This document shows positions 1 to 64,000 of a stretch of 64,000 nt of DNA, piece after piece. Source of the DNA: Desulforhabdus amnigena (GTDB taxonomy: Bacteria; Desulfobacterota; Syntrophobacteria; Syntrophobacterales; Syntrophobacteraceae); assembly GCF_027925305.1 (NCBI RefSeq), contig NZ_BSDR01000001.1, forward strand, positions 833,001 through 897,000, written 5' to 3'. The position numbers and the translations under genes are program-made. Within the stretch, counting starts at the first letter, position 1. Each line of letters begins with the position of its first letter. The notes beneath the pieces were generated by a model. That model ran no database searches. It was not told the origin of the DNA and saw only the letters and a list, made by a program, of their open reading frames with translations.

Positions 1-1
1 A

Positions 2-817
2 GCCATCCTTTACGCTTTCCAGTCTTCGTTTGTCTATTTTCCCGACCGTCAGATCGTATCCAATCCACATAATATTGATCTTCCATATGATGCCGTTACT
101 TTTTCTGCTCAGGATGGGGTAGAGCTTTTCGGGTGGTTTGTGCCTGCGTTGAGAGAGCGGGCGGTCATTCTTTTTTGCCATGGGAATGCGGGAAACATTT
201 CTGATCGCTTGCAATACATCAAAATGTTCAATGCGTTGGATTTCAGCGTTTTCGCTTTCGATTACCGTGGTTATGGTCGGAGCCATGGAGAACCGAGTGA
301 GCAGGGAACCTATCTAGATGCTCAGGCCGCATGGGATTATTTGACTCAAAAGAGAGGGGTTTCCCCCGGGGATATCGTTATATTCGGAGAATCCCTGGGG
401 GGAGCGATCGGGGCGTGGCTGGCCCAGAATAAAGATCCTGCAGCGCTGATTATCCAAGCGGCATTCATCTCCATTCCTGCGATGGCATCCCATTTGTACC
501 CGATGTTTCCTGCGAGGTTTTTGACACGCTATAGTTACAGCACTATCGATTATCTTCGTCAGGTCAAGGTTCCTGTATTGATCGCTCACAGTTGTGACGA
601 CGACATTATTCCTTTCGATCAGGGGATGAAGTTATATGAAGCAGCCAAGGAACCGAAACAGTTTCTTGAGATGAGAGGTGACCATAATACAGGCTATGTG
701 TCTTCCGGTAAGACCTATGCCGATGGCATCAACGAATTTCTCTCCAAGTACATTCGAAGGCAAATCACTCAAAGAAAACAGTTGGGGACTCTCGAAAAAT
801 CGATCAAGATGAATTAG
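2..817 (+). CDS. Alpha/beta hydrolase, 5' end outside window
   Basis: The reading frame is open from the first bases of the window, so the gene begins upstream; the GTG at 140 is only an internal codon. The part before it (FVYFPDR, then DGVELFGWFVPA) is the usual N-terminal strand of the ABHD17/Bem46-like serine hydrolase family. The core shows the oxyanion stretch FCHGNAGN, the nucleophile elbow GESLGG, an Asp in a late HSCDDDIIP loop and a final His in RGDHNTGY, which makes a plausible Ser-Asp-His triad. No substrate can be read from the sequence. An N-terminal membrane anchor is usual in this family but would lie outside the window. Confidence 0.85.
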   Translation, partial: AILYAFQSSFVYFPDRQIVSNPHNIDLPYDAVTFSAQDGVELFGWFVPALRERAVILFCHGNAGNISDRLQYIKMFNALDFSVFAFDYRGYGRSHGEPSEQGTYLDAQAAWDYLTQKRGVSPGDIVIFGESLGGAIGAWLAQNKDPAALIIQAAFISIPAMASHLYPMFPARFLTRYSYSTIDYLRQVKVPVLIAHSCDDDIIPFDQGMKLYEAAKEPKQFLEMRGDHNTGYVSSGKTYADGINEFLSKYIRRQITQRKQLGTLEKSIKMN

Positions 818-963
818 TTTAATTTTCTCTGCGAAAATTGCGGCGATTATTCCTCTCCATGCGCTCCAGGATTCTATGCCATTGGGAAGATATATTTCGG
901 ATGATTTTCGAACTTTTTGTTCCACGCATTGTGGCGTGGCAGAATTCAAAGAGAGGAGAAATG

Positions 964-1479
964 ATGCGATCCCTAGAAAATTACGGAATGGATAAGTCTC
1001 TCCTGCTTTTGGTTCTTGCAGTTTTTTTGGGGTTGGCTGGATGCCGGAGTCTCTCCCTCAGTGGGGTTGGAAAGATGGTTTCTGAAGAAAACCGTATCCC
1101 CCTCGTTGAGGCTGGCACGGAATACGGCTCTTGGCAAACTAGGGATTTGACTCTTGATTATCGGTATTCACGTGATCAAAGCACACTTGGCATTTCCGGT
1201 GCAATAAGTTTTGCCGGCCAGTTGAAGAACAACTTCAGTTTTCTGGAATACTTCTATCTTTCAGTGATCTTTCTGGATTCGCAAGGCAGGGTCCTCGAAA
1301 TGCGAGGACTTACGAGCACCAATTACGGTTATATCGACTATCCGATAACATTCAATACGACACTAACTGTTCCCTACACAACCCAATCCATTGCATTCAG
1401 TTACAGGGGGCAGGCGCGCTCAGCGGGTTCTCATGACACGGGTTCTTCCACATATTTCTGGGAATATCCGATTCACTGA
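964..1479 (+). CDS. Probable lipoprotein of unknown function
   Basis: About 171 residues. The N-terminus carries a lipoprotein signal: a charged MDKS stretch, then LLLLVLAVFLGLAGC, where LAGC is a typical lipobox and Cys would be lipidated. The mature part is beta-rich (DLTLDYRYSRD, YFYLSVIFLDSQGRVLEM) and ends in a polar tail. I recognise no domain. The ATG at 964 sits 5 bases after AGGAG (954-958). The ATG at 961 is too close to that site, and the ATG at 988 would give a more compact signal peptide but has no ribosome site. It follows the hydrolase on the same strand after about 150 bases. Confidence 0.7.
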   Translation: MRSLENYGMDKSLLLLVLAVFLGLAGCRSLSLSGVGKMVSEENRIPLVEAGTEYGSWQTRDLTLDYRYSRDQSTLGISGAISFAGQLKNNFSFLEYFYLSVIFLDSQGRVLEMRGLTSTNYGYIDYPITFNTTLTVPYTTQSIAFSYRGQARSAGSHDTGSSTYFWEYPIH

Positions 1480-1506
1480 TCTATTCGTATGTATTTCGCC
1501 ATCATA

Positions 1507-2133
1507 TCAAACAAAACCGAATAGACGTAAGCCGTCTTTCAAGAACGACAATCCGAATCCCAAGAGCGCTATTCCAAGGCATCTTTGCACATTGACGTAG
1601 ATCCTGCTGTTCAGAAAATTTCGTGATTTTTCAACGAGGGCCGCAATCAGGACTTTCGATCCGATAATGCATATATAAAACCCTGCCAGGAATAGTGCAG
1701 ATGAAAAGATACTGGATTCAGATGCCTTCAGAATGGTAGGAGACCCAACAGCAAACCAAAAAATATAAGGACTTGGATTCAGCAGGTTCGTAAAAATTCC
1801 CTTTTTCAGCGATTGCGGTTTAACCTTCTGAATATGAAGGGAAATTGCTTGTGTGGTCACACTCTCATAGGCGAGGAAAAAGAGGAAAAGTGCGCCGGAT
1901 AGGGAAATAACTCCCAGTATCGGTTTCATGTTGGACAAACGTGACAGGATGAAAGCGGTCAACAAAATGATGGGGAGATCCGTGATAAGGGGTGCCACGG
2001 CTACTTTGATTCCCTCTTTTACATTATGGCGCAAAGTTTCTGAAACGACCAAGGTGAGTAATGGGCCGGGGGAGATTCCTGCCGTCAATCCCAAGAGCAT
2101 CCCTGAGCTTAAGTACATAATTTCATAAGTCAT
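1507..2133 (-). CDS. LysE/RhtB family amino-acid exporter
   Basis: About 208 residues with five to six hydrophobic helices. The family signature is visible near the N-terminus (GLTAGISPGPLLTLV) along with the second conserved stretch NPSPYIFW in the middle. Members export basic or neutral amino acids, or homoserine and threonine, through the inner membrane by proton antiport; the exact substrate cannot be read. The ATG at 2133 is preferred. A TTG at 2151 gives six more residues and is possible. The gene runs opposite to the preceding lipoprotein and ends 28 bases from it. A net exporter fits an organism with much amino-acid uptake and turnover elsewhere in the window. Confidence 0.85.
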   Translation of the reverse strand: MTYEIMYLSSGMLLGLTAGISPGPLLTLVVSETLRHNVKEGIKVAVAPLITDLPIILLTAFILSRLSNMKPILGVISLSGALFLFFLAYESVTTQAISLHIQKVKPQSLKKGIFTNLLNPSPYIFWFAVGSPTILKASESSIFSSALFLAGFYICIIGSKVLIAALVEKSRNFLNSRIYVNVQRCLGIALLGFGLSFLKDGLRLFGFV

Positions 2134-2199
2134 TTTTAGGTTGCCTGCCAAGATTCCACTTCGTAGCCGATTGGTTCGGAAGCTCTCTTGTGTTGTTGT

Positions 2200-2622
2200 T
2201 CATTTGATGAATCGCATAGTAAACGGATACCTGTAGGAGATTCCCTCGCTTGCCTTCCCCGCCGCAATGATGACCAGGACAATATCCACAATCGCAAGGG
2301 CCATCAAGCCAAAAAAACCTACGATGACGAACACCAGCAGCGAGGAAATCAGCGCGTAAATGGTCATGGATATTTGAAAGTTGAGGGCCTCCTTGCCTTG
2401 TTCGTCGACAAAGGGAAATTCTTTCCTTTTGATGAGCCACACCAGCAAGGGACCGATGATGTGTCCAAAAGGGAAAAGGAGATAGATGCCCACTGGAAAC
2501 CAGATAAACCCTAAGAGTGCGCTCAGGTGGCAAAACATGGCCCAGTTTTTTTCCTGTTTTTGCAGATCATCTTCTACATCAGGTTTTGAATCAATGGGAA
2601 GCTTTTGATTGGCAGAGCCCAT
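2200..2622 (-). CDS. DUF4870/Tic20-like small membrane protein
   Basis: 140 residues. A polar N-terminal tail of about 25 residues precedes the typical family start (NWAMFCHLSALLGF), followed by three to four transmembrane helices with GHIIGPLLVWLIKRKEFPFVDEQGKEALNFQ between the first and second; the FVDEQGKEALNFQ stretch is the family hallmark. The C-terminus AGKASEGISYRYPFTMRFIK is also typical. Function is unknown in the family. It lies upstream of the LysE gene on the same strand, 66 bases away, possibly in one transcript. Confidence 0.85.
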   Translation of the reverse strand: MGSANQKLPIDSKPDVEDDLQKQEKNWAMFCHLSALLGFIWFPVGIYLLFPFGHIIGPLLVWLIKRKEFPFVDEQGKEALNFQISMTIYALISSLLVFVIVGFFGLMALAIVDIVLVIIAAGKASEGISYRYPFTMRFIK

Positions 2623-2700
2623 AAGAAAACACCTTAGTTTGGAGAAATATATGTTTACACTGTTGATGATTCGGGAGGGTTCTATGACTTCTATTTAAAG

Positions 2701-2798
2701 CCTATCCGAAAACCTTCCTCGGTAGAGGATACCCCTTCACTTTCCCCTCGAGGGGGGACAAAGGGATGGCCAAAGTCTACAGCAGGTTTCCGGATAGG
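2701..2798. repeat. 98-bp element with imperfect terminal inverted repeats
   Basis: The ends CCTATCCGAAAACC (2701-2714) and GGTTTCCGGATAGG (2785-2798) are inverted copies with one mismatch in 14. Between them lies a short palindrome around TTTCCCCTCGAGGGG. It is intergenic, non-coding, and has the build of a small MITE-like or REP-like element. No second copy is seen in this window. Confidence 0.45.
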
Positions 2799-2865
2799 TT
2801 AATAGGATGCATGCATCAAACATCCAGTTGTGAAAACAAGGCGTCTGATATGCATCCCTTATTTT

Positions 2866-3402
2866 TTATGAAGTTTTGCCTGTTTCAGGTTGAGCCTGGG
2901 GTTTGTTTTCCTCCATCATGGGGCACATTGAAGACATGCCTTTCATACCTTTCATTCCCTCATAACCTTTGTTCCTGTGCATTTTTTCCATCATACAACA
3001 CATGCCTGCGTGTTGCATGTCTGCCATTTTAGCTCGCATTTCCTTGCGCTGGGTTGTCATCAATTCGATGACCGCCTCCATCGCGGCTATTTTGTCATCA
3101 CCCTTGGCCGTCTTCATGGTGGTGACTTTGGCATCCAAGGCCTCATCCATGGCCTTCATCTCGGCAACCATCTGATCGTGTTTGGCCATCATCTCCTTGC
3201 ATCGTTCCATCATTTCACTATAGCCTTCTCCGCTCTTATGATGCCTCTCATGCTTCATGCCACCATGCTGGTGACCAGCGGATTCAGCGCCTGTAGAAGA
3301 CGGGGCCTTTTCGTCTGTCTTTTGCTGTGCATATGCCGCCGGAGGAGAAAACGCCAGAGCAAATGCGAACAGAATGTACATGATGGAATATATTTTTTTC
3401 AT
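2866..3402 (-). CDS. Secreted His/Met-rich protein, probable metal binding
   Basis: 178 residues beginning with a clear signal peptide (MKKIYSIMYILFAFALAFSPPAAYA, cleavage after AYA). The mature part opens with a His cluster (GHQHGGMKHERHHKSGEG), continues as a helical segment rich in Met, Lys and Glu, and ends with Met/Cys clusters (MQHAGMCCMMEKMH, MKGMKGMSSMCPMM). Such a mix of His, Met and Cys suggests soft-metal (copper or silver) or nickel binding in the periplasm. That is inferred from composition only; it is not a recognised CopZ or CusF fold. No metal transporter lies next to it. Confidence 0.75.
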   Translation of the reverse strand: MKKIYSIMYILFAFALAFSPPAAYAQQKTDEKAPSSTGAESAGHQHGGMKHERHHKSGEGYSEMMERCKEMMAKHDQMVAEMKAMDEALDAKVTTMKTAKGDDKIAAMEAVIELMTTQRKEMRAKMADMQHAGMCCMMEKMHRNKGYEGMKGMKGMSSMCPMMEENKPQAQPETGKTS

Positions 3403-3621
3403 AATTCACTCCCTCTCATTGAATCTTCCCGCATCTCAAGTCCTGAAAGAAAAACCGGATTTCCTTTCTCTCATGCGATGCGGTCGGGAAGACGATCTCG
3501 GTTTTATTGTGTTCCTTGCAGTGAAGGAACAATCTACCCATACATCCTCACCAACTCAGAAAAGCCTTTCGACAAATCGAGCCCTTACGACTTCATCGAA
3601 GGACTCACACGGAAAACTCGA

Positions 3622-4320
3622 TCATTCGCGTCGGCCGAAGAGTCGCAGCAACATGAGAAACAGGTTGATAAAATCCAGATAGAGGCGCAACGCCCCAATG
3701 ACGGCCCCCTTTCTGGCCGCTTCCTCGTCACCGAAACCCTGAAGAGCCATTACCTTGATCTGCTGCGCATCGTAGGCCGTCAAACCCACAAAGACGATGA
3801 TTCCGGCATAAGTGATTACCCAATAGATAGCTTCACTCTGAAAGAAAATATTCACTAGGGAGGCGAGTACGACACCGATCAATCCCATAGTGAGAAAGCT
3901 CGACCAGGAAGTCAGATCCTTTCTGGTAGCGTGGCCGTAAAGACTCATGGCGCCAAAAGTCCCAGCCGTAATAAAAAAAGTGGTCGAAATGGAAGCTCGA
4001 GTATATGCCAGAAAGATCGCTGCCAGTGTCAATCCGTTGATGGCGGAATAAAGAAAGAACATCATCACAGCCGTAGAAGCTCTCAAGCGATTGATGGCTG
4101 CACTCAAAGCGATTACCAATCCCAGCTCGCCCACAATGAGACCGAAAAACACCACCGGAGAACCAAAAATCATGCTGATCATGGCAGGGCTTGATGCCGT
4201 AAAAAGGGAAACCACTGCAGTCGTGGCCAATCCGAGCCCCATCCAGTTGTAAACACGCAGAATAAAATCACTCTGAACCGCAACAATCCGTTCTTTGGGG
4301 TAGTAAATCTGCCTATCCAT
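3622..4320 (-). CDS. Bax inhibitor-1 / YccA family membrane protein
   Basis: 232 residues with seven hydrophobic helices. Family features include an N-terminal polar segment then VYNWMGLGLATTAVV, the middle stretch MFFLYSAINGLTLAAIF, and the C-terminal FVGLTAYDAQQIK followed by ALRLYLDFINLFLMLLRLFG. The Asp residues in the last segments are those tied to pH-dependent calcium leak in the BI-1 family. In bacteria the role is unclear; E. coli YccA modulates FtsH. The start has an AAGAAGGA ribosome site. A 21-bp dyad lies just upstream in its leader (4348-4368). Confidence 0.88.
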   Translation of the reverse strand: MDRQIYYPKERIVAVQSDFILRVYNWMGLGLATTAVVSLFTASSPAMISMIFGSPVVFFGLIVGELGLVIALSAAINRLRASTAVMMFFLYSAINGLTLAAIFLAYTRASISTTFFITAGTFGAMSLYGHATRKDLTSWSSFLTMGLIGVVLASLVNIFFQSEAIYWVITYAGIIVFVGLTAYDAQQIKVMALQGFGDEEAARKGAVIGALRLYLDFINLFLMLLRLFGRRE

Positions 4321-4347
4321 TTTTAAATCCTTCTTTTTTCTGTGGAA

Positions 4348-4368
4348 GCAAGTAACCGACTTACTTGC
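4348..4368. promoter_or_regulatory. 21-bp perfect dyad, candidate operator
   Basis: GCAAGTAA (4348-4355), five bases, then TTACTTGC (4361-4368) is a perfect 8+8 inverted repeat. It lies 28 bases upstream of the BI-1 family start, on its transcribed side. It has no T-run, so it looks more like a protein-binding site than a terminator. Confidence 0.4.
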
Positions 4369-5051
4369 AGCCTTGATTCATCCTTTTGCCGTGTTGAAAA
4401 CCTGCTCATGACCAAGCATGTTCAACTCAAAGAAATAGCTGTGGATCATATCGATCTTATGGAGCAGAATCAACCTATTCAGCACTAATCTAAGATAATC
4501 TTTATAATGTGACTGTCTATAGAAGAGCATTCAGACGTTTCGAAGGGTGAGGAATCAATCAATGAAATCATGCGACATGTTTCGCGTCCATCACGGTCTG
4601 CTCGATTTCCGGCTCTGTGAATCGTTATTGCCTTTTGAAGGCATTGAAGGATCTCAAGAAACTTCTCTTTTAGAAAAATATGCCTTCTGCTATTATGCTT
4701 CGTATGCGAATGAAAATGCATATTTCCCTGTTACGGACAGCTTGAGAATTCCTCTCAAATTCCTATGAGTTTGAATCGAGGGGCATCCCGTGAAACAATT
4801 TCTTATGCGGATGAAATGTTTTGGCGGAGATTTGGAGCGGTAATGGGATCTTGCCACCTCAAGATGCGCTGCAATCCATGAAGATTTTCAATTTTCGTTC
4901 TGGTACCTTATGCACGTCTATAGAGCTGGTGCTTTTGCACTACATCATCGTATAGGCAGGATAGGGCAGGACTTGTGATCTACCGGTTTTGTGAGGCTGT
5001 TTGAACGAGGCTTGATTGAGAAATGCTGTCATGAACACGAAAGGAGAAAAA
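4369..5051. other. Intergenic region without supported gene
   Basis: Only short overlapping frames with no recognisable sequence occur here (such as one from 4547 to 4768), without good ribosome sites. TATAAT at 4503-4508 could be a -10 box, but no matching -35 is evident. The region separates the BI-1 gene from the amino-acid binding protein and presumably holds the promoter of the latter. Confidence 0.4.
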
Positions 5052-5861
5052 ATGCGACGCACTATGGTGATTGTTCTTTCGTTGGCATTCGTTTTGAGCG
5101 TTTTACCCGGTTTATCCTTTGCATTGACGCCTTTCGAAATCTTTGAGTCGAGCACACTCAATGAAGTCATCAAACGGAATAAATTGATCGTAGGAATGGA
5201 AGTCGAATTTTTTCCTTTCGAGTATGCCAATGAAAAGGGTGAACCGGTGGGGTTCGATGTCGATATCGCCAGACTTGCCGCCAAAGAGCTGGGGGTTGAA
5301 ATAGAAATCAAGGATATGGAGTTCAATGGACTCATTCCCGCGCTTCAGGGGGGTAAGGTGGATATGATCATTTCAGGAATGACGCGCACGCTCACACGTG
5401 CAAAAACGGTATCCTTTACGGAACCCTATTTTGAGACGGGACTGTGCCTCCTTCTGAGCAAAAAGAAAGCTCCCGATATCAACGACGTGAAGGAATTGAA
5501 CAACGAGGGGCGGGTCGTTGCTGTTAAATTGGGCACCACAGGGGATATCATTGCCACTCAGATGCTTGCCAAGGCTCAGATCAACCGCTACAAAGACGAA
5601 ACGGCTTGTGTGCGGGAAGTGGTCACCGGCCGGGCTGACGCTTTCATTTACGATCAGCTTTCCATCAGCAAACACAACAGAGAAAATCCCGACAGTACGC
5701 GAGCGATCCTCAAACCTTTCACTTATGAACCTTTTGCCATTGCCCTGCGCAAAGGGGATTTCGATTTTTTGAACTGGCTGAACATGTACATTGAAACCAT
5801 CAAAAGGGATGGACGCTACGACGAGCTCTATAAAAAATACTTCAGTGATCTTCTAAAATAA
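5052..5861 (+). CDS. Polar amino-acid ABC transporter, substrate-binding protein
   Basis: 269 residues from the ATG at 5052, which has AAGGAG five bases upstream. The protein has a signal peptide (MRRTMVIVLSLAFVLSVLPGLSFA) and the SBP_bac_3 fold: KLIVGMEVEFFPFEYANEKGEPVGFDVDIARLAAKELG, then DMIISGMTRTLTRAKTVSFTEPYFETG. The Arg-Ala in RTLTRAKT corresponds to the amino-acid carboxylate-binding site of the family. It captures a polar amino acid in the periplasm. It is followed after one base by its permease, but no ATPase gene is attached; the ATPase at 9102-9836 is the nearest candidate partner. Confidence 0.93.
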   Translation: MRRTMVIVLSLAFVLSVLPGLSFALTPFEIFESSTLNEVIKRNKLIVGMEVEFFPFEYANEKGEPVGFDVDIARLAAKELGVEIEIKDMEFNGLIPALQGGKVDMIISGMTRTLTRAKTVSFTEPYFETGLCLLLSKKKAPDINDVKELNNEGRVVAVKLGTTGDIIATQMLAKAQINRYKDETACVREVVTGRADAFIYDQLSISKHNRENPDSTRAILKPFTYEPFAIALRKGDFDFLNWLNMYIETIKRDGRYDELYKKYFSDLLK

Positions 5862-5862
5862 G

Positions 5863-6603
5863 ATGGGGAGAGGATATAAAGTTCTGGTCCGTATGCTTGC
5901 CGTCCTTGGTGTGGCGGCAAGCCTTTTTTATCTTTTCCTCCAAATCGATTATCCCTGGAATTGGCGAGTTCCCTGGGAATATCGATGGCTGTTCATAAGG
6001 GGGTTTTACTACACTTTAACCATTTCCATCGGTGCCACGATTTTCGGATTCATCATGGGTGTGATGGGGGGCCTGGCCAGAGTCTCAAAAAATATCATCG
6101 TCAGAGAGCTGGCCACGCTTTACGTGGAATTGTTCCGCGGAACGCCTCTTCTCGTTCAGATTTATATTTTCTATTTTTGCGTGGCCACTGTTGTGCATTT
6201 CGACAATCCTCTCATTATCGGCATGATCACACTGGCATTTTTTTCCGGCGCCTATATCACGGAGATGGTTCGGGCCGGGATTGAATCCATAGATAAAGGC
6301 CAATTGGAGGCTGCAAAATCCACGGGACTGGATCATTGGATGACAATGCGCTATATTGTCTTTCCGCAGGCGCTGCGCCGTATCATCCCCCCCGTCACGG
6401 GCCAGTTCGTTTCTGTCGTGAAGGATTCGTCTCTCCTCTCGGTCATTTCCGTGCGGGAACTCACCAAGGCTTCGGAAGTGATCAACGCGACAACCTACAA
6501 AACCTTCGAGGCTTACCTGCCTTTGGCGCTGCTCTATCTCTTCATTACTTATCCACTCTCCTATTTGACCCGCCGATTGGAACAAAAGATAAAACATGAC
6601 TGA
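5863..6603 (+). CDS. Polar amino-acid ABC transporter permease (HisM/GlnP type)
   Basis: 246 residues, with an N-terminal helix (MLAVLGVAASLFYLFL) and then the typical permease core. The substrate-family signature VELFRGTPLLVQIYIFYF and the ATPase-docking EAA loop EAAKSTGLDHWMTMRYIVFPQALRRIIPP are both intact. It starts one base after the stop of the binding-protein gene, so the two are surely cotranscribed. A single permease of this kind usually forms a homodimer. No ATPase follows: the next genes are a convergent operon of the same transporter family. Confidence 0.93.
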   Translation: MGRGYKVLVRMLAVLGVAASLFYLFLQIDYPWNWRVPWEYRWLFIRGFYYTLTISIGATIFGFIMGVMGGLARVSKNIIVRELATLYVELFRGTPLLVQIYIFYFCVATVVHFDNPLIIGMITLAFFSGAYITEMVRAGIESIDKGQLEAAKSTGLDHWMTMRYIVFPQALRRIIPPVTGQFVSVVKDSSLLSVISVRELTKASEVINATTYKTFEAYLPLALLYLFITYPLSYLTRRLEQKIKHD

Positions 6604-6660
6604 TGAAGATGGGGGTGCACCCTTTTTGAAAAATGATTCTGGTGTACACCATGCTTCATC
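6602..6660. terminator. Long imperfect hairpin between convergent permease genes
   Basis: GATGAAG (6602-6608) pairs with CTTCATC (6654-6660). Inside, GGTGCACC (6614-6621) can pair with the palindrome GGTGTACACC (6641-6650). The hairpin begins in the stop codon of the + strand permease and lies before the end of the - strand permease. Such an arm pair may end transcription from both sides, although T-runs are short. Confidence 0.4.
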
Positions 6661-6715
6661 GAAGCGATACGTTCAATCTGCCTGAGAATCCGAGTTCTTG
6701 CACGGGAAGGTGTGT

Positions 6716-7420
6716 TCATCCGATCGACTTGTGCCAGGAGAGTCTCCGTTCCAGCCAGCGGGAAAGACTGGTAAAGGCATAACAAATGACAAAATAGATC
6801 ACTGAAATAAAGAGGAAGATTTCTGCGGGGTAGATCATGCTGCGGTTGTTGATCTGTGTGGCTACATGAGTCAGTTCGGAAACGCCCACGATGAAGGCGA
6901 GGGATGTATCCTTTATCAGAGATACGAACTGGTTCACGAAAGAAGGAACCATGTTGCGGAGGCCTTGGGGCAAAATGATATAGAACATGGCTTGCCAGGG
7001 GTGCAGGCCCGTGGAAATAGCCGCTTCCATTTGTCCTTTGGGAATGCTCTCGATGCCCGCTCTGACGATCTGGGCCATGTAAGCGGAAGTGAAAAAGGTC
7101 AGGGCAGCGATCACCGTATTGACCTCCGGCACGCTGTGTCCCAGGACTCCGGGAAGAAGAAAATACATGAAGAAGATGACCATCAGGAGAGGCACGCCGC
7201 GAATGGCGTTGATGATGGCTATGGTAGGGTAGCGTATTGCCCGGATATGCGAAATACTCAACAAGCCAAGAATCAATCCACCGAAGAATGAAAGCACACA
7301 GGAAGACACAGCGAGAATGAGAGTCAACGCAACTCCACCCAAATGTCCATGGGGGTAGCTGCCTATGAAAAAATAGGTCAGGTTTTTGGAGATGATGGAA
7401 AAATCAAGCCATGAGCCCAT
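6716..7420 (-). CDS. Glutamate/aspartate-type ABC transporter permease (GltK-like)
   Basis: 234 residues and about five helices. The EAA loop is intact (EAAISTGLHPWQAMFYIILPQGLRNMVPSFVNQF), as is the INAIRGVPLLMVIFFMYF segment. It is the last gene of a - strand operon: ATPase (9836), binding protein (8970), permease (8129), permease (7420). It starts two bases after the stop of the preceding permease, and the two should form the heterodimeric membrane channel. Confidence 0.92.
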   Translation of the reverse strand: MGSWLDFSIISKNLTYFFIGSYPHGHLGGVALTLILAVSSCVLSFFGGLILGLLSISHIRAIRYPTIAIINAIRGVPLLMVIFFMYFLLPGVLGHSVPEVNTVIAALTFFTSAYMAQIVRAGIESIPKGQMEAAISTGLHPWQAMFYIILPQGLRNMVPSFVNQFVSLIKDTSLAFIVGVSELTHVATQINNRSMIYPAEIFLFISVIYFVICYAFTSLSRWLERRLSWHKSIG

Positions 7421-7421
7421 T

Positions 7422-8129
7422 TTAATGGCCCTTTACCGGTTTGAGAACGTAATGATTGTATAGATTCACAACCGCCGTGAGAATCAATGACATTGCCAGA
7501 TAAATCAATGTAGCCGCTGTGAAGGATTCATAGCCTTTGAACGTGTAGCTTTCGATCTGCCGTGCCTGATAGGTCAATTCAGCCACTCCAATGGTCATTG
7601 CCAAAGATGAGTTTTTCATCAGATTCAAGAACTGATTGATAAGGGGCGGAATAGTATTGCGAATGGCCTGGGGCAAGATGATGTACCGCATGGCGCGGAG
7701 AAAGCTGAAACCTGCACTCCGCGCCGCTTCCATCTGCTCTTTTGGAATGGAGCGAATTCCAGAGCGAATGTCTTCTGCAATGAAGGCTGAAGTATAGATC
7801 GTCAAGGCAATCACGGCGGCGGTGAATTCAAAGTGGGTTTGGGCGAGCCAGTCGTTTACGACCCGGGGCAGTACCTTATACGACCCGAAGTACCAGAAAA
7901 AGATCTGCACTAAAAGTGGCGTATTCCGGGTAAACTCAAGGTAGCCGAGCGCGAACCATCGAAAAACGGATACGTGGCTCATCCTCATCACTGCAATGAT
8001 GAGGCCGAGAAGGAAAGCCAGAAAGATCGACACAGCCGAAATTTGGATGGTTGTGATCGTACCCGAGATAAGCCAATCGAAGTACTTTCCGGATGTGATG
8101 ATTGCCCAGTCAAAATCGTAATTGAGCAC
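7422..8129 (-). CDS. Glutamate/aspartate-type ABC transporter permease (GltJ-like)
   Basis: 235 residues. It shows the N-terminal permease start (ITSGKYFDWLISGTITTIQISAVSIFLAFLLGLIIAVMRMS), the conserved EFTRNTPLLVQIFFWYFG, and the EAA loop EAARSAGFSFLRAMRYIILPQAIRNTIPPLINQF. GltJ-type subunits carry this ARNTPLLVQ-like motif and a longer extracytoplasmic loop, as here. It is the partner of the next permease in the operon. Confidence 0.92.
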   Translation of the reverse strand: MLNYDFDWAIITSGKYFDWLISGTITTIQISAVSIFLAFLLGLIIAVMRMSHVSVFRWFALGYLEFTRNTPLLVQIFFWYFGSYKVLPRVVNDWLAQTHFEFTAAVIALTIYTSAFIAEDIRSGIRSIPKEQMEAARSAGFSFLRAMRYIILPQAIRNTIPPLINQFLNLMKNSSLAMTIGVAELTYQARQIESYTFKGYESFTAATLIYLAMSLILTAVVNLYNHYVLKPVKGH

Positions 8130-8154
8130 GACTTTTTCGCCCTTCGAACTTTTT

Positions 8155-8970
8155 CTAGTTATCAGCGGTTATAGTGAAGTTGCGTTTGATGGGTGTGCTG
8201 GATTGGGGACCGAACCACTTCTCAAAGATTTCCTTGGCCTTTCCACTTTTTTCCATTTCGAGCAGGGTGGTGTTGACGAAATCGACGAAAGCCTTATCGC
8301 CTTTGCGCATACCTAGGCCGTAAGGTTCATCGGAAATCTGAATGTCGGGAATTTCGAATTCTTCTTTGTTGGGAGCTTTGGCCAACATACCGGCGAGAAG
8401 AGATTCGTCGGTAGTCACGGCAAACACTTTGCCCTGTTGAAGGGCCAGGAAGGCTTGGGGATAGTCATCGAAAGAAAGAATGGTTGCGCTGGGTAAGGCT
8501 TTGGCCACATTCTGTTCGGACGTGGAACCCTTGGCTGTTCCGATCTTTTTCCCTTCCAAATCACTAAGAGCCTTCACCGTCCCTTTTTTTACCAGGAATT
8601 TCTGACCCGTTGCAAAGTAGGTGTAGCTGAAATCAATCTGTTGAGCGCGTTCCGGCGTTTTGGTCATGGTTGCTGCAATGATGTCGATATTGCCTTCGGT
8701 GAGCTGTGGCATGCGGCTGGCTGAAGTAACGGCCTTGAGCTCGAGTTTCACACCGAGTTTGTCTGCAATGGCTTTGACGAAATCGATATCGTAGCCGACG
8801 ATCTGGCGCGTGGTTTCATCGACGTACCCAAAAGGCGGGAGCGAATCCTTTACTCCAGCGACAAGCACGCCTTTTGCTTTCACATCGGCCAGGGTATCTC
8901 CAGCAAACGCCGCACCACTGAGCATTCCCATGACTGCCATCGCCAAAAACATGATTCCAAGCTTTTTCAT
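8155..8970 (-). CDS. Amino-acid ABC transporter substrate-binding protein (Glu/Asp/Gln type)
   Basis: 271 residues with a signal peptide (MKKLGIMFLAMAVMGMLSGAAFA). The SBP_bac_3 features are VLVAGVKDSLPPFGYVDETTRQIVGYDIDFVKAIADKLGVK, then IDIIAATMTKTPERAQQIDFSYTYFATGQKF; the Arg in ERAQQ and the Asp in the later TTDESLLAGML loop are ligand contacts in this family. It is the second gene of the operon, after the ATPase, with a good ribosome site (AAAGGGGGA) before the ATG. Confidence 0.93.
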   Translation of the reverse strand: MKKLGIMFLAMAVMGMLSGAAFAGDTLADVKAKGVLVAGVKDSLPPFGYVDETTRQIVGYDIDFVKAIADKLGVKLELKAVTSASRMPQLTEGNIDIIAATMTKTPERAQQIDFSYTYFATGQKFLVKKGTVKALSDLEGKKIGTAKGSTSEQNVAKALPSATILSFDDYPQAFLALQQGKVFAVTTDESLLAGMLAKAPNKEEFEIPDIQISDEPYGLGMRKGDKAFVDFVNTTLLEMEKSGKAKEIFEKWFGPQSSTPIKRNFTITADN

Positions 8971-9101
8971 ACATTCCCCCTTTTTGAAGTTTATATGGAT
9001 TCACTCCCCGGAGCACACCCTGGTCGCGACAATCGCAGGCAAGGCCCACTCCTGGAAGATAAAAATTTTATCCTTACGTTTTGACCTTCCCGTCGATGGG
9101 G

Positions 9102-9836
9102 TCAATGCATCGGTGACAGCACCTGTTTCAAAAACTGCTTTGTTCTTTCCTGCCTTGGATTGATGAAGAATTCATCCGGACTTGCCTCTTCCAGTATCTG
9201 GCCGTGATCAATGAAAACCACTCTATCCGAAACTTCTCGGGCAAAACCCATTTCGTGAGTGACCACGACCATGGTCATCCCTTCCATGGCGAGATCCTTC
9301 ATGACCGCCAGCACTTCACCGATCATCTCAGGATCCAAAGCGGATGTGGGTTCATCGAAAAGCATGATCTTGGGTTTCATGGCAAGGGAGCGAGCTATGG
9401 CCACCCTTTGTTGCTGTCCCCCTGAAAGCTGTGACGGATACGCCTTCTTTTTCTCTGCCAGCCCCACCCGCTCCAAAAGGGCCATTGCTTGTTCTTCGGC
9501 TTCCTTCCTAGGGGTCTGACGGATCTTGATGGGGGCCAGTGTGATGTTGCTGAGGACACTCAAATGGGGATAGAGGTTGAACTGCTGAAAAACAAACCCC
9601 ACTTCTGCACGAAGCTTATTGATATCCGTTTTGGGGTCGGATAGATCCATTCCATCGACAATGAGCTTTCCTTCGTCAATGGGTTCCAACTGATTGATCG
9701 TACGGATGAGAGTCGATTTTCCTGAACCTGAAGGACCGCATACAACGACGACTTCTCCCGGCTGCACCAGCAAGTTTATGTTATTAAGCACATGAAGTTT
9801 CTTGAACCACTTATGCACCCCTTGAAATTCAATCAT
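9102..9836 (-). CDS. Amino-acid ABC transporter ATPase (GlnQ/GltL type)
   Basis: 244 residues from the ATG at 9836, which matches the family start ([17 protein letters not shown]); the longer frame upstream is not conserved-looking. Walker A is GPSGSGKST, the Q-loop [10 protein letters not shown], the signature [15 protein letters not shown], Walker [15 protein letters not shown], and the switch His lies in [10 protein letters not shown]. It is the first gene of the four-gene uptake operon. It may also energise the SBP-permease pair at 5052-6603, which has no ATPase of its own; that sharing is an inference. Confidence 0.94.
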
Positions 9837-10125
9837 TATAGCACCCTGAGTATAAACATGGTTGACATGCCACTCGTCCCTATGACGACCAGCTATCAGA
9901 ATCCAGTGACGGAGCAAATGGTCTATCCATTGCTCATCTGCTTCAAAGGACAGATGGATTTGCCCATGGCTGACTACAATTTCGTTCGCTTTTTGATAAG
10001 AAAGAAGCCGATTCCCAATCCTGTATACCTAACGGAACTCCGCAGGTCAAGAAAACCTGTCTGGAAGTGGCTGGGGAAATCCATCTGGAAGTTCCCCAGA
10101 GAAACCGTCCTTCGCTATCTGTCTT

Positions 10126-10581
10126 CTATTTGCCATAAGTTTTGGGATTGACCGTAAGAACCGGAACAGGAGAGTTCTTCACCACTTTTTCGGCTACGCT
10201 TCCAAAAGGAAAATTCGCTTTCATCCCGTGAGTGGCCAGAATGACGAGATCTGCTCCATATGCATCTATTGCCCGCAGTATTTCTTTAGCGGGATCGCCC
10301 AAAACAATATGAATATGGTAACGAGGGCATCCCTTCAGTTTGTCGTTGCAAAGTTCTTCAAGGCGCTCTCGTGATATTTTCATTCCGTATTCCTGCAGGT
10401 CGTGAATATGTTTTGCATCCAATCCACTCCCCCAAAAGTGTTCAAACATCGTTAGATCTTCTGCGACATGAAGCAGATGCACTTCCGCTTCGTATTTTTT
10501 AGTCAATGACGCGACGAAATCCTCGGCTGCCGAAGCGGCCTTCGAGAAATCTGTCGGCCATAGAATCCTTTTGATTTCCAT
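10126..10581 (-). CDS. Universal stress protein (UspA family)
   Basis: 151 residues of the Usp fold: beta-1 IKRILWPTDFSKAASAAEDF, a later ADLVILATHGMKAN and a C-terminal GSVAEKVVKNSPVPVLTVNP. The ATP-binding G2xG9xGS motif is only partly kept (HGMKANFPFGS), so nucleotide binding is likely but altered. It is monocistronic, divergent from pepN. A second, unlinked Usp gene lies at 20689. Confidence 0.92.
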   Translation of the reverse strand: MEIKRILWPTDFSKAASAAEDFVASLTKKYEAEVHLLHVAEDLTMFEHFWGSGLDAKHIHDLQEYGMKISRERLEELCNDKLKGCPRYHIHIVLGDPAKEILRAIDAYGADLVILATHGMKANFPFGSVAEKVVKNSPVPVLTVNPKTYGK

Positions 10582-11130
10582 GGTCTTACCTCCAATATCT
10601 TTTTCAGCGATTCGCAGGCCTTGAGTGCCATTTATGGAAACCCCACCCTGACAAATCGCTGGAATATCAAAGAGTCGTTTCTTTACCCTCCAATGATAAG
10701 ATTGGTCGGCTTACATTGCAACGAAAGGCAAAAGAGCTTCAAAAACAGTATAAGATATGGAAAATATTTATAATTTTAAGGCGATTTTTGCAAAGCGCTT
10801 TTCAATGGCAGCCTGTGAGATACAAACGGAAGCTCTCAAGACTTTTCCTTCATACTACCGCTAGATTGTCGGTTGATTTGTTGATTCAGTTTTCCCATAA
10901 TGCTCACATTGTGAAGCAATAAACGAATGTTCTTTATTGCTAAAATACGTTACCTCCCATGGGTGGAGTGGTCTAACGAAAGATGAAAAAACGCAAAGAG
11001 GTGCAAGGCAATAGAGAAACCGGGAAACGCTCTTGAAAAGCGATGTTATCATGAGCCATGAGCTTTTTTCATATAACAGGACAAGAAAATGGATCTTCAG
11101 CCATCCATTTTTATCTGGAAAGGATAAAAC
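10582..11130. other. Divergent intergenic region with a 27-bp inverted repeat
   Basis: This region separates the Usp gene (-) from pepN (+). Frames inside are short and have no recognisable product. The one clear structure is AGCAATAAA (10915-10923), nine bases, then TTTATTGCT (10933-10941), a perfect 9+9 inverted repeat. It could be an operator or an RNA hairpin. Confidence 0.4.
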
Positions 11131-13794
11131 GTGAATTCGACTGAGCGGCATTACAAATATCGGCGTGAAGATTTTGGGGAATTGCCAGTTGCTCTCAACC
11201 ATTTGACCATCCGCCTGAACTTCATTCAGGATCGAGTGGAAGCCACAAATTGTCTTGAAATGACAGCCAGAACGCCCATGGATTTGCTTGTCCTGGACGC
11301 TAAGGAATTGACAATCATGGGGGTGGAATGGTGCAGCGGTCCTGAAGAGGAAGAAGGGAAGGGGATTTCCCTAGAGTATGATTATCAAAAAACGCGGGAC
11401 AAACTGGTCATAACCTTGCCGCATCGAGTGGAGGCCGGCGAAAGGTTCTGGGTGAGGACGTTTACCCATTGTTTTCCATCGGACCATATACTCGAGGGAA
11501 TTTACAAAGACAGCACCCCGCCGGGAGCTCCCCAGCAATACATGTCTCAGTGCCAGCAGTGGGGATTCCAAAGAATCATGCCCATCTTTGACGACTGTCG
11601 GGCCAAGTGCACTATGACGACCACTCTCGAAGCCGATTCCGCCTATACGCACCTTATCAGTAACGGCAATATCAGCCGAAAAACCAACCCGGATGGCAAA
11701 CCGGTGCTCAAAGCCGGAGATCCGAGTCGTCAAGTTATCACTTACGAAAATACCATTCCGATGGCTCCCTATCTTTTCATTGCGTGTGCCGGGACATGGG
11801 ACAGCCTGGTAGACCATGTGACCTATGAATCGGGATCCACTGTGCGCCTCGAATACCTAGTTCCTCCAGGAAGCAGGGATGGAGCCCGGATTCCCATGGA
11901 AATTTTGAAAGAAGCCATCCTCTGGATTTCCAAGACTCAAGACTATGATTACACGGGGGATACCTACCGGACCATTTGCATGAACAAATCCAATTTCGGT
12001 GGAATGGAAAACGTGGGGAATACGACTATCGTGACGGATGCGGCGCTCATCAACGAACATACTCTGGATACTTCCCTGCTTTATGCTCACGCCGTCATTG
12101 TCCATGAGTTCGAACACAACCAGTGCGGCAGTGAAACCACCATGGATACGCCCTTCGATGTCTGGCTCAACGAAGCCTACACGGTGGATGTGGAGCGACA
12201 GTTCATGAGCGACATGTTCGATCCATCGTTTATACGGCTTCAACAGGTTGAAAGCATTCGAAATCCGTTACTGGGGCCCCTTGCCATTGAAGATGGCGGC
12301 CATGTGGGGCGGATCGTGCGTGAAGGGTTCAACGATCCCGATGAACTCATTGATGGTGTGACCTATGTCAAGGCCGCCGAAGTCATCCGTATGCTGCGTC
12401 TGTTGATAGGCGCCGACAACTTCAAGGCGGGAAAGAGCCTTTACTTTTCCCGTTATCGTTATGGCAATGCCACCACCGATCAGTTTTTCGCCTGCTTCGA
12501 AGAAGCCTCCGGATGCTCTCTCGACCAATTCAAGAAAAGATGGCTTTACACCATCGGATACCCGAAGATCACTGCAAAAACCTCGTATAACGCTTCAGCA
12601 AGGCAATACCGCATTACTTTTCACCAGGAGCTCAAAGAAGGGGAATCGGCATTTCATCTGCCTATAGATCTTGCTCTGGTGGATGCAAAGGGAGAAGATC
12701 TTCCGGGCACCTCGCAGGTCTTCCAGATGAAAGACGCCGATGCCGAACTGATCCTGCAAAATATTTCCACCCCTCCCGCCTTCGCCTCTATAAACCGTGA
12801 TTATTCCTTTTACGGGACTTTCCGGCAGGTAAATGCTTCCAAAGAAACTCTGACCATGCAGACGCGCCTGGATCCCAATGCGTACAATCGGGTGGATGCG
12901 ATGCGGCAGTTGACGGATCACCAGCGCATCAAGCTTCTACACGATCCGGACAGCGCAATCGATTCTCATTGGCTGCAACTTTACGGGGAAATCATCGATG
13001 ACCGCCGTCTACCCTCGGCCCTCAAGGCCTATTTTCTTCGAGTGGACGAACAGCCCATGGACCGCACTTATTCCGTATGGTATCCGGAACTGGTCGCCGC
13101 CCGGGAAAAGCTCATGAAGGCGGTGAACGGCCTTTACCGAGAACCGTTGCTGGAACTGTTCAAAGGACTGGACACCTACTCGGCTAGTTCATCTCCCAAG
13201 GATGGTATCGAAGATCGCATGCTCAAACAGGTTCTGCTGGACTTGATTGTAGTGGATGATTCACCGGAGAGCCATCAGCTCATTTTGGATCACTTCTACG
13301 CTGCTACAACCGCTACAGACCGAGTGGCGGCACTATTGGCTCTCAATCGGAGTTCCGCCCCCAAACGCCGTGCCGTGCTCGAAGAAGTTTATGAGTCCTG
13401 GCATACGCATCTCAGCGGGTATGCCAACTATCTTCGAGTCATATCCAATGGAACCGTGGAAGATGTTTTTGAAATGATTGAAGTCGAAAAGAAGCGGGCG
13501 AGCTTTGATATCACTCAACCCACATGGTGCCGAGCTCTCTTTCTGCCCATGGCGGCCAACAACAAGAAGGTCTGGACCGATGAGGGCATCCAGTGGATTG
13601 GGGACACCATCATAGAACTTGCCCCCATCAACGCCACCACGACCAGCCGTCTTCTGAACACTTTTCAGCATGTTCGAAATCTAAAGCCGGAACTCCAGAA
13701 GAAGGTGATCCCGACTTTAGAACGGATAGTGAAAAATGTTTCGGCTGAGGCGAGCCCCACTATTTTCGGGCAGGCAAGCGCTTACCTGAGGTAA
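11131..13794 (+). CDS. pepN: M1 family metallo-aminopeptidase (PepN type)
   Basis: 887 residues from a GTG that follows a GGAAAGGA ribosome site by six bases; E. coli PepN is 870. It removes N-terminal residues from peptides in the cytoplasm. The zinc site is complete: H325-E-F-E-H329, then 18 residues to E348 in LNEAY. The exopeptidase motif GGMEN is at 290-294 (GAMEN in most), and a Tyr near 412 (GVTYVKAAEVIRML) matches the transition-state Tyr. Domain order is an N-terminal beta domain, catalytic domain, an Ig-like domain from about 480 (DUF3458) and a helical C-terminal domain. It is monocistronic, and it would feed peptide use along with the many amino-acid transporters here. Confidence 0.93.
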   Translation: MNSTERHYKYRREDFGELPVALNHLTIRLNFIQDRVEATNCLEMTARTPMDLLVLDAKELTIMGVEWCSGPEEEEGKGISLEYDYQKTRDKLVITLPHRVEAGERFWVRTFTHCFPSDHILEGIYKDSTPPGAPQQYMSQCQQWGFQRIMPIFDDCRAKCTMTTTLEADSAYTHLISNGNISRKTNPDGKPVLKAGDPSRQVITYENTIPMAPYLFIACAGTWDSLVDHVTYESGSTVRLEYLVPPGSRDGARIPMEILKEAILWISKTQDYDYTGDTYRTICMNKSNFGGMENVGNTTIVTDAALINEHTLDTSLLYAHAVIVHEFEHNQCGSETTMDTPFDVWLNEAYTVDVERQFMSDMFDPSFIRLQQVESIRNPLLGPLAIEDGGHVGRIVREGFNDPDELIDGVTYVKAAEVIRMLRLLIGADNFKAGKSLYFSRYRYGNATTDQFFACFEEASGCSLDQFKKRWLYTIGYPKITAKTSYNASARQYRITFHQELKEGESAFHLPIDLALVDAKGEDLPGTSQVFQMKDADAELILQNISTPPAFASINRDYSFYGTFRQVNASKETLTMQTRLDPNAYNRVDAMRQLTDHQRIKLLHDPDSAIDSHWLQLYGEIIDDRRLPSALKAYFLRVDEQPMDRTYSVWYPELVAAREKLMKAVNGLYREPLLELFKGLDTYSASSSPKDGIEDRMLKQVLLDLIVVDDSPESHQLILDHFYAATTATDRVAALLALNRSSAPKRRAVLEEVYESWHTHLSGYANYLRVISNGTVEDVFEMIEVEKKRASFDITQPTWCRALFLPMAANNKKVWTDEGIQWIGDTIIELAPINATTTSRLLNTFQHVRNLKPELQKKVIPTLERIVKNVSAEASPTIFGQASAYLR

Positions 13795-13857
13795 TAGAAA
13801 CAAACCATGTGAAGGGGACGCCTTTCCATCGACTTGCGCTTCGACAACCGCCTGCCC

Positions 13858-14400
13858 TCAAGGCTTATTTACCTGAAGGTTGGTGCCCGTTTCTGTCGAT
13901 TGGATCTGAGCTTGGGGTTGCGACAGCATGGTTGCATCGGAACTCGAATAGAATTCAGCCGTGATCGTTCCCGTTTCTACGGAAACATCACTTGATGGAC
14001 CTCGGCAAAGCCTGCCGTTGAGATAGTAGGTAAAAATCTTTGTTCCATTTGTCTTCACCGGGAAAACATACCGGACGGAAAAGTTCTGAAAAAGCCTGAA
14101 GCCGGGGGTGACCCTGTACAACCAGGGTCCTGCAGAGCCAGGTTCAGTGCCCAGAGTGAGCTCCAGAAAGGAAACATCATTGGCGAAAGAGGCCATTCCG
14201 CTAGCGGTGACAATCACATATCCATTCGACGGGGGTACGATCTGAACGGATGCGCATTTCTTGAAAACGCAATTTGATGGAATGGTTTTCAGAAAACCAT
14301 TTCGAAAAGCGAGTTTTTCGCCTGCAAATGAAGACGAGGTGCAGATCAGACCGAGTGACGTCAAAAGCATTGCAGCGATACTAAATTGAGCGAATTTCAT
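13858..14400 (-). CDS. Secreted hypothetical protein
   Basis: 180 residues with a signal peptide (MKFAQFSIAAMLLTSLGLICTSSSFA). The mature part looks beta-rich (VQIVPPSNGYVIVTASGMASF, FLELTLGTEPGS, FSVRYVFPVKTNGTKIFTYYLNG) and carries Cys pairs that could form disulfides (SNCVFKKCASV, GRLCRG). The C-terminal tail is polar and low in complexity. No family is recognised. It is convergent with pepN at 64 bases and probably exported to the periplasm. Confidence 0.65.
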   Translation of the reverse strand: MKFAQFSIAAMLLTSLGLICTSSSFAGEKLAFRNGFLKTIPSNCVFKKCASVQIVPPSNGYVIVTASGMASFANDVSFLELTLGTEPGSAGPWLYRVTPGFRLFQNFSVRYVFPVKTNGTKIFTYYLNGRLCRGPSSDVSVETGTITAEFYSSSDATMLSQPQAQIQSTETGTNLQVNKP

Positions 14401-14521
14401 TGGATGTCCTCCTGTATTTCAATTGTTCGAATCACACGCATCATATCTTCACCGAGGCATTTCATCAAACATTCATCGCTTTTTACAGGAAAACAGTGGA
14501 GCCTGATGCACAAAACAGAAT

Positions 14522-15415
14522 TTATGGATTTTGGAGCTCAACTCCGCCTGACGGGTTTTTCCTGCTGCCGCAATTTGGAATCTCTATGCTGATACAGTTT
14601 TCCTTCTGAAGGTAAGCCACCACTTCTTTAGGAATATACTCGAGACTCAACAATTCTTGCACTGTAATTTCACCATTTTTCAATTTGACAAGTAATCGAT
14701 CATGGAACTGAGTCTCAGTCTTGCGCTGATGGTAATCCCTGTATACAAGGGCAGAACCCAAAATTGCGATGACTCCCATCATGAACCAGAAAATCCAGTG
14801 TTCAATTTCCACTCGAAACGATTCAAGAGCCAGTTTGCTCCCAATGAAGAAAATGAGCTGGTAAGCCAGGTCTTCCAATCTCGGAAGTTTTTCGAGAAGG
14901 CTGACGAAGAGCCGGGATACAAAGCGCAGAAAAATGATTCCCAGCACTCCGCCAATCCAAACCACGAAGAGTTTGTCGCTCATGGCCACCGCCGTTGTAA
15001 TGCTGTCTATGGAAAAAGCGATATCCGTGAGTTCGACGATGGCCACGACCTTCCAGAAATTGCCGGCGATTTCCTTCCTGGGATGACTCGCATCTTCTTT
15101 ATAAAAAAAGAACATGTGCTTCATAGCCAGATAGATGAGATAACCGCCACCGATGAGCTTGAAAAACCAAAGGCGCATGAGGTACGAGGCAAATATCAAG
15201 GCGATAAAGCGAAAAAAGAATGCGCCGGCAATACCATAGGTAAGGGCTTTTCTTTGCTTATCCTTGGGTAGAGTACGAATGAGAATGGCGAGCACCAGAG
15301 CGTTATCGACCGAGAGGATTCCTTCCAGAATGGCCAATGTGGCGATGGGAAGGATATCTACGAACGCAAGCATATGGAATTGGCTGACAATGTGTGAAAA
15401 TAGAGAAGATTCCAT
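14522..15415 (-). CDS. TerC family integral membrane protein
   Basis: 297 residues. The TerC hallmark acidic helix motifs are present: LEGILSVDNALVLAILI near residue 30 and ELTDIAFSIDSITTAVAMS near 130, plus seven to eight transmembrane segments. Family members move or sense divalent metals (Mn or Ca in the Alx/MntX branch) in the inner membrane. A cytoplasmic C-terminal tail of about 60 residues (KLKNGEITVQELLSLEYIPKEVVAYLQKEN) is longer than usual and may be regulatory. The end of the protein has extra residues after the last conserved part. Confidence 0.88.
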   Translation of the reverse strand: MESSLFSHIVSQFHMLAFVDILPIATLAILEGILSVDNALVLAILIRTLPKDKQRKALTYGIAGAFFFRFIALIFASYLMRLWFFKLIGGGYLIYLAMKHMFFFYKEDASHPRKEIAGNFWKVVAIVELTDIAFSIDSITTAVAMSDKLFVVWIGGVLGIIFLRFVSRLFVSLLEKLPRLEDLAYQLIFFIGSKLALESFRVEIEHWIFWFMMGVIAILGSALVYRDYHQRKTETQFHDRLLVKLKNGEITVQELLSLEYIPKEVVAYLQKENCISIEIPNCGSRKNPSGGVELQNP

Positions 15416-15434
15416 TTAGAACAATTTTCCCCCT

Positions 15435-15770
15435 TCAACTCAATCGCGCACCGCAGTGGGGACATTTGTCTGGATTGATAGCGACTCCGAGATAGTATTT
15501 ATCGTGAGCTCGAAGGATCTTGTCACAAACAGGGCACTTGTACTGATTGAAGCCTGTAACGGCGAAGACCACCCCCGAGATGAGCTGAGCAATGGAAAGG
15601 GCTCTCCAGGTGTTCACGCCGATCCCGAGGAAATTCGGGTAACTGTCGATGAGTTGTCGAAGTCCTAAGCCTAGTCCGATGAGGACCATGGCCAAAGCAA
15701 AATTTCTTAAAAGGGTCTGCCTACGCCGCTGAAATTCTTCGATCACGCGTTCTTCTCTCGGACTCGACAT
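15435..15770 (-). CDS. Small membrane protein with C-terminal zinc ribbon
   Basis: 111 residues from the ATG at 15770, whose GGAGGAAG ribosome site overlaps the upstream alternative ATG at 15782. The protein has a basic helix (EERVIEEFQRRRQTLLRN), two transmembrane segments (FALAMVLIGLGLGLRQL; ISGVVFAVTGF) and a C-terminal CPVC...CPHC zinc ribbon. It ends 20 bases before the TerC start on the same strand, so the two are likely cotranscribed. Function unknown. Confidence 0.75.
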   Translation of the reverse strand: MSSPREERVIEEFQRRRQTLLRNFALAMVLIGLGLGLRQLIDSYPNFLGIGVNTWRALSIAQLISGVVFAVTGFNQYKCPVCDKILRAHDKYYLGVAINPDKCPHCGARLS

Positions 15771-16140
15771 GACTTCCTCCATGAAACATGAAAGAGGGAC
15801 CTCTCCATCCAGAACAGGGAGTTCCCCGAGTAGATTTCAATACATATTGAATCACGCTTCGATTCGGAATAACAAAAAAATAATTATATATGTGATAAAG
15901 AGAGATGTCACTCGCATAACGATTTTGTTTTTCCACTTCAATTGGAGGGGGTACATACGCCTTTTAGACGCTGCTTTTGCCATTGAAGAAGCGCTGAATT
16001 TGCCTTTATGCATGCCGCTGTGGCATATTCTGATCGTATCCTCAACAGGATGAAGAAGGATGTAGAAAATGACTTCGCTGTTTTAGCGGTGTCTGCAAAT
16101 GGGATAGCCGGGTTGAGCATGAAATGGAAAGCCTTTCCGT
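15771..16140. other. AT-rich intergenic region, no gene seen
   Basis: Divergent space between the zinc-ribbon gene (-) and the gene at 16141 (+). Short frames are not protein-like. I see no convincing promoter. Confidence 0.35.
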
Positions 16141-16752
16141 ATGTCAGAGTATGTTTGGTGTAAGAGAGACGAACGTCGCATTCCCTCATTCAAATGTTTG
16201 CTTTGCAGGGAGCATTGCTATACGAGCCTTGAGAAAGAGACTGGATTGAACAATGCACTGGAAATTCTTGTCAAATCTGGAAGATACAAGGAGTGTTTTA
16301 TAATGAAGCGAAAGGAAAACCCCGTTCCAACTGAAAATCTCTCCCATGAAGCAACGGGGGAAGAAGCAACAGGGGAAAACAAAATGGATTTGCCTGCCGG
16401 TAAAATGGGTGCAGGAAGCAATGAGCGAATCTATGTGATGGAAGATGGAAGGCTTCAACCCTTTGCATCGGAGGACTACACGGTTTCTACCCTCTACCAG
16501 GTGGTGGAATCTTTTTCGGTAGAATGCAAGCTGGTGCGTCCGGAAGATCCTTCCAACGTTGTCTATGAAGGAAAAAAACCTTCCAAGAAGACTCTGCCTG
16601 TTGTCGTGACGAAAAAGGGGGAGAGCCTCATCATGGAATCATGGGAAAGTCTGGAGTCCAAGCCGGAACAACTGACCGAAGCGATCGAGGTGATTGGGGT
16701 AATGCCCGTAAAAAAGATTTTTGTCCTCCGAAAAAATATTCAAAAATTTTGA
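16141..16752 (+). CDS. Hypothetical protein with N-terminal Cys cluster
   Basis: 203 residues if it starts at the ATG at 16141, the first start after an in-frame stop at 16120. That start lacks a clear ribosome site; an alternative ATG at 16303 has AAGGAG upstream but removes the Cys part. The first 30 residues carry four to five Cys (WCKRDERRIPSFKCLLCREHC), looking like a small metal-binding knuckle. Then comes a low-complexity Glu/Thr-rich stretch and a compact C-terminal part (ERIYVMEDGRLQPFASEDYTVSTLYQVVESF). No family is recognised. Confidence 0.6.
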   Translation: MSEYVWCKRDERRIPSFKCLLCREHCYTSLEKETGLNNALEILVKSGRYKECFIMKRKENPVPTENLSHEATGEEATGENKMDLPAGKMGAGSNERIYVMEDGRLQPFASEDYTVSTLYQVVESFSVECKLVRPEDPSNVVYEGKKPSKKTLPVVVTKKGESLIMESWESLESKPEQLTEAIEVIGVMPVKKIFVLRKNIQKF

Positions 16753-16987
16753 TGCGCTACATTGAGATAAAGTCCCAAGGTATGAACTGTGTGGGATTTT
16801 TGCTGTCATATCAACCTCAGGCTCAGAGTTGTAAATCGAAAAATATTCAGCCTGTTTTTCCATTTAGAAAAAAGGAAATATCAACCGATATGCATGACAG
16901 AGTCAGGGGAAAGTATGGATGGTTTATTCTTCATTCTATTGTCATTCATTTGTATAATATAAAAGCTTAAAGATGGGCTCCATTTGC

Positions 16988-17016
16988 TTGACACAATAGT
17001 CATTATGAGATAGCAT
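16988..17016 (+). promoter_or_regulatory. Sigma-70 promoter for the cold-shock gene
   Basis: TTGACA (16988-16993), 17 bases, then TAGCAT (17011-17016). Transcription from about 17023 would give a leader of some 135 nt before the cold-shock start. A long structured leader is typical of cspA-type genes, where it controls mRNA stability and translation at low temperature. Confidence 0.55.
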
Positions 17017-17158
17017 TTGTCGCATTTAATTATAGAATATGGTTCGCTAATTTGAAGTCTTGCCCAATCGATGGATCTTTTGTCGCCATTTCGGTGGTGC
17101 ACTCAAAGTAGCGCGCCGGAAATCAGCAAAAAACAGCGCTAACGAAAGGAAATCAGAA

Positions 17159-17359
17159 ATGCCTGAAGGCCGAGTAAAATGGTTTAATGACAAAAAGGGC
17201 TATGGGTTCATTGAAACACAAGATCAGGGTGACGTGTTCGTGCATCATACCGCCATCCAGGCAGAAGGTTTTCGTTCCCTTTCAGAAGGGGACAAGGTGA
17301 GTTTTGAGGTGGAGCGTGGTCCGAAGGGCCCTCAGGCTGTCAATGTGAAGAAAATTTAG
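17159..17359 (+). CDS. Cold-shock domain protein (CspA family)
   Basis: 66 residues; the ATG at 17159 follows GAAAGGA by about eight bases and matches the family start. Both RNA-binding motifs are intact: KGYGFIE (RNP1) and DVFVHHTAI (RNP2). It is a single-OB-fold RNA chaperone in the cytoplasm, and also binds single-stranded DNA. The gene stands alone, with its own promoter and terminator. Confidence 0.95.
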
Positions 17360-17392
17360 AGATCGACTGCGCATTAGTAAATGAACGATTCC

Positions 17393-17422
17393 AACGGCCA
17401 AGGAAGTTTCCTGGCCGTTTTT
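17393..17422 (+). terminator. Intrinsic terminator of the cold-shock gene
   Basis: AACGGCCA (17393-17400) pairs with TGGCCGTT (17412-17419). The stem continues inward with GGA/TCC after one bulged A. A run of five T follows. It lies 34 bases after the cold-shock stop. Confidence 0.8.
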
Positions 17423-17753
17423 ATTTCATTTCGTAACGGCTTGGCAAGAAAGTACAACGAGCAGGGAAAACGAAAAGAGATCCAAAATCGGTTTTTTCTC
17501 ATTTTTAAAATTATGCCATGAACCCGCTGAACTTTGGACCTTCAATAGTCAAAGAGTAAGCACTCCCGCGAAAAGTCCACCTCTCAATCTTGCGAGTTAT
17601 CTCTGAATAATCTGCTTCGCTTGACAATCTTGATAAAATACCTCTCTTCGCTTACAATCCACCTCCCCTAGTTTAGATTAAATGACAGCATTATAATGAG
17701 TCTGTAAACGCGGATACTCTTGAACTCGATATTTTGGATTTCTGGAGACTGGA
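17423..17753. other. Intergenic region, no gene seen
   Basis: No coding frame of interest. TATAAT at 17692-17697 is a possible -10 box for the next gene, without a good -35. TTGACA at 17621 has no -10 at the right distance. Confidence 0.35.
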
Positions 17754-19136
17754 ATGGACATGATGGAGGATCTACTCGAGAAAACGTGTAAGAATATGAT
17801 CAAAACCATTCTGTTTTGTCTCGAAAACGCCACAAAGGGTACTATTTATAGAATTGGTCCCATGCCCAAACTCCTGGCTGTCCGGGTCACTTCGGGCATC
17901 AGAAAAGAAAGCGGCGATGAAATCCAGTGGGGACTGCCGGCCGTTTCTGATTACAATCCTCCGGGCAAGAGTTGGGAACAATATCGTGACCAGCCGGACC
18001 ACGTGTTGGAAGCCATGGGATGGTGTGTCGAAAAACAGAAAAGCTGGACGGCCGAAAACCCTTTCGAAGACGTTCGCAGCGTGGGGAAGCAGCTTCGAGG
18101 CGAAATCGAAGATTTTTACCATATGGAACCCGTCCTGGTTCCAAAAAGTGATTTGTATGGAGGAGGGCGGGACATTTTGGAATACCCAAGTGACTGGGAA
18201 GGAAATCCTATCTGGCAGGAGACGGAATATGTGGTCTGTGCGGTCATAAAAATTCATTTTAGGCCCTATTCCATACGACGTGATGACCGTTCGACCAAAA
18301 TCATTCGTGAACTTTCACGAAGCCTGGGAACCGAACTGCTTTCCTTGCAACTCCGTGAAAAACTTTTTCGTAATCAGGAAGAGTTCACTCGCCGTCAACT
18401 GAAGAGCAGCGAAATACTTGCTCATGAACTGCGCAATACTTTGACAAAATTCGGTTTCGTCTTTTTTGCCGTCAATGCGGAGATAGGCGTGCTGCGGGAA
18501 GAATGGGAAGCGCAGCTTTATAGGGCTTTTCCAAATCTTGAATCGAAACGATCCATTCTCGAGCGACTTAATGAATTGCTCAACTCACATTTGACCGATG
18601 CTCAAAATGGAGACGAGTCGACTCGACTCTGCCAGACGCTCCTCCATGAACAGGAAGAATTTGCATCTTTGTCGCTCTTGCCTCAACAAGGCGAACAGTG
18701 GCTCGTTCATAAAATCATACCCAAGTGGGAACGTCTGTTTTCCTCTTCCAATGCCTGGTCCGAAAGCAGAAAAGAAGTACTAATGCTTTTTGAACGATTG
18801 AAGCGGGCCCTGCAAATCGGACAAAACCACAGTCTTATGGAAAAACTGGACCAAATTCCCAGAGACCTTGCTGAAAAATGGGCCAAAATCGCTTATGTGT
18901 ACTTTACTGCAGACAAACTGTTTATCCTTGAAGACATTCTTCAAGTGCTCGATCATCCTAAACTTCCTGTTTCCCACAGGCACCAGATCAAGAAAGTGAT
19001 CAAGTCCTTGAAAGCCTTGGTGGAGCTCGTTCCCGAGATCGAGGAGAGAGCGAATCGAATCATTTTATCTTTGAGGTCTGAAAGTCAGTCGGATTCAGAA
19101 CTTTTTCCGGACACCGCCCGAATCTGCAGATTCTAG
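17754..19136 (+). CDS. Histidine-kinase-like protein without an ATPase domain
   Basis: 460 residues. No signal or membrane helix. The first 200 residues are a globular domain I do not recognise (GTIYRIGPMPKLLAVRVTSG, later EYVVCAVIKIHFRP). Near residue 222 is a phosphoacceptor-like H-box, SSEILAHELRNTLTKFGFVF, in the place a HisKA helix would have it. What follows is all helical, and no N, G1, F or G2 boxes of a HATPase domain can be seen. It may be an Hpt-like phosphorelay protein, a dimerisation scaffold, or a degenerate kinase. A GGAG ribosome site precedes the ATG. It is monocistronic. Confidence 0.75.
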   Translation: MDMMEDLLEKTCKNMIKTILFCLENATKGTIYRIGPMPKLLAVRVTSGIRKESGDEIQWGLPAVSDYNPPGKSWEQYRDQPDHVLEAMGWCVEKQKSWTAENPFEDVRSVGKQLRGEIEDFYHMEPVLVPKSDLYGGGRDILEYPSDWEGNPIWQETEYVVCAVIKIHFRPYSIRRDDRSTKIIRELSRSLGTELLSLQLREKLFRNQEEFTRRQLKSSEILAHELRNTLTKFGFVFFAVNAEIGVLREEWEAQLYRAFPNLESKRSILERLNELLNSHLTDAQNGDESTRLCQTLLHEQEEFASLSLLPQQGEQWLVHKIIPKWERLFSSSNAWSESRKEVLMLFERLKRALQIGQNHSLMEKLDQIPRDLAEKWAKIAYVYFTADKLFILEDILQVLDHPKLPVSHRHQIKKVIKSLKALVELVPEIEERANRIILSLRSESQSDSELFPDTARICRF

Positions 19137-19157
19137 TTTTTAAACTAGATTTTCTGC
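19126..19157. terminator. Hairpin overlapping the stop codon of the kinase-like gene
   Basis: TCTAGTTT (19132-19139) and AAACTAGA (19142-19149) form a perfect stem, extended by GCAGA (19126-19130) with TCTGC (19153-19157). It covers the TAG stop. AT-rich and with a short T-run, so it is only a weak terminator candidate. Confidence 0.35.
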
Positions 19158-19313
19158 CTGATTTCCAATAATTGCTTCACCTACTAGGGTGCCCCTTCAT
19201 AGGTGTTCAGATAAGATCGAATCTCCAGTATGAATCGAAACCTGGCGGTTTTGATTTCGTATTCACCATTGCAAAAAAGATCTGACCGCCTCAGGGGAAA
19301 GCGAGCCGAGTTC

Positions 19314-20525
19314 ATGATTTCATTGATCGATATTCAAAACGCATCTCGGATCATTAAGCAAAAGGTGATTCGAACCCCTCTGATTTACTCAGCCAGTTTC
19401 AGTAAAATGTGTGATGCTGAAGTTTATCTGAAATTGGAAAACTTACAGCAGACGGGTTCTTTCAAACTGCGTGGAGCTGCCTGTAAAATTGATTCTCTCG
19501 TTAACCAAAGTGACGGTTGCACCGGAGTTGTAGCGGCCTCCGCCGGTAATCATGCGCAGGGTGTCGCCCTCGCAGCGAAAAGAGCCGGCTTGCCTGCAAC
19601 CATCGTTATGCCCGAGTCGGCCTCCATTTCCAAGCAGGAAGCAACGCGTGCCTATGGCGGAGAAGTGATTCTCCATGGGCAGAGCATTGTGGAATGCATT
19701 GAAAAAGCACAGAAATTGGCTCAAAATGGAAATGTCTTTATTCATCCTTTTGACGATCCGGACATTATATGCGGGCAGGGCACCATCGGCCTTGAAATTT
19801 TGGAAGATTTGCCGGACACGGACGCCATTTTCGTTCCCATCGGCGGGGGAGGACTCATGGCGGGTGTATCGATGGCGGTCAAGAGCGTGCGGCCGGAGGT
19901 CCAACTGATTGGAGTGCAGGCTGCAGCATGTCCTTCAGCTTTTCAGGCTTTGCAAGAAGGGAAGGTGACTTGTGTCGAATCGGTCAAATCCATTGCTGAT
20001 GGCATTTCGGTCAAACAAATTGGCCAACTTCCTTTTGAAATCATTCACAGTCTGGTGAACCAAATCGTTTTGGTAGAAGAAGATCAGATTGCAGCCTCCA
20101 TCCTTCTTCTTCTCGAACGGCGAAAGGTGTTGGCCGAAGGGGCAGGAGCCGTTCCTTTGGCAGCACTTTTGAGCGGTAAATCGGATTTCCCCAAAGGGGG
20201 CAAAATCGTTCTGGTGATCAGCGGAGGGAATGTTGACAGTCCTCTACTCGATAGAATAATCCGGCAGGGGTTGGTATGGAATGGGCGTATCATGCGCTTT
20301 TCTGTTTGTCTGGAAGATGTTCCCGGAGCCTTGATGGAAATATTGAAGATCATCGCTTTCCTGAAAGCGAACGTGCTGCACATTTATCATGAACGCAGTG
20401 GCTGGGATATTCCTATTCATCTGAGTCATGTGGAATTGGAACTTGAAACACGAGGACCACAGCATATTCTTGAGATATCGAAAACACTTGAAGAATCGGG
20501 ATACCGCTTATGTAATTTGTCATGA
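19314..20525 (+). CDS. ilvA: Threonine ammonia-lyase with ACT domain
   Basis: 403 residues from the ATG at 19314, which gives the usual family start (ISLIDIQNASRIIKQKVIRTPL). An earlier ATG at 19230 adds 28 unlike residues. The enzyme is PLP-dependent and converts threonine to 2-oxobutanoate and ammonia. The PLP lysine is K51 in TGSFKLRGA; the Gly-rich phosphate cradle is VPIGGGGLMAG. Residues 327-403 form one ACT domain (RFSVCLEDVPGALMEILKII) for allosteric control. This short form with one ACT domain is the type found in clostridia and many anaerobes, used either in isoleucine synthesis or in threonine breakdown. Confidence 0.92.
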   Translation: MISLIDIQNASRIIKQKVIRTPLIYSASFSKMCDAEVYLKLENLQQTGSFKLRGAACKIDSLVNQSDGCTGVVAASAGNHAQGVALAAKRAGLPATIVMPESASISKQEATRAYGGEVILHGQSIVECIEKAQKLAQNGNVFIHPFDDPDIICGQGTIGLEILEDLPDTDAIFVPIGGGGLMAGVSMAVKSVRPEVQLIGVQAAACPSAFQALQEGKVTCVESVKSIADGISVKQIGQLPFEIIHSLVNQIVLVEEDQIAASILLLLERRKVLAEGAGAVPLAALLSGKSDFPKGGKIVLVISGGNVDSPLLDRIIRQGLVWNGRIMRFSVCLEDVPGALMEILKIIAFLKANVLHIYHERSGWDIPIHLSHVELELETRGPQHILEISKTLEESGYRLCNLS

Positions 20526-20688
20526 TGCAAAAAGACATCTTTTTTAGATAATCAATGCAAACAAACGAAATCCACGGGGGCTGAACGATAAATCTTTGGG
20601 ATGACGCAATTTGATTCGTTATAAAAAATAGTCTGGACTCTATGGCTAAAAAACAGCGGATACGCAAAGATAAAGCGGAGGTATCGAA

Positions 20689-21108
20689 ATGTTCAAACAC
20701 ATTCTTGTCCCGACCGATCTCACAGAGAGGAGCCTGAACGCTCTTGCCATAGCCGTCAAACTTGCCCTCAGAGAAGAATCTCGAATTACTCTCCTCCATG
20801 TGATAGAAACCATTCAAGATACTGAACTGGACGATTTCAGTGATTTTTATGAAAAGTTGGGACGACGTGCCAGCAGGAAAATGGAACAAATGATTAGGCA
20901 GTACCGTGAGGGGCAGCTCACGATTCAGACAGAAATCACCTATGGAAAGAGGGTGAAAGAGATCATTCATTTCGCAACGAACCAGGAGATCGACCTGATC
21001 ATCCTGAGCTCTCACAAGATTGAAGCGGACAATGCCGTGCAGGGATGGGGAACCATCAGCTACAAAGTGAGCATTTTATCTCACTGTCCCGTCATGCTTG
21101 TAAAATAG
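20689..21108 (+). CDS. Universal stress protein (UspA family), second copy
   Basis: 139 residues. FKHILVPTDLTERSLNALAIAVKLAL begins the Usp fold, and IDLIILSSHKIEADNAVQGWGTISYKVSILSHCPVMLV ends it. The usual G2xG9xGS nucleotide motif is replaced by SHKIEADNAVQGWGTIS, so ATP binding is doubtful. A GGAGG ribosome site precedes the ATG. Different from the copy at 10126, with low similarity. Confidence 0.9.
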   Translation: MFKHILVPTDLTERSLNALAIAVKLALREESRITLLHVIETIQDTELDDFSDFYEKLGRRASRKMEQMIRQYREGQLTIQTEITYGKRVKEIIHFATNQEIDLIILSSHKIEADNAVQGWGTISYKVSILSHCPVMLVK

Positions 21109-21329
21109 ATGATCGATTGCAATCCTGTTGGTTTGATTCCACAGCTTTTGTGCCTGAAAGCAAAAAACATGCCCGTAGACGGGGATTCGATCTAGATGTT
21201 TCTTAACATTTAGTTTCTGATCGTTGTTCTTTCAAAAGGGGGAATTCAGATTCTATGGGGATCTTCAGCCCCCCTTGGCGGGGGAAACGGACGTGAATGT
21301 TGGAGTCATCTCAAAAAGGTTAACTTCAC

Positions 21330-22013
21330 ATGATTCCATTGAAAGATATAAACCCATCAAAAGGCGTACCCGTTATAAACTATTTTATTATTGTCCTTTG
21401 CACTTTTGCTTTTCTCTATGAACTACAACTGGGGGGACACCTTGAGGATTTTCTCTTTACCTATGGTCTGATACCCGCCCGTTATACCAAGCCTGAAATT
21501 GCAATTCATTTTACTCTTATGGAGCAGATCTTGCCCTTTTTTACCTCCATGTTTCTCCATGGGGGCTGGCTGCATCTAATTGGAAATATGTGGATTTTAC
21601 ATATTTTTGGTGACAATGTGGAAGGAGAGATCGGGCATCTTTCCTACCTTTTATTTTATGTCATTTCCGGTCTTATCGCCGCAAGTATCCAGGTGTTCTT
21701 TAATCCCAGTTCCAGCATACCCACTATTGGAGCGAGCGGAGCAATAGCCGGGATTATGGGAGCTTATTTCATCCTTTACCCACGCGCCAGGATATTGACT
21801 TTCATTCCGATTTTTTTCATTCCTTATCTCATTGTGTTGCCCGCTTATGTCTTTCTCGGTTTCTGGTTTATTCTTCAATTTTTCAGCGGTACATTCTCTT
21901 TGCTGGGAAGGGGCCATCATGTGGCTGGAATTGCTTGGTGGGCCCATGTAGGTGGATTCATAGGAGGCATCTTTCTTTTGAACTTGTTTGGGAAAAAAGC
22001 ATTTCGTCGCTGA
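21330..22013 (+). CDS. Rhomboid family intramembrane serine protease
   Basis: 227 residues with six to seven helices. The catalytic Ser is in IGASGAIAG and the His in WWAHVGGFIGG, the GxSG and H pair of rhomboids. The L1-type stretch (HGGWLHLIGNMWILHIFGDNVE) with HxxxN is also intact. It cleaves membrane proteins within the bilayer. The gene is followed after 14 bases by a 49-residue single-helix protein that may be a partner or substrate. Confidence 0.93.
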   Translation: MIPLKDINPSKGVPVINYFIIVLCTFAFLYELQLGGHLEDFLFTYGLIPARYTKPEIAIHFTLMEQILPFFTSMFLHGGWLHLIGNMWILHIFGDNVEGEIGHLSYLLFYVISGLIAASIQVFFNPSSSIPTIGASGAIAGIMGAYFILYPRARILTFIPIFFIPYLIVLPAYVFLGFWFILQFFSGTFSLLGRGHHVAGIAWWAHVGGFIGGIFLLNLFGKKAFRR

Positions 22014-22027
22014 AATGGAGAAACATT

Positions 22028-22177
22028 ATGAGATCCATAATGGGATGGGTAGCATGGTTCATTACTGTCTTGTTATTGGCTTTGCTACTTTTCCATCTCC
22101 AACAGAGGGGCATTGATGAACCGTTCCAGACCGAAACCTTGCAGGAACTCAGAAACTCTGGAACTGGAGGCGATTGA
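22028..22177 (+). CDS. Small single-pass membrane protein after rhomboid gene
   Basis: 49 residues: MRSIMGWVAWFITVLLLALLLFHLQQRGIDEPFQ begins with a hydrophobic helix (about residues 5-22), then a short polar tail. The ATG at 22028 has GGAG seven bases upstream, and the gene starts 14 bases after the rhomboid stop, so translation in one transcript is likely. No family is recognised. It could be a rhomboid partner or simply a small membrane protein. Confidence 0.55.
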   Translation: MRSIMGWVAWFITVLLLALLLFHLQQRGIDEPFQTETLQELRNSGTGGD

Positions 22178-22191
22178 TCTCCATACACATT

Positions 22192-22255
22192 AACCACAAA
22201 AGCACAGAGAAAGACTTTCAAATGAAATCTCTGTGTTCTCCGCATCTTCGTGGTT
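22192..22255. repeat. REP-like nested inverted repeat between convergent genes
   Basis: Outer arms AACCAC (22192-22197) and GTGGTT (22250-22255), inner arms CACAGAGA (22203-22210) and TCTCTGTG (22228-22235). Together they form a 64-bp two-step hairpin in the gap between the rhomboid unit and the acyl-CoA synthetase. The sequence resembles the widespread AACCAC...CACAGAG intergenic repeats of environmental bacteria. Confidence 0.55.
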
Positions 22256-22324
22256 CAGATGAAATCTGACAATGCCACGTTAACTTGACGTCCATAAAGG
22301 ATGCCGCTTTCCTGCCGTACTGTG

Positions 22325-23971
22325 CTAGGCATCCGGAAACAGCAATGCGGACTGCTCTCTCAATTTGAACTTTTGAATCTTGCCGCTGGCCGTCATGGGG
22401 TAGCTGTTCACAAACAGAACATACTTGGGAATCTTGTACCTGGCAATTTTCCCACGGCAGAAATCCTTCACATCTTCGGGTGTATAGTTATACCCCTCCT
22501 TCAGGATAATGAAGGCGCCAACTTCCTCACCATACCTGGAGCTCGGCACCCCCGCGACCTGAACATCTCGAATACCTTCCATGCGGTAGAGGAATTCTTC
22601 TATCTCTCTTGGATAGATGTTTTCTCCTCCACGTATGATCATGTCTTTATGCCTCCCGGTAATGGAAAGGTAACCCTCTTCATCTATCACTCCAAGGTCG
22701 CCCGAATGCAACCAACCGTCACTGTCAATGGTTTTATTTGTGGCATCGGGCATATTGTAATAGCCCTTCATAACGTTGTAGCCTCGGCAAACGACCTCAC
22801 CCTGAACGCCTGGCGGGACGGGGAGACCCGTTTCGGGATCGATGACCGCCACTTCGATGCCGGGCATGGCTCGTCCGACGGACTTTACCCGTTTCTCGAT
22901 ATCGTCGTCTACCCGTGTTTGAGTCATCACCGGCGAAGCTTCGGTGAGACCATAGCAGATGGTAACATCTTTCATGTACATTTTCTCTATGACCTGTTCC
23001 ATGGTACGGATGGGGCAGGGCGAACCGGCCATGATTCCAGTTCTGAGGGAACTGAAGTCGAACTTGCCGAACATTTTGTGGCCCAATATGGCGATGAACA
23101 TGGTGGGGACGCCATAAAGCGCTGTACAGCGTTCTTCCTCGACGGCGGCCATCACCTGGACGGGGTCGAAATTTTCAAGAATCACCAGGGTACTGCCGTG
23201 ATTCACGGCGGCCATCACCCCCAGGACACATCCGAAACAATGGAAGAGAGGAACCGGGAGGCAGAGACGGTCTTCAGGGCCCAACAACTGGTTTTTTCCA
23301 ATCCAGTAACCGTTGTTTCCAATATTGTAGTGGGTGAGCATGACCCCTTTGGGGAAGCCTGTCGTGCCGGAGGTATACTGCATGTTCACCACGTCATGGG
23401 GATCGAGGCTCTCTTGTCGCTCTTTGTATTCCTGTTCGCTGGTAAGGTGGCTCAAAGCCATGATCTCTGTAATGGAATACATCCCCCTGTGCTTTTCATG
23501 TCCCAAGAAAAGAGCTCTTTTGAGGTGAGGGAACTCCCGGCTTTTCAAGAAACCTCGCTGTTGAGTCTTGAGTTCCGGAACGAGTTCATAGAGGGTTTGG
23601 AGGTAGTCCGTGTCTCTGAATCCGTCGATGATGAAAATGTTTTCGGCTTCGGATTGCTTGAGCAGGTAGGCCAGTTCGCTGCTTTTATAGTAGGTGTTGA
23701 CCGTTAAAAGGATCGCTCCGATTTTGGCGGTGGCAAATTGAAGGGCAACCCAGTAAGGGACGTTGGTCGCCCAGATAGCGACTTTTTCACCCTTCTGGAT
23801 TCCCAGGGCCATCATGCCCATGGCAAGCCGGTCCACTAGTTCTCCAAATTCACGGTAAGTGAGACGAAAATCGCGATCTACATAAATTAGAGCTTCAGTA
23901 TCAGGATATTTCTCGATGGTTCGATCAAGGATTTGTCCTATTGTCAGCGACTGCAATACAGCTTTTTCCAT
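22325..23971 (-). CDS. AMP-forming acyl-CoA synthetase
   Basis: 548 residues of the ANL superfamily. It activates a carboxylic acid to acyl-AMP and then to acyl-CoA. Motifs: [18 protein letters not shown] (A3, P-loop), [10 protein letters not shown] (A5), [13 protein letters not shown] (A7), [21 protein letters not shown] (A8) and the acyl-AMP lysine in [14 protein letters not shown] (A10). The chain-length preference is not readable; overall form is that of medium/long-chain enzymes. The start lies 18 bases after the XRE-cupin regulator, so they form an operon. Such pairs are common in anaerobic fatty-acid and propionate users. Confidence 0.93.
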
Positions 23972-23989
23972 ATTCGCCTCAAAGATTCT

Positions 23990-24559
23990 TTAGTCTGGAA
24001 TGTACAAGACAGCGTAAACTTCGGCCTTTTCATTCCTTGCACTGCTTACATAATGGGGGACAACAGAATTGTAGTAGATGCTGTCGCCTTTTTTGAGCCT
24101 ATGCACTTCATGACCATAGATCACTTCCACTTCACCCGAAACTACGACAATGAACTCCTCTCCTTCGTGGGAGGAGAGCTTTTTGTCTTCGGCCGACTCG
24201 GGGAGGATCTCAATGAAGAAAGGTTCCATGCGCCGATCTGCTTTGCCGCGCCCAAGGGAGTGGAATCGAAGGCTTACGGGTTTGTCTTTTCCCTTTAACA
24301 TGCTCAATTCCTCTTGCTGCTCTTCGAGACGCACGATGAGAGGATCCCTGCTGATCTGGTCGTCAAGAAAGGTGCCAAGGCGTGTGCCAAGGGCGTGTGC
24401 AATTTTTAATAAAGGCCCCAAGGAGGGGTAGACGTCGTCTTCTTCCATTGCTTGGATGAATGTCTCTTCGAGGCCGGTCCGTTCTGCGAGTTCTTCACGA
24501 CTCATGTTCTCCTTTTCCCTGAAGGCCCGTATGCGTGAGCCAACTTTTGCAGCATTCAA
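23990..24559 (-). CDS. XRE family regulator with C-terminal cupin domain
   Basis: 189 residues starting from TTG, supported by GAGGAGG seven bases upstream. The N-terminal helix-turn-helix is SRIRAFREKENMSREELAERTGLEETFIQAMEEDDVYPSLGPLLKIAHALG (residues 8-58). The C-terminal cupin (about 110-185) contains SSHEGEEFIVVVSGEVEVIYGHEVHRLKKGDSIYYNSVVPHYV, with the metal/ligand residues HxxxE and a late His. It probably senses a small molecule and controls the acyl-CoA synthetase gene that follows. A palindrome upstream (24597-24610) could be its operator. Confidence 0.92.
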   Translation of the reverse strand: MNAAKVGSRIRAFREKENMSREELAERTGLEETFIQAMEEDDVYPSLGPLLKIAHALGTRLGTFLDDQISRDPLIVRLEEQQEELSMLKGKDKPVSLRFHSLGRGKADRRMEPFFIEILPESAEDKKLSSHEGEEFIVVVSGEVEVIYGHEVHRLKKGDSIYYNSVVPHYVSSARNEKAEVYAVLYIPD

Positions 24560-24596
24560 AGTGTTACCTCCTCAGAAAAGCGAAATATTAGATCGA

Positions 24597-24610
24597 AAAA
24601 AGATCTTTTT
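24597..24610. promoter_or_regulatory. 14-bp palindrome, possible autoregulatory operator
   Basis: AAAAAGATCTTTTT is perfectly symmetric and sits 38 bases upstream of the XRE-cupin start. Binding is inferred only from position and symmetry. Confidence 0.3.
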
Positions 24611-24730
24611 ATATATGGATTCCAGGAATTGAAAAGGGGAAAATGGTAGTTCATTTCAACGAATCGGTATTATTCCGCTTTGCTTTGTGTGCTGAAATGG
24701 ACATGCTGAGATGCGCCGTCCTTTCGAAAA

Positions 24731-26110
24731 CTAACGGATAGGTTCAAATCGTGCCGTGAAATGACGCAGCAGTTCAGGGGCATAGGTCATGCGATACCCA
24801 CGCATGGAGTCGCGATTCTCCGCAATGAGCTTGAAAGTATTGACGACATGGTCCAAATGACTTTGAGTGTAAACGCGCCGTGGAATGGCCAATCGAACCA
24901 TTTCGAGTTTTGGATGGATCATGGCACCGGTTTCAGGGTCGCTGTGGGCGAACATGACAGATCCGATTTCCACGCCACGGATTCCCCCCTCGATGTAAAG
25001 TTCAACCACGAGGCTCTGTCCTGGAAATTCAGAAGGGGGGATATGGGGCAGGAAGGCACCTGCATCGATGTAGACTGCATGACCTCCAGGGGGGTCCATA
25101 ATGGGAATCCCCAATTCTTTAAGCCTGCCGGCGAGGTATGCCGTCTGTTTCACGCGATAGGCGAGGTAGGTTTCGTCAATCCCTTCCTGCAATCCAACGG
25201 CAATGGCCTCCAAATCGCGTCCAGCCAGTCCTCCGTAAGTTGGAAACCCCTCGCGCAGGATCAGTTCGTTGCATGCACGCCGATAAAGTTCTTCATCGTT
25301 CATGGCAAGGAACCCGCCGATATTCACTATAGCATCCTTTTTGGCGCTCATTGTGGCGCCATCTGCCAGAGAAAACATTTCCCGGGCGATGTCGAGGATA
25401 CTTCTGTCTTGATAGCCGGGTTCCCTTTGTTGGATAAAGTAGGAATTCTCGGCATAGCGGCAGGCATCGATAAAGAACGGGATCCCGTGACTCCTATAGA
25501 TTTCTGCGACTCCGTGAAGATTTTCCATGGATACGGGCTGTCCGCCTCCGGCATTGTTCGTAACGGTGATCATGCCAAGTGGAATGTTTTCAGGGCCTGT
25601 ATGGTCGATAAAGCTTTTCAACTTGCACAGGTCCATGTTGCCCTTAAAAGGATGCATGCTCGAAGGGATGAATGCCTCGTCGATGACAAGATTGGTAGGA
25701 CGACCGCCACGGGCGCGAATGTTCGCGTCCGTCGTATCGAAGTGCATGTTGGAGGGGACGAAGAGTCCGGGTTTTACCAACAGTGCACTTAAAATGTTTT
25801 CGGCGGCGCGCCCTTGATGGGTGGGCACGAAATGTTGGAAACCGAAAATGGAATGTATGGTCTCGGACAAACGAAAGTAAGAAGCCGCCCCCGCGTAAGA
25901 TTCATCCCCCTGCATCATGGCTCCCCACTGAATGTGACTCATGGCCCCTGTTCCCGAATCCGTGAGCAGGTCCACAAGAACATCTCGGGCTTTGAGGGCA
26001 AACACGTTGTATCCTGCTTCCCTCAAGAGCGATTCTCTGGTTTGACGGTCTATCAGGTGGATGGGTTCGACCATCTTGATGCGGAACGGTTCGAAAGGAT
26101 AATGGACCAT
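24731..26110 (-). CDS. tnaA: Tryptophanase-type beta-eliminating lyase
   Basis: 459 residues from the ATG at 26110, which has AAGGAG eight bases upstream and gives the family start (HYPFEPFRIKMVEPI). The family has two enzymes: tryptophanase (indole, pyruvate, ammonia) and tyrosine phenol-lyase. The PLP lysine is in MSAKKDA (K257/K258). At the two positions that set substrate choice, it has D125 (FDTTD), where tyrosine phenol-lyase has Thr, and I382 (VEIGS), where that enzyme has Arg. Both agree with tryptophanase. The rest of the sequence is intermediate between the two. No tnaC leader or tnaB permease is adjacent. Confidence 0.85.
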   Translation of the reverse strand: MVHYPFEPFRIKMVEPIHLIDRQTRESLLREAGYNVFALKARDVLVDLLTDSGTGAMSHIQWGAMMQGDESYAGAASYFRLSETIHSIFGFQHFVPTHQGRAAENILSALLVKPGLFVPSNMHFDTTDANIRARGGRPTNLVIDEAFIPSSMHPFKGNMDLCKLKSFIDHTGPENIPLGMITVTNNAGGGQPVSMENLHGVAEIYRSHGIPFFIDACRYAENSYFIQQREPGYQDRSILDIAREMFSLADGATMSAKKDAIVNIGGFLAMNDEELYRRACNELILREGFPTYGGLAGRDLEAIAVGLQEGIDETYLAYRVKQTAYLAGRLKELGIPIMDPPGGHAVYIDAGAFLPHIPPSEFPGQSLVVELYIEGGIRGVEIGSVMFAHSDPETGAMIHPKLEMVRLAIPRRVYTQSHLDHVVNTFKLIAENRDSMRGYRMTYAPELLRHFTARFEPIR

Positions 26111-26572
26111 TGAGTTTTCTCCTTGAACTTCCCAAGTTATTGCCATCTGAAAACAAACGGCCGAAGACCGGGTTATGACGGATGACGGTTTCGATCTGAG
26201 GATATCCAGCGGTTTCTGCCGCATTTCATATCATATTCATACAGATAAATATTAATCATTCTTCATCGACTTATCTCGAGAACCGATGGCGAGCCCATCT
26301 TGTCGTCACGAAAATGTTTTCCATATATCGGACATCTCTGCTAAAAGAAAAGTTCAGTATTTGCGGGAAGGTGTCCCGTGCCTCGTTGATAAACGGTTGC
26401 GTCACCTACGACAAATGATGCGAAGGATCTACTCTGTGTTGGTCGTACTCCAAAAGGAGTTCAAATCAAAAACACATTTGAGTCATTGCATGTTTTGAAA
26501 TGATTTTGCATTGTCGAGAGCCCCTGATATCTCGACGATCCTTTCAGGATAAACTTAGAGGATGAATATGTA
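26111..26572. other. Divergent intergenic region, no gene seen
   Basis: Between tnaA (-) and the thioesterase (+). Short frames are not protein-like. An ATG-AAT-ATG-TAA minicistron at 26562 precedes the thioesterase start but is probably accidental. No tna-type leader peptide with a Trp codon is seen on the tnaA side. Confidence 0.35.
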
Positions 26573-27079
26573 ATGGAGAGTGAATTGAAAAAAATAGATA
26601 TTCCCAAGCCGCAAGGGTATTATTGTTTCGCCTGTGGCACGGATAATCCCATGGGACTGAATATGTCTTTCTATTGTTTGGGGAATACCGTTCGATCCGA
26701 TCTTTCTTTAACAGGGCACCATGTGGGTTGGGAAAACATTGCACATGGAGGGATCATTTCCACGATCCTGGACGAAATCATGGGCTGGACGGTCATTGCA
26801 TTTCAGAGGGTTTTTTTCGTCACACGCAGCATTGAGGTGCGATACCTGAGGCCCGTTTCAGTGAATACTCCCCTGACCGCCATAGGAGAAATAGAATCTT
26901 TGAACCTGCCCCGCGGGTGTTCCGTGCAGGGAACTCTTCTGGACGCCGAAGGGACAAAGCTTGCTACAGCGAAGGCAGACATGGCTTTTATACCGGAAAA
27001 GCGCCTCAACATTCTCCCTGAAGCTTACAAGAATGACATGATCAGACTCTTTGGGGAGATTGAGCAGTTGCTTGCATGA
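26573..27079 (+). CDS. Hotdog-fold thioesterase (PaaI/4HBT type)
   Basis: 168 residues. The middle HGGIISTILDEIMGWTVIAF carries the family's active-site helix with an acidic residue (DE), and the CFACGTDNPMGLNMSF start is typical of the PaaI-like subgroup whose Cys pair lies before the fold. It probably hydrolyses an acyl-CoA. GDPD follows 62 bases later on the same strand. Confidence 0.88.
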   Translation: MESELKKIDIPKPQGYYCFACGTDNPMGLNMSFYCLGNTVRSDLSLTGHHVGWENIAHGGIISTILDEIMGWTVIAFQRVFFVTRSIEVRYLRPVSVNTPLTAIGEIESLNLPRGCSVQGTLLDAEGTKLATAKADMAFIPEKRLNILPEAYKNDMIRLFGEIEQLLA

Positions 27080-27141
27080 TGGATGTATTTCCTCTTTGGC
27101 TCCTTTTTTTGATGCTTTTTGTGAGCCTTCGGAGATGATGC

Positions 27142-27978
27142 ATGCCCACCGACTCATCCAGGATCTTCAGTCATCCCGTTTTGAATATCGCTCACCGGGG
27201 AGCTCGATCGCTGGCGCCGGAGAATACCCTGGCTGCAGCTCGCAAAGCCCTGCAGGTAGGTGCTCATATGTGGGAACTGGATGTAGGAATGACCCTGGAT
27301 GGTGAGCTCATTGTAGTGCACGATCTTACCCTGGATCGTACATCCAACGTTAAGGCGATTTATCCTTCCCGCAGTCCCTGGCGAGTACATGACTTCACCC
27401 TGAAAGAGCTGCAGCACCTGGATTTCGGTTCCTGGTTCGTAGAGCAGGATCCGTTTGGAGAAATAGCTTCAGGGGCTTTATCCCTCCAGGAGGCGAAAAC
27501 CTATCAGGGGGAGCCGGTACTCACTCTTCAAGATGCCCTGACCTTCACCCTCGAACACGACTGGCTGGTGAACGTTGAAATCAAGGATTTGGGCAATTCC
27601 CATTCCGAGTCTGAAATAGTCTATAAAGTCGTCTCCCTTGTAAAAGATCTGAACATGGCGGACCGGGTCATCATTTCGTCATTCAATCACGGTTATCTCG
27701 AGTGTGCGAGGTCTCTGCACACCGAAGTTGCTTTGGGCGTACTGGTATCTTTTCCCCACCCCAACCCCGAGGCTCTGGTTCGAAAACTGGGGGCTCAAGC
27801 CTACCATCCCATGCTCCATACTGTTACCTTGCATGAAATATCTAAACTGAGGCAAGAGGGGTATCATGTACTCGTCTGGGTAGCCAATGATGAACAAACC
27901 ATGCGGGATCTCATGGATGCGGGTGTCAGCGGATTATTCACGGACTTTCCACAAAATTTGGCTCGTATTGTCTCTTGA
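27142..27978 (+). CDS. Glycerophosphodiester phosphodiesterase (GDPD)
   Basis: 278 residues. The catalytic pattern is complete: AHRGARSLAPENTLAA (H18, R19, E27, N28), WELDVGMT (E45, D47), VVHDLTLDRT (H60), then a middle KD pair (VEIKDL) and a C-terminal VWVANDEQTM. It cleaves glycerophosphodiesters to glycerol-3-phosphate and an alcohol. There is no signal peptide, so it acts in the cytoplasm. GGAG lies seven bases before the ATG. Confidence 0.93.
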   Translation: MPTDSSRIFSHPVLNIAHRGARSLAPENTLAAARKALQVGAHMWELDVGMTLDGELIVVHDLTLDRTSNVKAIYPSRSPWRVHDFTLKELQHLDFGSWFVEQDPFGEIASGALSLQEAKTYQGEPVLTLQDALTFTLEHDWLVNVEIKDLGNSHSESEIVYKVVSLVKDLNMADRVIISSFNHGYLECARSLHTEVALGVLVSFPHPNPEALVRKLGAQAYHPMLHTVTLHEISKLRQEGYHVLVWVANDEQTMRDLMDAGVSGLFTDFPQNLARIVS

Positions 27979-28409
27979 GACCGGTCCTGGACGAAAGTTA
28001 CTTGTAGCCCAAAGAAGTGTGTAGATATAAATGAAAGAGGATGGATGCCGGTAAATCCAACTGCATGTCGTTTTCTCAGAAGAACCGAGATCTCAGGGAA
28101 CATTTTGCATCTTTATTGCGTTTTATTGGGTTCGTTTTGCCTCGAAATCATAATGAGAATGTCGAATGATATTTGCCGTGGCTTGCAGTCTCAAACGAGG
28201 AGTTGCTTTGGGTTTTTGGCCGGCACTATCTTTGCTACAATAAATGTTAGATTTGGCAGCTGTTTTTACAAAGAGGGGTTATTATACTAAATGTGAGGTA
28301 AAGCGGCTTCTTGCAGCTTTTCGGATCGGTAATCGAGGGGAAATGGATGTCCGCTGAGTTGTGGCCGACGTCCAAGGGAGATTAAGAAACAAACAAGAAG
28401 GAGAGCGAA
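27979..28409. other. Long leader region of the zinc-ribbon gene
   Basis: No protein-like frame. It contains the sigma-54 promoter listed at 28221-28236. From there a leader of about 163 nt would precede the next gene. Confidence 0.4.
28221..28236 (+). promoter_or_regulatory. Sigma-54 (-24/-12) promoter
   Basis: CGGCAC, five bases, then TTGCT. The GG (28222-28223) and GC (28234-28235) are separated by exactly ten bases. It agrees with the TGGCAC-N5-TTGCW consensus in all but the first base. Start would be near 28247. It drives the zinc-ribbon gene at 28410 and the coupled metallo-beta-lactamase gene. Confidence 0.6.
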
Positions 28410-28655
28410 ATGAGCCAAGAAGAAAAAAAATATGTTTGTGCCCATTGTGGTTACAGCGCTTCAGGGCAATTTACTGGAGATATCTGTCCCAATTGCGGTT
28501 TGACCTATTGGAAATGTGGCGAATGCGGATACACCTTCACTGCACCGGCTTACCCAAAATCTTGCCCTAACTGCGGCAAGACGGCTAATTTTAAAAACGT
28601 TACCTGTTACACTCCGGAATGTGGTGGTCCTCAAAATATTGATCCACGCTTATGA
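28410..28655 (+). CDS. Cys-rich rubredoxin-like zinc-ribbon protein
   Basis: 81 residues with ten Cys. It starts with a rubredoxin-like knuckle (YVCAHCGYSASGQFTGDICPNCG), has a second pair of knuckles (WKCGECGYTFTAPAYPKSCPNCGK), and ends in CYTPECGG. The first half is like the ribbon that accompanies rubrerythrins, where it binds iron. It may bind iron or zinc. A GGAG ribosome site is upstream, and its stop overlaps the next start by ATGA, a sign of translational coupling. Confidence 0.85.
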   Translation: MSQEEKKYVCAHCGYSASGQFTGDICPNCGLTYWKCGECGYTFTAPAYPKSCPNCGKTANFKNVTCYTPECGGPQNIDPRL

Positions 28656-29467
28656 GGCCGGCCCGCTCGTGGGTGTGGTTTTTGCCTTGGAGCTTACTGC
28701 TCATGATGTTCAGCACCATCGCTCTCGCGAATACTGAAAAAGAAAACCCCACTGTTTGCCGTATCTCCGTCATCTTCAATAATATCCCGTTCTCTCCTCA
28801 ACTCCGGACGGGCTGGGGATTCGCCTGTGTAATAGAAGGGTTTGATCAGAATATTCTTTTTGATACCGGCAGTGACGGTGAGAAACTTCTTGCCAATATG
28901 CATCGAGTCGGTATCGATCCACGATCTATTGATGCCGTTGTCTTATCTCACATTCACATGGACCACACTGGCGGGCTGGAAGCTTTCCTGGCTGAGAATC
29001 CGAATGTCTCAGTCTTCATGCCGTATTCTTTTCCCGATTTTTTGAAAAAGAAGATCATGGACCTGGGCGCCAGGGTTATTGCAGTAAAGGAACCAAAGGA
29101 ATTGTTGAAAGGGGTTCATTCCACGGGCGAGATGGGAAATGGGATCAGGGAACAGGCCCTGATTCTCAACACCCCTAAAGGGCTTGTGGTCATTACGGGG
29201 TGTGCCCATCCCGGCGTGGTTCATATGGTCACACAGGCAAAAAATTACTTGAAAAAAGAAGTCTACCTGACGATGGGTGGATTCCATATGATGGGCATGA
29301 GTCCCTCTCAGATCACCAAGCACCTTCAAGCCCTCAGGGAACTTGGCGTCAAGAATGTGGCCCCGAGCCACTGCACAGGCGACGAGGCCATCGCCCGCTT
29401 TCGGGAGGTCTGGGGCCACAATTTTATAACGGGTGGCTGTGGTGCGGTGATAGAAGTGAGCCCATAG
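28652..29467 (+). CDS. Exported metallo-beta-lactamase-fold hydrolase
   Basis: 271 residues with an N-terminal signal (WFLPWSLLLMMFSTIALA). The metal ligands are complete: LSHIHMDHTGGLEAF (HxHxDH), TGCAHPGVVH and a late SHCTGD, GCGAVIEV. The fold is close to the MJ0301-like MBL group named after dihydropterin-type ligands; the true substrate is unknown. The pairing of a cytoplasmic Cys-rich ribbon with an exported hydrolase in one coupled transcript is unusual. Confidence 0.88.
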   Translation: MRPARSWVWFLPWSLLLMMFSTIALANTEKENPTVCRISVIFNNIPFSPQLRTGWGFACVIEGFDQNILFDTGSDGEKLLANMHRVGIDPRSIDAVVLSHIHMDHTGGLEAFLAENPNVSVFMPYSFPDFLKKKIMDLGARVIAVKEPKELLKGVHSTGEMGNGIREQALILNTPKGLVVITGCAHPGVVHMVTQAKNYLKKEVYLTMGGFHMMGMSPSQITKHLQALRELGVKNVAPSHCTGDEAIARFREVWGHNFITGGCGAVIEVSP

Positions 29468-29666
29468 TTCTGCTCGCAATGGTTGATCATTGCACGGTTG
29501 CAGGAGGGCGTTCCTGCATGATGATCAAAAGTCTCGATTTTTCCTTGCGGTCTAAGAATTTCTTCGCTTTTTGAACGTGAGAAAGCTGCAGAAGATTGCA
29601 TCTGCCGGTATCGTGCGAAAGGACGGTCTGTAGCTTTGGAGTGAAAATAAGGAAGAGAGGACCAAC

Positions 29667-30668
29667 GTGATATCTCTATCAGAAAAGGGCGGTAGCGGTT
29701 TCGAGGGGATCAAACTGCTGCTCTGCGAAAATCCCTTACCGCCCATTGAAGAAGCCATCGTAGCCGCACAGGCTGAAGTGCCTCACAGCAACTATTACAC
29801 AGAACCCTATTCGGAACCCTTACGAAGGCTTATCAGCGAGAAGATCGGCATACCCCAGCGATTGATCCATATCAACGCCGGTTCAGAATTGATCCTGCGA
29901 CAACTGTTCGACCGCTTCGGACGCCGAGTTCATTTGCTGACTCCCACCTATCCACTGTTCCCTGAAATCGCTGAGCGCTACACTGAAACGAGACTGGCAC
30001 CGGAAAATGGATTCAGCTTCGACCTAGCCACCCTTGAAGTACCGGACGGCACTACGATGATGGTGATCGTCAATCCCAACAACCCCAATGGAGGTACATT
30101 TGATCTGACACCGTTGCCGGATCTGCTCAAAAGATACCCCGCTACTCATTTCCTGGTGGATGAGGCGTTCATTGGCATGACCGGAAATTCTGTAGCGCAT
30201 ATGGTTCCTCGCTATTCCAATCTGCTGGTGACTCGAACGTTTTCCAAAGCTCATAGTTTGGCTGGCTTCCGGGTGGGGTATGCTATTCTGCCTGAACCAC
30301 TGGCTGACGATCTGAACATCCACAACGATGCTTACCCTCTGGCTCGCCCCAGCCAGGCTGCAGCTTTGGCCACTCTCCAATACGAAGATAAAATCCAGAA
30401 GCGGGTGATCGATCTTCGCGACTGGACGAGACGCCTTGCCGGTGATCTGGAGGCGCTGGGCGTGCAGACTTATCCCACTGAAACCTATTTTTTCCTCGCA
30501 GACTTCGCCCCCTACAACGCTGCTGATCTGGCCAGGCAAATGCGGGAACGAAACATTTTTATCAAGCCCTTGAACGACCCTGTACTCGGTTCTGGCTTCA
30601 TGCGCGTGACCACTGCACTGCCCGAGGACAACGCACGTTTTCTTCAGGTTCTGAGGGAGCTTCTATAG
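29667..30668 (+). CDS. PLP-dependent aminotransferase, HisC-like
   Basis: 333 residues from a GTG with AGAGAGGA six bases upstream. Class I/II aminotransferase fold: NAGSELILRQLFDRF, NPNNPNGGTFDL, FLVDEAFIGM and the PLP Lys in TRTFSKAHSLAGFRVGY; the Arg for the substrate carboxylate lies near the C-terminus (GSGFMRVTTA). It resembles histidinol-phosphate aminotransferase, but it stands apart from other his genes, so it may act on another amino acid such as an aromatic one. Confidence 0.85.
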   Translation: MISLSEKGGSGFEGIKLLLCENPLPPIEEAIVAAQAEVPHSNYYTEPYSEPLRRLISEKIGIPQRLIHINAGSELILRQLFDRFGRRVHLLTPTYPLFPEIAERYTETRLAPENGFSFDLATLEVPDGTTMMVIVNPNNPNGGTFDLTPLPDLLKRYPATHFLVDEAFIGMTGNSVAHMVPRYSNLLVTRTFSKAHSLAGFRVGYAILPEPLADDLNIHNDAYPLARPSQAAALATLQYEDKIQKRVIDLRDWTRRLAGDLEALGVQTYPTETYFFLADFAPYNAADLARQMRERNIFIKPLNDPVLGSGFMRVTTALPEDNARFLQVLRELL

Positions 30669-30743
30669 AGCATCTCGATAAAACGGCAATGAACCGATTA
30701 TAAACCGTGTTGAATCCTCTTTCCGAGGAAAATGGAGGAGCAG

Positions 30744-31829
30744 ATGGTTACAGAAAACCAGGTCAGAGAGGCCCTCGATAGCGTATTGGATCCAGAGCTG
30801 AAAAAGAGCATCACAGAGCTTGAAATGGTTAGAAATATACTGATCAGCGATGGCGAAGTAAAATTCACCCTTGCTCTCACGACTCTGCGCTGTCCCATGA
30901 AGGAAAAAATCGTGAAAAAAGCTCAAGAAGCGATCGAAAAGATCCCCGGCGTTTCTCGAGTAGAGGTGGCGCTGACCGCGATGAGCGAAGAGGAATTGCA
31001 TCGTCTTTTTCCGAAGCATCCATTGAAGGGAATCGAGAAAACGGCACACTTCATTGCAGTAGCCAGCGGCAAAGGTGGAGTCGGAAAAACTACTGTTGCA
31101 CTCAACCTTGCGCTGGCTTTGAAAAACGAGGGCTTTAAAGTAGGGTTGTTGGATGCGGATGTCTATGGACCCAGCATTCCCGTCATGATGGGTCTTTCTG
31201 AAAAGCCTCAATCGGAAGCCGGAATGATTGTGCCGCTTGAAAAGTTCGGATTGAAGGTCATGTCTTTCGGATTTCTGCTGGAAGAAAGTCATCCTCTGAT
31301 CTGGCGCGGGCCCTTGGTGGGGAAAGCTGTCAAACAGTTGCTCAACGACGTGATGTGGGGCGAACTGGATTACCTCGTGGTCGACCTGCCTCCCGGCACC
31401 GGTGACCCATCCATTACCGTCGCTCAATCCATTCCCACCGTTTCATTGGTAGTGGTGACCACGCCCCAAGAAGTGGCCTTGGCGGACGTAAAGAAAGCAA
31501 TCAACATGTTTAAAAAGATGGATATCAGCATCCTCGGTATCGTAGAAAACATGTCTTATTTCAAGTGTGCTCATTCGGATGAAAAGATAGAAATATTTGG
31601 CGCAGGAGGGGGAGAAAGACTGTCACAACAGATGGACATCCCCCTTCTGGGAAAGATTCCCATTGACCTGGACCTTCGAAGAGGGGAGGATGAGGGACGA
31701 CCAGGCATAATCGATTCGCCTGATTCTGAAACGAGCATTGTATTTAAAGAGATTGCCAGACAATTGGCAGCTTCTTTCAGTAAACCCGCCGACGCTGCCG
31801 GGCAAAGTCTTCGTTCCGATCCAAAATGA
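30744..31829 (+). CDS. mrp: Mrp/NBP35 family iron-sulfur carrier ATPase
   Basis: 361 residues from the ATG at 30744, with GGAGG five bases upstream; an ATG at 30732 adds four residues. An N-terminal MIP18/DUF59 domain (EALDSVLDPELKKSITELEMV) is followed by the P-loop domain with the deviant Walker A SGKGGVGKTT, DADVYGPSIP, and LVVDLPPGTGDPSITVAQ. It carries Fe-S clusters to apoproteins. The usual CPxC pair that binds the shared cluster is here CAHS (SYFKCAHSDEKIEIFG): the second Cys is replaced by Ser. Confidence 0.93.
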   Translation: MVTENQVREALDSVLDPELKKSITELEMVRNILISDGEVKFTLALTTLRCPMKEKIVKKAQEAIEKIPGVSRVEVALTAMSEEELHRLFPKHPLKGIEKTAHFIAVASGKGGVGKTTVALNLALALKNEGFKVGLLDADVYGPSIPVMMGLSEKPQSEAGMIVPLEKFGLKVMSFGFLLEESHPLIWRGPLVGKAVKQLLNDVMWGELDYLVVDLPPGTGDPSITVAQSIPTVSLVVVTTPQEVALADVKKAINMFKKMDISILGIVENMSYFKCAHSDEKIEIFGAGGGERLSQQMDIPLLGKIPIDLDLRRGEDEGRPGIIDSPDSETSIVFKEIARQLAASFSKPADAAGQSLRSDPK

Positions 31830-31919
31830 TTCATGTTATGTTAGTAATACAAGGGATAGGCCGATGGGAATATTAAACTCTGCTGCATTTAGATGAAAAA
31901 GGCTCACGGTTTATAGACG

Positions 31920-32744
31920 ATGAGCAGTATTCAAGACGGGAAACGCTACGCACATATCGCTCTGCTTGCAGCCCTGCCTCAAGAGTATCGTCCTTTCCAG
32001 AAATTGAGCGGTCCCTGGCGCTCTGTTTCGGCACGCCCTTTCAGACATTTCATTCGGGTTCATTCCGACAGAGACTTCATGCTGGTGGAAACCGGTATGG
32101 GGAAGAGCAGAATTTTAGACGCATTGAAGTGGGTCCAAGAAAGGTACACACCGGATCTCATTGTATCTTTTGGCTTTGCGGGCAGTCTGCATAAAAAATT
32201 GAAAGTCGGACAAACATTTCTCGCAAATCGATTCAATCTTCTGCATGACTCGTTGCATTCCGATAGGAGCGGTTCTCAACTCATTCTCGAGGTACCCTCT
32301 ACTTTGCAGCATTTCATTCATGAAAACCATTTTGCCCTGGTCCGGATTCTTACGGCACAAAGGCCGGAACCCAAAGCTCCTCTTCTCGAATTGCTTCGAG
32401 AAGTTCCCTCTCTCATGGATATGGAAAGCTATTTTGCCGCTGAATTCACTCTCAAGAACAGTATTCCTTTTTTGTGCTTTCGGACAGTGAGCGACGGAGA
32501 TGAAGATGAAATCGATTTCGATTTGGGGTCCATTACGAACGGCGACGGTCAAGTCCAAACGCTGAAGGTGTTGAGAACCGTGGCGGCAAAGCCTGGTCTC
32601 ATGAAATCCTTCTGGTTTTCGTGGCGGCGATCGCGTCTCGCTGCGATGCGAATTGCCGGTCTTTTGAGTTCTTTTCTAAGTCTTCCCCTATACGAACTGA
32701 CTGAAATCCTATCTTCGATCCAGCTGAAAGAGGAATCAAGGTAA
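31920..32744 (+). CDS. hpnG: Nucleoside phosphorylase-like, probable HpnG
   Basis: 274 residues of the PNP/MTAN fold: LLAALPQEYRPFQKL, the phosphate/ribose part VETGMGKSRILDAL, VSFGFAGSLHKKLKVGQ, the ribose Glu in LMDMESYFAAEF, and the base-side Asp in FRTVSDGDEDE. Hopanoid-type HpnG turns adenosylhopane into ribosylhopane. That assignment rests on the context: hpnH and hpnA lie just beyond, on the other strand. It could also be a general MTA/SAH nucleosidase. Its 3' end overlaps the convergent CruF-like gene by nine bases. Confidence 0.75.
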   Translation: MSSIQDGKRYAHIALLAALPQEYRPFQKLSGPWRSVSARPFRHFIRVHSDRDFMLVETGMGKSRILDALKWVQERYTPDLIVSFGFAGSLHKKLKVGQTFLANRFNLLHDSLHSDRSGSQLILEVPSTLQHFIHENHFALVRILTAQRPEPKAPLLELLREVPSLMDMESYFAAEFTLKNSIPFLCFRTVSDGDEDEIDFDLGSITNGDGQVQTLKVLRTVAAKPGLMKSFWFSWRRSRLAAMRIAGLLSSFLSLPLYELTEILSSIQLKEESR

Positions 32745-33602
32745 TGGCGCCTTCACACGGGAATGCGGAAATTCGGTCGAGTGGCGTTCAATATCTCCCG
32801 CAGTGATGTGCTCTTGTTTGTAAAGGGTAAAAAAGAAGACGAGAAGGGCGGGAAAAAACAGCAGGAGGGATCCCACAGTCCCCAGGAGTCGTTCGCCGAT
32901 CCAGAAGGTTACTAAAAGATTAAAGATCAGGACGGAAACGTAAAGGATCGGACCCAGAAGGCTGATACCGGGAATGTTCTGAAAACGGGAAGGATTTTGA
33001 GGAGCCAAAATTTCGTAGCGATCCAGCCTTTGGAGCGCTGCAACCATGGCAAATCCCACGACCAGCCAGCCGGCGAAATTGCTCATGGGGATTCCGAAGT
33101 AGAGTCCTTGGTGTCGGTACCCGTAAATTTGCCCCAGGAACCAGCGGTATCCTTGGAGCGCAACGGGATCGATAATGATGTCCAGAAATACGAAAAGAAA
33201 TGACGCCAATACTAGGGTTTGCCAGGAACGCCTCAGGCGATGCGTTTCCAAAATGAAAACATTCTTTCTTGCAAAAAGAACGGGGCTGAGCAGGAAGAGA
33301 GCCATGGAATAACTGCAATAAGAGAGGAACACATAAGAGAGGGAATCCATGAAAGGGACTCCCAACACCCATAGCTCCCTGTGGATGGTATCTGTAATGT
33401 AATAGTAGTCACCATAGGGAAAACCCCAGTGGATCGAAGAAAATTCCGAGATCCATGCAATGGAGTATCCGATCGGTATGAAAAGGAGCGCCCGCCGCCA
33501 CCCTAAATGAGCGGCGGCAGCGATAATATAGACCGTCAGGAATGCAAAAACGTAGGGGCGCAGGGCGATTGTCCCCATGAGCAGATAAAAAAAATCAGAC
33601 AT
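32736..33602 (-). CDS. Carotenoid biosynthesis (CruF/DUF422) family membrane protein
   Basis: 288 residues and about eight helices. Family signature parts: FSSIHWGFPYGDYYYITDT, IGVPFMDSLSYVFLSYCS in this form as LGVPFMDSLSYVFLSYCS, DIIIDPVALQGYRWF and FGIPMSNFAGWLVVG. The first known members hydrate the psi end of carotenoids; other members have lipid-linked roles. Its start overlaps the end of hpnH by eight bases, so it is in one operon with a hopanoid gene, which suggests a polyterpenoid or lipid role. Confidence 0.85.
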   Translation of the reverse strand: MSDFFYLLMGTIALRPYVFAFLTVYIIAAAAHLGWRRALLFIPIGYSIAWISEFSSIHWGFPYGDYYYITDTIHRELWVLGVPFMDSLSYVFLSYCSYSMALFLLSPVLFARKNVFILETHRLRRSWQTLVLASFLFVFLDIIIDPVALQGYRWFLGQIYGYRHQGLYFGIPMSNFAGWLVVGFAMVAALQRLDRYEILAPQNPSRFQNIPGISLLGPILYVSVLIFNLLVTFWIGERLLGTVGSLLLFFPALLVFFFTLYKQEHITAGDIERHSTEFPHSRVKAPLP

Positions 33603-34590
33603 TGATGTTCCACTTGATCATGCGAAGCAAATCCTTTCCGGTCATTTGGCGAACGACGGTGGGTTCATAACCGCAGTGAACCATGCATTGCGAGCACCGG
33701 GGATCTTTTCCAGAAACATAGTAATTCCAGTCTGTCTTTTCCATGAGTTCGGAAAATGTGGGATAATGCGTGTCTGTAATGAGATAGCAGGGGGACTTCC
33801 AACCCTGGGGATTCCGCGTAGGATTGCCCCATGGTGTGCAGTGCAGGCTGCGAATACCTACCAGGAAATCCAGGTAGATGGGATTGCTGATGATGGGGAA
33901 GCGATCTGTCCATGTGCGGATCGTTCGAAATTTGTCCATGATCTCCTGCCGTGTCAGGAAGACTTCCCCATTGACATCTTCATAGCTGAATCCGGGTGCT
34001 ACCAGAATTCCGTCCACTCCGGCCGCAGTCAATTGCACAAAGAGCTTCTCGATATCCTGAACATCCGATTCGCGGTATACGGTAGTGTTGGTACTGACGC
34101 GGAACCCCTTCGCCTTGGCGGCCCGGACCCCTGCCAGGGCTTTCTGAAATCCCCCTTTCCTGCAGATGATGTGGTCATGGATGGGTTCGGTTCCATCGAA
34201 ATGGACATTCCATGTAAAATGGGAATGAGGCCGGAAAAGGTGAAGGGATTCTTCGAGAAGAATCCCGTTTGTACAGAAGTAGATGTGCTTGCCTTGGACG
34301 AGCAGTTCCTTGATGAGTTCCTGAATATGGGAATAGAGCAGAGGTTCACCACCCGTGACGGTGACGACCGGCGTTCCCGCTTCATCTACGGATTGCAGAC
34401 ACTCTTCCAGGGTCATTTCTTTATGAAGCGTGTCATGATACTCGCGAATGCGCCCGCATCCCGAACAGGTAAGGTTGCAGCGGTGAGTGGGTTCAAGCAT
34501 CAATACCAGAGGGTAGTGGTCGTCTCCCTGAAATTTTTTCTTCATGAGATAACCGGTCATGGAAGCATAAAGACTTATGGGAAAACGCAT
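33595..34590 (-). CDS. hpnH: Adenosyl-hopene transferase, radical SAM (HpnH)
   Basis: 331 residues from the ATG at 34590, which gives the family start (then YPLVLMLEPTHRCNLTCSGCGRI). It is a radical SAM enzyme that joins adenosine to diploptene, the first step of making extended (C35) hopanoids. The cluster motif is C38-x3-C42-x2-C45; SAM-binding GGEP follows (VTVTGGEPLLY). C-terminal Cys (RCSQCMVHCGYEPT) is typical of HpnH. The upstream frame extension to 34665 is not conserved-looking. Confidence 0.92.
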   Translation of the reverse strand: MRFPISLYASMTGYLMKKKFQGDDHYPLVLMLEPTHRCNLTCSGCGRIREYHDTLHKEMTLEECLQSVDEAGTPVVTVTGGEPLLYSHIQELIKELLVQGKHIYFCTNGILLEESLHLFRPHSHFTWNVHFDGTEPIHDHIICRKGGFQKALAGVRAAKAKGFRVSTNTTVYRESDVQDIEKLFVQLTAAGVDGILVAPGFSYEDVNGEVFLTRQEIMDKFRTIRTWTDRFPIISNPIYLDFLVGIRSLHCTPWGNPTRNPQGWKSPCYLITDTHYPTFSELMEKTDWNYYVSGKDPRCSQCMVHCGYEPTVVRQMTGKDLLRMIKWNINV

Positions 34591-34733
34591 GGTGAACTCA
34601 ACTTTCTTGGACTCTTTGCTGTAAGTGATCTGATAAGGGAGAGAAGGGCAAAAAATAGGGGGCAAGGAATAAAGTCAAACGGAGTCCTGTTGTTCTTGTT
34701 CTCTTAACCCCTGATTTGTATGCTCATCAGTTG

Positions 34734-35723
34734 TTAGCATACATACCCGTTCTCCCGAAACCAGTCGACGGCCTCAGTGAGAGCTTCCTTCACAGGAGTT
34801 TGGGGAAGGCCCAATTCCCTGACCGCCTTGCTGGGATCGAAAAACATATACTTCCGCGCCATTTTGACCCCTTCGAAAGGGATCACCGGTTCCTTCCTTG
34901 TGACAACCGAAAGCGCTTTGGAAACGTAGGCCAGGATCAATATGGGAACATAGGGCAAACGTATTCGTGGGGCTGGAATTCCAGAAATCTTTTCCAAAAG
35001 TTTGAAAATTTCCTCCAGAGTAAGATTCTGATTGCCCAGGATATATTTTTCACCGACATGCCCCTTTTCCATGGCCAGCAGGTGCCCTTGGGCCACATCC
35101 TTTACGTGAACCAGGTTGAGGCCGGTATTCAAATAAGCAGGCATCTTGCCATTCAGATAATCCAGGATGATTTTACCCGTAGGGGTCGGCTTGTGATCTC
35201 CGGGACCCACGGGAGTGCTCGGATGAACCATGACGAGGGGCAGTCCACGTGGAAGAAACTTTTCAGCTTCGCGTTCGGCAAGGAATTTGGATCTCTTGTA
35301 ATGGCCCACCATATCTTCAAGCCGGACGGGGGTTTCTTCATTGGCCGGCGCACCGTTGGGATTCAGTCCGAGAGCGCCCACACTGCTTGTGTAAACCACC
35401 CGGTCCACTCCGGCGGCCAGTGCGGCTTCCATAACATTGACCGTTCCACGCACATTGCTTTCATATATTTCTTTGGGATTTCTGGCCCAGAGGCGATAAT
35501 CTGCAGCCACATGGAAAACTGCATCGCATCCGGCGAGAGCCCTGAACACCTCAGCAGGGTTTCTCAGGTCGCCCACGCGCCAGTCTATATCCACATGGGA
35601 AGAAAACGCGGGGCGTGAATTCTCACGTTTGAGGGCACGGACCTGCCAGCCTTTTTCAACCAGCAAAAGGGCAATATGCCCCCCGATGAATCCGGTTGCT
35701 CCTGTCACAAGCGCTGTTGCCAT
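34734..35723 (-). CDS. hpnA: Hopanoid-associated sugar epimerase (HpnA)
   Basis: 329 residues, an extended short-chain dehydrogenase/epimerase. NAD(P) motif ATGATGFIGGH appears as TGATGFIGGH at the start; FHVAADYRLWARNP and the catalytic YKRSK (GHYKRSKFLAE) are those of HpnA. Members act in hopanoid side-chain or sugar modification and are a marker of hopanoid gene clusters. It lies upstream of hpnH on the same strand, 143 bases away. No squalene-hopene cyclase is in the window. Confidence 0.9.
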   Translation of the reverse strand: MATALVTGATGFIGGHIALLLVEKGWQVRALKRENSRPAFSSHVDIDWRVGDLRNPAEVFRALAGCDAVFHVAADYRLWARNPKEIYESNVRGTVNVMEAALAAGVDRVVYTSSVGALGLNPNGAPANEETPVRLEDMVGHYKRSKFLAEREAEKFLPRGLPLVMVHPSTPVGPGDHKPTPTGKIILDYLNGKMPAYLNTGLNLVHVKDVAQGHLLAMEKGHVGEKYILGNQNLTLEEIFKLLEKISGIPAPRIRLPYVPILILAYVSKALSVVTRKEPVIPFEGVKMARKYMFFDPSKAVRELGLPQTPVKEALTEAVDWFRENGYVC

Positions 35724-36263
35724 AAGTCAATCTTCCTCTTCCATTTCACCTGTCATGGAAAATGCCATCACCCATATAGCAAAATCAAAGGTTCTCTGCA
35801 ATGTGAGTTCCGATGAATTTGTGTATCCATGTGCCGATAGAACAAAGATCTTATCGATTTGAGTCCAAAGGTGGAACCGATATTTTCCTGTTCAGAAACA
35901 TATCCTTTTTCGTCTCTCTTGTGACCACCAGTCAAGGAAGGATGAGGGATGAAGCATCCGCCTGAAGATGATTTTCTCCGGTGCAAAGCTATGTTCATAT
36001 CCAAATCCCGCATCTTATTCCAGTCATTTTATGTTGATGAACTTTCTGCATCCATGGACCATCGAAGCCTTTTCTAGGCAGCATCCGGATGGAGTCGTGC
36101 GACTTCGGCTAAAATCCAGCCGGTCCTTTTTCGTTGACAGAAAAAAAAGCCTAGAGTAGACAATAGCATGCAATTAAAGTGCAAGGTGTCCATATAGTAC
36201 GTTTTTTAGAAGCTGAACGGTTTCGGCAGGGACAAAATTGGAACTTCACTTAGGAGGGCAGTG
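35724..36263. other. Divergent intergenic region before hpnA and the liv operon
   Basis: No protein-like frame. It holds a weak sigma-54-like site for hpnA (35797-35812) and a weak sigma-70 site for the liv operon: TTGACA (36134-36139), 17 bases, then TAGACA (36157-36162). Confidence 0.35.
35797..35812 (-). promoter_or_regulatory. Weak sigma-54-like site upstream of hpnA
   Basis: On the - strand CGGAAC, five bases, then TTGCA; the GG and GC are ten bases apart. The -12 part is perfect, the -24 part has GGA in place of GGC. The start would lie about 63 bases before hpnA. Confidence 0.3.
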
Positions 36264-37394
36264 ATGGGGAAGAAAAATGTCTTGACGCTCTTGGTGGTAA
36301 TATCCATTCTTTTTTCATTTTCTTCTATGCCGGTTTTGGCGGAAGATGTCATCAAGTTGGGTGCTTATCTGCCTATGACGGGTTCTGTGGCGGCTTACGG
36401 GGATATGGAGTGGTCGGGTATCCAGATTGCCAAGGAGATGGAACCTGAAGTATTGGGTAAGAAGGTAGAAGTGATGCTTGTCGATACCAAAAGCGACAAG
36501 ATCGAAGCCGCCAATGCCGTGACTCTTCTCGTGGAAAAGGAAAAAGTGGTTGGAGTGCTCGGGGAAGCCATCAGCGGCAATACCATGGCGGGGAATCCCA
36601 TTTCTGAAGCGGCCAAAATCCCTTCCGTCAGTCCCACGGCAACCAATCCTCTTGTCAATCAGGGCAAGAATTATGCCTTCCGTGCCTGCTTTATCGATCC
36701 CTTCCAGGGTGAAGTCGCAGCCAGATTTGCCCGTAGTGAACTCAAGGCGCAGACCGCCGCTGTGATCATTGATATCGCCCAGGACTACTGTGTCGGTCTG
36801 GGCAATTTTTTTGTTAAAGAGTTTGTAAAGCAAGGTGGAAAAATTGTCTCCACCACCTACATTCAGACAGGAGACCAGGACTTTTCCGCTCAGTTGTCTG
36901 CTGTCCAGTCCACCAAGCCTGACATCATTTATGCCCCCAACTACTATACTGAAGACGCTCTTATGGCCAAACAGGCCAGAGACCTCGGAATCAACCAGCC
37001 GATCCTGACAGGTGACGGGGCTCAGGCGGATGCATTGATCGAAATCGGCGGCGCATCCGTTGAAAACATGTATTTTACGGCGCATTTTCACAAACAGGCC
37101 GCTTCGACCGATCGTGCAAAGGAATATATCAAGCGTTATGAAGAGAAGTACAAGAAGGATGCGGATGCATTTGGGGCTTTGGGGGCGGATGCATATTTTC
37201 TGCTGGTAGATGCCATCAAACGGGCCGGTTCGACGGATGGGACCAAGGTTCGGGATGCTCTGGCGGCCACGAAAGATTTCAAGGGCGTTTCCGGCACTCT
37301 TACTATGGGAGAAAATGGCAACCCCATCAAGAGCATGGTCATCAATAAGGTTGAAAATGGAAAATTCGTTTACGTAACGACTATCAATCCCTAG
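36264..37394 (+). CDS. livK: Branched-chain amino-acid ABC transporter binding protein
   Basis: 376 residues from the ATG at 36264, seven bases after GGAGGG-like AGGAGG. Signal peptide (LTLLVVISILFSFSSMPVLA); Peripla_BP_6 fold with IKLGAYLPMTGSVAAYGDMEWSGIQIAKEM, GVLGEAISGNTMAGNPISEAAKIPSVSPTATNP. It is the first gene of a five-gene liv operon (K, H, M, G, F) and is separated from livH by a terminator at 37444, which would give more binding protein than membrane parts. Confidence 0.92.
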   Translation: MGKKNVLTLLVVISILFSFSSMPVLAEDVIKLGAYLPMTGSVAAYGDMEWSGIQIAKEMEPEVLGKKVEVMLVDTKSDKIEAANAVTLLVEKEKVVGVLGEAISGNTMAGNPISEAAKIPSVSPTATNPLVNQGKNYAFRACFIDPFQGEVAARFARSELKAQTAAVIIDIAQDYCVGLGNFFVKEFVKQGGKIVSTTYIQTGDQDFSAQLSAVQSTKPDIIYAPNYYTEDALMAKQARDLGINQPILTGDGAQADALIEIGGASVENMYFTAHFHKQAASTDRAKEYIKRYEEKYKKDADAFGALGADAYFLLVDAIKRAGSTDGTKVRDALAATKDFKGVSGTLTMGENGNPIKSMVINKVENGKFVYVTTINP

Positions 37395-37443
37395 TCTTGA
37401 AGATCGATGAGATCTTTGTTGCGAAACGGAATCTCCACATAGC

Positions 37444-37483
37444 AAAAAGGGCAGGGGCAAAATATGCACCCTGCCTTTTTTTT
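37444..37483 (+). terminator. Intrinsic terminator between livK and livH
   Basis: GGCAGGG (37450-37456) pairs with CCCTGCC (37469-37475); GCA/TGC extend inward. Eight T follow (37476-37483), and an A-run precedes the stem. It lies inside the operon, 50 bases after livK, so it probably works as an attenuator setting binding protein in excess. Confidence 0.85.
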
Positions 37484-37528
37484 CGGCTCTTCGTTAGAGT
37501 AATTTTCTTTTAAAGAAGGGTTTTCTGC

Positions 37529-38422
37529 GTGACTTCAACCATTTTTCTTCAACAGTTAATCAATGGGATTTCCCTGGGAAGCTTGTATGGGCTCGTAGCT
37601 GTCGGTTATACAATGGTTTATGGTATTTTGCGCCTGATCAATTTCGCCCACGGTGACCTCTTGATGTTTGCGGCCTACGTTGCCATATATGCCACCACCC
37701 TCTCGGCCCTTCCCTGGTTCTTGAGTTTCCCCCTGGCTATTATCGTCACGGGCGTACTGGGAATTGTTCTGGACCGCGCCGCTTATAAACCGCTCCGGAA
37801 TGCGCCCCGCATCTCTCTTCTCATTTCTGCCATCGGAGCTTCCTTTCTCCTTGAAAACCTGGCTCTCGTTTTTATCGGTGGTGTTCCACGAGCTTTTCCA
37901 CGCCCCGAAGTTTTCGATAAAGTGATCTCCCTTTTCGGACTTCGCATTCAGGTTCTGACGCTTTACACCCCCATCGTGACGCTGGTTTTGCTCTTCGGGC
38001 TTCTCTACATTGTTTTCAGAACAAAAGTGGGAAAGGCCATGCGTGCAGCATCCAAGGACTTTGAAACGACCCGCCTCATGGGAATCAATCTGGACCGCAT
38101 CATCTCTATCACCTTTCTTCTGGGATCGATGCTGGCTGCGGCTGGTGGAATCATGTGGGCGATGAAATATCCCCAGGTAAACCCGTTCATGGGAGTTTTT
38201 CCAGGGCTCAAGGCTTTTATCGCCGCTGTACTGGGTGGAATTGGAAATATCACGGGAGCCGTTTTGGGGGGATTCCTCCTTGGGCTAGGAGAAATTCTCA
38301 TCGTGGCTTTCGTACCCGAATTGGCCCAGTACCGTGATGCTTTCGCGTTTGTGATTTTGATCCTTGTTTTGCTCTTTCGGCCTACGGGCATCATGGGAGA
38401 GCCCATCATCGATAAGAGTTAA
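37529..38422 (+). CDS. livH: Branched-chain amino-acid ABC permease LivH
   Basis: 297 residues from a GTG. It has the LivH start (LINGISLGSLYGLVAVGYTMVYGILRLINFAHGDLLMF), and the C-terminal EAA-like loop (GVFPGLKAFIAAVLGGIGNITGAVLGG). About eight helices. It is the inner-membrane channel partner of LivM, which starts 12 bases later. Confidence 0.93.
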   Translation: MTSTIFLQQLINGISLGSLYGLVAVGYTMVYGILRLINFAHGDLLMFAAYVAIYATTLSALPWFLSFPLAIIVTGVLGIVLDRAAYKPLRNAPRISLLISAIGASFLLENLALVFIGGVPRAFPRPEVFDKVISLFGLRIQVLTLYTPIVTLVLLFGLLYIVFRTKVGKAMRAASKDFETTRLMGINLDRIISITFLLGSMLAAAGGIMWAMKYPQVNPFMGVFPGLKAFIAAVLGGIGNITGAVLGGFLLGLGEILIVAFVPELAQYRDAFAFVILILVLLFRPTGIMGEPIIDKS

Positions 38423-38434
38423 GGAATAGAGAGA

Positions 38435-39466
38435 ATGAACAGGGAGAAACGAAATCTTTTACTCAATGGAATCAGTCTTATCCTCTTGTTTGGCATCCTT
38501 TATCTTTTCGATCAATACGGCTCGGACTACCATGTGCGCATTCTGAACAATATGGCCATTTTTGTAACTCTTGCCGTCAGTTATAATTTGATTAACGGCA
38601 TTTGTGGAATACTGCACTTGGGTCCCAACGCTTTTATCGCTATTGGAGCATATACTGCTGCGCTTCTAACCATGAGTCCTCTTGAAAAACAGATGAACTA
38701 CATCATTCAACCTCTCATCTGGCCTTTGAATTCACTGCACGCACCTTTTGTCATTTCGGTTCTGGCTGGAGGCGTCATGGCCACTATTTTCGCATTTTTG
38801 ATCAGCTTTCCCGTATTTCGAGTGCGAGGCGATTATCTTGCTATTGTAACGCTGGGTTTTGGCGAAGTCATTCGCGTTCTCTGCAATGCACTGCAGGGAG
38901 TGACCAACGGACCGCTGGGATTGAAGGGTCTTTCACCATTCACAAACCTTTGGTGGTCGTGGGGGGTGGCGGTGGTCACCATTGTTCTGATCACCCGTCT
39001 CATCAACAGCAGCTATGGACTGGCCATGAAGGCGATTCGAGACGATGAGATCGCTGCACGGGCCATGGGGATCGATCCGTTCAGGCATCTCCTGCTGGCT
39101 TTTCTCGTCAGCGCGTTCTTTTCGGGGGTGAGTGGCGGCCTGCTGGCTCATTTGATCACTACCATCTCTCCGACCCTTTTTACATTTTTTCTTACTTTCA
39201 ACCTGCTCATCATGATTGTTGTGGGAGGACTGGGCAGCACTACGGGTGCCATAATCGGAGCGATGCTCTTTGCATGGGGAGGGGAGGCATTGCGAATCGT
39301 TGAAGCTCCCATGAATTTTGGTTTTTTTACCATTCCCGGCATTCCCGGCATGCGCATGGTGATTTTCAGCTTGATTCTCATGGTGGTCATTATTTTTGTG
39401 CGGCGCGGAATCATGGGCAGAAATGAATTCAACTGGGATTGGTTTTTTGGCAGGCATCAGAAGTGA
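38435..39466 (+). CDS. livM: Branched-chain amino-acid ABC permease LivM
   Basis: 343 residues. LivM features: NLINGICGILHLGPNAFIAIGAYTAALL, FPVFRVRGDYLAIVTLGFGEVIRVL, IRDDEIAARAMGIDPFRHLLLAFLVSAFFSGVSGGLLAH, and IVVGGLGSTTGAIIGA. About nine helices. It lies between livH and livG in the operon. Confidence 0.93.
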   Translation: MNREKRNLLLNGISLILLFGILYLFDQYGSDYHVRILNNMAIFVTLAVSYNLINGICGILHLGPNAFIAIGAYTAALLTMSPLEKQMNYIIQPLIWPLNSLHAPFVISVLAGGVMATIFAFLISFPVFRVRGDYLAIVTLGFGEVIRVLCNALQGVTNGPLGLKGLSPFTNLWWSWGVAVVTIVLITRLINSSYGLAMKAIRDDEIAARAMGIDPFRHLLLAFLVSAFFSGVSGGLLAHLITTISPTLFTFFLTFNLLIMIVVGGLGSTTGAIIGAMLFAWGGEALRIVEAPMNFGFFTIPGIPGMRMVIFSLILMVVIIFVRRGIMGRNEFNWDWFFGRHQK

Positions 39467-39570
39467 GATGGAAGGATGCGGCTGAGAGGATAAAACAGGC
39501 TCCTGGATTTTCTATTTGTTGCTATCATTTCATTTATTTCAAATTTAGAATATATAAAGGGACGTTTTGG

Positions 39571-40344
39571 ATGGGCACGTTTTTTCAGGCAGACCATCTT
39601 GTCATGCAGTTTGGAGGCCTCACGGCAGTGGATAACTTTTCCCTGACTCTCCAACCGGGAGAGTTGGTGGGACTCATCGGGCCGAACGGAGCAGGAAAAA
39701 CCACGGTTTTCAACATGATCACCGGATCCTACACTCCCACCTCCGGAGAGGTGATATGGCAGGACGAAAATGTAACTCGACTTTCAGTCCACCAGATTAC
39801 GGCTCGAGGCATAGCGCGGACCTTTCAGAACATTCGTCTTTTTAATGACTTGACAGTAATGGAAAATGTCATGGTCTCCATGCACCATAAGCTTCGCTCC
39901 TACTTCTGGGAAGCCATGTTCGGTCTTCCGAGGTATCGTCACGAAAGTCGCCGCATACGAGAGGAATCCATTGATTACCTTCAGGAAATGGGGTTGGCGC
40001 ATCTGGCGAACGAAAAAGCTTCGACCCTTGCTTACGGACAGCAACGCCGGTTGGAGATTGCACGAGCGCTGGCCACGCGTCCGCGACTGCTCCTGTTGGA
40101 TGAGCCCGCCGCCGGAATGAATCCTCTGGAAACCATGGAACTGGCTGAAATGGTTCGAGGTTTGCGCAAGAAATACGGACTGACGATTTTCCTTATTGAA
40201 CATGACATGAAATTTGTCATGGGCCTCTGTGAACGGATCAAGGTGCTGGATTACGGTATAACCATCGCAGAGGGTACCCCCGGTGAAATCCAGAAGAATC
40301 CTGAAGTGATCAAAGCTTATCTTGGAGAAGAAAAGAATGCTTAA
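39571..40344 (+). CDS. livG: Branched-chain amino-acid ABC ATPase LivG
   Basis: 257 residues from the ATG at 39571 (AAGGGA upstream); the longer frame from 39439 would overlap livM and has no family match. Walker A GPNGAGKTT, signature LAYGQQRRLEIARAL, Walker B LLLDEPAAGMNPLE, switch LIEHDMKFVMGLC. The long insert between Walker A and the signature (residues about 95-135) is typical of LivG. livF starts inside its last codons. Confidence 0.93.
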   Translation: MGTFFQADHLVMQFGGLTAVDNFSLTLQPGELVGLIGPNGAGKTTVFNMITGSYTPTSGEVIWQDENVTRLSVHQITARGIARTFQNIRLFNDLTVMENVMVSMHHKLRSYFWEAMFGLPRYRHESRRIREESIDYLQEMGLAHLANEKASTLAYGQQRRLEIARALATRPRLLLLDEPAAGMNPLETMELAEMVRGLRKKYGLTIFLIEHDMKFVMGLCERIKVLDYGITIAEGTPGEIQKNPEVIKAYLGEEKNA

Positions 40345-41038
40345 GGTGAGCGATCTCCATGTCTATTATGGAGGAATCCATGCCCTCAAAGGGGTACATT
40401 TGAATGTAGAACAGGGCCAGATTGTTACACTCATCGGAGCCAATGGTGCGGGGAAAAGCACTACACTTCGAACGATCGTGGGGCTGGAAAAACCTCGTAG
40501 TGGTTCTATATTATTCAACAATGAAGAATTGATAAAACTGAATACCTACCAGATCATTCAGCGGGGGATCGGTATCAGCCCGGAAGGGCGTAAGGTTTTC
40601 CCCAACTTAACGGTGATTGAAAATCTTGAACTCGGTGCCTATCACCAACGGCCCAAAGAGGTGGCCGAGCAGATGGAGTGGGTGTATTCTCTCTTTCCGA
40701 GACTGCAGGAACGAAGCAAACAGTTGACGGGAACGTTGAGCGGAGGGGAGCAGCAGATGGTGGCTCTCGGCAGGGCGCTCATGAGCAAACCAAAACTGGT
40801 CCTTTTGGATGAACCCTCTCTGGGACTGGCTCCCCTCGTGGTGGAAGAAGTATTCAGGACGGTTCAGACGATCAACGAACAGGGAGCAACGATTCTGCTT
40901 GTGGAGCAAAATGCTATGGCTGCACTGAAGGTGGCCCATTATGCATATGTTCTGGAGACGGGCAGAGTCATTCTAGAGGGGACCGGCAAGGAGTTGCTGC
41001 AGGACGAACGGGTCCGCAAGGCTTATCTGGGAGAATGA
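40337..41038 (+). CDS. livF: Branched-chain amino-acid ABC ATPase LivF
   Basis: 233 residues from the ATG at 40337, overlapping livG by eight bases, with GGAGAAG upstream. Walker A GANGAGKST, FPNLTVIENLELGAYHQR, signature LSGGEQQMVALGRAL, Walker B LVLLDEPSLGLAPL, LLVEQNAMAAL. It is the last gene of the operon. Confidence 0.93.
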   Translation: MLKVSDLHVYYGGIHALKGVHLNVEQGQIVTLIGANGAGKSTTLRTIVGLEKPRSGSILFNNEELIKLNTYQIIQRGIGISPEGRKVFPNLTVIENLELGAYHQRPKEVAEQMEWVYSLFPRLQERSKQLTGTLSGGEQQMVALGRALMSKPKLVLLDEPSLGLAPLVVEEVFRTVQTINEQGATILLVEQNAMAALKVAHYAYVLETGRVILEGTGKELLQDERVRKAYLGE

Positions 41039-41327
41039 ATCGAAAAAACAATGAACCTTTCCTCTTCTCATCCTTTCATATTCAAAAGTCAGGTTCCTGA
41101 TGCCCGTTGTTTCGCTTTTGCTTTTGATCCCTCATAGCTCGAAAACTTAAATCGGATACGTCCTTGTCCTTTATTTAAAACGGTGCGAAATTTCCATCAT
41201 GCTGAGATATGTGGAAGATGAAGGTAAGATGTGCTTTTCGCTCTCTCTTGACCTGCGGGTATGATATCAAACAACACCTCGGTCTATTGGGATTGAACTT
41301 TATATTCATAGATATTTACGGTAGATC

Positions 41328-42698
41328 ATGGTTCAACAATTGAATCTTTTTGAACAGCGTTCCCAGGAAAAATTGAAAGAGCATGCTCCGTTAGCTGAAC
41401 GGATGCGCCCCGTAGCCATTGATGAGTTTGTGGGGCAGACCCATTTGCTGGGAGAGGGCAAAATTCTGCATCGTTTGCTGCGAAGTGGCAAGTTGCAGTC
41501 GCTCATATTGTGGGGACCTCCGGGCTGCGGTAAAACGACTCTTGCAGGAATTATCGCAAAGCAAACGCAGACTCACCTGATTTCCTTGTCGGCAGTAACG
41601 GCCGGTACACGTGAAATACGGGCAGCAGTGGAGGAGGCTCTTGCGGTATGGGTAAGAGAAAAGAAGCACACATTGCTCTTTATGGACGAAATCCATCGTC
41701 TGAACAAAGCCCAGCAGGATACTCTTCTGCCTCATGTCGAAAATGGGACGCTGTTTCTCCTGGGAGCCACCACGGAAAATCCTTCTTTTGAGATCATTAG
41801 GCCTCTTCTCTCCCGTGCTCAAGTGCTTGTGCTGGAACCCCTTAAAGAAAAAGACCTTAAGTCTTTGATCCAACGGAGCCTTCAGGATACGGTCAAAGGC
41901 CTCGGAAAATTTTCGGCAACTTTGACAAAAGAGGCTGAAGATTATCTTTTGGCGGCATCCGGTGGAGACGCTCGCATTGTCCTGAACGCTCTCGAGACTG
42001 CCGTTTCGACTACCGCTCCGACAGAGGCAAATTCCGGGCGGGTTATCGACCTCCAGACCATGCAGGAATCCCTTCTCCGGAAAGCGATTCACTATGATAA
42101 AGGGGGAGAAGAGCATTTCAATTTGATTTCCGCATTGCACAAGAGCATTCGCGGCAGTGACCCCGATGCAGGCCTTTACTGGTTAGCGCGCATGCTTGAT
42201 GCGGGTGAAGATCCCATTTACATAGCACGCCGCCTCGTGCGCATGGCCTCCGAGGATATAGGACTTGCAGATCCTATGGCTCTTGTGGAAGCTGTCGCGG
42301 CGCTGCAATCATATCAACTGTTGGGGACCCCTGAAGGAGAATTGGCGCTGGCTCAGGTCGTCGTTTATCTTGCGTTGTCCCCCAAGAGCAACACTATCTA
42401 CGAAGCCTTTGGGAAAGCTATGGAAATGGCCCGCAAGACGGGAACATATCCCGTGCCGCTTCATATCCGGAATGCACCTACGACTTTGCTCAAAGAACTT
42501 GGATACGGGCGAGAATACCGCTATCCCCACGATGATCCCAGCGGATGGATTGAGGAAACGTATTTGCCTGAAAACCTGACGGGGACGCTTTTCTACCATC
42601 CGACTCAAAGAGGCTGGGAGGGAAAATGGCGCCAGTTGCTGGCCCGCAGGCGCCAGTTGCTGGAAAAACGCAGCAAATTTCAACCGAGGAATATATGA
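41328..42698 (+). CDS. rarA: Replication-associated recombination ATPase RarA/MgsA
   Basis: 456 residues. AAA+ fold: PLAERMRPVAIDEFVGQTHLLGEGKIL, Walker A WGPPGCGKTTLA, Walker B LLFMDEIHRLNKAQQD, sensor 1 LGATTENPSFEI, then the MgsA C-terminal domain (YDKGGEEHFNLISALHKSIRGSDPDAGLYWLARML) which builds the tetramer. It acts at stalled forks. 25-30 more residues at the C-terminus (RQLLARRRQLLEKRSKFQPRNI) are basic. Monocistronic. Confidence 0.95.
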   Translation: MVQQLNLFEQRSQEKLKEHAPLAERMRPVAIDEFVGQTHLLGEGKILHRLLRSGKLQSLILWGPPGCGKTTLAGIIAKQTQTHLISLSAVTAGTREIRAAVEEALAVWVREKKHTLLFMDEIHRLNKAQQDTLLPHVENGTLFLLGATTENPSFEIIRPLLSRAQVLVLEPLKEKDLKSLIQRSLQDTVKGLGKFSATLTKEAEDYLLAASGGDARIVLNALETAVSTTAPTEANSGRVIDLQTMQESLLRKAIHYDKGGEEHFNLISALHKSIRGSDPDAGLYWLARMLDAGEDPIYIARRLVRMASEDIGLADPMALVEAVAALQSYQLLGTPEGELALAQVVVYLALSPKSNTIYEAFGKAMEMARKTGTYPVPLHIRNAPTTLLKELGYGREYRYPHDDPSGWIEETYLPENLTGTLFYHPTQRGWEGKWRQLLARRRQLLEKRSKFQPRNI

Positions 42699-42805
42699 TA
42701 TGATGTGATGCATGTTCTTTCGAAAGTAGAGGGCAGAGGGATAGGAAGTGAAAATTGTGTGGCGTGTTACGTGAGAGCTTGACAATCAATGGTTTTCGGT
42801 TACCA

Positions 42806-42850
42806 GTTAATGCGACATTGTTACATTAACTCCCATGACCGGAACGGTCA
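42806..42850. promoter_or_regulatory. Two dyads upstream of the two-component system
   Basis: GTTAATG (42806-42812), 11 bases, CATTAAC (42824-42830); then TGACCG (42836-42841), GAA, CGGTCA (42845-42850). Both are perfect inverted repeats in the 305-base gap before the kinase, suitable as regulator sites. No clear -10/-35 pair was found. Confidence 0.4.
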
Positions 42851-43003
42851 CAATTCACCTCCGTCCAGGGAAATCATAGGTCGGGTTTGGAAATCAGGCA
42901 GCGGTGTTGGGAAAGGAATTCTCCGACCTTGAAGATGGTGTATTTTTCACGGCAACCGTTATTGGATGTCTTTTCAGAGAGCAACAACTCGTTCGGGAGA
43001 TAT

Positions 43004-44482
43004 ATGATCTCGATATTTAAGGCCAAGGCTCCCTCCCAGGATGGCGGCCAGTCTTTCCAATTGGTGAAATACGTTTCGCTCTCCAGTCTGATGGTTATTC
43101 TAGTCTGTACGTTTTTTCTATCGGGTTTCATTTCTCAAAGGGTAAAAGCTATACTGCTCTCCAAGAGCGAACAATATGCATCTCTAGTGGCTGAGAATCT
43201 CAATCACCAAGTTTTCTTTCAGTTCACTTTGCCGACACTCATCAGCGACGGCGAGATCCGTTTGAGCCGGGAAACACAGTATGAACGACTCGACAAGGTC
43301 GTGAGAAACACGATTCATGGTTTTTCGGTAGAAAGGGTGAATATATACAATCCCCAACAGATTCTTACGTACAGTACGGAACCCGACAAGGTCGGCACAA
43401 AGGGAAACCTGGAAAACGTTTTTGACCGTGCTCTGAGGGAAGAATCCGTTTCATTCCTGGTGGGACAAAAGAAATCTTTTTTAGGCATCATCGAATGGAG
43501 CGGGGGGATACGCAAGCTCAAGACTTATTTCCCCATGTGGGAGGAAAAGCCCATGAGCTGGAAGCGCGGAAAGGTGCTTGGCGTCTTTGAAATAATACAG
43601 GACATGACCCATGATTACGAGCTCATCCACCGCTTTCAGCTTATCGTGGTTCTCAGTTTCCTCGTCTTTGTGGGTATTGTCTTTGTGACCATTCTTCTTT
43701 TCGCCTCACGGGCGGAAAAGATCATCGAAGCGAGGTCGGCGGAAAAGAAAAAGCTGGAAGATCGCCTGCATCAGGCGGAGCGACTCGCAGCCCTGGGAGA
43801 AATGGTCGCAGGGGTATCTCACGAAATCAGAAACCCTCTGGGGATCATTCGAAGTACTGCGGAACTGCTTCATACCCGTATTGAAAGTGAACGGCAAAAG
43901 CGTTTTACTTCCATTATTGTGGAAGAGGCAACGCGCCTCAACGATATTTTAACGGAATTTCTGGACTTCGCACGGCCGAAAACCATTCGGGCCAGCAGGT
44001 GTTGCGTTGAAGATATCTTGGAACGCAATCTAAAAATGATAGAGCCTGAGTGCCTTAAGTTGGGTATAAGCGTTGAAAGATATTATCAAAATGGGTGTTG
44101 CACACTTGAAGCGGATATGGAATTGCTCTACAGAGCGTTTTTCAACCTTATGGCCAATGCGCTGCAGGCCATGCCCTCTGGGGGAACCTTGCGCGTCAGA
44201 TCGGCCTGGCTAAATGATGTAAGTGGTCCGAAGCAGGTGGAAGTGCGTATCGAAGATACGGGATTTGGCATCCCGCCCGAACTGCAAAATAAGATTTTTA
44301 ATCCTTTTTTTACGACTCGTGAAAAGGGGACCGGTCTCGGGTTGGCTATTGTTCAGACGATCATAGACAGCCACAATGGGTATATCGAGGTGGATAGCAA
44401 AGCTGGGCAGGGGACTGCGGTTGTCATTCGATTGCCTGTCTCGCAGCCGGAGTTGAAAACCGAGAACGAAAAGACGGTGTAG
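43004..44482 (+). CDS. Membrane sensor histidine kinase (NtrB/AtoS class)
   Basis: 492 residues from the ATG at 43004 (GGGAG four bases upstream). Topology: TM1 about residues 25-45 (LSSLMVILVCTFFLSGFI), a periplasmic sensor region of about 150 residues, TM2 (FQLIVVLSFLVFVGIVFVTILLF), then HisKA with H273 in GVSHEIRNPLG, and HATPase boxes N (NLMANALQAM), G1 (IEDTGFGIP), F (IFNPFFTTREKGTGLGLAI). The sensor domain is not recognised. It pairs with the sigma-54 response regulator six bases after its stop. Upstream starts (TTG 42887, ATG 42935) are less supported. Confidence 0.92.
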   Translation: MISIFKAKAPSQDGGQSFQLVKYVSLSSLMVILVCTFFLSGFISQRVKAILLSKSEQYASLVAENLNHQVFFQFTLPTLISDGEIRLSRETQYERLDKVVRNTIHGFSVERVNIYNPQQILTYSTEPDKVGTKGNLENVFDRALREESVSFLVGQKKSFLGIIEWSGGIRKLKTYFPMWEEKPMSWKRGKVLGVFEIIQDMTHDYELIHRFQLIVVLSFLVFVGIVFVTILLFASRAEKIIEARSAEKKKLEDRLHQAERLAALGEMVAGVSHEIRNPLGIIRSTAELLHTRIESERQKRFTSIIVEEATRLNDILTEFLDFARPKTIRASRCCVEDILERNLKMIEPECLKLGISVERYYQNGCCTLEADMELLYRAFFNLMANALQAMPSGGTLRVRSAWLNDVSGPKQVEVRIEDTGFGIPPELQNKIFNPFFTTREKGTGLGLAIVQTIIDSHNGYIEVDSKAGQGTAVVIRLPVSQPELKTENEKTV

Positions 44483-44488
44483 TAGCGC

Positions 44489-45976
44489 ATGAAGAATATT
44501 TTGATTGTCGATGACGAAAAAAACTACCTTTTAGTACTGGAAGACCTTCTTATTGAAGAAGGTTATCAAGTGGTTACTGCGGATTCGGCACTGAAGGCAC
44601 TGGAAATTTTCCAGGAAAGCGATTTGGATGTAGTGATTACGGATATGAAGATGCCGGGGATGGACGGAATGGCTCTTTTGGAGGCCATCCATTCCCTGAA
44701 TCCCGATCTTCCCGTCATCATGATGACAGCGTTCGGGTCTGTGGAACGGGCTGTGGAAGCTATGCGCAAAGGAGCGTTCGACTATATCCTGAAGCCGTTC
44801 AAGAACGAAGAGCTCAAGCTCACCATCCGCAAAGGGATCGAACACTATCAACTCGTGTGCCGGAATCGCTATTTGACCCAGGAGTTGCAGGAAAGATACC
44901 GGTTCAGCAATATCATCGGGAAAAGCACTCCCATGCAGCGCATCTATCAACTCATTGAAAAAGTGGCCCCTACCAAGGCCACTGTGCTCATATCCGGCGA
45001 ATCCGGGACGGGAAAAGAGCTCATCGCCCGGGCCATTCATTTCAATAGTACGAGACGGGATCAGCCATTTATTTCCGTCAATTGTGGTGCACTTCCAGAG
45101 TCTTTGCTGGAAAGCGAGCTTTTCGGACACGAGAAGGGGGCCTTCAGTGGAGCGGTAAACCAGAGAAAGGGACGTTTCGAACTAGCCCATCAGGGTACCC
45201 TTTTTCTGGATGAAATCAGTGAGATGTCGACTCCTCTTCAAGTAAAGCTATTACGGGTTTTGCAGGAAATGGAGTTCGAACGTGTGGGAGGAAGCCAAAC
45301 ACTCAAGGTTGACGTACGGGTAGTGGCCGCCTCCAACCGGAATTTGCAAGAAGAGGTGGCGGCTTCGAGGTTCCGCGGCGATCTCTTCTACCGACTCAAT
45401 GTGGTACATGTCGGTCTTCCCGCTTTGAGGGAAAGAACAGACGATATTCCTTTACTGGTGAATCATTTCCTGAGGAAGTACGGCGAGGAAAGCAATCGAA
45501 CGGGCATCGCCATCGATCAGGATGCCATGCGGGTTTTGCTTGAATATCATTGGCCAGGTAACGTCAGAGAACTCGAAAACGTTATTGAACGAGCCGTGAT
45601 CCTTTCCAACGGTAAAGAGATCAGTATCAAGGATTTGCCCGCTGAGGTTCGAGAACCTTCCCAACGTGTGAAATTCAAGGAAGTGATGGAATCTCAAAAT
45701 GAAAAACAGGAACCAGAAGTTCCAGAGGATATACCTTCTTTGGAACCCGGTGAAAGACTGCAGGAATCAGGTTTAAAACCACGGCAACTCAAGGCGATCG
45801 AATTCCTCAATATTCATGGATTCATCACCAATAAATATTATTCTCAAATGAATAGAATTTCCGAGCGTCAAGCTTTAAGGGAATTGAACGAAATGGTGGA
45901 TGCAAATGTTTTGAATCGAACAGGAAAAGGCCGAGCGTGTCGCTATCTCCTGGTGGGAAAAAGTTTTTCGAAATGA
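44489..45976 (+). CDS. Sigma-54-dependent response regulator (NtrC class) with unusual C-terminus
   Basis: 495 residues. Receiver with the phosphorylated D52 (VITDMKMPG), then an AAA+ sigma-54 activation domain: Walker [16 protein letters not shown] at 217-222 (usual GAFTGA, Thr220 is Ser), Walker [10 protein letters not shown], and R-finger part [12 protein letters not shown]. The C-terminal domain is not the normal Fis helix: after a Glu/Pro linker it is a winged-helix type ([59 protein letters not shown]). The partner kinase lies just upstream. It is a candidate activator for the sigma-54 promoters in this window. Confidence 0.93.
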
Positions 45977-46079
45977 CCAAGGCATTGAATATGATTAAAT
46001 TATCTGATTTTTCGATCGAATAAAAAATTTTTGAATTTTTTCATAAAATCTCTCAGTGAGAGTCAAGCAGCTTTATTTA

Positions 46080-46108
46080 TTGACTTATATTTGAAATCTA
46101 TTCATAAT
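46080..46108 (+). promoter_or_regulatory. Sigma-70 promoter for the MucR-type gene
   Basis: TTGACT (46080-46085), 17 bases, then CATAAT (46103-46108). Five of six match in each box. Start near 46115 leaves a 100-nt leader, which is AT-rich, as expected for a MucR-type autoregulated gene. Confidence 0.6.
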
Positions 46109-46214
46109 TTGAAAATATAAATGGGATGCTATCATGAAAAATGCACTTGTTTATAAATATAATATATTTTACCAAGATTTAATAGAAAGGTTATATACAT
46201 ACTGGAGGATGTGC

Positions 46215-46763
46215 ATGACGAAAAAATTGTTGGAAATTGCGGCTGACATTGTTCAAGTACAAGCTTCATCGGGACAAATGTCGGCTGAGCAGGTTGAAAT
46301 GGCTCTGATCAAGACTTTTACGACACTCCAAAGAATGCAAAAGGCTGAAGAAGAAGGTACTGCGCTGGAATCGGTTAAGATGGCCGACGAAAGTGTTGAA
46401 CAAGAACAAACAGCAGAGAAAATTCATCCCAAGGAATCCATCCAGGACGACAGAGTCATATGTCTCGAATGTGGCGCTACAATGAAGCAATTGACCGCAA
46501 AGCACCTCGGTTCCCATGATTTGACCATACGGGAATATAAGCAAAAATGGGGATTTCCTCTCAAACAGTCTCTTTCCGCAAAGTCTTTGTCCAAGGCCAG
46601 GAGCAAGGCTGCAAAAAAGCGCGGGCTTCCCGAAAATCTGGTCAAATACCGCGAGGAGCGCAAAATGAAAAAATTGACAAGCACTTTTTCTGATATTCCT
46701 GCAGTACCTGGAATTATGGAAGAGAAAACAATTCAAAAATCCGAAAAAAGTAATTCAGAATAG
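46215..46763 (+). CDS. MucR/Ros family zinc-finger transcription regulator
   Basis: 182 residues from the ATG at 46215 with GGAGG six bases upstream; the ATG at 46134 has no ribosome site. The N-terminal half (KKLLEIAADIVQVQASSGQMSAEQVEMALIKTFTTL) is the typical MucR oligomerisation part, and the zinc finger is ICLECGATMKQLTAKHLGSHDLTIREYKQKWGFPL (C-x2-C-x10-H-x3-H). After it a basic tail (KALSKARSKAAKKRGLP form here as KSLSKARSKAAKKRGLP) is as in other Desulfobacterota members. It binds AT-rich DNA. It could affect the formate dehydrogenase 400 bases downstream. Confidence 0.92.
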   Translation: MTKKLLEIAADIVQVQASSGQMSAEQVEMALIKTFTTLQRMQKAEEEGTALESVKMADESVEQEQTAEKIHPKESIQDDRVICLECGATMKQLTAKHLGSHDLTIREYKQKWGFPLKQSLSAKSLSKARSKAAKKRGLPENLVKYREERKMKKLTSTFSDIPAVPGIMEEKTIQKSEKSNSE

Positions 46764-47169
46764 CAGCATAGATAAATTGATGCATGTTCACTCCATTCTA
46801 GAATTAAAGTACAGACGTTCACTCTCATAATGTACCCTGCTCAGGTTCTTATTCTTCTGCGTTTCATTCCCCAATGCTTGTTCCTCCATTCTCTGGGTTA
46901 TGCTGATTGATACCTTTGGAATTCCAAATAGAAATTCAAAGTCATATATAATCGATATAATGGCAAACTGTTGTTCATCATTCTTTACGTTCCATCGCAC
47001 CGCACATTGCCCCCCGTGACATGCATTGGTTTGAGTCCATCGAATATTTTTTGAAGAGCACGTTCGTAGATGGTCCTTGATCGAGAACTCAAACAGCATC
47101 CTCAGTTTTCCCGTATATTTTCATGATGCGAAAACAATGAGGTTGCCCCCCGTCGAAGGAGTATGTTTT
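46764..47169. other. Intergenic region before formate dehydrogenase
   Basis: No protein-like frame. The ribosome site AAGGAG (47156-47161) of the formate dehydrogenase lies at its end. No sigma-54 or good sigma-70 pair was found by eye; the AT-rich part around 46940-46970 could be a MucR-type target. Confidence 0.35.
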
Positions 47170-49206
47170 ATGGATTATCAATCTGTTCTGACCACGTGTA
47201 CTTATTGTGGATGTGGCTGTGGACTTTATTTGCAGGTCCTTGATGGCCGGATCATTCGTACCATCCCTTCGAAAACCAGTCCTGTCAACGAAGGCAAACT
47301 TTGTGTGAAGGGTTGGTATGTGCATGAATTTGTCCAACATTCCAACCGTTTGAAGCAGCCGCTGCTTCGCCAAAACGGAATCCTTCAGGAGACTTCCTGG
47401 GAAACCGCTCTGGACTATGCGGCTGACAAATTAAAAAAAATCAAAGATGAGCATGGGCCTGACAGCATAGCTTTTCTCGCCTCCGCCAAATGCACCAACG
47501 AGGACAATTATATCCTTCAGAAACTGGCCCGAGCCGCTATAGGAACAAACAACGTCGATCACTGCGCTCGCCTTTGACACTCCTCAACTGTAGCAGGTCT
47601 TGCTGCAGCATTCGGAAGTGGCGCAATGACAAACTCTTTTGCAGAACTCGAGGATGCGAGCTGCATCTTCATCATCGGTTCGAACACGACAGTCGCACAT
47701 CCCTTGGCAGCTACACGTATTTACCGTGCAAAAGCCAAAGGGGCCAAACTGATTGTGGCAGACCCACGGGAGATTCAAATATCACGCTTTTCCGACATCT
47801 ATGTGCGCCAGCAGCTGGGCACTGATGTCGCCTTGATCAACGGCATGATGCACGTCATTTATAAAAACGGTTGGCACAATCAAAAATTTATTGAAGAACG
47901 TACTGAAAAATTTGAAGATCTTGTTGCGATCATTGAAAAGTTCCCTCCCGAACGCGCTGCGGAGATTACTGGTGTCGCCGTGGATGATATCGTAAAGATG
48001 GCGGAATTCTATGCCAAGGCTGAAGCGAGTTCTATCGTTTACTGCATGGGAATTACACAGCACACAACGGGAGTGGACAATGTGAAGAGTCTGGCCAATC
48101 TGGCCATGCTCTGCGGCCACGTAGGGCGTCCTTCCACAGGGGTCAACCCTCTGCGGGGACAAAACAATGTGCAGGGCGCTTGCGACGTGGGAGGGCTCCC
48201 CAACGTATACCCGGGCTATCAGGTCGTTTCTGTTCCTGAAGTTCAAGAGAAATTTGAAAAGGCGTGGAAAGCCAAATTGTCCCCCACTGTCGGCCTGACC
48301 ATCATGGAAATGATGGACGGTGTGCTGAATGGGAAAATCAAGGGCTTGGTGATTATGGGAGAAAACCCCATGGTCAGCGATCCCGATTCTCATCATGTAA
48401 AGCATGCACTGGAGGCCGTGGACTTCCTGATGGTCCTGGATATTTTTCCAACGCCCACTACAGAATTGGCTCATGTAGTTCTTCCCGCAGTTTCTTTTGC
48501 TGAAAAGGATGGAACTTTTAGCAACTCGGAACGGAGGGTGCAACGCGTTCGAAAAGCCATCGAACCGGTAGGAGAAGCGAAAACCGACTGGCTGATTCTT
48601 CAGGAGATTTCAAATCGTCTGGGGTATCCCATGAACTATGAATCAGCCGAAGAGATCTTTAATGAGTTTGCGAAACTGACTCCATCATACGCAGGAATGG
48701 ATTATTCCAGGCTGGAAGGCAATGGGCTCTGCTGGCCCTGTCCGACTCCCGACCATCCGGGTACGCTATATCTGCACAAAGACCGCTTCAGCCGTGGAAA
48801 GGGGCTCTTTCACGGTATCGACTACAGACCACCTGCGGAAGAACCTGACTCAGATTATCCCTTCTGGTTCACCACAGGTCGTGTTTATGTGCATTATCAT
48901 ACGGGCACCATGACGCGCCGTTCTCAGCATCTGGATCGAGAGATACCTGAATCCATCATGGAACTGCACCCGGAAGATGCCAAGGCGCTCGAGATCCGTG
49001 ATGGAGATCTTGTTTCCATTACAAGCCGCCGCGGCAAAATCAAATCCAGAGTACAGCTCACAGAGAGGGTAGGGAAGGGCGTTATTTTCATGCCATTTCA
49101 CTTTGCAGAGAGTGCGGCCAACGTGCTGACCAATGCAGCCCTGGATCCCATTGCCAAGATTCCCGAATACAAGGTATGCGCAGTCCGGCTGGAAAAAGCG
49201 GCTTAG
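47170..49206 (+). CDS. fdhA: Formate dehydrogenase alpha subunit, selenoprotein
   Basis: 678 residues read through an in-frame UGA at 47575-47577 (residue 136) as selenocysteine. Frame and similarity continue without change on both sides: VDHCARL-Sec-HSSTVAGL, the active-site motif where Sec or Cys binds Mo/W. The Fe-S motif CTYCGCGCG...LCVKGW is at the N-terminus; the catalytic Arg stretch is NPLRGQNNVQGACDVGG; the C-terminal molydopterin-binding part (FTTGRVYVHYHTGTMTRRS) is intact. It has one [4Fe-4S] cluster and no added ferredoxin domain, like FdhF. It oxidises formate or reduces CO2. AAGGAG is eight bases before the ATG. No partner subunit gene is adjacent. Confidence 0.93.
47588..47608 (+). 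promoter_or_regulatory. Bacterial SECIS hairpin for Sec insertion
   Basis: Ten bases after the UGA, CUGUAGCA (47588-47595) pairs with UGCUGCAG (47601-47608), with one U-G pair, around a GGUCU loop. The GGUCU loop is that of the E. coli fdhF SECIS element recognised by SelB. This supports UGA decoding as Sec. Confidence 0.85.
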
Positions 49207-49241
49207 GAAAAAGATGAACAATTCCATATGACATTTCGAGC

Positions 49242-49342
49242 CAGCCGGACCAATGCTCGTCCTCCGGCTGCTCTTTGTGATTTTGTCTCACGGTCCATTC
49301 GATGTTGGCCTCTCTGGGCTGCCTGATTCAGACGGCCCAGAG
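49242..49342 (+). terminator. Two hairpins after the formate dehydrogenase gene
   Basis: CAGCCGGA (49242-49249) with TCCGGCTG (49263-49270), and CTCTGGGC (49312-49319) with GCCCAGAG (49335-49342). Both stems are perfect. T-runs after them are short (CTCTTTG; GGCTTTC), so they may end transcription only in part. They also face the convergent DHH gene. Confidence 0.5.
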
Positions 49343-49400
49343 GGCTTTCAGTCGGTCCCAAAAGTATTCTGCCGTTCGTGGTGAGGTATTTGAAGACATC

Positions 49401-50429
49401 TCAGGAAAAAGGGAAGAGGGCTTTATGGATAAAGCGTTCGATATTGGGTGAAGTTGGCTCTTGTATTACATCTTTCAGTTTGTCCATTGGTATTTCTGCT
49501 CGCGCCATCGCTTCATGCCCACCGGCGCAGCCGATATCTCCAAATGCCTGTCTGACGATTTTCCCTGCGTCTTTTCTAAAACCGTCGTTTCTGATCACGA
49601 TGATGAGGCTATTTTCATAAATGCCGGAAATGATGCTCCAGGAAATATCGTGGATTTTAAGAAAGAATTCGGCAATCACTACAAGGATATCGGCACTGGG
49701 GACTTTCTCAAGGTGTGAAAAAATACGATCTTTAATAATGTGCTTTCTTTCCACAGCTCTATGGAAGAATTTGAGGTCCTGCAGGGATAAATCGGAAATT
49801 TCTATTTTCCTCAAAACATTGTGATTGGCAAGAGGAAACAGGTACCGAAACGATTCAATATCGTCGAGAATGGTGTGACGCTCAAAATTCCGTGTATCCG
49901 TTTTAATACCGTAAAGCAGGGAAGTGGAAAGTGTTTGAGATGGCTTGATTTTTGCCGCTTTCAAATATTCCGTGAGTATGGTGGATGTGGATCCATATTC
50001 TGGACGAATATCCACGAACGGGGATTCAACAGAGGAATTCACGGGGTGGTGGTCGATCACAACGGAATATGAAAACTGACTGAAAAAGGCGTTATGACTC
50101 GGCTGTCCATCGACAATAACGTACTTGTCAAACTGTTTTGTTTGTTTTTTCTCAAGCAACACTAGAGGCAGCTTGAGAAGTCGCACCATTGTGATATTGT
50201 TTAAGCGTCTTATGGGACGAATCATGCCGATGGTGACCGACTGTACCTTGTGCCAGAGGAGCCTTTTGAACGCAAGAGCTGCTCCAATGGCATCCGGATC
50301 GGGATCTATGGTAATGAGCACCTGGTCTTTGGTGGCAAAAAGGGAATAGACTTCTTCCAAAAGTTCCCTGTGTGATCTCCGCTTACTACGAGATTTTGCT
50401 CCGATAATCGGCTTTTCAGATTTTTTCAT
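49401..50429 (-). CDS. DHH family phosphoesterase (NrnA-like)
   Basis: 342 residues from the ATG at 50429; the longer frame runs through the tRNA gene and is excluded. Motifs: DPDPDAIGAALAF (DHH motif I), YVIVDGQPSHNAF, VVIDHHPVNSS (DHH), and the C-terminal DHHA1 with GGHEAMARAEIP. It probably degrades short oligonucleotides or cyclic dinucleotide products such as pApA. It is the next gene downstream of tRNA-Gly, after the tRNA terminator. Confidence 0.9.
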   Translation of the reverse strand: MKKSEKPIIGAKSRSKRRSHRELLEEVYSLFATKDQVLITIDPDPDAIGAALAFKRLLWHKVQSVTIGMIRPIRRLNNITMVRLLKLPLVLLEKKQTKQFDKYVIVDGQPSHNAFFSQFSYSVVIDHHPVNSSVESPFVDIRPEYGSTSTILTEYLKAAKIKPSQTLSTSLLYGIKTDTRNFERHTILDDIESFRYLFPLANHNVLRKIEISDLSLQDLKFFHRAVERKHIIKDRIFSHLEKVPSADILVVIAEFFLKIHDISWSIISGIYENSLIIVIRNDGFRKDAGKIVRQAFGDIGCAGGHEAMARAEIPMDKLKDVIQEPTSPNIERFIHKALFPFS

Positions 50430-50465
50430 AACATGCGGCGATGTAAGGGATTGGGAGAGAATGGG

Positions 50466-50494
50466 ATAAAAAAAAGGGCGGCTGAACCACCCTT
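50466..50494 (-). terminator. Intrinsic terminator of tRNA-Gly
   Basis: On the - strand AAGGGTGG, loop TTCAG, CCGCCCTT with one G-T pair, then a T-run of about eight (50466-50475 on this strand as A). It lies just after the tRNA 3' end. Confidence 0.85.
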
Positions 50495-50507
50495 GATTTC
50501 TTATAAA

Positions 50508-50582
<75 letters not shown>

Positions 50583-50894
50583 TCAGCACAGGAAGAGTTA
50601 ATACTTGAGACCGGCCTGAATGTCAAGGCGAAAAAATAGGAACTCTTATTTTTCTTGAAATTCACAATCTGAGTAGGGGATAAGTGCCACCCCTGAGAAG
50701 AGTATTTTTAAAACCAAGGTCCGATAAGAAATATTATGTAAACTTAACGAAAGGTGCTGAGGGAAGTCTGAAATTTCTCCCTAATGACAGAAAGCCCATT
50801 GTGGTCGTCTATCCCTTGAACTATATGATAAGTAAAATCAAATGGACAGTTTCACACTTCTATCAATCACTTATTTTTTAGGAGCTTTTTTCGC
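50583..50894. other. Divergent intergenic region, no gene seen
   Basis: It separates tRNA-Gly (-) from the Tpt1-like gene (+) and must hold the tRNA promoter. The only frame (50684-50881) has no family likeness or ribosome site. Confidence 0.35.
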
Positions 50895-51668
50895 ATGAGC
50901 GCTCAGTATATGCCTAAAACTCTTGCCAAAACATTAACCTATATACTCGTCCACGCTCCCCATGAATATGGGCTTTTCTGGAATGCAGATGGCACAATGC
51001 CGTGGAAAGAACTGTATTGGACCCTTCAGGAAGACGCTTCTCTTCGCTACGTGCGAGAAATGCACTTGCGGGAAATTGCTTTTCTCGGTATCGAATTTCC
51101 GGTTGAACTGGATGGAAATGTTTTGCGCCTCAAGAAAGAGAATTTCATCCCAGTCTATCCACCTGCTGAAGACCTTCCAGAAAGACTCTATTACGGTTGC
51201 AGACGTAAACAGTATCTACATGCATCCCAAAACGGCCTTTCATCCTCCAATCGTCCCTTTCTGCCTCTCGCAAAGGAAAAAGATCTAGCCCTTCGCCTGG
51301 CTCATCGCCGCGATTCTGAACCCATTCTTTTGGAAATTTTTTCCAGAAAAGCCGCTCTTGAAGGGATTTCATTCTTTAAAGCCGGTCCGACACTTTTTCT
51401 TGGGAAACATATCCCCCGAGAATACCTACTGTTTCCCCCCGTCCGTGAGGATCTGCTGCTCAAGTTGTCGGCAACCAGCAAACCGGATAAGAAACTTCAA
51501 AAAAAGATGCAGAGCACGCCGACCCCCGGTTCATTTTTGATGGACATCAACCACTTGCAGGGAATTGATGGCGAGGGCCGTTCTCAAGGCAAGGGGGGCG
51601 TAAAAAGCAGGAGAGGCGCAGAATGGAAAAGGGCTTCACGCAAGGAAAGAACGAAAAGAAATGTTTGA
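50895..51668 (+). CDS. Diverged Tpt1/KptA-like protein (RNA 2'-phosphotransferase fold)
   Basis: 257 residues. The layout is that of Tpt1/KptA: an N-terminal winged helix (KTLAKTLTYILVHAPHEYGLFWNADGTMPWKELYWTL) and a C-terminal ADP-ribosyl-transferase-like part (PERLYYGCRRKQYLHASQNGLS, AHRRDSEPILLEIFSRKAALEGISFFKAGPTLFLGKHIPREYLLFP). Known enzymes have L-R-H in the first part and YHGT in the second; here they are L-V-H and YYGC, and the GHS stretch is missing. Activity may be changed or lost. A basic tail of some 60 residues follows. It is right after the tRNA-Gly region, but divergent from it. Confidence 0.75.
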   Translation: MSAQYMPKTLAKTLTYILVHAPHEYGLFWNADGTMPWKELYWTLQEDASLRYVREMHLREIAFLGIEFPVELDGNVLRLKKENFIPVYPPAEDLPERLYYGCRRKQYLHASQNGLSSSNRPFLPLAKEKDLALRLAHRRDSEPILLEIFSRKAALEGISFFKAGPTLFLGKHIPREYLLFPPVREDLLLKLSATSKPDKKLQKKMQSTPTPGSFLMDINHLQGIDGEGRSQGKGGVKSRRGAEWKRASRKERTKRNV

Positions 51669-51674
51669 GCGCGA

Positions 51675-52409
51675 TTAAGACCGGGTAGCCTCCCCCCCCA
51701 GATAAGCGGCCTGCACTCGGGGATTGGCCATCAATGCCTCTGAAGAGTCCTCCAGGACAATATTGCCCAACTCAAGGACGTAACCGCGGTGAGCAAGCTT
51801 GAGAGCTGCCCTCGCATTCTGTTCTACCAAAACGATGGTGACGCCCGAGGCGTTGATTTCTCGCAGGGTTTGAAAAATGGTTTTGACGAGAAGGGGTGCA
51901 AGCCCCAGGCTCGGTTCGTCCAGGAGCAGAATTTTGGGTTGGCTCATCAACGCTCGCCCTATGGCCAGCATTTGCTGCTCCCCCCCGCTGAGGGTGCCGG
52001 AAAGCTGCTGACGTCTCTCAGCAAGAACTGGAAACAATTCATAAATCCATTCTTGAGTCTTTTTGGCCCTGGCTGGATCTGCACAAACGAATGCGCCGAG
52101 ATTCATGTTCTCCTGGACCGTAAGCGTTCCAAAAACGCGACGCCCTTCGGGAACCTGCGCGATTCCTTGCTTGACGATGGCGTGTGCGGCCATCTTATGA
52201 ACAGAATTCTTGTTGAAATAGATCGCCCCGGAAGACGGCTTTACCAAACCACTGATACTCAGAAGAGTGGTCGATTTTCCTGCACCATTGGCCCCGAGAA
52301 TCGTGACAATCTCCCCTTCCCTTACCTTCAGATTGATTCCATGGAGGACCTCGATGTTTCCATATTTTACATAAAGATCGACGATTTCAAGGAGCATATT
52401 CTCAATCAT
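51675..52409 (-). CDS. livF: Branched-chain amino-acid ABC ATPase LivF (second operon)
   Basis: 244 residues from the ATG at 52409; other starts are GTG 52418 and ATG 52397. Walker A GANGAGKST, GALVxxx form FGTLTVQENMNLGAFVCAD, signature LSGGEQQMLAIGRAL, Walker B ILLLDEPSLGLAPLL, VLVEQNARAAL. Last gene of a - strand operon, overlapping livG. It ends 7 bases from the convergent Tpt1-like gene. Confidence 0.92.
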   Translation of the reverse strand: MIENMLLEIVDLYVKYGNIEVLHGINLKVREGEIVTILGANGAGKSTTLLSISGLVKPSSGAIYFNKNSVHKMAAHAIVKQGIAQVPEGRRVFGTLTVQENMNLGAFVCADPARAKKTQEWIYELFPVLAERRQQLSGTLSGGEQQMLAIGRALMSQPKILLLDEPSLGLAPLLVKTIFQTLREINASGVTIVLVEQNARAALKLAHRGYVLELGNIVLEDSSEALMANPRVQAAYLGGEATRS

Positions 52410-53167
52410 TATCAACACCTAAATAGGCTTCAATCACACGTGCATCACGCTTGATTTCTTCCGGAGTTCCTTCGGCAATTTTCGAGCCGTATTCGAGGAC
52501 AACGATTTTTTCGCAGATTCGCATTACCAGACTCATATCGTGTTCGATGAGCAAAACAGTGATTCCCATGTCTCGAAGTTTTTCAATGAAGGTAACGAGC
52601 AGTGCGGTTTCCTGTTCATTCATTCCACCCGCAGGTTCATCGAGAATCAGGAGACGAGGTTCTGTGCCGAGAGCGCGGGCGATTTCGAGAAGGCGTTGGT
52701 TTCCATAAGAAAGATTCTTCGAGAGTTGCTCCGCCTGATCCCGTAATCCGACAAAATCGAGCGCTTTTAGTGCCTTCTGGATGGCCGCCCCCTCTTCTTT
52801 CCGCTGGCGGGGGGTGTGAAACATGGACGAGATCACTCCGGCCTTCATCTGGCAATGACACCCGGCAAGGACATTCTCCAGTACAGACATATTTTGAAAG
52901 AGTCGAATGGTCTGAAACGTTCTGGCGATTCCCAGAGAAACGATGCGGTGTGTGGGGAGATTGATGAGAGACGTCTGATCAAAGGATATTTCTCCCTGAT
53001 CCGGTCTGTAAATGGCCGTTATGAGGTTAAAGACCGTCGTCTTTCCCGCTCCGTTGGGACCAATCAGGCCGACTACAGTGCCCGCTTCCACTTCGAAAGA
53101 GACATTATTGACCGCCGTCAGCCCCCCCGAAGTTCTTGGTGAGTCGCTGCACATTGAGGAGGCTCAT
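52402..53167 (-). CDS. livG: Branched-chain amino-acid ABC ATPase LivG, frameshifted at a G7 run
   Basis: The natural start is the ATG at 53167: it overlaps the livM stop (ATGA), has GGAGGGGAGGG upstream, and encodes MSLLNVQRLTKNFGG. There the frame is lost in a run of seven G (53122-53128 as C); six would continue into LTAVNNVSFEVEAGTVVGLIGPNGAGKTT and the rest of a normal LivG (signature LSYGNQRLLEIARAL, Walker B LLILDEPAGGMNEQE). The in-frame remainder can start at ATG 53154 with 12 odd residues and would lack the first strand. It could be a sequencing error, a natural lesion or slippage-controlled expression. Confidence 0.85.
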
Positions 53168-54126
53168 AACTTACCCTCCCCTCCTGAAACATCTGAAAGA
53201 GAATAGCTCCTTGGCCGTGAGGGTAAAAGGCCCTGCGTTCGGAAGATCATCATGGCCACCATGGCGGCTCCAAAAATCAGCATGCGCGCGGTGGCAAATT
53301 CACGGAAGACCTCGGGCAGACCCACGATGAGCAATGCACCCAGCAGCACGCCTGGAATACTTCCTGAACCGCCCAGGATGACGATGGCGAACATGAGGAC
53401 GGATTCCCAGAAGGTGAACGACTCAGGAGAGATGATGGTCATTTTTGCGGCATAAATGTTACCCATCATTCCTGCCCAGCTGGCCCCCAGAACAAAGGAT
53501 GCCAATTTATAATGTGCTGTATTGATGCCACTCCCCTCAGCAGCCACCTCATCTTCCTTGAGATAGTTGAGAGCCCGCCCGAAACGGGAGTTTTCCAGAA
53601 AAAGGAAAAGAAAAATAGTAATGATGGTGAACGCTAAAATGAGATAAAAGAAATGATATGGAGTGCGAAGAACGAATCCAAAAATCGAAGGCCGTGAAAT
53701 CCCGAAGATGCCGTTCGCTCCACCTGTAATACCGAATACGTTATTGATGAGGGCAATGCGTACGATCTCCCCTACCCCGATGGTAACGATACACAAATAG
53801 TCTCCTCGAAGGTGGATGATGGGACGGGCGATGATGAGAGCAAAAACACCTGCAGTGAACGCACTCAAAGGAATAAGCCAGAGCACGGGGATATGAAAAT
53901 GAGTATTGAGGATGGCTGCAGTGTAGGCACCTACGGCGTAGAACGCAGCATGGCCCAGATTGAAAAGGCCGGCATGCCCCACAATGAGGTTCAAACTCAG
54001 TCCGAGAATGGCATAAATGCCAATGCTGTTGAGAACGTCCACCCAGTACGCATTGAGAAAGAGCGGTAAAATAGCCGCCGCACCTATTCCCAACACAATG
54101 AGCACCTTCTTTTGATGAATGATCAT
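53164..54126 (-). CDS. livM: Branched-chain amino-acid ABC permease LivM (second operon)
   Basis: 320 residues. LILGLSLN form here as YAILGLSLNLIVGHAGLFNLGHAAFYAVGAYTAAIL, ARPIIHLRGDYLCIVTIGVGEIVRIALINN, LKEDEVAAEGSGINTAHYKLASFVLGASWAGMMGN and ILGGSGSIPGVLLGA are LivM features. About eight helices. ATGA overlaps join it to livH before and livG after. Confidence 0.92.
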   Translation of the reverse strand: MIIHQKKVLIVLGIGAAAILPLFLNAYWVDVLNSIGIYAILGLSLNLIVGHAGLFNLGHAAFYAVGAYTAAILNTHFHIPVLWLIPLSAFTAGVFALIIARPIIHLRGDYLCIVTIGVGEIVRIALINNVFGITGGANGIFGISRPSIFGFVLRTPYHFFYLILAFTIITIFLFLFLENSRFGRALNYLKEDEVAAEGSGINTAHYKLASFVLGASWAGMMGNIYAAKMTIISPESFTFWESVLMFAIVILGGSGSIPGVLLGALLIVGLPEVFREFATARMLIFGAAMVAMMIFRTQGLLPSRPRSYSLSDVSGGEGKL

Positions 54127-55028
54127 ACTTTTTCAGCAACCCGTTCGCCCAGAAGACCGGTGGGCCGAACAATAAGAATCAAAATCAATACAAGAAACGC
54201 TATTGCGTCTTTCCATGCAAAGGAAAGATATGCAGCCCCCATGGCCTCAATCACTCCCAGAAGGACTCCTCCCAGCATGGCGCCGGGAATATTTCCGATC
54301 CCTCCAAGGATGGCAGCCGTAAAGGCTTTGAGTCCGTACCCCCATCCCATGGTGAAGTTGATCTGCCCATAGTAGAGCCCCACCATCAAGCCTGCAGCCC
54401 CCCCCAGGGCAGGTCCGAGCATAAAGACCAGCAAGATCACACGGTTGACATCAATCCCCATGAGACGCGCGGCCCCCTGATCGATGGCCGCTGCGCGAAT
54501 GGCTGTGCCGATCCTGGTTTTTTGAATGAAAAAATAAAGGCCGAACATCATCACCAGCGAAACAAAAAGAACGAGGATGCGCACCAGTGGAACATCGAGC
54601 CCGAACAGATGAAGCACCGTTTTCGGCAGTATGTCGGTGGGATAGACTTGAAAACGTGCCCCATAGATCAGCATGACGGTATTTTGGAGAAAAATGGATG
54701 CTCCCAGGGCGGAGACAACCGCAGAAAGGCGGGGGGATTCCCTGAGAGGCCTGTAGGCGACTCGATCCAGGAGTGCTCCCGCCAGTGCCACAAAGCCCAT
54801 GACCATGGCCGCCAGAAGAATAACCCCCCAGAGCGGGCCCAATCGGTCCGTAAGGCTCAGAGAGGTCAAAAGAGTCAAGCCCAGGTAAGCGCCAATAGTG
54901 AAAAGATCACTGTGAGCAAAATTGATCAGCTTGAGCACGCCATAGACCATGGTGTAACCCAGGGCGATGAGGGCATAGATGCTTCCCACCGCAAGCCCAT
55001 TTGTCAATTGTTGGAAAAATTGTTCCAT
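54123..55028 (-). CDS. livH: Branched-chain amino-acid ABC permease LivH (second operon)
   Basis: 301 residues. LTNGLAVGSIYALIALGYTMVYGVLKLINFAHSDLFTIGAYLG is the LivH start, and MGWGYGLKAFTAAILGGIGNIPGAMLGG the C-terminal loop. It overlaps livM by ATGA. 235 bases with an inverted repeat separate it from the binding-protein gene upstream. Confidence 0.93.
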   Translation of the reverse strand: MEQFFQQLTNGLAVGSIYALIALGYTMVYGVLKLINFAHSDLFTIGAYLGLTLLTSLSLTDRLGPLWGVILLAAMVMGFVALAGALLDRVAYRPLRESPRLSAVVSALGASIFLQNTVMLIYGARFQVYPTDILPKTVLHLFGLDVPLVRILVLFVSLVMMFGLYFFIQKTRIGTAIRAAAIDQGAARLMGIDVNRVILLVFMLGPALGGAAGLMVGLYYGQINFTMGWGYGLKAFTAAILGGIGNIPGAMLGGVLLGVIEAMGAAYLSFAWKDAIAFLVLILILIVRPTGLLGERVAEKV

Positions 55029-55174
55029 GAATCAGTGCCCAAGTAAGTGGAAGTTGCCCTGCAGTTTATGCAGGCCACGATTTATATGTCTCCGCAGTTG
55101 GGAGCATTGCCTCGATGGCAGTGAGATCAAAGTATGCAACCGAATTCAAGCTCCGGGCCTTTGCGGAATGAAAC

Positions 55175-55217
55175 GGGTGCAGAACATGGGATATAAAAAT
55201 TTCTGCATTCTGCACCC
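55175..55217. repeat. 10-bp inverted repeat between binding-protein and livH genes
   Basis: GGGTGCAGAA (55175-55184) and TTCTGCACCC (55208-55217) are a perfect inverted repeat, 23 bases apart. It has the same place as the terminator in the first liv operon, but without a T-run. It may slow or stabilise the mRNA 3' end of the binding-protein gene. A second hairpin, CCTGCA/TGCAGG, is at 55058-55074. Confidence 0.5.
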
Positions 55218-55262
55218 TGAAAATGCGAACCAATTCGATTTCATGTATAATGAATATAATGA

Positions 55263-56384
55263 TTACGGTTCGAGGATGAACTGACCTTCGGTGTTCACCT
55301 TATATACTCTGTATACTTCACCAACGCGGTCGCCCTTGTCATTGAAGGAGATTTTTCCAGTCAGTCCTGGGAAATCCTTGAGTTCGTTATGAAGGTATGC
55401 AGCGATCTTGTCTGGGTCCGTGGATTTGGTCTGTTCCATCGCATAAGTGACTACCCGGAATCCATCACCGGCCAAAACGGGATAGATGGAATTGGGGGGA
55501 TGACCGTATTTCTTATTGAAGGCGGCAAGAAAGGCTTTGGCCTCTTCCGTTGGGAGATCTTTGGGCAGGGGAGCACTCACGAAATAAAACCCGGCGGCAG
55601 CATCGCTTCCTGCAATTTTAACCAGGTCGGGATTGTTCGTCGCATCGCCACCCATAAAAGGTACCGCCCAGTTCATTTCTTTCTTTTGCTTGAGCAGAAG
55701 TCCCGCTTCACCGTAATAGCCCGTAAAGAAGACCAGATCGGGTTTTGTTTCCTTGAGCTTCGTAAGGATAGCGGTATAATCCTGTTCCTTCGGGGTCAGA
55801 GCGTCAAAGAAAACGATCTGCAGATCCTTATTTCCCTCCAGAAGAGTCTTGGTTTCATCGGCAAGGCCCTTGGCATACGTGCTGTTGTCGTGCAAAATGG
55901 CAAGCTTTTTCACCCCAAGCTTTTCAATCGTTTTAGCAGCCACTTTTGCCTGTTCGTCATCACGCGGACAGGTCCTGAAAAAATACTTCAAGCCCTTTTC
56001 CGATAAGCGGATAGCTGTGGAACCATTGGCGATTTGAATGATTTTCGCCTCATTGTATATGTTTTGTGTCGCTTCGGTCACTGCAGAGCCATAGGTGCCA
56101 ATCACAGCCGTGATGCCTTGAGTGGCCAGTCGCTGGGCTGCAAGAGCCGCTGTGCGGGGATCTCCGCCATCGTCTTCACTTACGACTTCGATCTTCGCGC
56201 CCAAAACTCCGCCCTTGGCGTTGAGTTCTTCAGCCAAGAGGTCCACCACCTGCTTCATTTCAGCGCCTTCACTGGCCCAGGAGCCCGTCATGGGACCCAT
56301 CAGTCCAATCTTGGCGGACTGTGCCGTGTGTGCTGTTCCCAACATGAGGGATAACGCCAGGGCAAAATAGAGCAACTTTTTCAT
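55263..56384 (-). CDS. livK: Branched-chain amino-acid-type ABC binding protein (second operon)
   Basis: 373 residues with a signal peptide (MKKLLYFALALSLMLGTAHTAQSA). Peripla_BP_6 fold: IGLMGPMTGSWASEGAEMKQVVDLLAEELNAKGGVLGAKIEVV, AALAAQRLATQGITAVIGTYGSAVTEATQNIYNEAKI. The ligand is not certain: LivK-like proteins also bind other amino acids. It is divergent from putA, so proline or another amino acid is possible. First gene of the - strand liv operon. Confidence 0.92.
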   Translation of the reverse strand: MKKLLYFALALSLMLGTAHTAQSAKIGLMGPMTGSWASEGAEMKQVVDLLAEELNAKGGVLGAKIEVVSEDDGGDPRTAALAAQRLATQGITAVIGTYGSAVTEATQNIYNEAKIIQIANGSTAIRLSEKGLKYFFRTCPRDDEQAKVAAKTIEKLGVKKLAILHDNSTYAKGLADETKTLLEGNKDLQIVFFDALTPKEQDYTAILTKLKETKPDLVFFTGYYGEAGLLLKQKKEMNWAVPFMGGDATNNPDLVKIAGSDAAAGFYFVSAPLPKDLPTEEAKAFLAAFNKKYGHPPNSIYPVLAGDGFRVVTYAMEQTKSTDPDKIAAYLHNELKDFPGLTGKISFNDKGDRVGEVYRVYKVNTEGQFILEP

Positions 56385-56758
56385 GGAATCCTCCTCGTTT
56401 CTGGTGCAGTTGCAGCAAGTTGAATGATGAAAGAAAAGAATGGATTCCCCTCGACTTTAGGGGTGCTTCCTTAGAAGTATGCGGAAAATAACAGGGAATC
56501 AATTTAGTGTCAACTTTTAGGTACTTTTTGTTCAGGAAAATTATTAAAATGCCAAGGAAAAACGAGAAGTATCGCAAATCGGGAAGGAGATCATAAGAAA
56601 GAATGAGGCCAAGGAGAAATTTTCAGTTCACCGGACCCGGCGTCCCTTTTGCGTCATTTGAGCGGAGACTTGTAATCGAGTCTTTTGGTCTCTGATTTTT
56701 CATAGATTGTCAAGCCCTCAACATCTGGACGAAAAAGTTCCAAGAAGGAGGAATCATC
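56385..56758. other. Divergent intergenic region between liv and putA
   Basis: No protein-like frame. It holds the weak sigma-54-like site at 56637-56653 on the putA side. The ribosome site AAGGAGG of putA lies at its end. Confidence 0.35.
56637..56653 (+). promoter_or_regulatory. Possible sigma-54 promoter for putA
   Basis: CCGGCGT, then CCCTTTTGCG; GG (56639-56640) and GC (56651-56652) are ten bases apart. TTGC is kept, GGCAC is GGCGT. Start near 56664 leaves a 95-nt leader for putA. Confidence 0.35.
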
Positions 56759-59755
56759 ATGGCTTCCGATCTTGAAAGCAGAATTCTCGAAACTGGCTTG
56801 AGACTTTATGGCCTCATTGAAGGCGAATCCCCTTCAGTTTTTAAAAAAGAATACTGGATGGGCAAGATGCTTGGGTGGTGCATGCAGGATGAAGCCTTTA
56901 AAGTCGAAATGTTCCGTTTTGTCGATGTTTTTCCCTACCTGACACGATCCGAGTCTATTGCCAAACACCTCAGAGAATATTTTTCCCGCCCTGAATTGAA
57001 CTTTCCTTCCACCTTGCAATGGGGAATCAAGTTTGTATCTCCTACGTCCATTACAGCTAAGGTGATTTCCAAAAGCATTGCAAACAACATTTCTTCCATG
57101 GCTAAACAATTTATAGTCGGGTCCAGTCCGGAAGATGCTTTGGCAGGTCTTGAAAAGCTGAGATCTCAAGGAATGGGGTTCACCGTCGATCTGCTGGGTG
57201 AAACCGTCATTTCAGAAAAGGAAGCCGAAGAATATCAGCAGAGGTATTTCCATCTGCTGGATATTCTGGATGCAGCCCAACACCGTTGGACCGCATTGGG
57301 ACAAGATGTTTCAAATATGGATTGGGGGCACACACCGAAGATCAATATTTCCATCAAACCGTCCGCCATGTATTCTCAAATGAATCCCATCGCTTTCGAA
57401 CATTCTATCTCTATGGCCAAAGAACGCCTTCGTCCCATTCTTAGAAGAGCCATGAAAGCGAACTCTTTTGTATATCTGGATATGGAGCATTGGGGCTTGA
57501 AGAATCTTATTCTGGAGCTCTACCGCAGTCTGATGGAGGAAGCCGAATTTCACGATTATCCTCATACAGGTCTTGTCATTCAAGCGTATCTGCGCGAAAG
57601 CGAAACGGACCTCACGGATTTGATCCAGTGGGCTCGGAAGCGCAGGATCCATTGCACCATTCGTCTGGTGAAAGGAGCCTATTGGGATTCGGAATATATT
57701 ACGGCGCTGCAGAAAAACTGGCCCATCCACGTCTTTACAAACAAGTACGAAACAGATGCCAACTTTGAGAAGCTTGCGCGGATGATTTTGCAAAATCACG
57801 AATGGGTGAGCCTGGCTTGCGCCTCCCACAATATGCGTTCGATAGCCTATGTTATGGAAGTGGCTAGAGATTTTTCAGTTCCTGCGGAACGTTTGGAATA
57901 TCAGGTGCTTTTTGGAATGGGAGAACCGGTCCGTAATGCACTCACCAAGGCGGGGCTACCCGTTCGGCTGTATGCTCCTGTTGGCGATATGATACAGGGA
58001 ATGTCGTACCTTGTACGCCGTCTCCTGGAAAATACTGCGAATGAATCTTTTTTGCGGCAGAGTTTCTCGCAGGGGGTGGCGCGGGAAGAATTGTTGCGCA
58101 ATCCTCGCGATCTCCTCGCAGAGCATCCCTCGGCACCCGAAGGCCCACGTGAAACTCCGGAATATGGAGACAAGGGACCCTTCCTCAACGAACCTCCGTG
58201 GGATTGGTCTCAAGCTGTGCATCGGAAGCGCTTTGCGGCCGCGCTGGAAGATGTCCGTAAGAAATTCCCTATGAAAGTGCCTCTTGTCATTGGAGGGAAA
58301 AAAATCTCCGTTTCAAGGGAGATCCATTCCATCAATCCGAATGCGCCGGAGGAAGTAGTGGGAATCGTCTCGTCCGCGGGGCGAGAGGAAGCCGAAGAGG
58401 CCATTCTTGCAGCGCGAACAACCTTTCCGCTCTGGAGAGACACGGATCCGGGGGTTCGAGCCGAATACCTCTTCAAGGCGGCGAATGTGGCGAGAGGGAT
58501 GCGTTATGAATTGGCGGCCCTTCAGGTTTTTGAAGTGGGAAAGGCCTGGAGTGAGGCGGACGGAGATGTTTGCGAAGCCATCGATTTCCTGGAATACTAT
58601 GGGCGCGAGATGATCCGGCTGAGTGCTCCACAACGCATGGGACAGGTACCCGGAGAAATCAGTCACCTTTTCTACGAACCCCGTGGAATCGCCGTAGTGA
58701 TTGCCCCCTGGAATTTTCCACTCGCTATTTCCATGGGAATGACATGCGCCGCCATTGTGACGGGAAATACAGTCGTCTATAAACCTGCTTCCCAATCGCC
58801 CGTGATCGGCTCCATGGTTTCAAAGATTTTCGAGGAGGCAAAACTTCCTCCGGGTGTGCTCAATTTCCTTCCCGGCTCCGGCAGCGAGATCGGGGACTAT
58901 CTGGTCACACACCCTCAAGTCAGCCTCATTGCCTTTACCGGCAGTAAAGCTGTCGGACTTCGCATTGTAGAGCTTGCGTCGAAAACCCCTGAGGGAGCTT
59001 TGTCGGTCAAGAATGTGATCGCCGAAATGGGTGGGAAAAATGCCATTATAGTGGATGCGGATGCGGATTTTGATGAGGCTGTCTTACATATTCTGCATTC
59101 CGCTTTTGGCTATCAAGGACAAAAGTGCTCGGCGTGCTCGCGCTTGATCGTTCTCGAGGAAAACTACGACCGACTCGTGGACCGGCTCAAAGCCGCAGCG
59201 GAAAGCCTCCACCTGGGCTCTCCCGAGAATCCTCAAAATGTGATGGGAGCTGTGATTGATCCTTCGGCTCGACAGAAAATCATGGAATATATTGAAATCG
59301 GCAAGAAGGAAGGGACCTTACTGCTGGAGCGTCAGGTTCCTGGCAGTGGAGGACATTTTGTACCGCTTACTATCTTCACGGATATCCGTCCGGACCATCG
59401 CCTGGCCCAGGAGGAAATCTTTGGTCCCGTGCTGGCGGTCATGAAAGCGCAGGATTTCGACGAGGCTCTCGCTATTGCCAACAGTACCCCTTACGCCCTC
59501 ACGGGAGCAGTGTTTTCAAGAAGTCCAGCCAATATCGCCCGGGCTGCGAAAGAATTTCGGACGGGCAATCTCTATATCAACCGGGGCTGTACAGGAGCAC
59601 TGGTGGGACGCCATCCATTTGGAGGTTTCAACATGTCCGGGATCGGGTCCAAAACGGGGGGGCCAGACTATCTGTTGCAGTTCATGGTCCCTAGAAATGT
59701 GGCCGAAAATACGATGCGAAAAGGATTTGCCCCCTTGAAAAACTCAAGAAAATAA
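56759..59755 (+). CDS. putA: Bifunctional proline dehydrogenase / P5C dehydrogenase (PutA)
   Basis: 998 residues; oxidises proline to glutamate in two steps. The FAD-binding proline dehydrogenase part covers about 110-460 (NISIKPSAMYSQM, HTGLVIQAYLRES, IRLVKGAYWDSE, EYQVLFGMGEPV). The NAD-dependent aldehyde dehydrogenase part is about 500-985: IAPWNFPLAISMG, FTGSKAVG, EMGGKNAIIVD with the general-base Glu, and the catalytic Cys in GYQGQKCSAC near 790. It has no N-terminal ribbon-helix-helix repressor part. AAGGAGG precedes the ATG. Divergent from the second liv operon, so uptake and breakdown may be linked. Confidence 0.95.
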   Translation: MASDLESRILETGLRLYGLIEGESPSVFKKEYWMGKMLGWCMQDEAFKVEMFRFVDVFPYLTRSESIAKHLREYFSRPELNFPSTLQWGIKFVSPTSITAKVISKSIANNISSMAKQFIVGSSPEDALAGLEKLRSQGMGFTVDLLGETVISEKEAEEYQQRYFHLLDILDAAQHRWTALGQDVSNMDWGHTPKINISIKPSAMYSQMNPIAFEHSISMAKERLRPILRRAMKANSFVYLDMEHWGLKNLILELYRSLMEEAEFHDYPHTGLVIQAYLRESETDLTDLIQWARKRRIHCTIRLVKGAYWDSEYITALQKNWPIHVFTNKYETDANFEKLARMILQNHEWVSLACASHNMRSIAYVMEVARDFSVPAERLEYQVLFGMGEPVRNALTKAGLPVRLYAPVGDMIQGMSYLVRRLLENTANESFLRQSFSQGVAREELLRNPRDLLAEHPSAPEGPRETPEYGDKGPFLNEPPWDWSQAVHRKRFAAALEDVRKKFPMKVPLVIGGKKISVSREIHSINPNAPEEVVGIVSSAGREEAEEAILAARTTFPLWRDTDPGVRAEYLFKAANVARGMRYELAALQVFEVGKAWSEADGDVCEAIDFLEYYGREMIRLSAPQRMGQVPGEISHLFYEPRGIAVVIAPWNFPLAISMGMTCAAIVTGNTVVYKPASQSPVIGSMVSKIFEEAKLPPGVLNFLPGSGSEIGDYLVTHPQVSLIAFTGSKAVGLRIVELASKTPEGALSVKNVIAEMGGKNAIIVDADADFDEAVLHILHSAFGYQGQKCSACSRLIVLEENYDRLVDRLKAAAESLHLGSPENPQNVMGAVIDPSARQKIMEYIEIGKKEGTLLLERQVPGSGGHFVPLTIFTDIRPDHRLAQEEIFGPVLAVMKAQDFDEALAIANSTPYALTGAVFSRSPANIARAAKEFRTGNLYINRGCTGALVGRHPFGGFNMSGIGSKTGGPDYLLQFMVPRNVAENTMRKGFAPLKNSRK

Positions 59756-59799
59756 AGGTATTGAAACCCGACATCAACGGACAGGTTCTGATGATCCTT

Positions 59800-60144
59800 T
59801 CAGGCAACCCGCTGCAAACGGCGATAATCCCCATCTTGATAGAGAGTATATTTCGCACCTTCAAAATCGAATTGATCCTGATAGCCAAATGGAAGGCCCA
59901 GATCCTGGGCCGTTGAAATGCTTTCCAGCAGGAAGGAAAGAACCATCGCGTATTGTTCGAGGGACGACAGAACTTCTCCGGATTCTATGGAAATTTCCTT
60001 CACGCCGAACAGTTCTTTGAGTCCTCGGGTTTCAAATACCCCTTTTTCCTTGTTGTATACCAACAAAATGGTCTGGTCTGGTTTTTTGCTGTTCTGGATC
60101 TGAAGAAGAACTGCGCTTTCCTCAACAATAGAAGTTTCGGTCAT
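59800..60144 (-). CDS. Small hypothetical protein
   Basis: 114 residues from the ATG at 60144, eight bases after AAGGA; an ATG at 60165 adds seven. Sequence: mixed alpha/beta with TILLVYNKEKGVFETRGLKELFG and YAMVLSFLLESISTAQDLGLPFGYQDQF. No domain or signal is recognised. It is convergent with putA and stands alone. Confidence 0.6.
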   Translation of the reverse strand: MTETSIVEESAVLLQIQNSKKPDQTILLVYNKEKGVFETRGLKELFGVKEISIESGEVLSSLEQYAMVLSFLLESISTAQDLGLPFGYQDQFDFEGAKYTLYQDGDYRRLQRVA

Positions 60145-60617
60145 TTTTTGTTTCCTTTGTGTCATTTTTTATCCACCAACATGTCAGAACATCCGGGAAT
60201 GCTTACCCTCAGCCATGAAAATTGCGAGTCGGATTTTCAAATCAGGCATCCAGCCTGGGGCAAGGAATCCCGACCTACGGACGGAGTATCTTCAAAGCAA
60301 AAGGCTATGGTGAATTTCAGATGTTTAGCTGCAAATAGCCCTTTCCCAAAAGGGCGTTACTCATTTTAAATGAAGATAACAGACAGTTTTTTTTAAAGCA
60401 ACTCAAGAGAAAAAAGGCCATCTTACCTGCAAGATGGAATGAAATGAGGAAAACGGGATCGAAACCTCGAGGTAGATACCGCATGGACTCACCAGCTCCT
60501 ACCTGCATTCTCAAAAAATCGTTATACAAGGGTCTTGTAAGGCATGCCTTGTTTGGAATATTGTCCTCACCCTGAAAAGCAGCGACAGAGTCTATTCATT
60601 TTCAAGGAGTTTATTGC
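60145..60617. other. Divergent intergenic region with small hairpins
   Basis: No protein-like frame. GCCCTTT (60338-60344), loop of four, AAAGGGC (60349-60355) is a perfect hairpin. AAGGCATGCCTT (60539-60550) is a 12-bp palindrome, 68 bases before the helicase start and possibly a regulator site. Confidence 0.35.
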
Positions 60618-62498
60618 ATGCCCATCGATCAGCTTTCGCCGTCTCAGCAGGCGGCTGTCACCTATGTCTCCAGTCCCACCATTGTCACCGCAGGCGCGGG
60701 AAGTGGAAAAACCAGGACCCTGACCACCAAGATTGCCCACCTGGTGAACGACCTTGGTTATAGTCCCGATAGGATTCTCGCCATTACCTTTACCAACAAA
60801 GCGGCTGCCGAAATGAAGAGCAGGCTTCAAAGGGCAACCCAAAGGCCGGCAAACGATTTTCCCTGGGTGAGGACTTTTCACAGCGCCTGTTTCAAGATCC
60901 TGAAAGCCCACTGCGATTTACTGGGATACCAAAAACCCCTCATGATTCATGACGACTCCCAACAGAAAACGCACCTGAAGAAAGTCCTTGCCGAACTGAA
61001 CCTGGACAAAAAGTACTTGTACGGAGCGGGCAGCATGATTTCCCACGCTAAAAACTCGGGAGACCCACAAAAGTTTCTCAATCTCCATGGGAAACTCCCC
61101 CGAAAGCTGGAAATCTATAGAAAATACAATGAAATGCTTGAACAGAACAACTCCATTGACTTCGATGACATTCTCCTGCTCACCCGTGATCTTCTGATAA
61201 AATTTCCAGAGATTCGTGACCGATATCAGAATTCTTTTGATTATATCCTGGTGGACGAATTCCAGGATTCCAACGATATTCAAAACCAGATCATCGATTT
61301 GCTCCTGCGGGATGGAAGACTGACCGTTGTAGGGGATGACTATCAGAGTATCTACAAGTTCAGAGGAGCGGATCCCTTTCATTTTATCAATTTTCCCCGG
61401 AAATACTGTGACGCACGGATCTTCAAATTAGAAGAAAATTACCGCTCCACGACGGAAATCGTAGCCGCTTCCGACGCTCTTATCGCCAATAATTCCCAAC
61501 GCATGGAAAAAACATGCTTCAGCAGGCGCAAGGGTGAACTTATTCACGTCAAATCGCTCCCCACCGACGACGCCGAAGCGGCCTGGGTCGCCAAGAAATG
61601 TTGGGAATATGTCGGCTACAAGAAAATTACCATGCAGGAAATCGCCATTCTCTACAGAACAAAGTTCACGTCTCTTCCCTTTGAACGGGCCTTGAGGTCC
61701 GAAAGGCTTCCTTACAACATGGTTGGAGCGCAGGGCTTTTTTCAACGCAGGGAAGTTCAAGACCTTAACGCTTATCTTATCAGTGCGGTCAATGTTCGGG
61801 ATGACGTCTCCTTTGAACGCATCATCAACGTTCCCAAGCGTGGCATTGGTCCGGGCGCTCTCAAGAAAATCTTTGCAGCCAAAGAGCGAGATATGTCTTT
61901 ACAGGACGCGTGCCGAAAAGCACTCCGCAGGAACATTCTTCCCAAAAAGGCCATGGTGGAATTGGATAAACTGCTCTCATTCATCGAAGCCATTGGAAAG
62001 GAAAAGCCGGATACAGCTCTGAGAAAAGTCGTTATGGAAATGGAATACGGCGAATACATCAAATCCATCGCAGAGAACGAAGAAGACGTCATAAGCCGTA
62101 TGGAAAATATCAAGCAAATGATCTACGATGCGTCGCAAAAAGATTCCATTGCAAGCTACCTGGAAGATGCCGCACTCATCAGGGATGATCAGGATACCGC
62201 AGACAAGAAGAATGGAATCAGGCTCTCCACGATTCATGCTGCCAAAGGGCTGGAATTCAAGGTGGTTTTCGTCGTCGCACTCGAAGAGGGCATTCTGCCG
62301 CATGGTCGATCGTTTGATGCCCGGGATGAAAAAAAGCATGATGAAGGTATCGAGGAAGAACGGCGTCTCATGTATGTGGCCATGACCAGGGCCTCGGACT
62401 ATCTCCATCTTACCTCTTCCAGAACGCGAAGGGGGGAAGCAACGATAGAAAGCCGTTTTCTCGATGAAATTCCGGAAGATCTTCAGGACAGACAGTAA
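60618..62498 (+). CDS. UvrD/Rep-family superfamily 1 DNA helicase
   Basis: 626 residues. Motif I TAGAGSGKTRTL, Ia ITFTNKAAAEM, II ILVDEFQDSN, III VVGDDYQSIYKFRGA, IV LEENYRST, V STIHAAKGLEFKVVFVVALEEG and VI RRLMYVAMTRASDYLHL are complete. It is a 3'-5' helicase, shorter than UvrD (720), close to Rep in length (673) and without the C-terminal RNAP-binding tail. The product may act in replication restart or repair; the exact subfamily is uncertain. Confidence 0.93.
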   Translation: MPIDQLSPSQQAAVTYVSSPTIVTAGAGSGKTRTLTTKIAHLVNDLGYSPDRILAITFTNKAAAEMKSRLQRATQRPANDFPWVRTFHSACFKILKAHCDLLGYQKPLMIHDDSQQKTHLKKVLAELNLDKKYLYGAGSMISHAKNSGDPQKFLNLHGKLPRKLEIYRKYNEMLEQNNSIDFDDILLLTRDLLIKFPEIRDRYQNSFDYILVDEFQDSNDIQNQIIDLLLRDGRLTVVGDDYQSIYKFRGADPFHFINFPRKYCDARIFKLEENYRSTTEIVAASDALIANNSQRMEKTCFSRRKGELIHVKSLPTDDAEAAWVAKKCWEYVGYKKITMQEIAILYRTKFTSLPFERALRSERLPYNMVGAQGFFQRREVQDLNAYLISAVNVRDDVSFERIINVPKRGIGPGALKKIFAAKERDMSLQDACRKALRRNILPKKAMVELDKLLSFIEAIGKEKPDTALRKVVMEMEYGEYIKSIAENEEDVISRMENIKQMIYDASQKDSIASYLEDAALIRDDQDTADKKNGIRLSTIHAAKGLEFKVVFVVALEEGILPHGRSFDARDEKKHDEGIEEERRLMYVAMTRASDYLHLTSSRTRRGEATIESRFLDEIPEDLQDRQ

Positions 62499-62608
62499 AT
62501 TTTTGAGCTTATTTTGAATTCCAGGCTTACAAAAAAACGAATGTGGTGAGCCTGGAAGGGAAGAATAAGGTCAAGGATAGGTTTTTTGAGTTTTTAAGGG
62601 AGTCTCGT

Positions 62609-63589
62609 GTGCCGCTTCTTGTTTCCACTTCTTACCAGCCCCCTTTTGTTCTTCAAAATGGTCATTTTCAGACAATCTTTCCCAGCCTTTTCCGCAGGGT
62701 GCGAGACGTTTCCTATCATCGCATCAGGATCTCAACTCCAGATGATGATTTCATCGACCTGGATCGCGCTTCCGTTGGGGGCGACAAACTTGGAGTGATC
62801 GCTCATGGGTTGGAGGGAAGTTCCTGCCGCAGCTATGTTTTGGGAATGGTGCAGGCTTTGAATGCCCAAGGATGGGATGCTGTAGCATGGAATTTCAGAG
62901 GATGCAGTGGAGAGCCCAATCGCCAGATCAGATTTTATCACAGTGGGGATACGGATGACCTCAATACCGTGCTCAAGGAAATTCTGAACAGGTTCGACTA
63001 CCGCCACATCGCCTTGATTGGATTCAGTATGGGCGGGAATGTGATTCTGAAATTTCTGGGAGAATATTCGGCACGCATGCACCCCTCCATCAAGGCGGGT
63101 ATCGCATTCTCCGTTCCTTGCGATTTGGCATCCGCTGCTCACAAGTTGAAGCAACCTTCAAATCTCATTTACATGAAGCGGTTTCTCCTGAATCTACACG
63201 AAAAAATACGTATAAAAATGAAACAGTTTCCTGGTCGAATCGATGATAAGGGCTACCACCTCATTCACAGTTTTAAAGAGTTCGATGAGCGTTATACGGC
63301 ACCTCTCCATGGATTTGAAAGCGCGGAGGATTATTGGGAGAAGTCCAGCAGCAAGGGGTTTTTGCATCGCATTTCAATCCCTGTTCTGATGGTGAACGCT
63401 CTGGATGATCCATTTCTCTCCTCTTCGTGTTATCCTTATGAAGAAGCTTTGAATAATCCCTGTTTTTTCCTGGAAGCCCCCAGGTTTGGTGGGCACGTGG
63501 GATTTATGGGATATGGGAATGGCGGGAATCGATACTGGTCGGAAACACGCACCGTACAATTCTTGAAGAACCAATGCAATTGGAAATAA
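62609..63589 (+). CDS. YheT-family alpha/beta hydrolase
   Basis: 326 residues from the GTG at 62609, with AAGGGAG six bases upstream; a GTG at 62543 without ribosome site would give 348. Family features: QNGHFQTIFPSLFRR, AHGLEGSSCRSY, NFRGCSGEPNRQIRFYHSGDTDDL, nucleophile IGFSMGGNVILKFL, NALDDPFLS and the late His in GGHVGFMG. YheT-like enzymes are carboxylesterases of unclear substrate. It follows the helicase on the same strand after about 110 bases. Confidence 0.88.
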   Translation: MPLLVSTSYQPPFVLQNGHFQTIFPSLFRRVRDVSYHRIRISTPDDDFIDLDRASVGGDKLGVIAHGLEGSSCRSYVLGMVQALNAQGWDAVAWNFRGCSGEPNRQIRFYHSGDTDDLNTVLKEILNRFDYRHIALIGFSMGGNVILKFLGEYSARMHPSIKAGIAFSVPCDLASAAHKLKQPSNLIYMKRFLLNLHEKIRIKMKQFPGRIDDKGYHLIHSFKEFDERYTAPLHGFESAEDYWEKSSSKGFLHRISIPVLMVNALDDPFLSSSCYPYEEALNNPCFFLEAPRFGGHVGFMGYGNGGNRYWSETRTVQFLKNQCNWK

Positions 63590-63651
63590 AACTCCAAATG
63601 ATTGGCGGGCCAGGTTGAAAGTCGCACTAATCACGCCTTCAAATGATATAT

Positions 63652-63710
63652 ATGGCGCATACATGTCGTTATTGTGGCGTTATTTTATCTATTATGGCGC
63701 GATAATGGCG
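63652..63710. repeat. Phased TGGCG direct repeats, candidate activator sites
   Basis: TATGGCG, TGTGGCG, TATGGCG and AATGGCG have their GGCG at 63654, 63676, 63696 and 63707, giving steps of 22, 20 and 11 bases, close to whole helical turns. A further TTGGCG is at 63602. The cluster lies about 100-160 bases upstream of the start of the sigma-54 promoter at 63785, the normal enhancer distance. Confidence 0.45.
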
Positions 63711-63784
63711 ATGAAATTTAAAGGGGGGGCTGGGGTTGAGCAAATAATATTTGTAATATTAATATCTTAAAATTTATTTCGAGG

Positions 63785-63801
63785 TTGGCATTCATGTTGC
63801 A
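63785..63801 (+). promoter_or_regulatory. Strong sigma-54 (-24/-12) promoter
   Basis: TTGGCA (63785-63790), six bases, TTGCA (63797-63801). The GG and GC are exactly ten bases apart. Predicted start near 63812. It precedes a terminator by some 60 bases and so would make a short RNA. Confidence 0.7.
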
Positions 63802-63811
63802 AAACTTCATA

Positions 63812-63880
63812 AACAAATATGAAAGAAAACTCTTTCCTCCTCTTAAAACCAGTCGGTCTGCCCCACCGACTGGTTTTTTT
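63812..63880 (+). ncRNA. Candidate sigma-54-dependent small RNA, about 69 nt
   Basis: Bounded by the -24/-12 promoter and a terminator. The RNA would have a small 5' hairpin GAAAG/CTTTC (63821-63836), a C/U-rich part with CCUCCU (63836-63841), which is complementary to a Shine-Dalgarno sequence, then the terminator stem and U-tail. That build is common in base-pairing sRNAs. No known family is recognised, and it is a prediction only. Confidence 0.5.
63845..63880 (+). terminator. Strong intrinsic terminator
   Basis: AAAACCAGTCGGT (63845-63857), loop CTGCCCC, ACCGACTGGTTTT (63865-63877) is a perfect 13-bp stem, with seven T from 63874. On the other strand only four T follow, so it mainly serves + strand transcripts. 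Confidence 0.88.
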
Positions 63881-64000
63881 ATTCAGGAAAGGCTTCTTTT
63901 TTGAAGCCGTAGAATCCCGCCATACCTGCTTTCTCCAATGAACCGGAAACACCGTTGTTTAACCGAAATCACCTTAAGTCTCCTTCCGGTCGATATAGTT

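What the first reader, a model, noticed from the sequence alone, without database searches (positions are those of the whole stretch)
63785..63880. Sigma-54-driven small RNA with an anti-Shine-Dalgarno stretch
A near-consensus -24/-12 promoter (TTGGCA-N6-TTGCA, GG and GC ten bases apart) is followed some 60 bases later by a perfect 13-bp terminator with seven T. The transcript of about 69 nt has CCUCCU in a C/U-rich single-stranded part before the terminator. Promoter and terminator are seen directly; the RNA and its targeting of ribosome-binding sites are inferred. The build recalls the RpoN-dependent Qrr RNAs of Vibrio, though no similarity is claimed. The small open frame from ATG 63819 runs through the terminator and lacks a ribosome site, so a peptide is unlikely.
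Basis: partly seen in the sequence, partly recalled or inferred. Interest (0 to 1): 0.75.

Follow-up and report, generated by a model that had tools for sequence, protein, structure and literature searches.

The report
Sigma-54 small RNA targeting envelope proteins
This is a real small-RNA gene, one of a new family in sulfate-reducing bacteria that probably blocks production of the main outer-membrane lipoprotein and porin when an unknown signal switches it on.

Summary
In detail: -24/-12 element 63785-63801, start near 63812, box CUCUUUCCUCCUC 63830-63842, perfect 13-bp terminator 63845-63877. It is one copy of a conserved sRNA family with no Rfam match. A covariance model finds it in 37 of 39 genomes of the order. 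Of the 17 copies not used to build the model, 16 have the promoter. Of 50 paired enhancer repeats in 39 genomes, 41 lie before these sRNAs, so an unidentified activator looks dedicated to them. Box-RBS duplexes have median -22.3 (porin) and -20.7 (lipoprotein) against -10.5 kcal/mol for 94 strong-SD control genes. Porin leaders carry GGGGC (26 of 28; controls 12 of 94), complementary to the invariant sRNA loop GCCCC, though not in the own genome's porin. Best reading: a sigma-54 counterpart of MicL/MicA/RybB. Expression, repression, activator and signal are inferred.

The parts
63653..63714 (+). Array of enhancer-like repeats (TGGCG at 63653, 63675, 63695, 63706; best copy TTATGGCGCGATAAT around 63692-63706), putative binding sites of the sigma-54 activator
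   Evidence: for positions; family motif tTATGGCGnGATT, 99 sites upstream of 51 of 65 copies, 6.7 per kb against 0.14 per kb in the window
63785..63801 (+). Sigma-54 -24/-12 promoter TTGGCA-N6-TTGCA
   Evidence: TGGYA-N6-NTGC in 64 of 65 family copies
63812..63880 (+). sRNA gene, about 69 nt; start inferred as 12 bases after the -12 GC
   Evidence: sequence, fold, covariance model R1 hit of 79.6 bits; the start is inference
63821..63836 (+). Weak 5' hairpin that partly covers CUCUUU
   Evidence: predicted in this sequence only; not a conserved pairing in the alignment fold
63830..63842 (+). Pairing box CUCUUUCCUCCUC, complementary to GAGGAGGAAAGAG at target RBSs
   Evidence: CTCTTTCCTCC exact in 62 of 65 copies; targets
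63845..63880 (+). Intrinsic terminator, 13 bp, seven T
   Evidence: in the class A alignment 12 pairs, 10 with changes on both sides
63858..63864 (+). Terminator loop CTGCCCC, with the invariant GCCCC core (63860-63864), putative second contact with GGGGC in porin leaders
   Evidence: GCCCC in 65 of 65 copies; GGGGC in 26 of 28 porin leaders against 12 of 94 controls, but not in the own genome's porin

Best explanation
The locus encodes an sRNA of about 69 nt whose transcription is driven by RNA polymerase with sigma-54 and an unidentified activator bound to the upstream TTATGGCGNGATT array. The RNA pairs through CUCUUUCCUCCUC with the Shine-Dalgarno and spacer of mRNAs for abundant outer-membrane proteins, an Lpp/OprI-like alanine-zipper lipoprotein and a Desulfo-type trimeric porin (HU perhaps too), and blocks ribosome binding. 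The terminator loop GCCCC makes a second contact with GGGGC in porin leaders, and in the GCUAACC-type paralog the linker and terminator 5' arm can lengthen the duplex on the porin. Shown by sequence: anatomy, conservation, and complementarity far above that of control genes. Inferred: expression, direction of regulation (repression), double contact, activator, and an envelope-related signal.
For: Family: 37 of 39 genomes; GCCCC loop in 65 of 65 and exact box in 62 of 65 copies read; promoter in 16 of 17 copies not used to build the model. Enhancer: 99 motif sites before 51 of 65 copies; 41 of 50 paired motifs lie before family copies. Targets: AGGAGGAAAGAG-N0-8-ATG at 65 places against 4 for the reversed pattern; 23 lipoprotein, 13 porin, 7 HU. 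GGAGGAAAGAG at the RBS: porin 19 of 29, lipoprotein 23 of 35, strong-SD controls 1 of 94. Duplex medians -22.25, -20.7, -10.45 kcal/mol; whole-RNA cofold medians -19.9, -16.0, -5.5. GGGGC in 26 of 28 porin leaders, 5 of 35 lipoprotein, 12 of 94 control leaders. One paired change: box CCCUUUCC with porin RBS GGAAAGGG in G029 and G031.
Against: No expression data. Strong SDs of highly expressed genes could resemble the box complement by themselves, and HU fits that view. Orthologous leaders share ancestry, so the tests overstate independence. Own genome: the porin lacks GGGGC within 130 nt and its RBS match has one extra base; the window copy pairs less well than paralog L002 with both targets. 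GGAAAGGG also occurs opposite an unchanged box (G009 porin; G026, G028, G038 lipoprotein), where G-U pairs serve. The lipoproteins of G029, G031 and G033 and the tandem porin L381 lack the site. The porin model misses 11 of 39 genomes. No Hfq was found in the own genome. NCBIfam matches for lipoprotein and porin are below the curated cut-offs.
Confidence: 0.82

Rival explanations
1. A general anti-SD RNA that damps translation of many mRNAs with strong AGGAGG sites, or occupies ribosomes, without dedicated targets.
For: The box is complementary to a strong SD with purine spacer; HU and varied genes also fit exactly (22 of 65 places are neither lipoprotein, porin nor HU, one of them a copy of the sRNA itself); own genome has 57 AGGAGGAAA-N1-9-ATG sites against 10 reversed.
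Against: CUCUUU extends the match beyond the SD into the spacer; strong-SD controls pair much worse; GGGGC and the AGCUUUU extension mark porin leaders (12 of 15 family-f1 porins against 1 of 94 controls for AG[CT]T[TA][TC] next to GAGGA).
Confidence: 0.12
2. The sRNA is real but its main target is another mRNA; lipoprotein and porin matches reflect only selection for strong translation signals.
For: Highly expressed genes have strong SDs; HU matches as well; some genomes with the sRNA lack the site or the porin.
Against: Recurrence of the 12-mer at the same two families; second complementary site in porin leaders; one paired change.
Confidence: 0.05
3. A short peptide gene starting at ATG 63819.
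For: An ATG with an open frame through the terminator.
Against: No RBS; ATG and frame absent in L002 and not visible as conserved in the alignment; conservation follows box, stem and loop.
Confidence: 0.01

Closest known systems
MicL, MicA and RybB (sigma-E-dependent envelope sRNAs of enterobacteria; passages of PMC6737893)
   Same: Small RNAs from an alternative-sigma promoter; MicL blocks translation of lpp, MicA and RybB lower porin mRNAs. Same two classes of target predicted here.
   Different: Sigma-54 instead of sigma-E, predicted enhancer array, no Hfq found in the own genome, no Rfam match, several copies per genome; targeting here is only predicted.
Qrr RNAs of Vibrio (recalled; titles and abstract starts)
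   Same: Sigma-54 promoter, several copies, activator sites upstream.
   Different: No Rfam match to any family; no luxO link tested; different predicted targets.
Pxr of myxobacteria (passages of PMC5568312)
   Same: sRNA with a predicted sigma-54 promoter in a former deltaproteobacterium without detected Hfq, with paralogs in some species.
   Different: 108-nt coding region with three predicted stem-loops, beside nla19, developmental role; its sequence was not compared here.
Dv_sRNA2 with response regulator DVU0679 in Desulfovibrio vulgaris (passages of PMC3333781)
   Same: An sRNA as target of a response regulator in a sulfate reducer.
   Different: Function unknown there; sequence not compared here; lies next to its regulator gene.
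LhrC (Listeria, RF00616) and NfeR1 of rhizobia (start of abstract of PMC10746234)
   Same: C/U-rich motifs able to pair with SD regions (LhrC: recalled).
   Different: LhrC scores 26.4 bits against a gathering score of 110; other hosts, promoters and targets.

Membership tests
Sigma-54-dependent sRNA (functional kind) | -24/-12 promoter at the right distance from the RNA | tested here: met
   TGGYA-N6-NTGC in 64 of 65 copies; 51 of the 65 were picked with the promoter, so the independent count is 16 of 17
Sigma-54-dependent sRNA (functional kind) | Upstream activator sites | tested here: met
   motif array; the activator itself was not found
Sigma-54-dependent sRNA (functional kind) | Transcript lost without rpoN | not testable with these tools
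   no expression data
Qrr | Match to a Qrr covariance model | tested here: not met
   no Rfam family at gathering score; Qrr not among matches up to E 10 in 63600-64000
Qrr | Hfq dependence | tested here: inconclusive
   PF17209 not found in the own genome; control search found it in 5 of 14 named genomes; other genomes not searched
MicL/MicA/RybB class | Complementarity to lpp-type lipoprotein or porin translation start | tested here: met
MicL/MicA/RybB class | Sigma-E promoter | tested here: not met
   sigma-54 element instead; a sigma-E search was not run
MicL/MicA/RybB class | Match to the Rfam models of these RNAs | tested here: not met
   searches list none of them
LhrC | Rfam gathering score 110 | tested here: not met
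   26.4 bits
Pxr | Sequence and three-stem structure | not tested
   Pxr sequence not compared; the RNA here has one terminator and a weak 5' hairpin

The most novel reading that the evidence does not exclude
An order-wide sigma-54 envelope-control pathway in Syntrophobacterales, working without a detected Hfq, in which a dedicated activator has these sRNAs as almost its only output, and the terminator itself (5' arm and loop) is a second targeting element that co-evolves with the porin leader. It would be a convergent counterpart of the sigma-E sRNA arm of enterobacteria.
Probability: 0.45. Interest if true: 0.85.

Novelty: new variant of a known kind. Interest (0 to 1): 0.74.

Why it matters
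Envelope sRNAs that hit lpp and porins are described mainly as sigma-E outputs with Hfq in enterobacteria. A sigma-54 family aimed at the same two classes of protein in a distant phylum would be convergent evolution of the same solution, and would give little-studied sulfate reducers and syntrophs a regulatory circuit whose enhancer, sRNA and targets are each testable by point mutation.

Tried and rejected
Rfam gave no family. The peptide idea fails on conservation. Enhancer palindromes were not enriched (best 2 of 50 upstream regions, shuffles 1-2); direct repeats were. Viral contigs gave 0. The class B alignment gave no consensus fold, so model R2 has no pairs and I did not search with it. 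L-type/P-type division of targets is not strict: L-type copies pair better with porin than with lipoprotein in 12 of 17 cases, and in the own genome cofolding favours lipoprotein for both copies.

Rows dropped. Of the 93 stretches, L053, L103, L115 and L124 were left out (no matching terminator; L053 and L103 lie in ORFs of 408-409 aa) and copies identical to others were merged. Of the 71 hits above 54 bits, read 65: one was an identical duplicate, L019, L396 and L397 lack the exact box, L135 and L143 fell to a position filter; these five were read. L380 was dropped, L381. Of 20 second-type regions fetched, 18 showed the box by my pattern. Control leaders are ORFs chosen by a script, starts unverified. 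Of the 9 paired enhancer motifs not before an sRNA, 5 were read.

Literature: ten searches listed no description of this family; only open-licence PMC papers are held. One further paper (PMC11124144) held none of six terms asked.

Full report
Observation. The window belongs to a 4.54-Mb genome in one contig. Its same-genus relative G001 bears a family copy on a contig of 250,970 bases, the length of a Desulforhabdus sp. TSK scaffold found with the pattern, so the genus is probably Desulforhabdus (inference), order Syntrophobacterales.

Family. BLAST of 63640-63890 found two further places in the own genome: L002 with its own sigma-54 promoter, box and terminator, and L003, which shares only the box. 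BLAST of 63780-63885 matched 25 of 59 relatives. The pattern TGGCA-N6-TTGC-N15-40-CTCTTTCCTCCT matched 93 stretches of the GTDB collection, where uniform composition would give about 3 (my arithmetic). Ninety of the 93 record titles name deltaproteobacterial or Desulfobacterota organisms; the exceptions are L053, L103 and L124. Two classes appear. Class A (53 aligned) has GCCCC in the terminator loop in 53 of 53, which the pattern did not ask for; 10 of its 12 terminator pairs show changes on both sides. Class B (44 aligned) has box CTCTTTCCTCCTAA in most rows, and 35 of the 44 face a convergent ORF ending in LGY; the one tested, from L100, is GTPase Era.

A covariance model of class A matched 37 of 39 genomes of the order, 27 of 29 good ones, with 71 hits above 54 bits and a second group at 25-49 bits. 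In 247 genomes of the phylum 21 matched, with stricter filters. Of 65 strong copies read, 64 have TGGYA-N6-NTGC, 62 the exact CTCTTTCCTCC and 65 the GCCCC loop. But 51 of the 65 are sequences of the model, which had been picked with promoter and box; the fair count is the 14 others plus L019, L396 and L397, of which 16 of 17 have the promoter. The -24 half lies outside the model; the -12 half can fall inside it in short copies.

Enhancer. The motif tTATGGCGnGATT occurs 99 times upstream of 51 of 65 copies, mostly on one strand and often 11, 20-21 or 31 bases apart, at 6.7 per kb against 0.14 in the window. The paired motif TGGCGNGAT-N1-30-TGGCGNGAT occurs 50 times in 27 of 39 genomes (reversed control 1). 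By position 41 lie before a family copy. Of the other 9 I read 5: three lie inside long ORFs, two (L409, L427) I could not assign. The own genome has no exact pair; its repeats are looser. The activator gene was not found.

Targets. AGGAGGAAAGAG-N0-8-ATG occurs at 65 distinct places (66 rows) in 39 genomes, against 4 for the reversed pattern. Reading loci, or matching places, gives one lipoprotein 23, one porin family 13, HU 7, others 22 including one sRNA copy. The lipoprotein matches in 36 of 39 genomes, once in each but G002, which has two fragments; the own one is an NCBIfam Lpp/OprI alanine-zipper lipoprotein at 31.2 bits, below the cut-off of 43. The porin family matches in 28 of 39; the own one matches DESULF_POR1, outer membrane homotrimeric porin, at 127 bits, below the cut-off of 250. 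Own lipoprotein (C1:1905497) has GAGGAGGAGAGAG-ATG, 13 pairs with one G-U; own porin (C1:1728783-1729199, minus) has GAGGAGGAAATGAG-ATG. In 247 genomes of the phylum the lipoprotein is strong only in the order; distant relatives lack the RBS match as far as read.

Controls. Against 94 genes with at least 5 of 6 SD matches, GGAGGAAAGAG is at the RBS in 1, in porins 19 of 29, in lipoproteins 23 of 35; GGGGCT at -90 to -25 in 2, 17 and 1. Duplex medians with the box: -10.45, -22.25, -20.7 kcal/mol. Whole-RNA cofold medians -5.5, -19.9 and -16.0; in the four own-genome pairs the terminator stays closed, so pairing does not need it to open. GGGGC anywhere in 130 nt: 12 of 94, 26 of 28, 5 of 35; the two porins without it are the own one and G035. 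In family f1, 12 of 15 porins have an AGCTTTT-like word just before the SD, against 1 of 94 controls; it is complementary to the linker and terminator 5' arm of the GCTAACC-type sRNA. Leaders of orthologs are not independent, so p-values are only a guide. In G029 and G031 (one genus, one event) box and porin RBS both changed to a G-C pair; elsewhere GGAAAGGG faces the unchanged box.

Division of labour. GCTAACC-type copies pair better with porin than lipoprotein in 17 of 19 cases; the other type prefers porin in 12 of 17. In the eight genomes with both types and lipoprotein but no detected porin, the other type pairs better with the lipoprotein in 7, G015 being -34.0 against -34.1. In the own genome the window copy gives -24.0 (porin) and -26.1 (lipoprotein), L002 -32.9 and -29.7. 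I therefore predict overlapping roles for the window copy, leaning to the lipoprotein.

Known systems. MicL, MicA and RybB do this job under sigma-E with Hfq (passages of PMC6737893). Pxr (passages) and Dv_sRNA2 (passages) are sRNAs under sigma-54 or response-regulator control in related phyla. PF17209 found no Hfq in the own genome. The family is therefore a new variant of a known kind: predicted function as in the sigma-E sRNAs, promoter design as in Qrr, homology to neither.

Limits. All evidence is sequence comparison. Expression, repression, activator and signal need experiments.

Noticed in passing
L294 and L295 (own genome C1:4135616-4135706 minus and C1:2171383-2171468 plus), L296-L313: A second type of sRNA with the same box but no sigma-54 element: CTTGAC-N6/7-TTATAAT-like sequence upstream, a hairpin GGAAAG..CUUUCC over the box, and a terminator loop rich in CCUCC; seen in 18 of 20 regions fetched. 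L295 and L296 hold two in tandem. The spacing fits no usual sigma-70 promoter.
   Followed up: partly
Porin leaders (L352-L379) and lipoprotein leaders (L215-L243): A conserved AAGGAGGTG-like element with no start codon at the usual distance, about 80-110 nt before the start (AAGG[AG]GGTG in 17 of 28 porin, 2 of 35 lipoprotein, 1 of 94 control leaders; GAGAGGAGGTGGG in f1 lipoproteins). It may be a ribosome standby site.
   Followed up: no
L034-L122 (class B loci): In 35 of 44 aligned class B copies the sRNA lies convergent to an ORF ending in LGY, Era in the case tested, so the terminator may serve both genes. Targets of class B were not searched.
   Followed up: partly
L294 (own genome near C1:4135616): The second-type sRNA gene lies beside a gene whose upstream region has a CIRCE-like inverted repeat (TTAGCACTC..GAGTGCTAA); the gene looks like hrcA from its start (recalled, not tested).
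   Followed up: no
Own genome, AGGAGGAAAAACAAATG sites: The same 17-mer occurs seven times; three of the four read (L171, L180, L351) precede a protein with the same start, a DDE transposase in L171, so it is mostly an insertion-sequence repeat.
   Followed up: partly
Lipoprotein leaders L215-L243: A conserved sigma-70-type promoter (CTTGATTTT, about 17 bases from TTGATT to TAGCAT) precedes the lipoprotein gene in most f1 genomes aligned.
   Followed up: no
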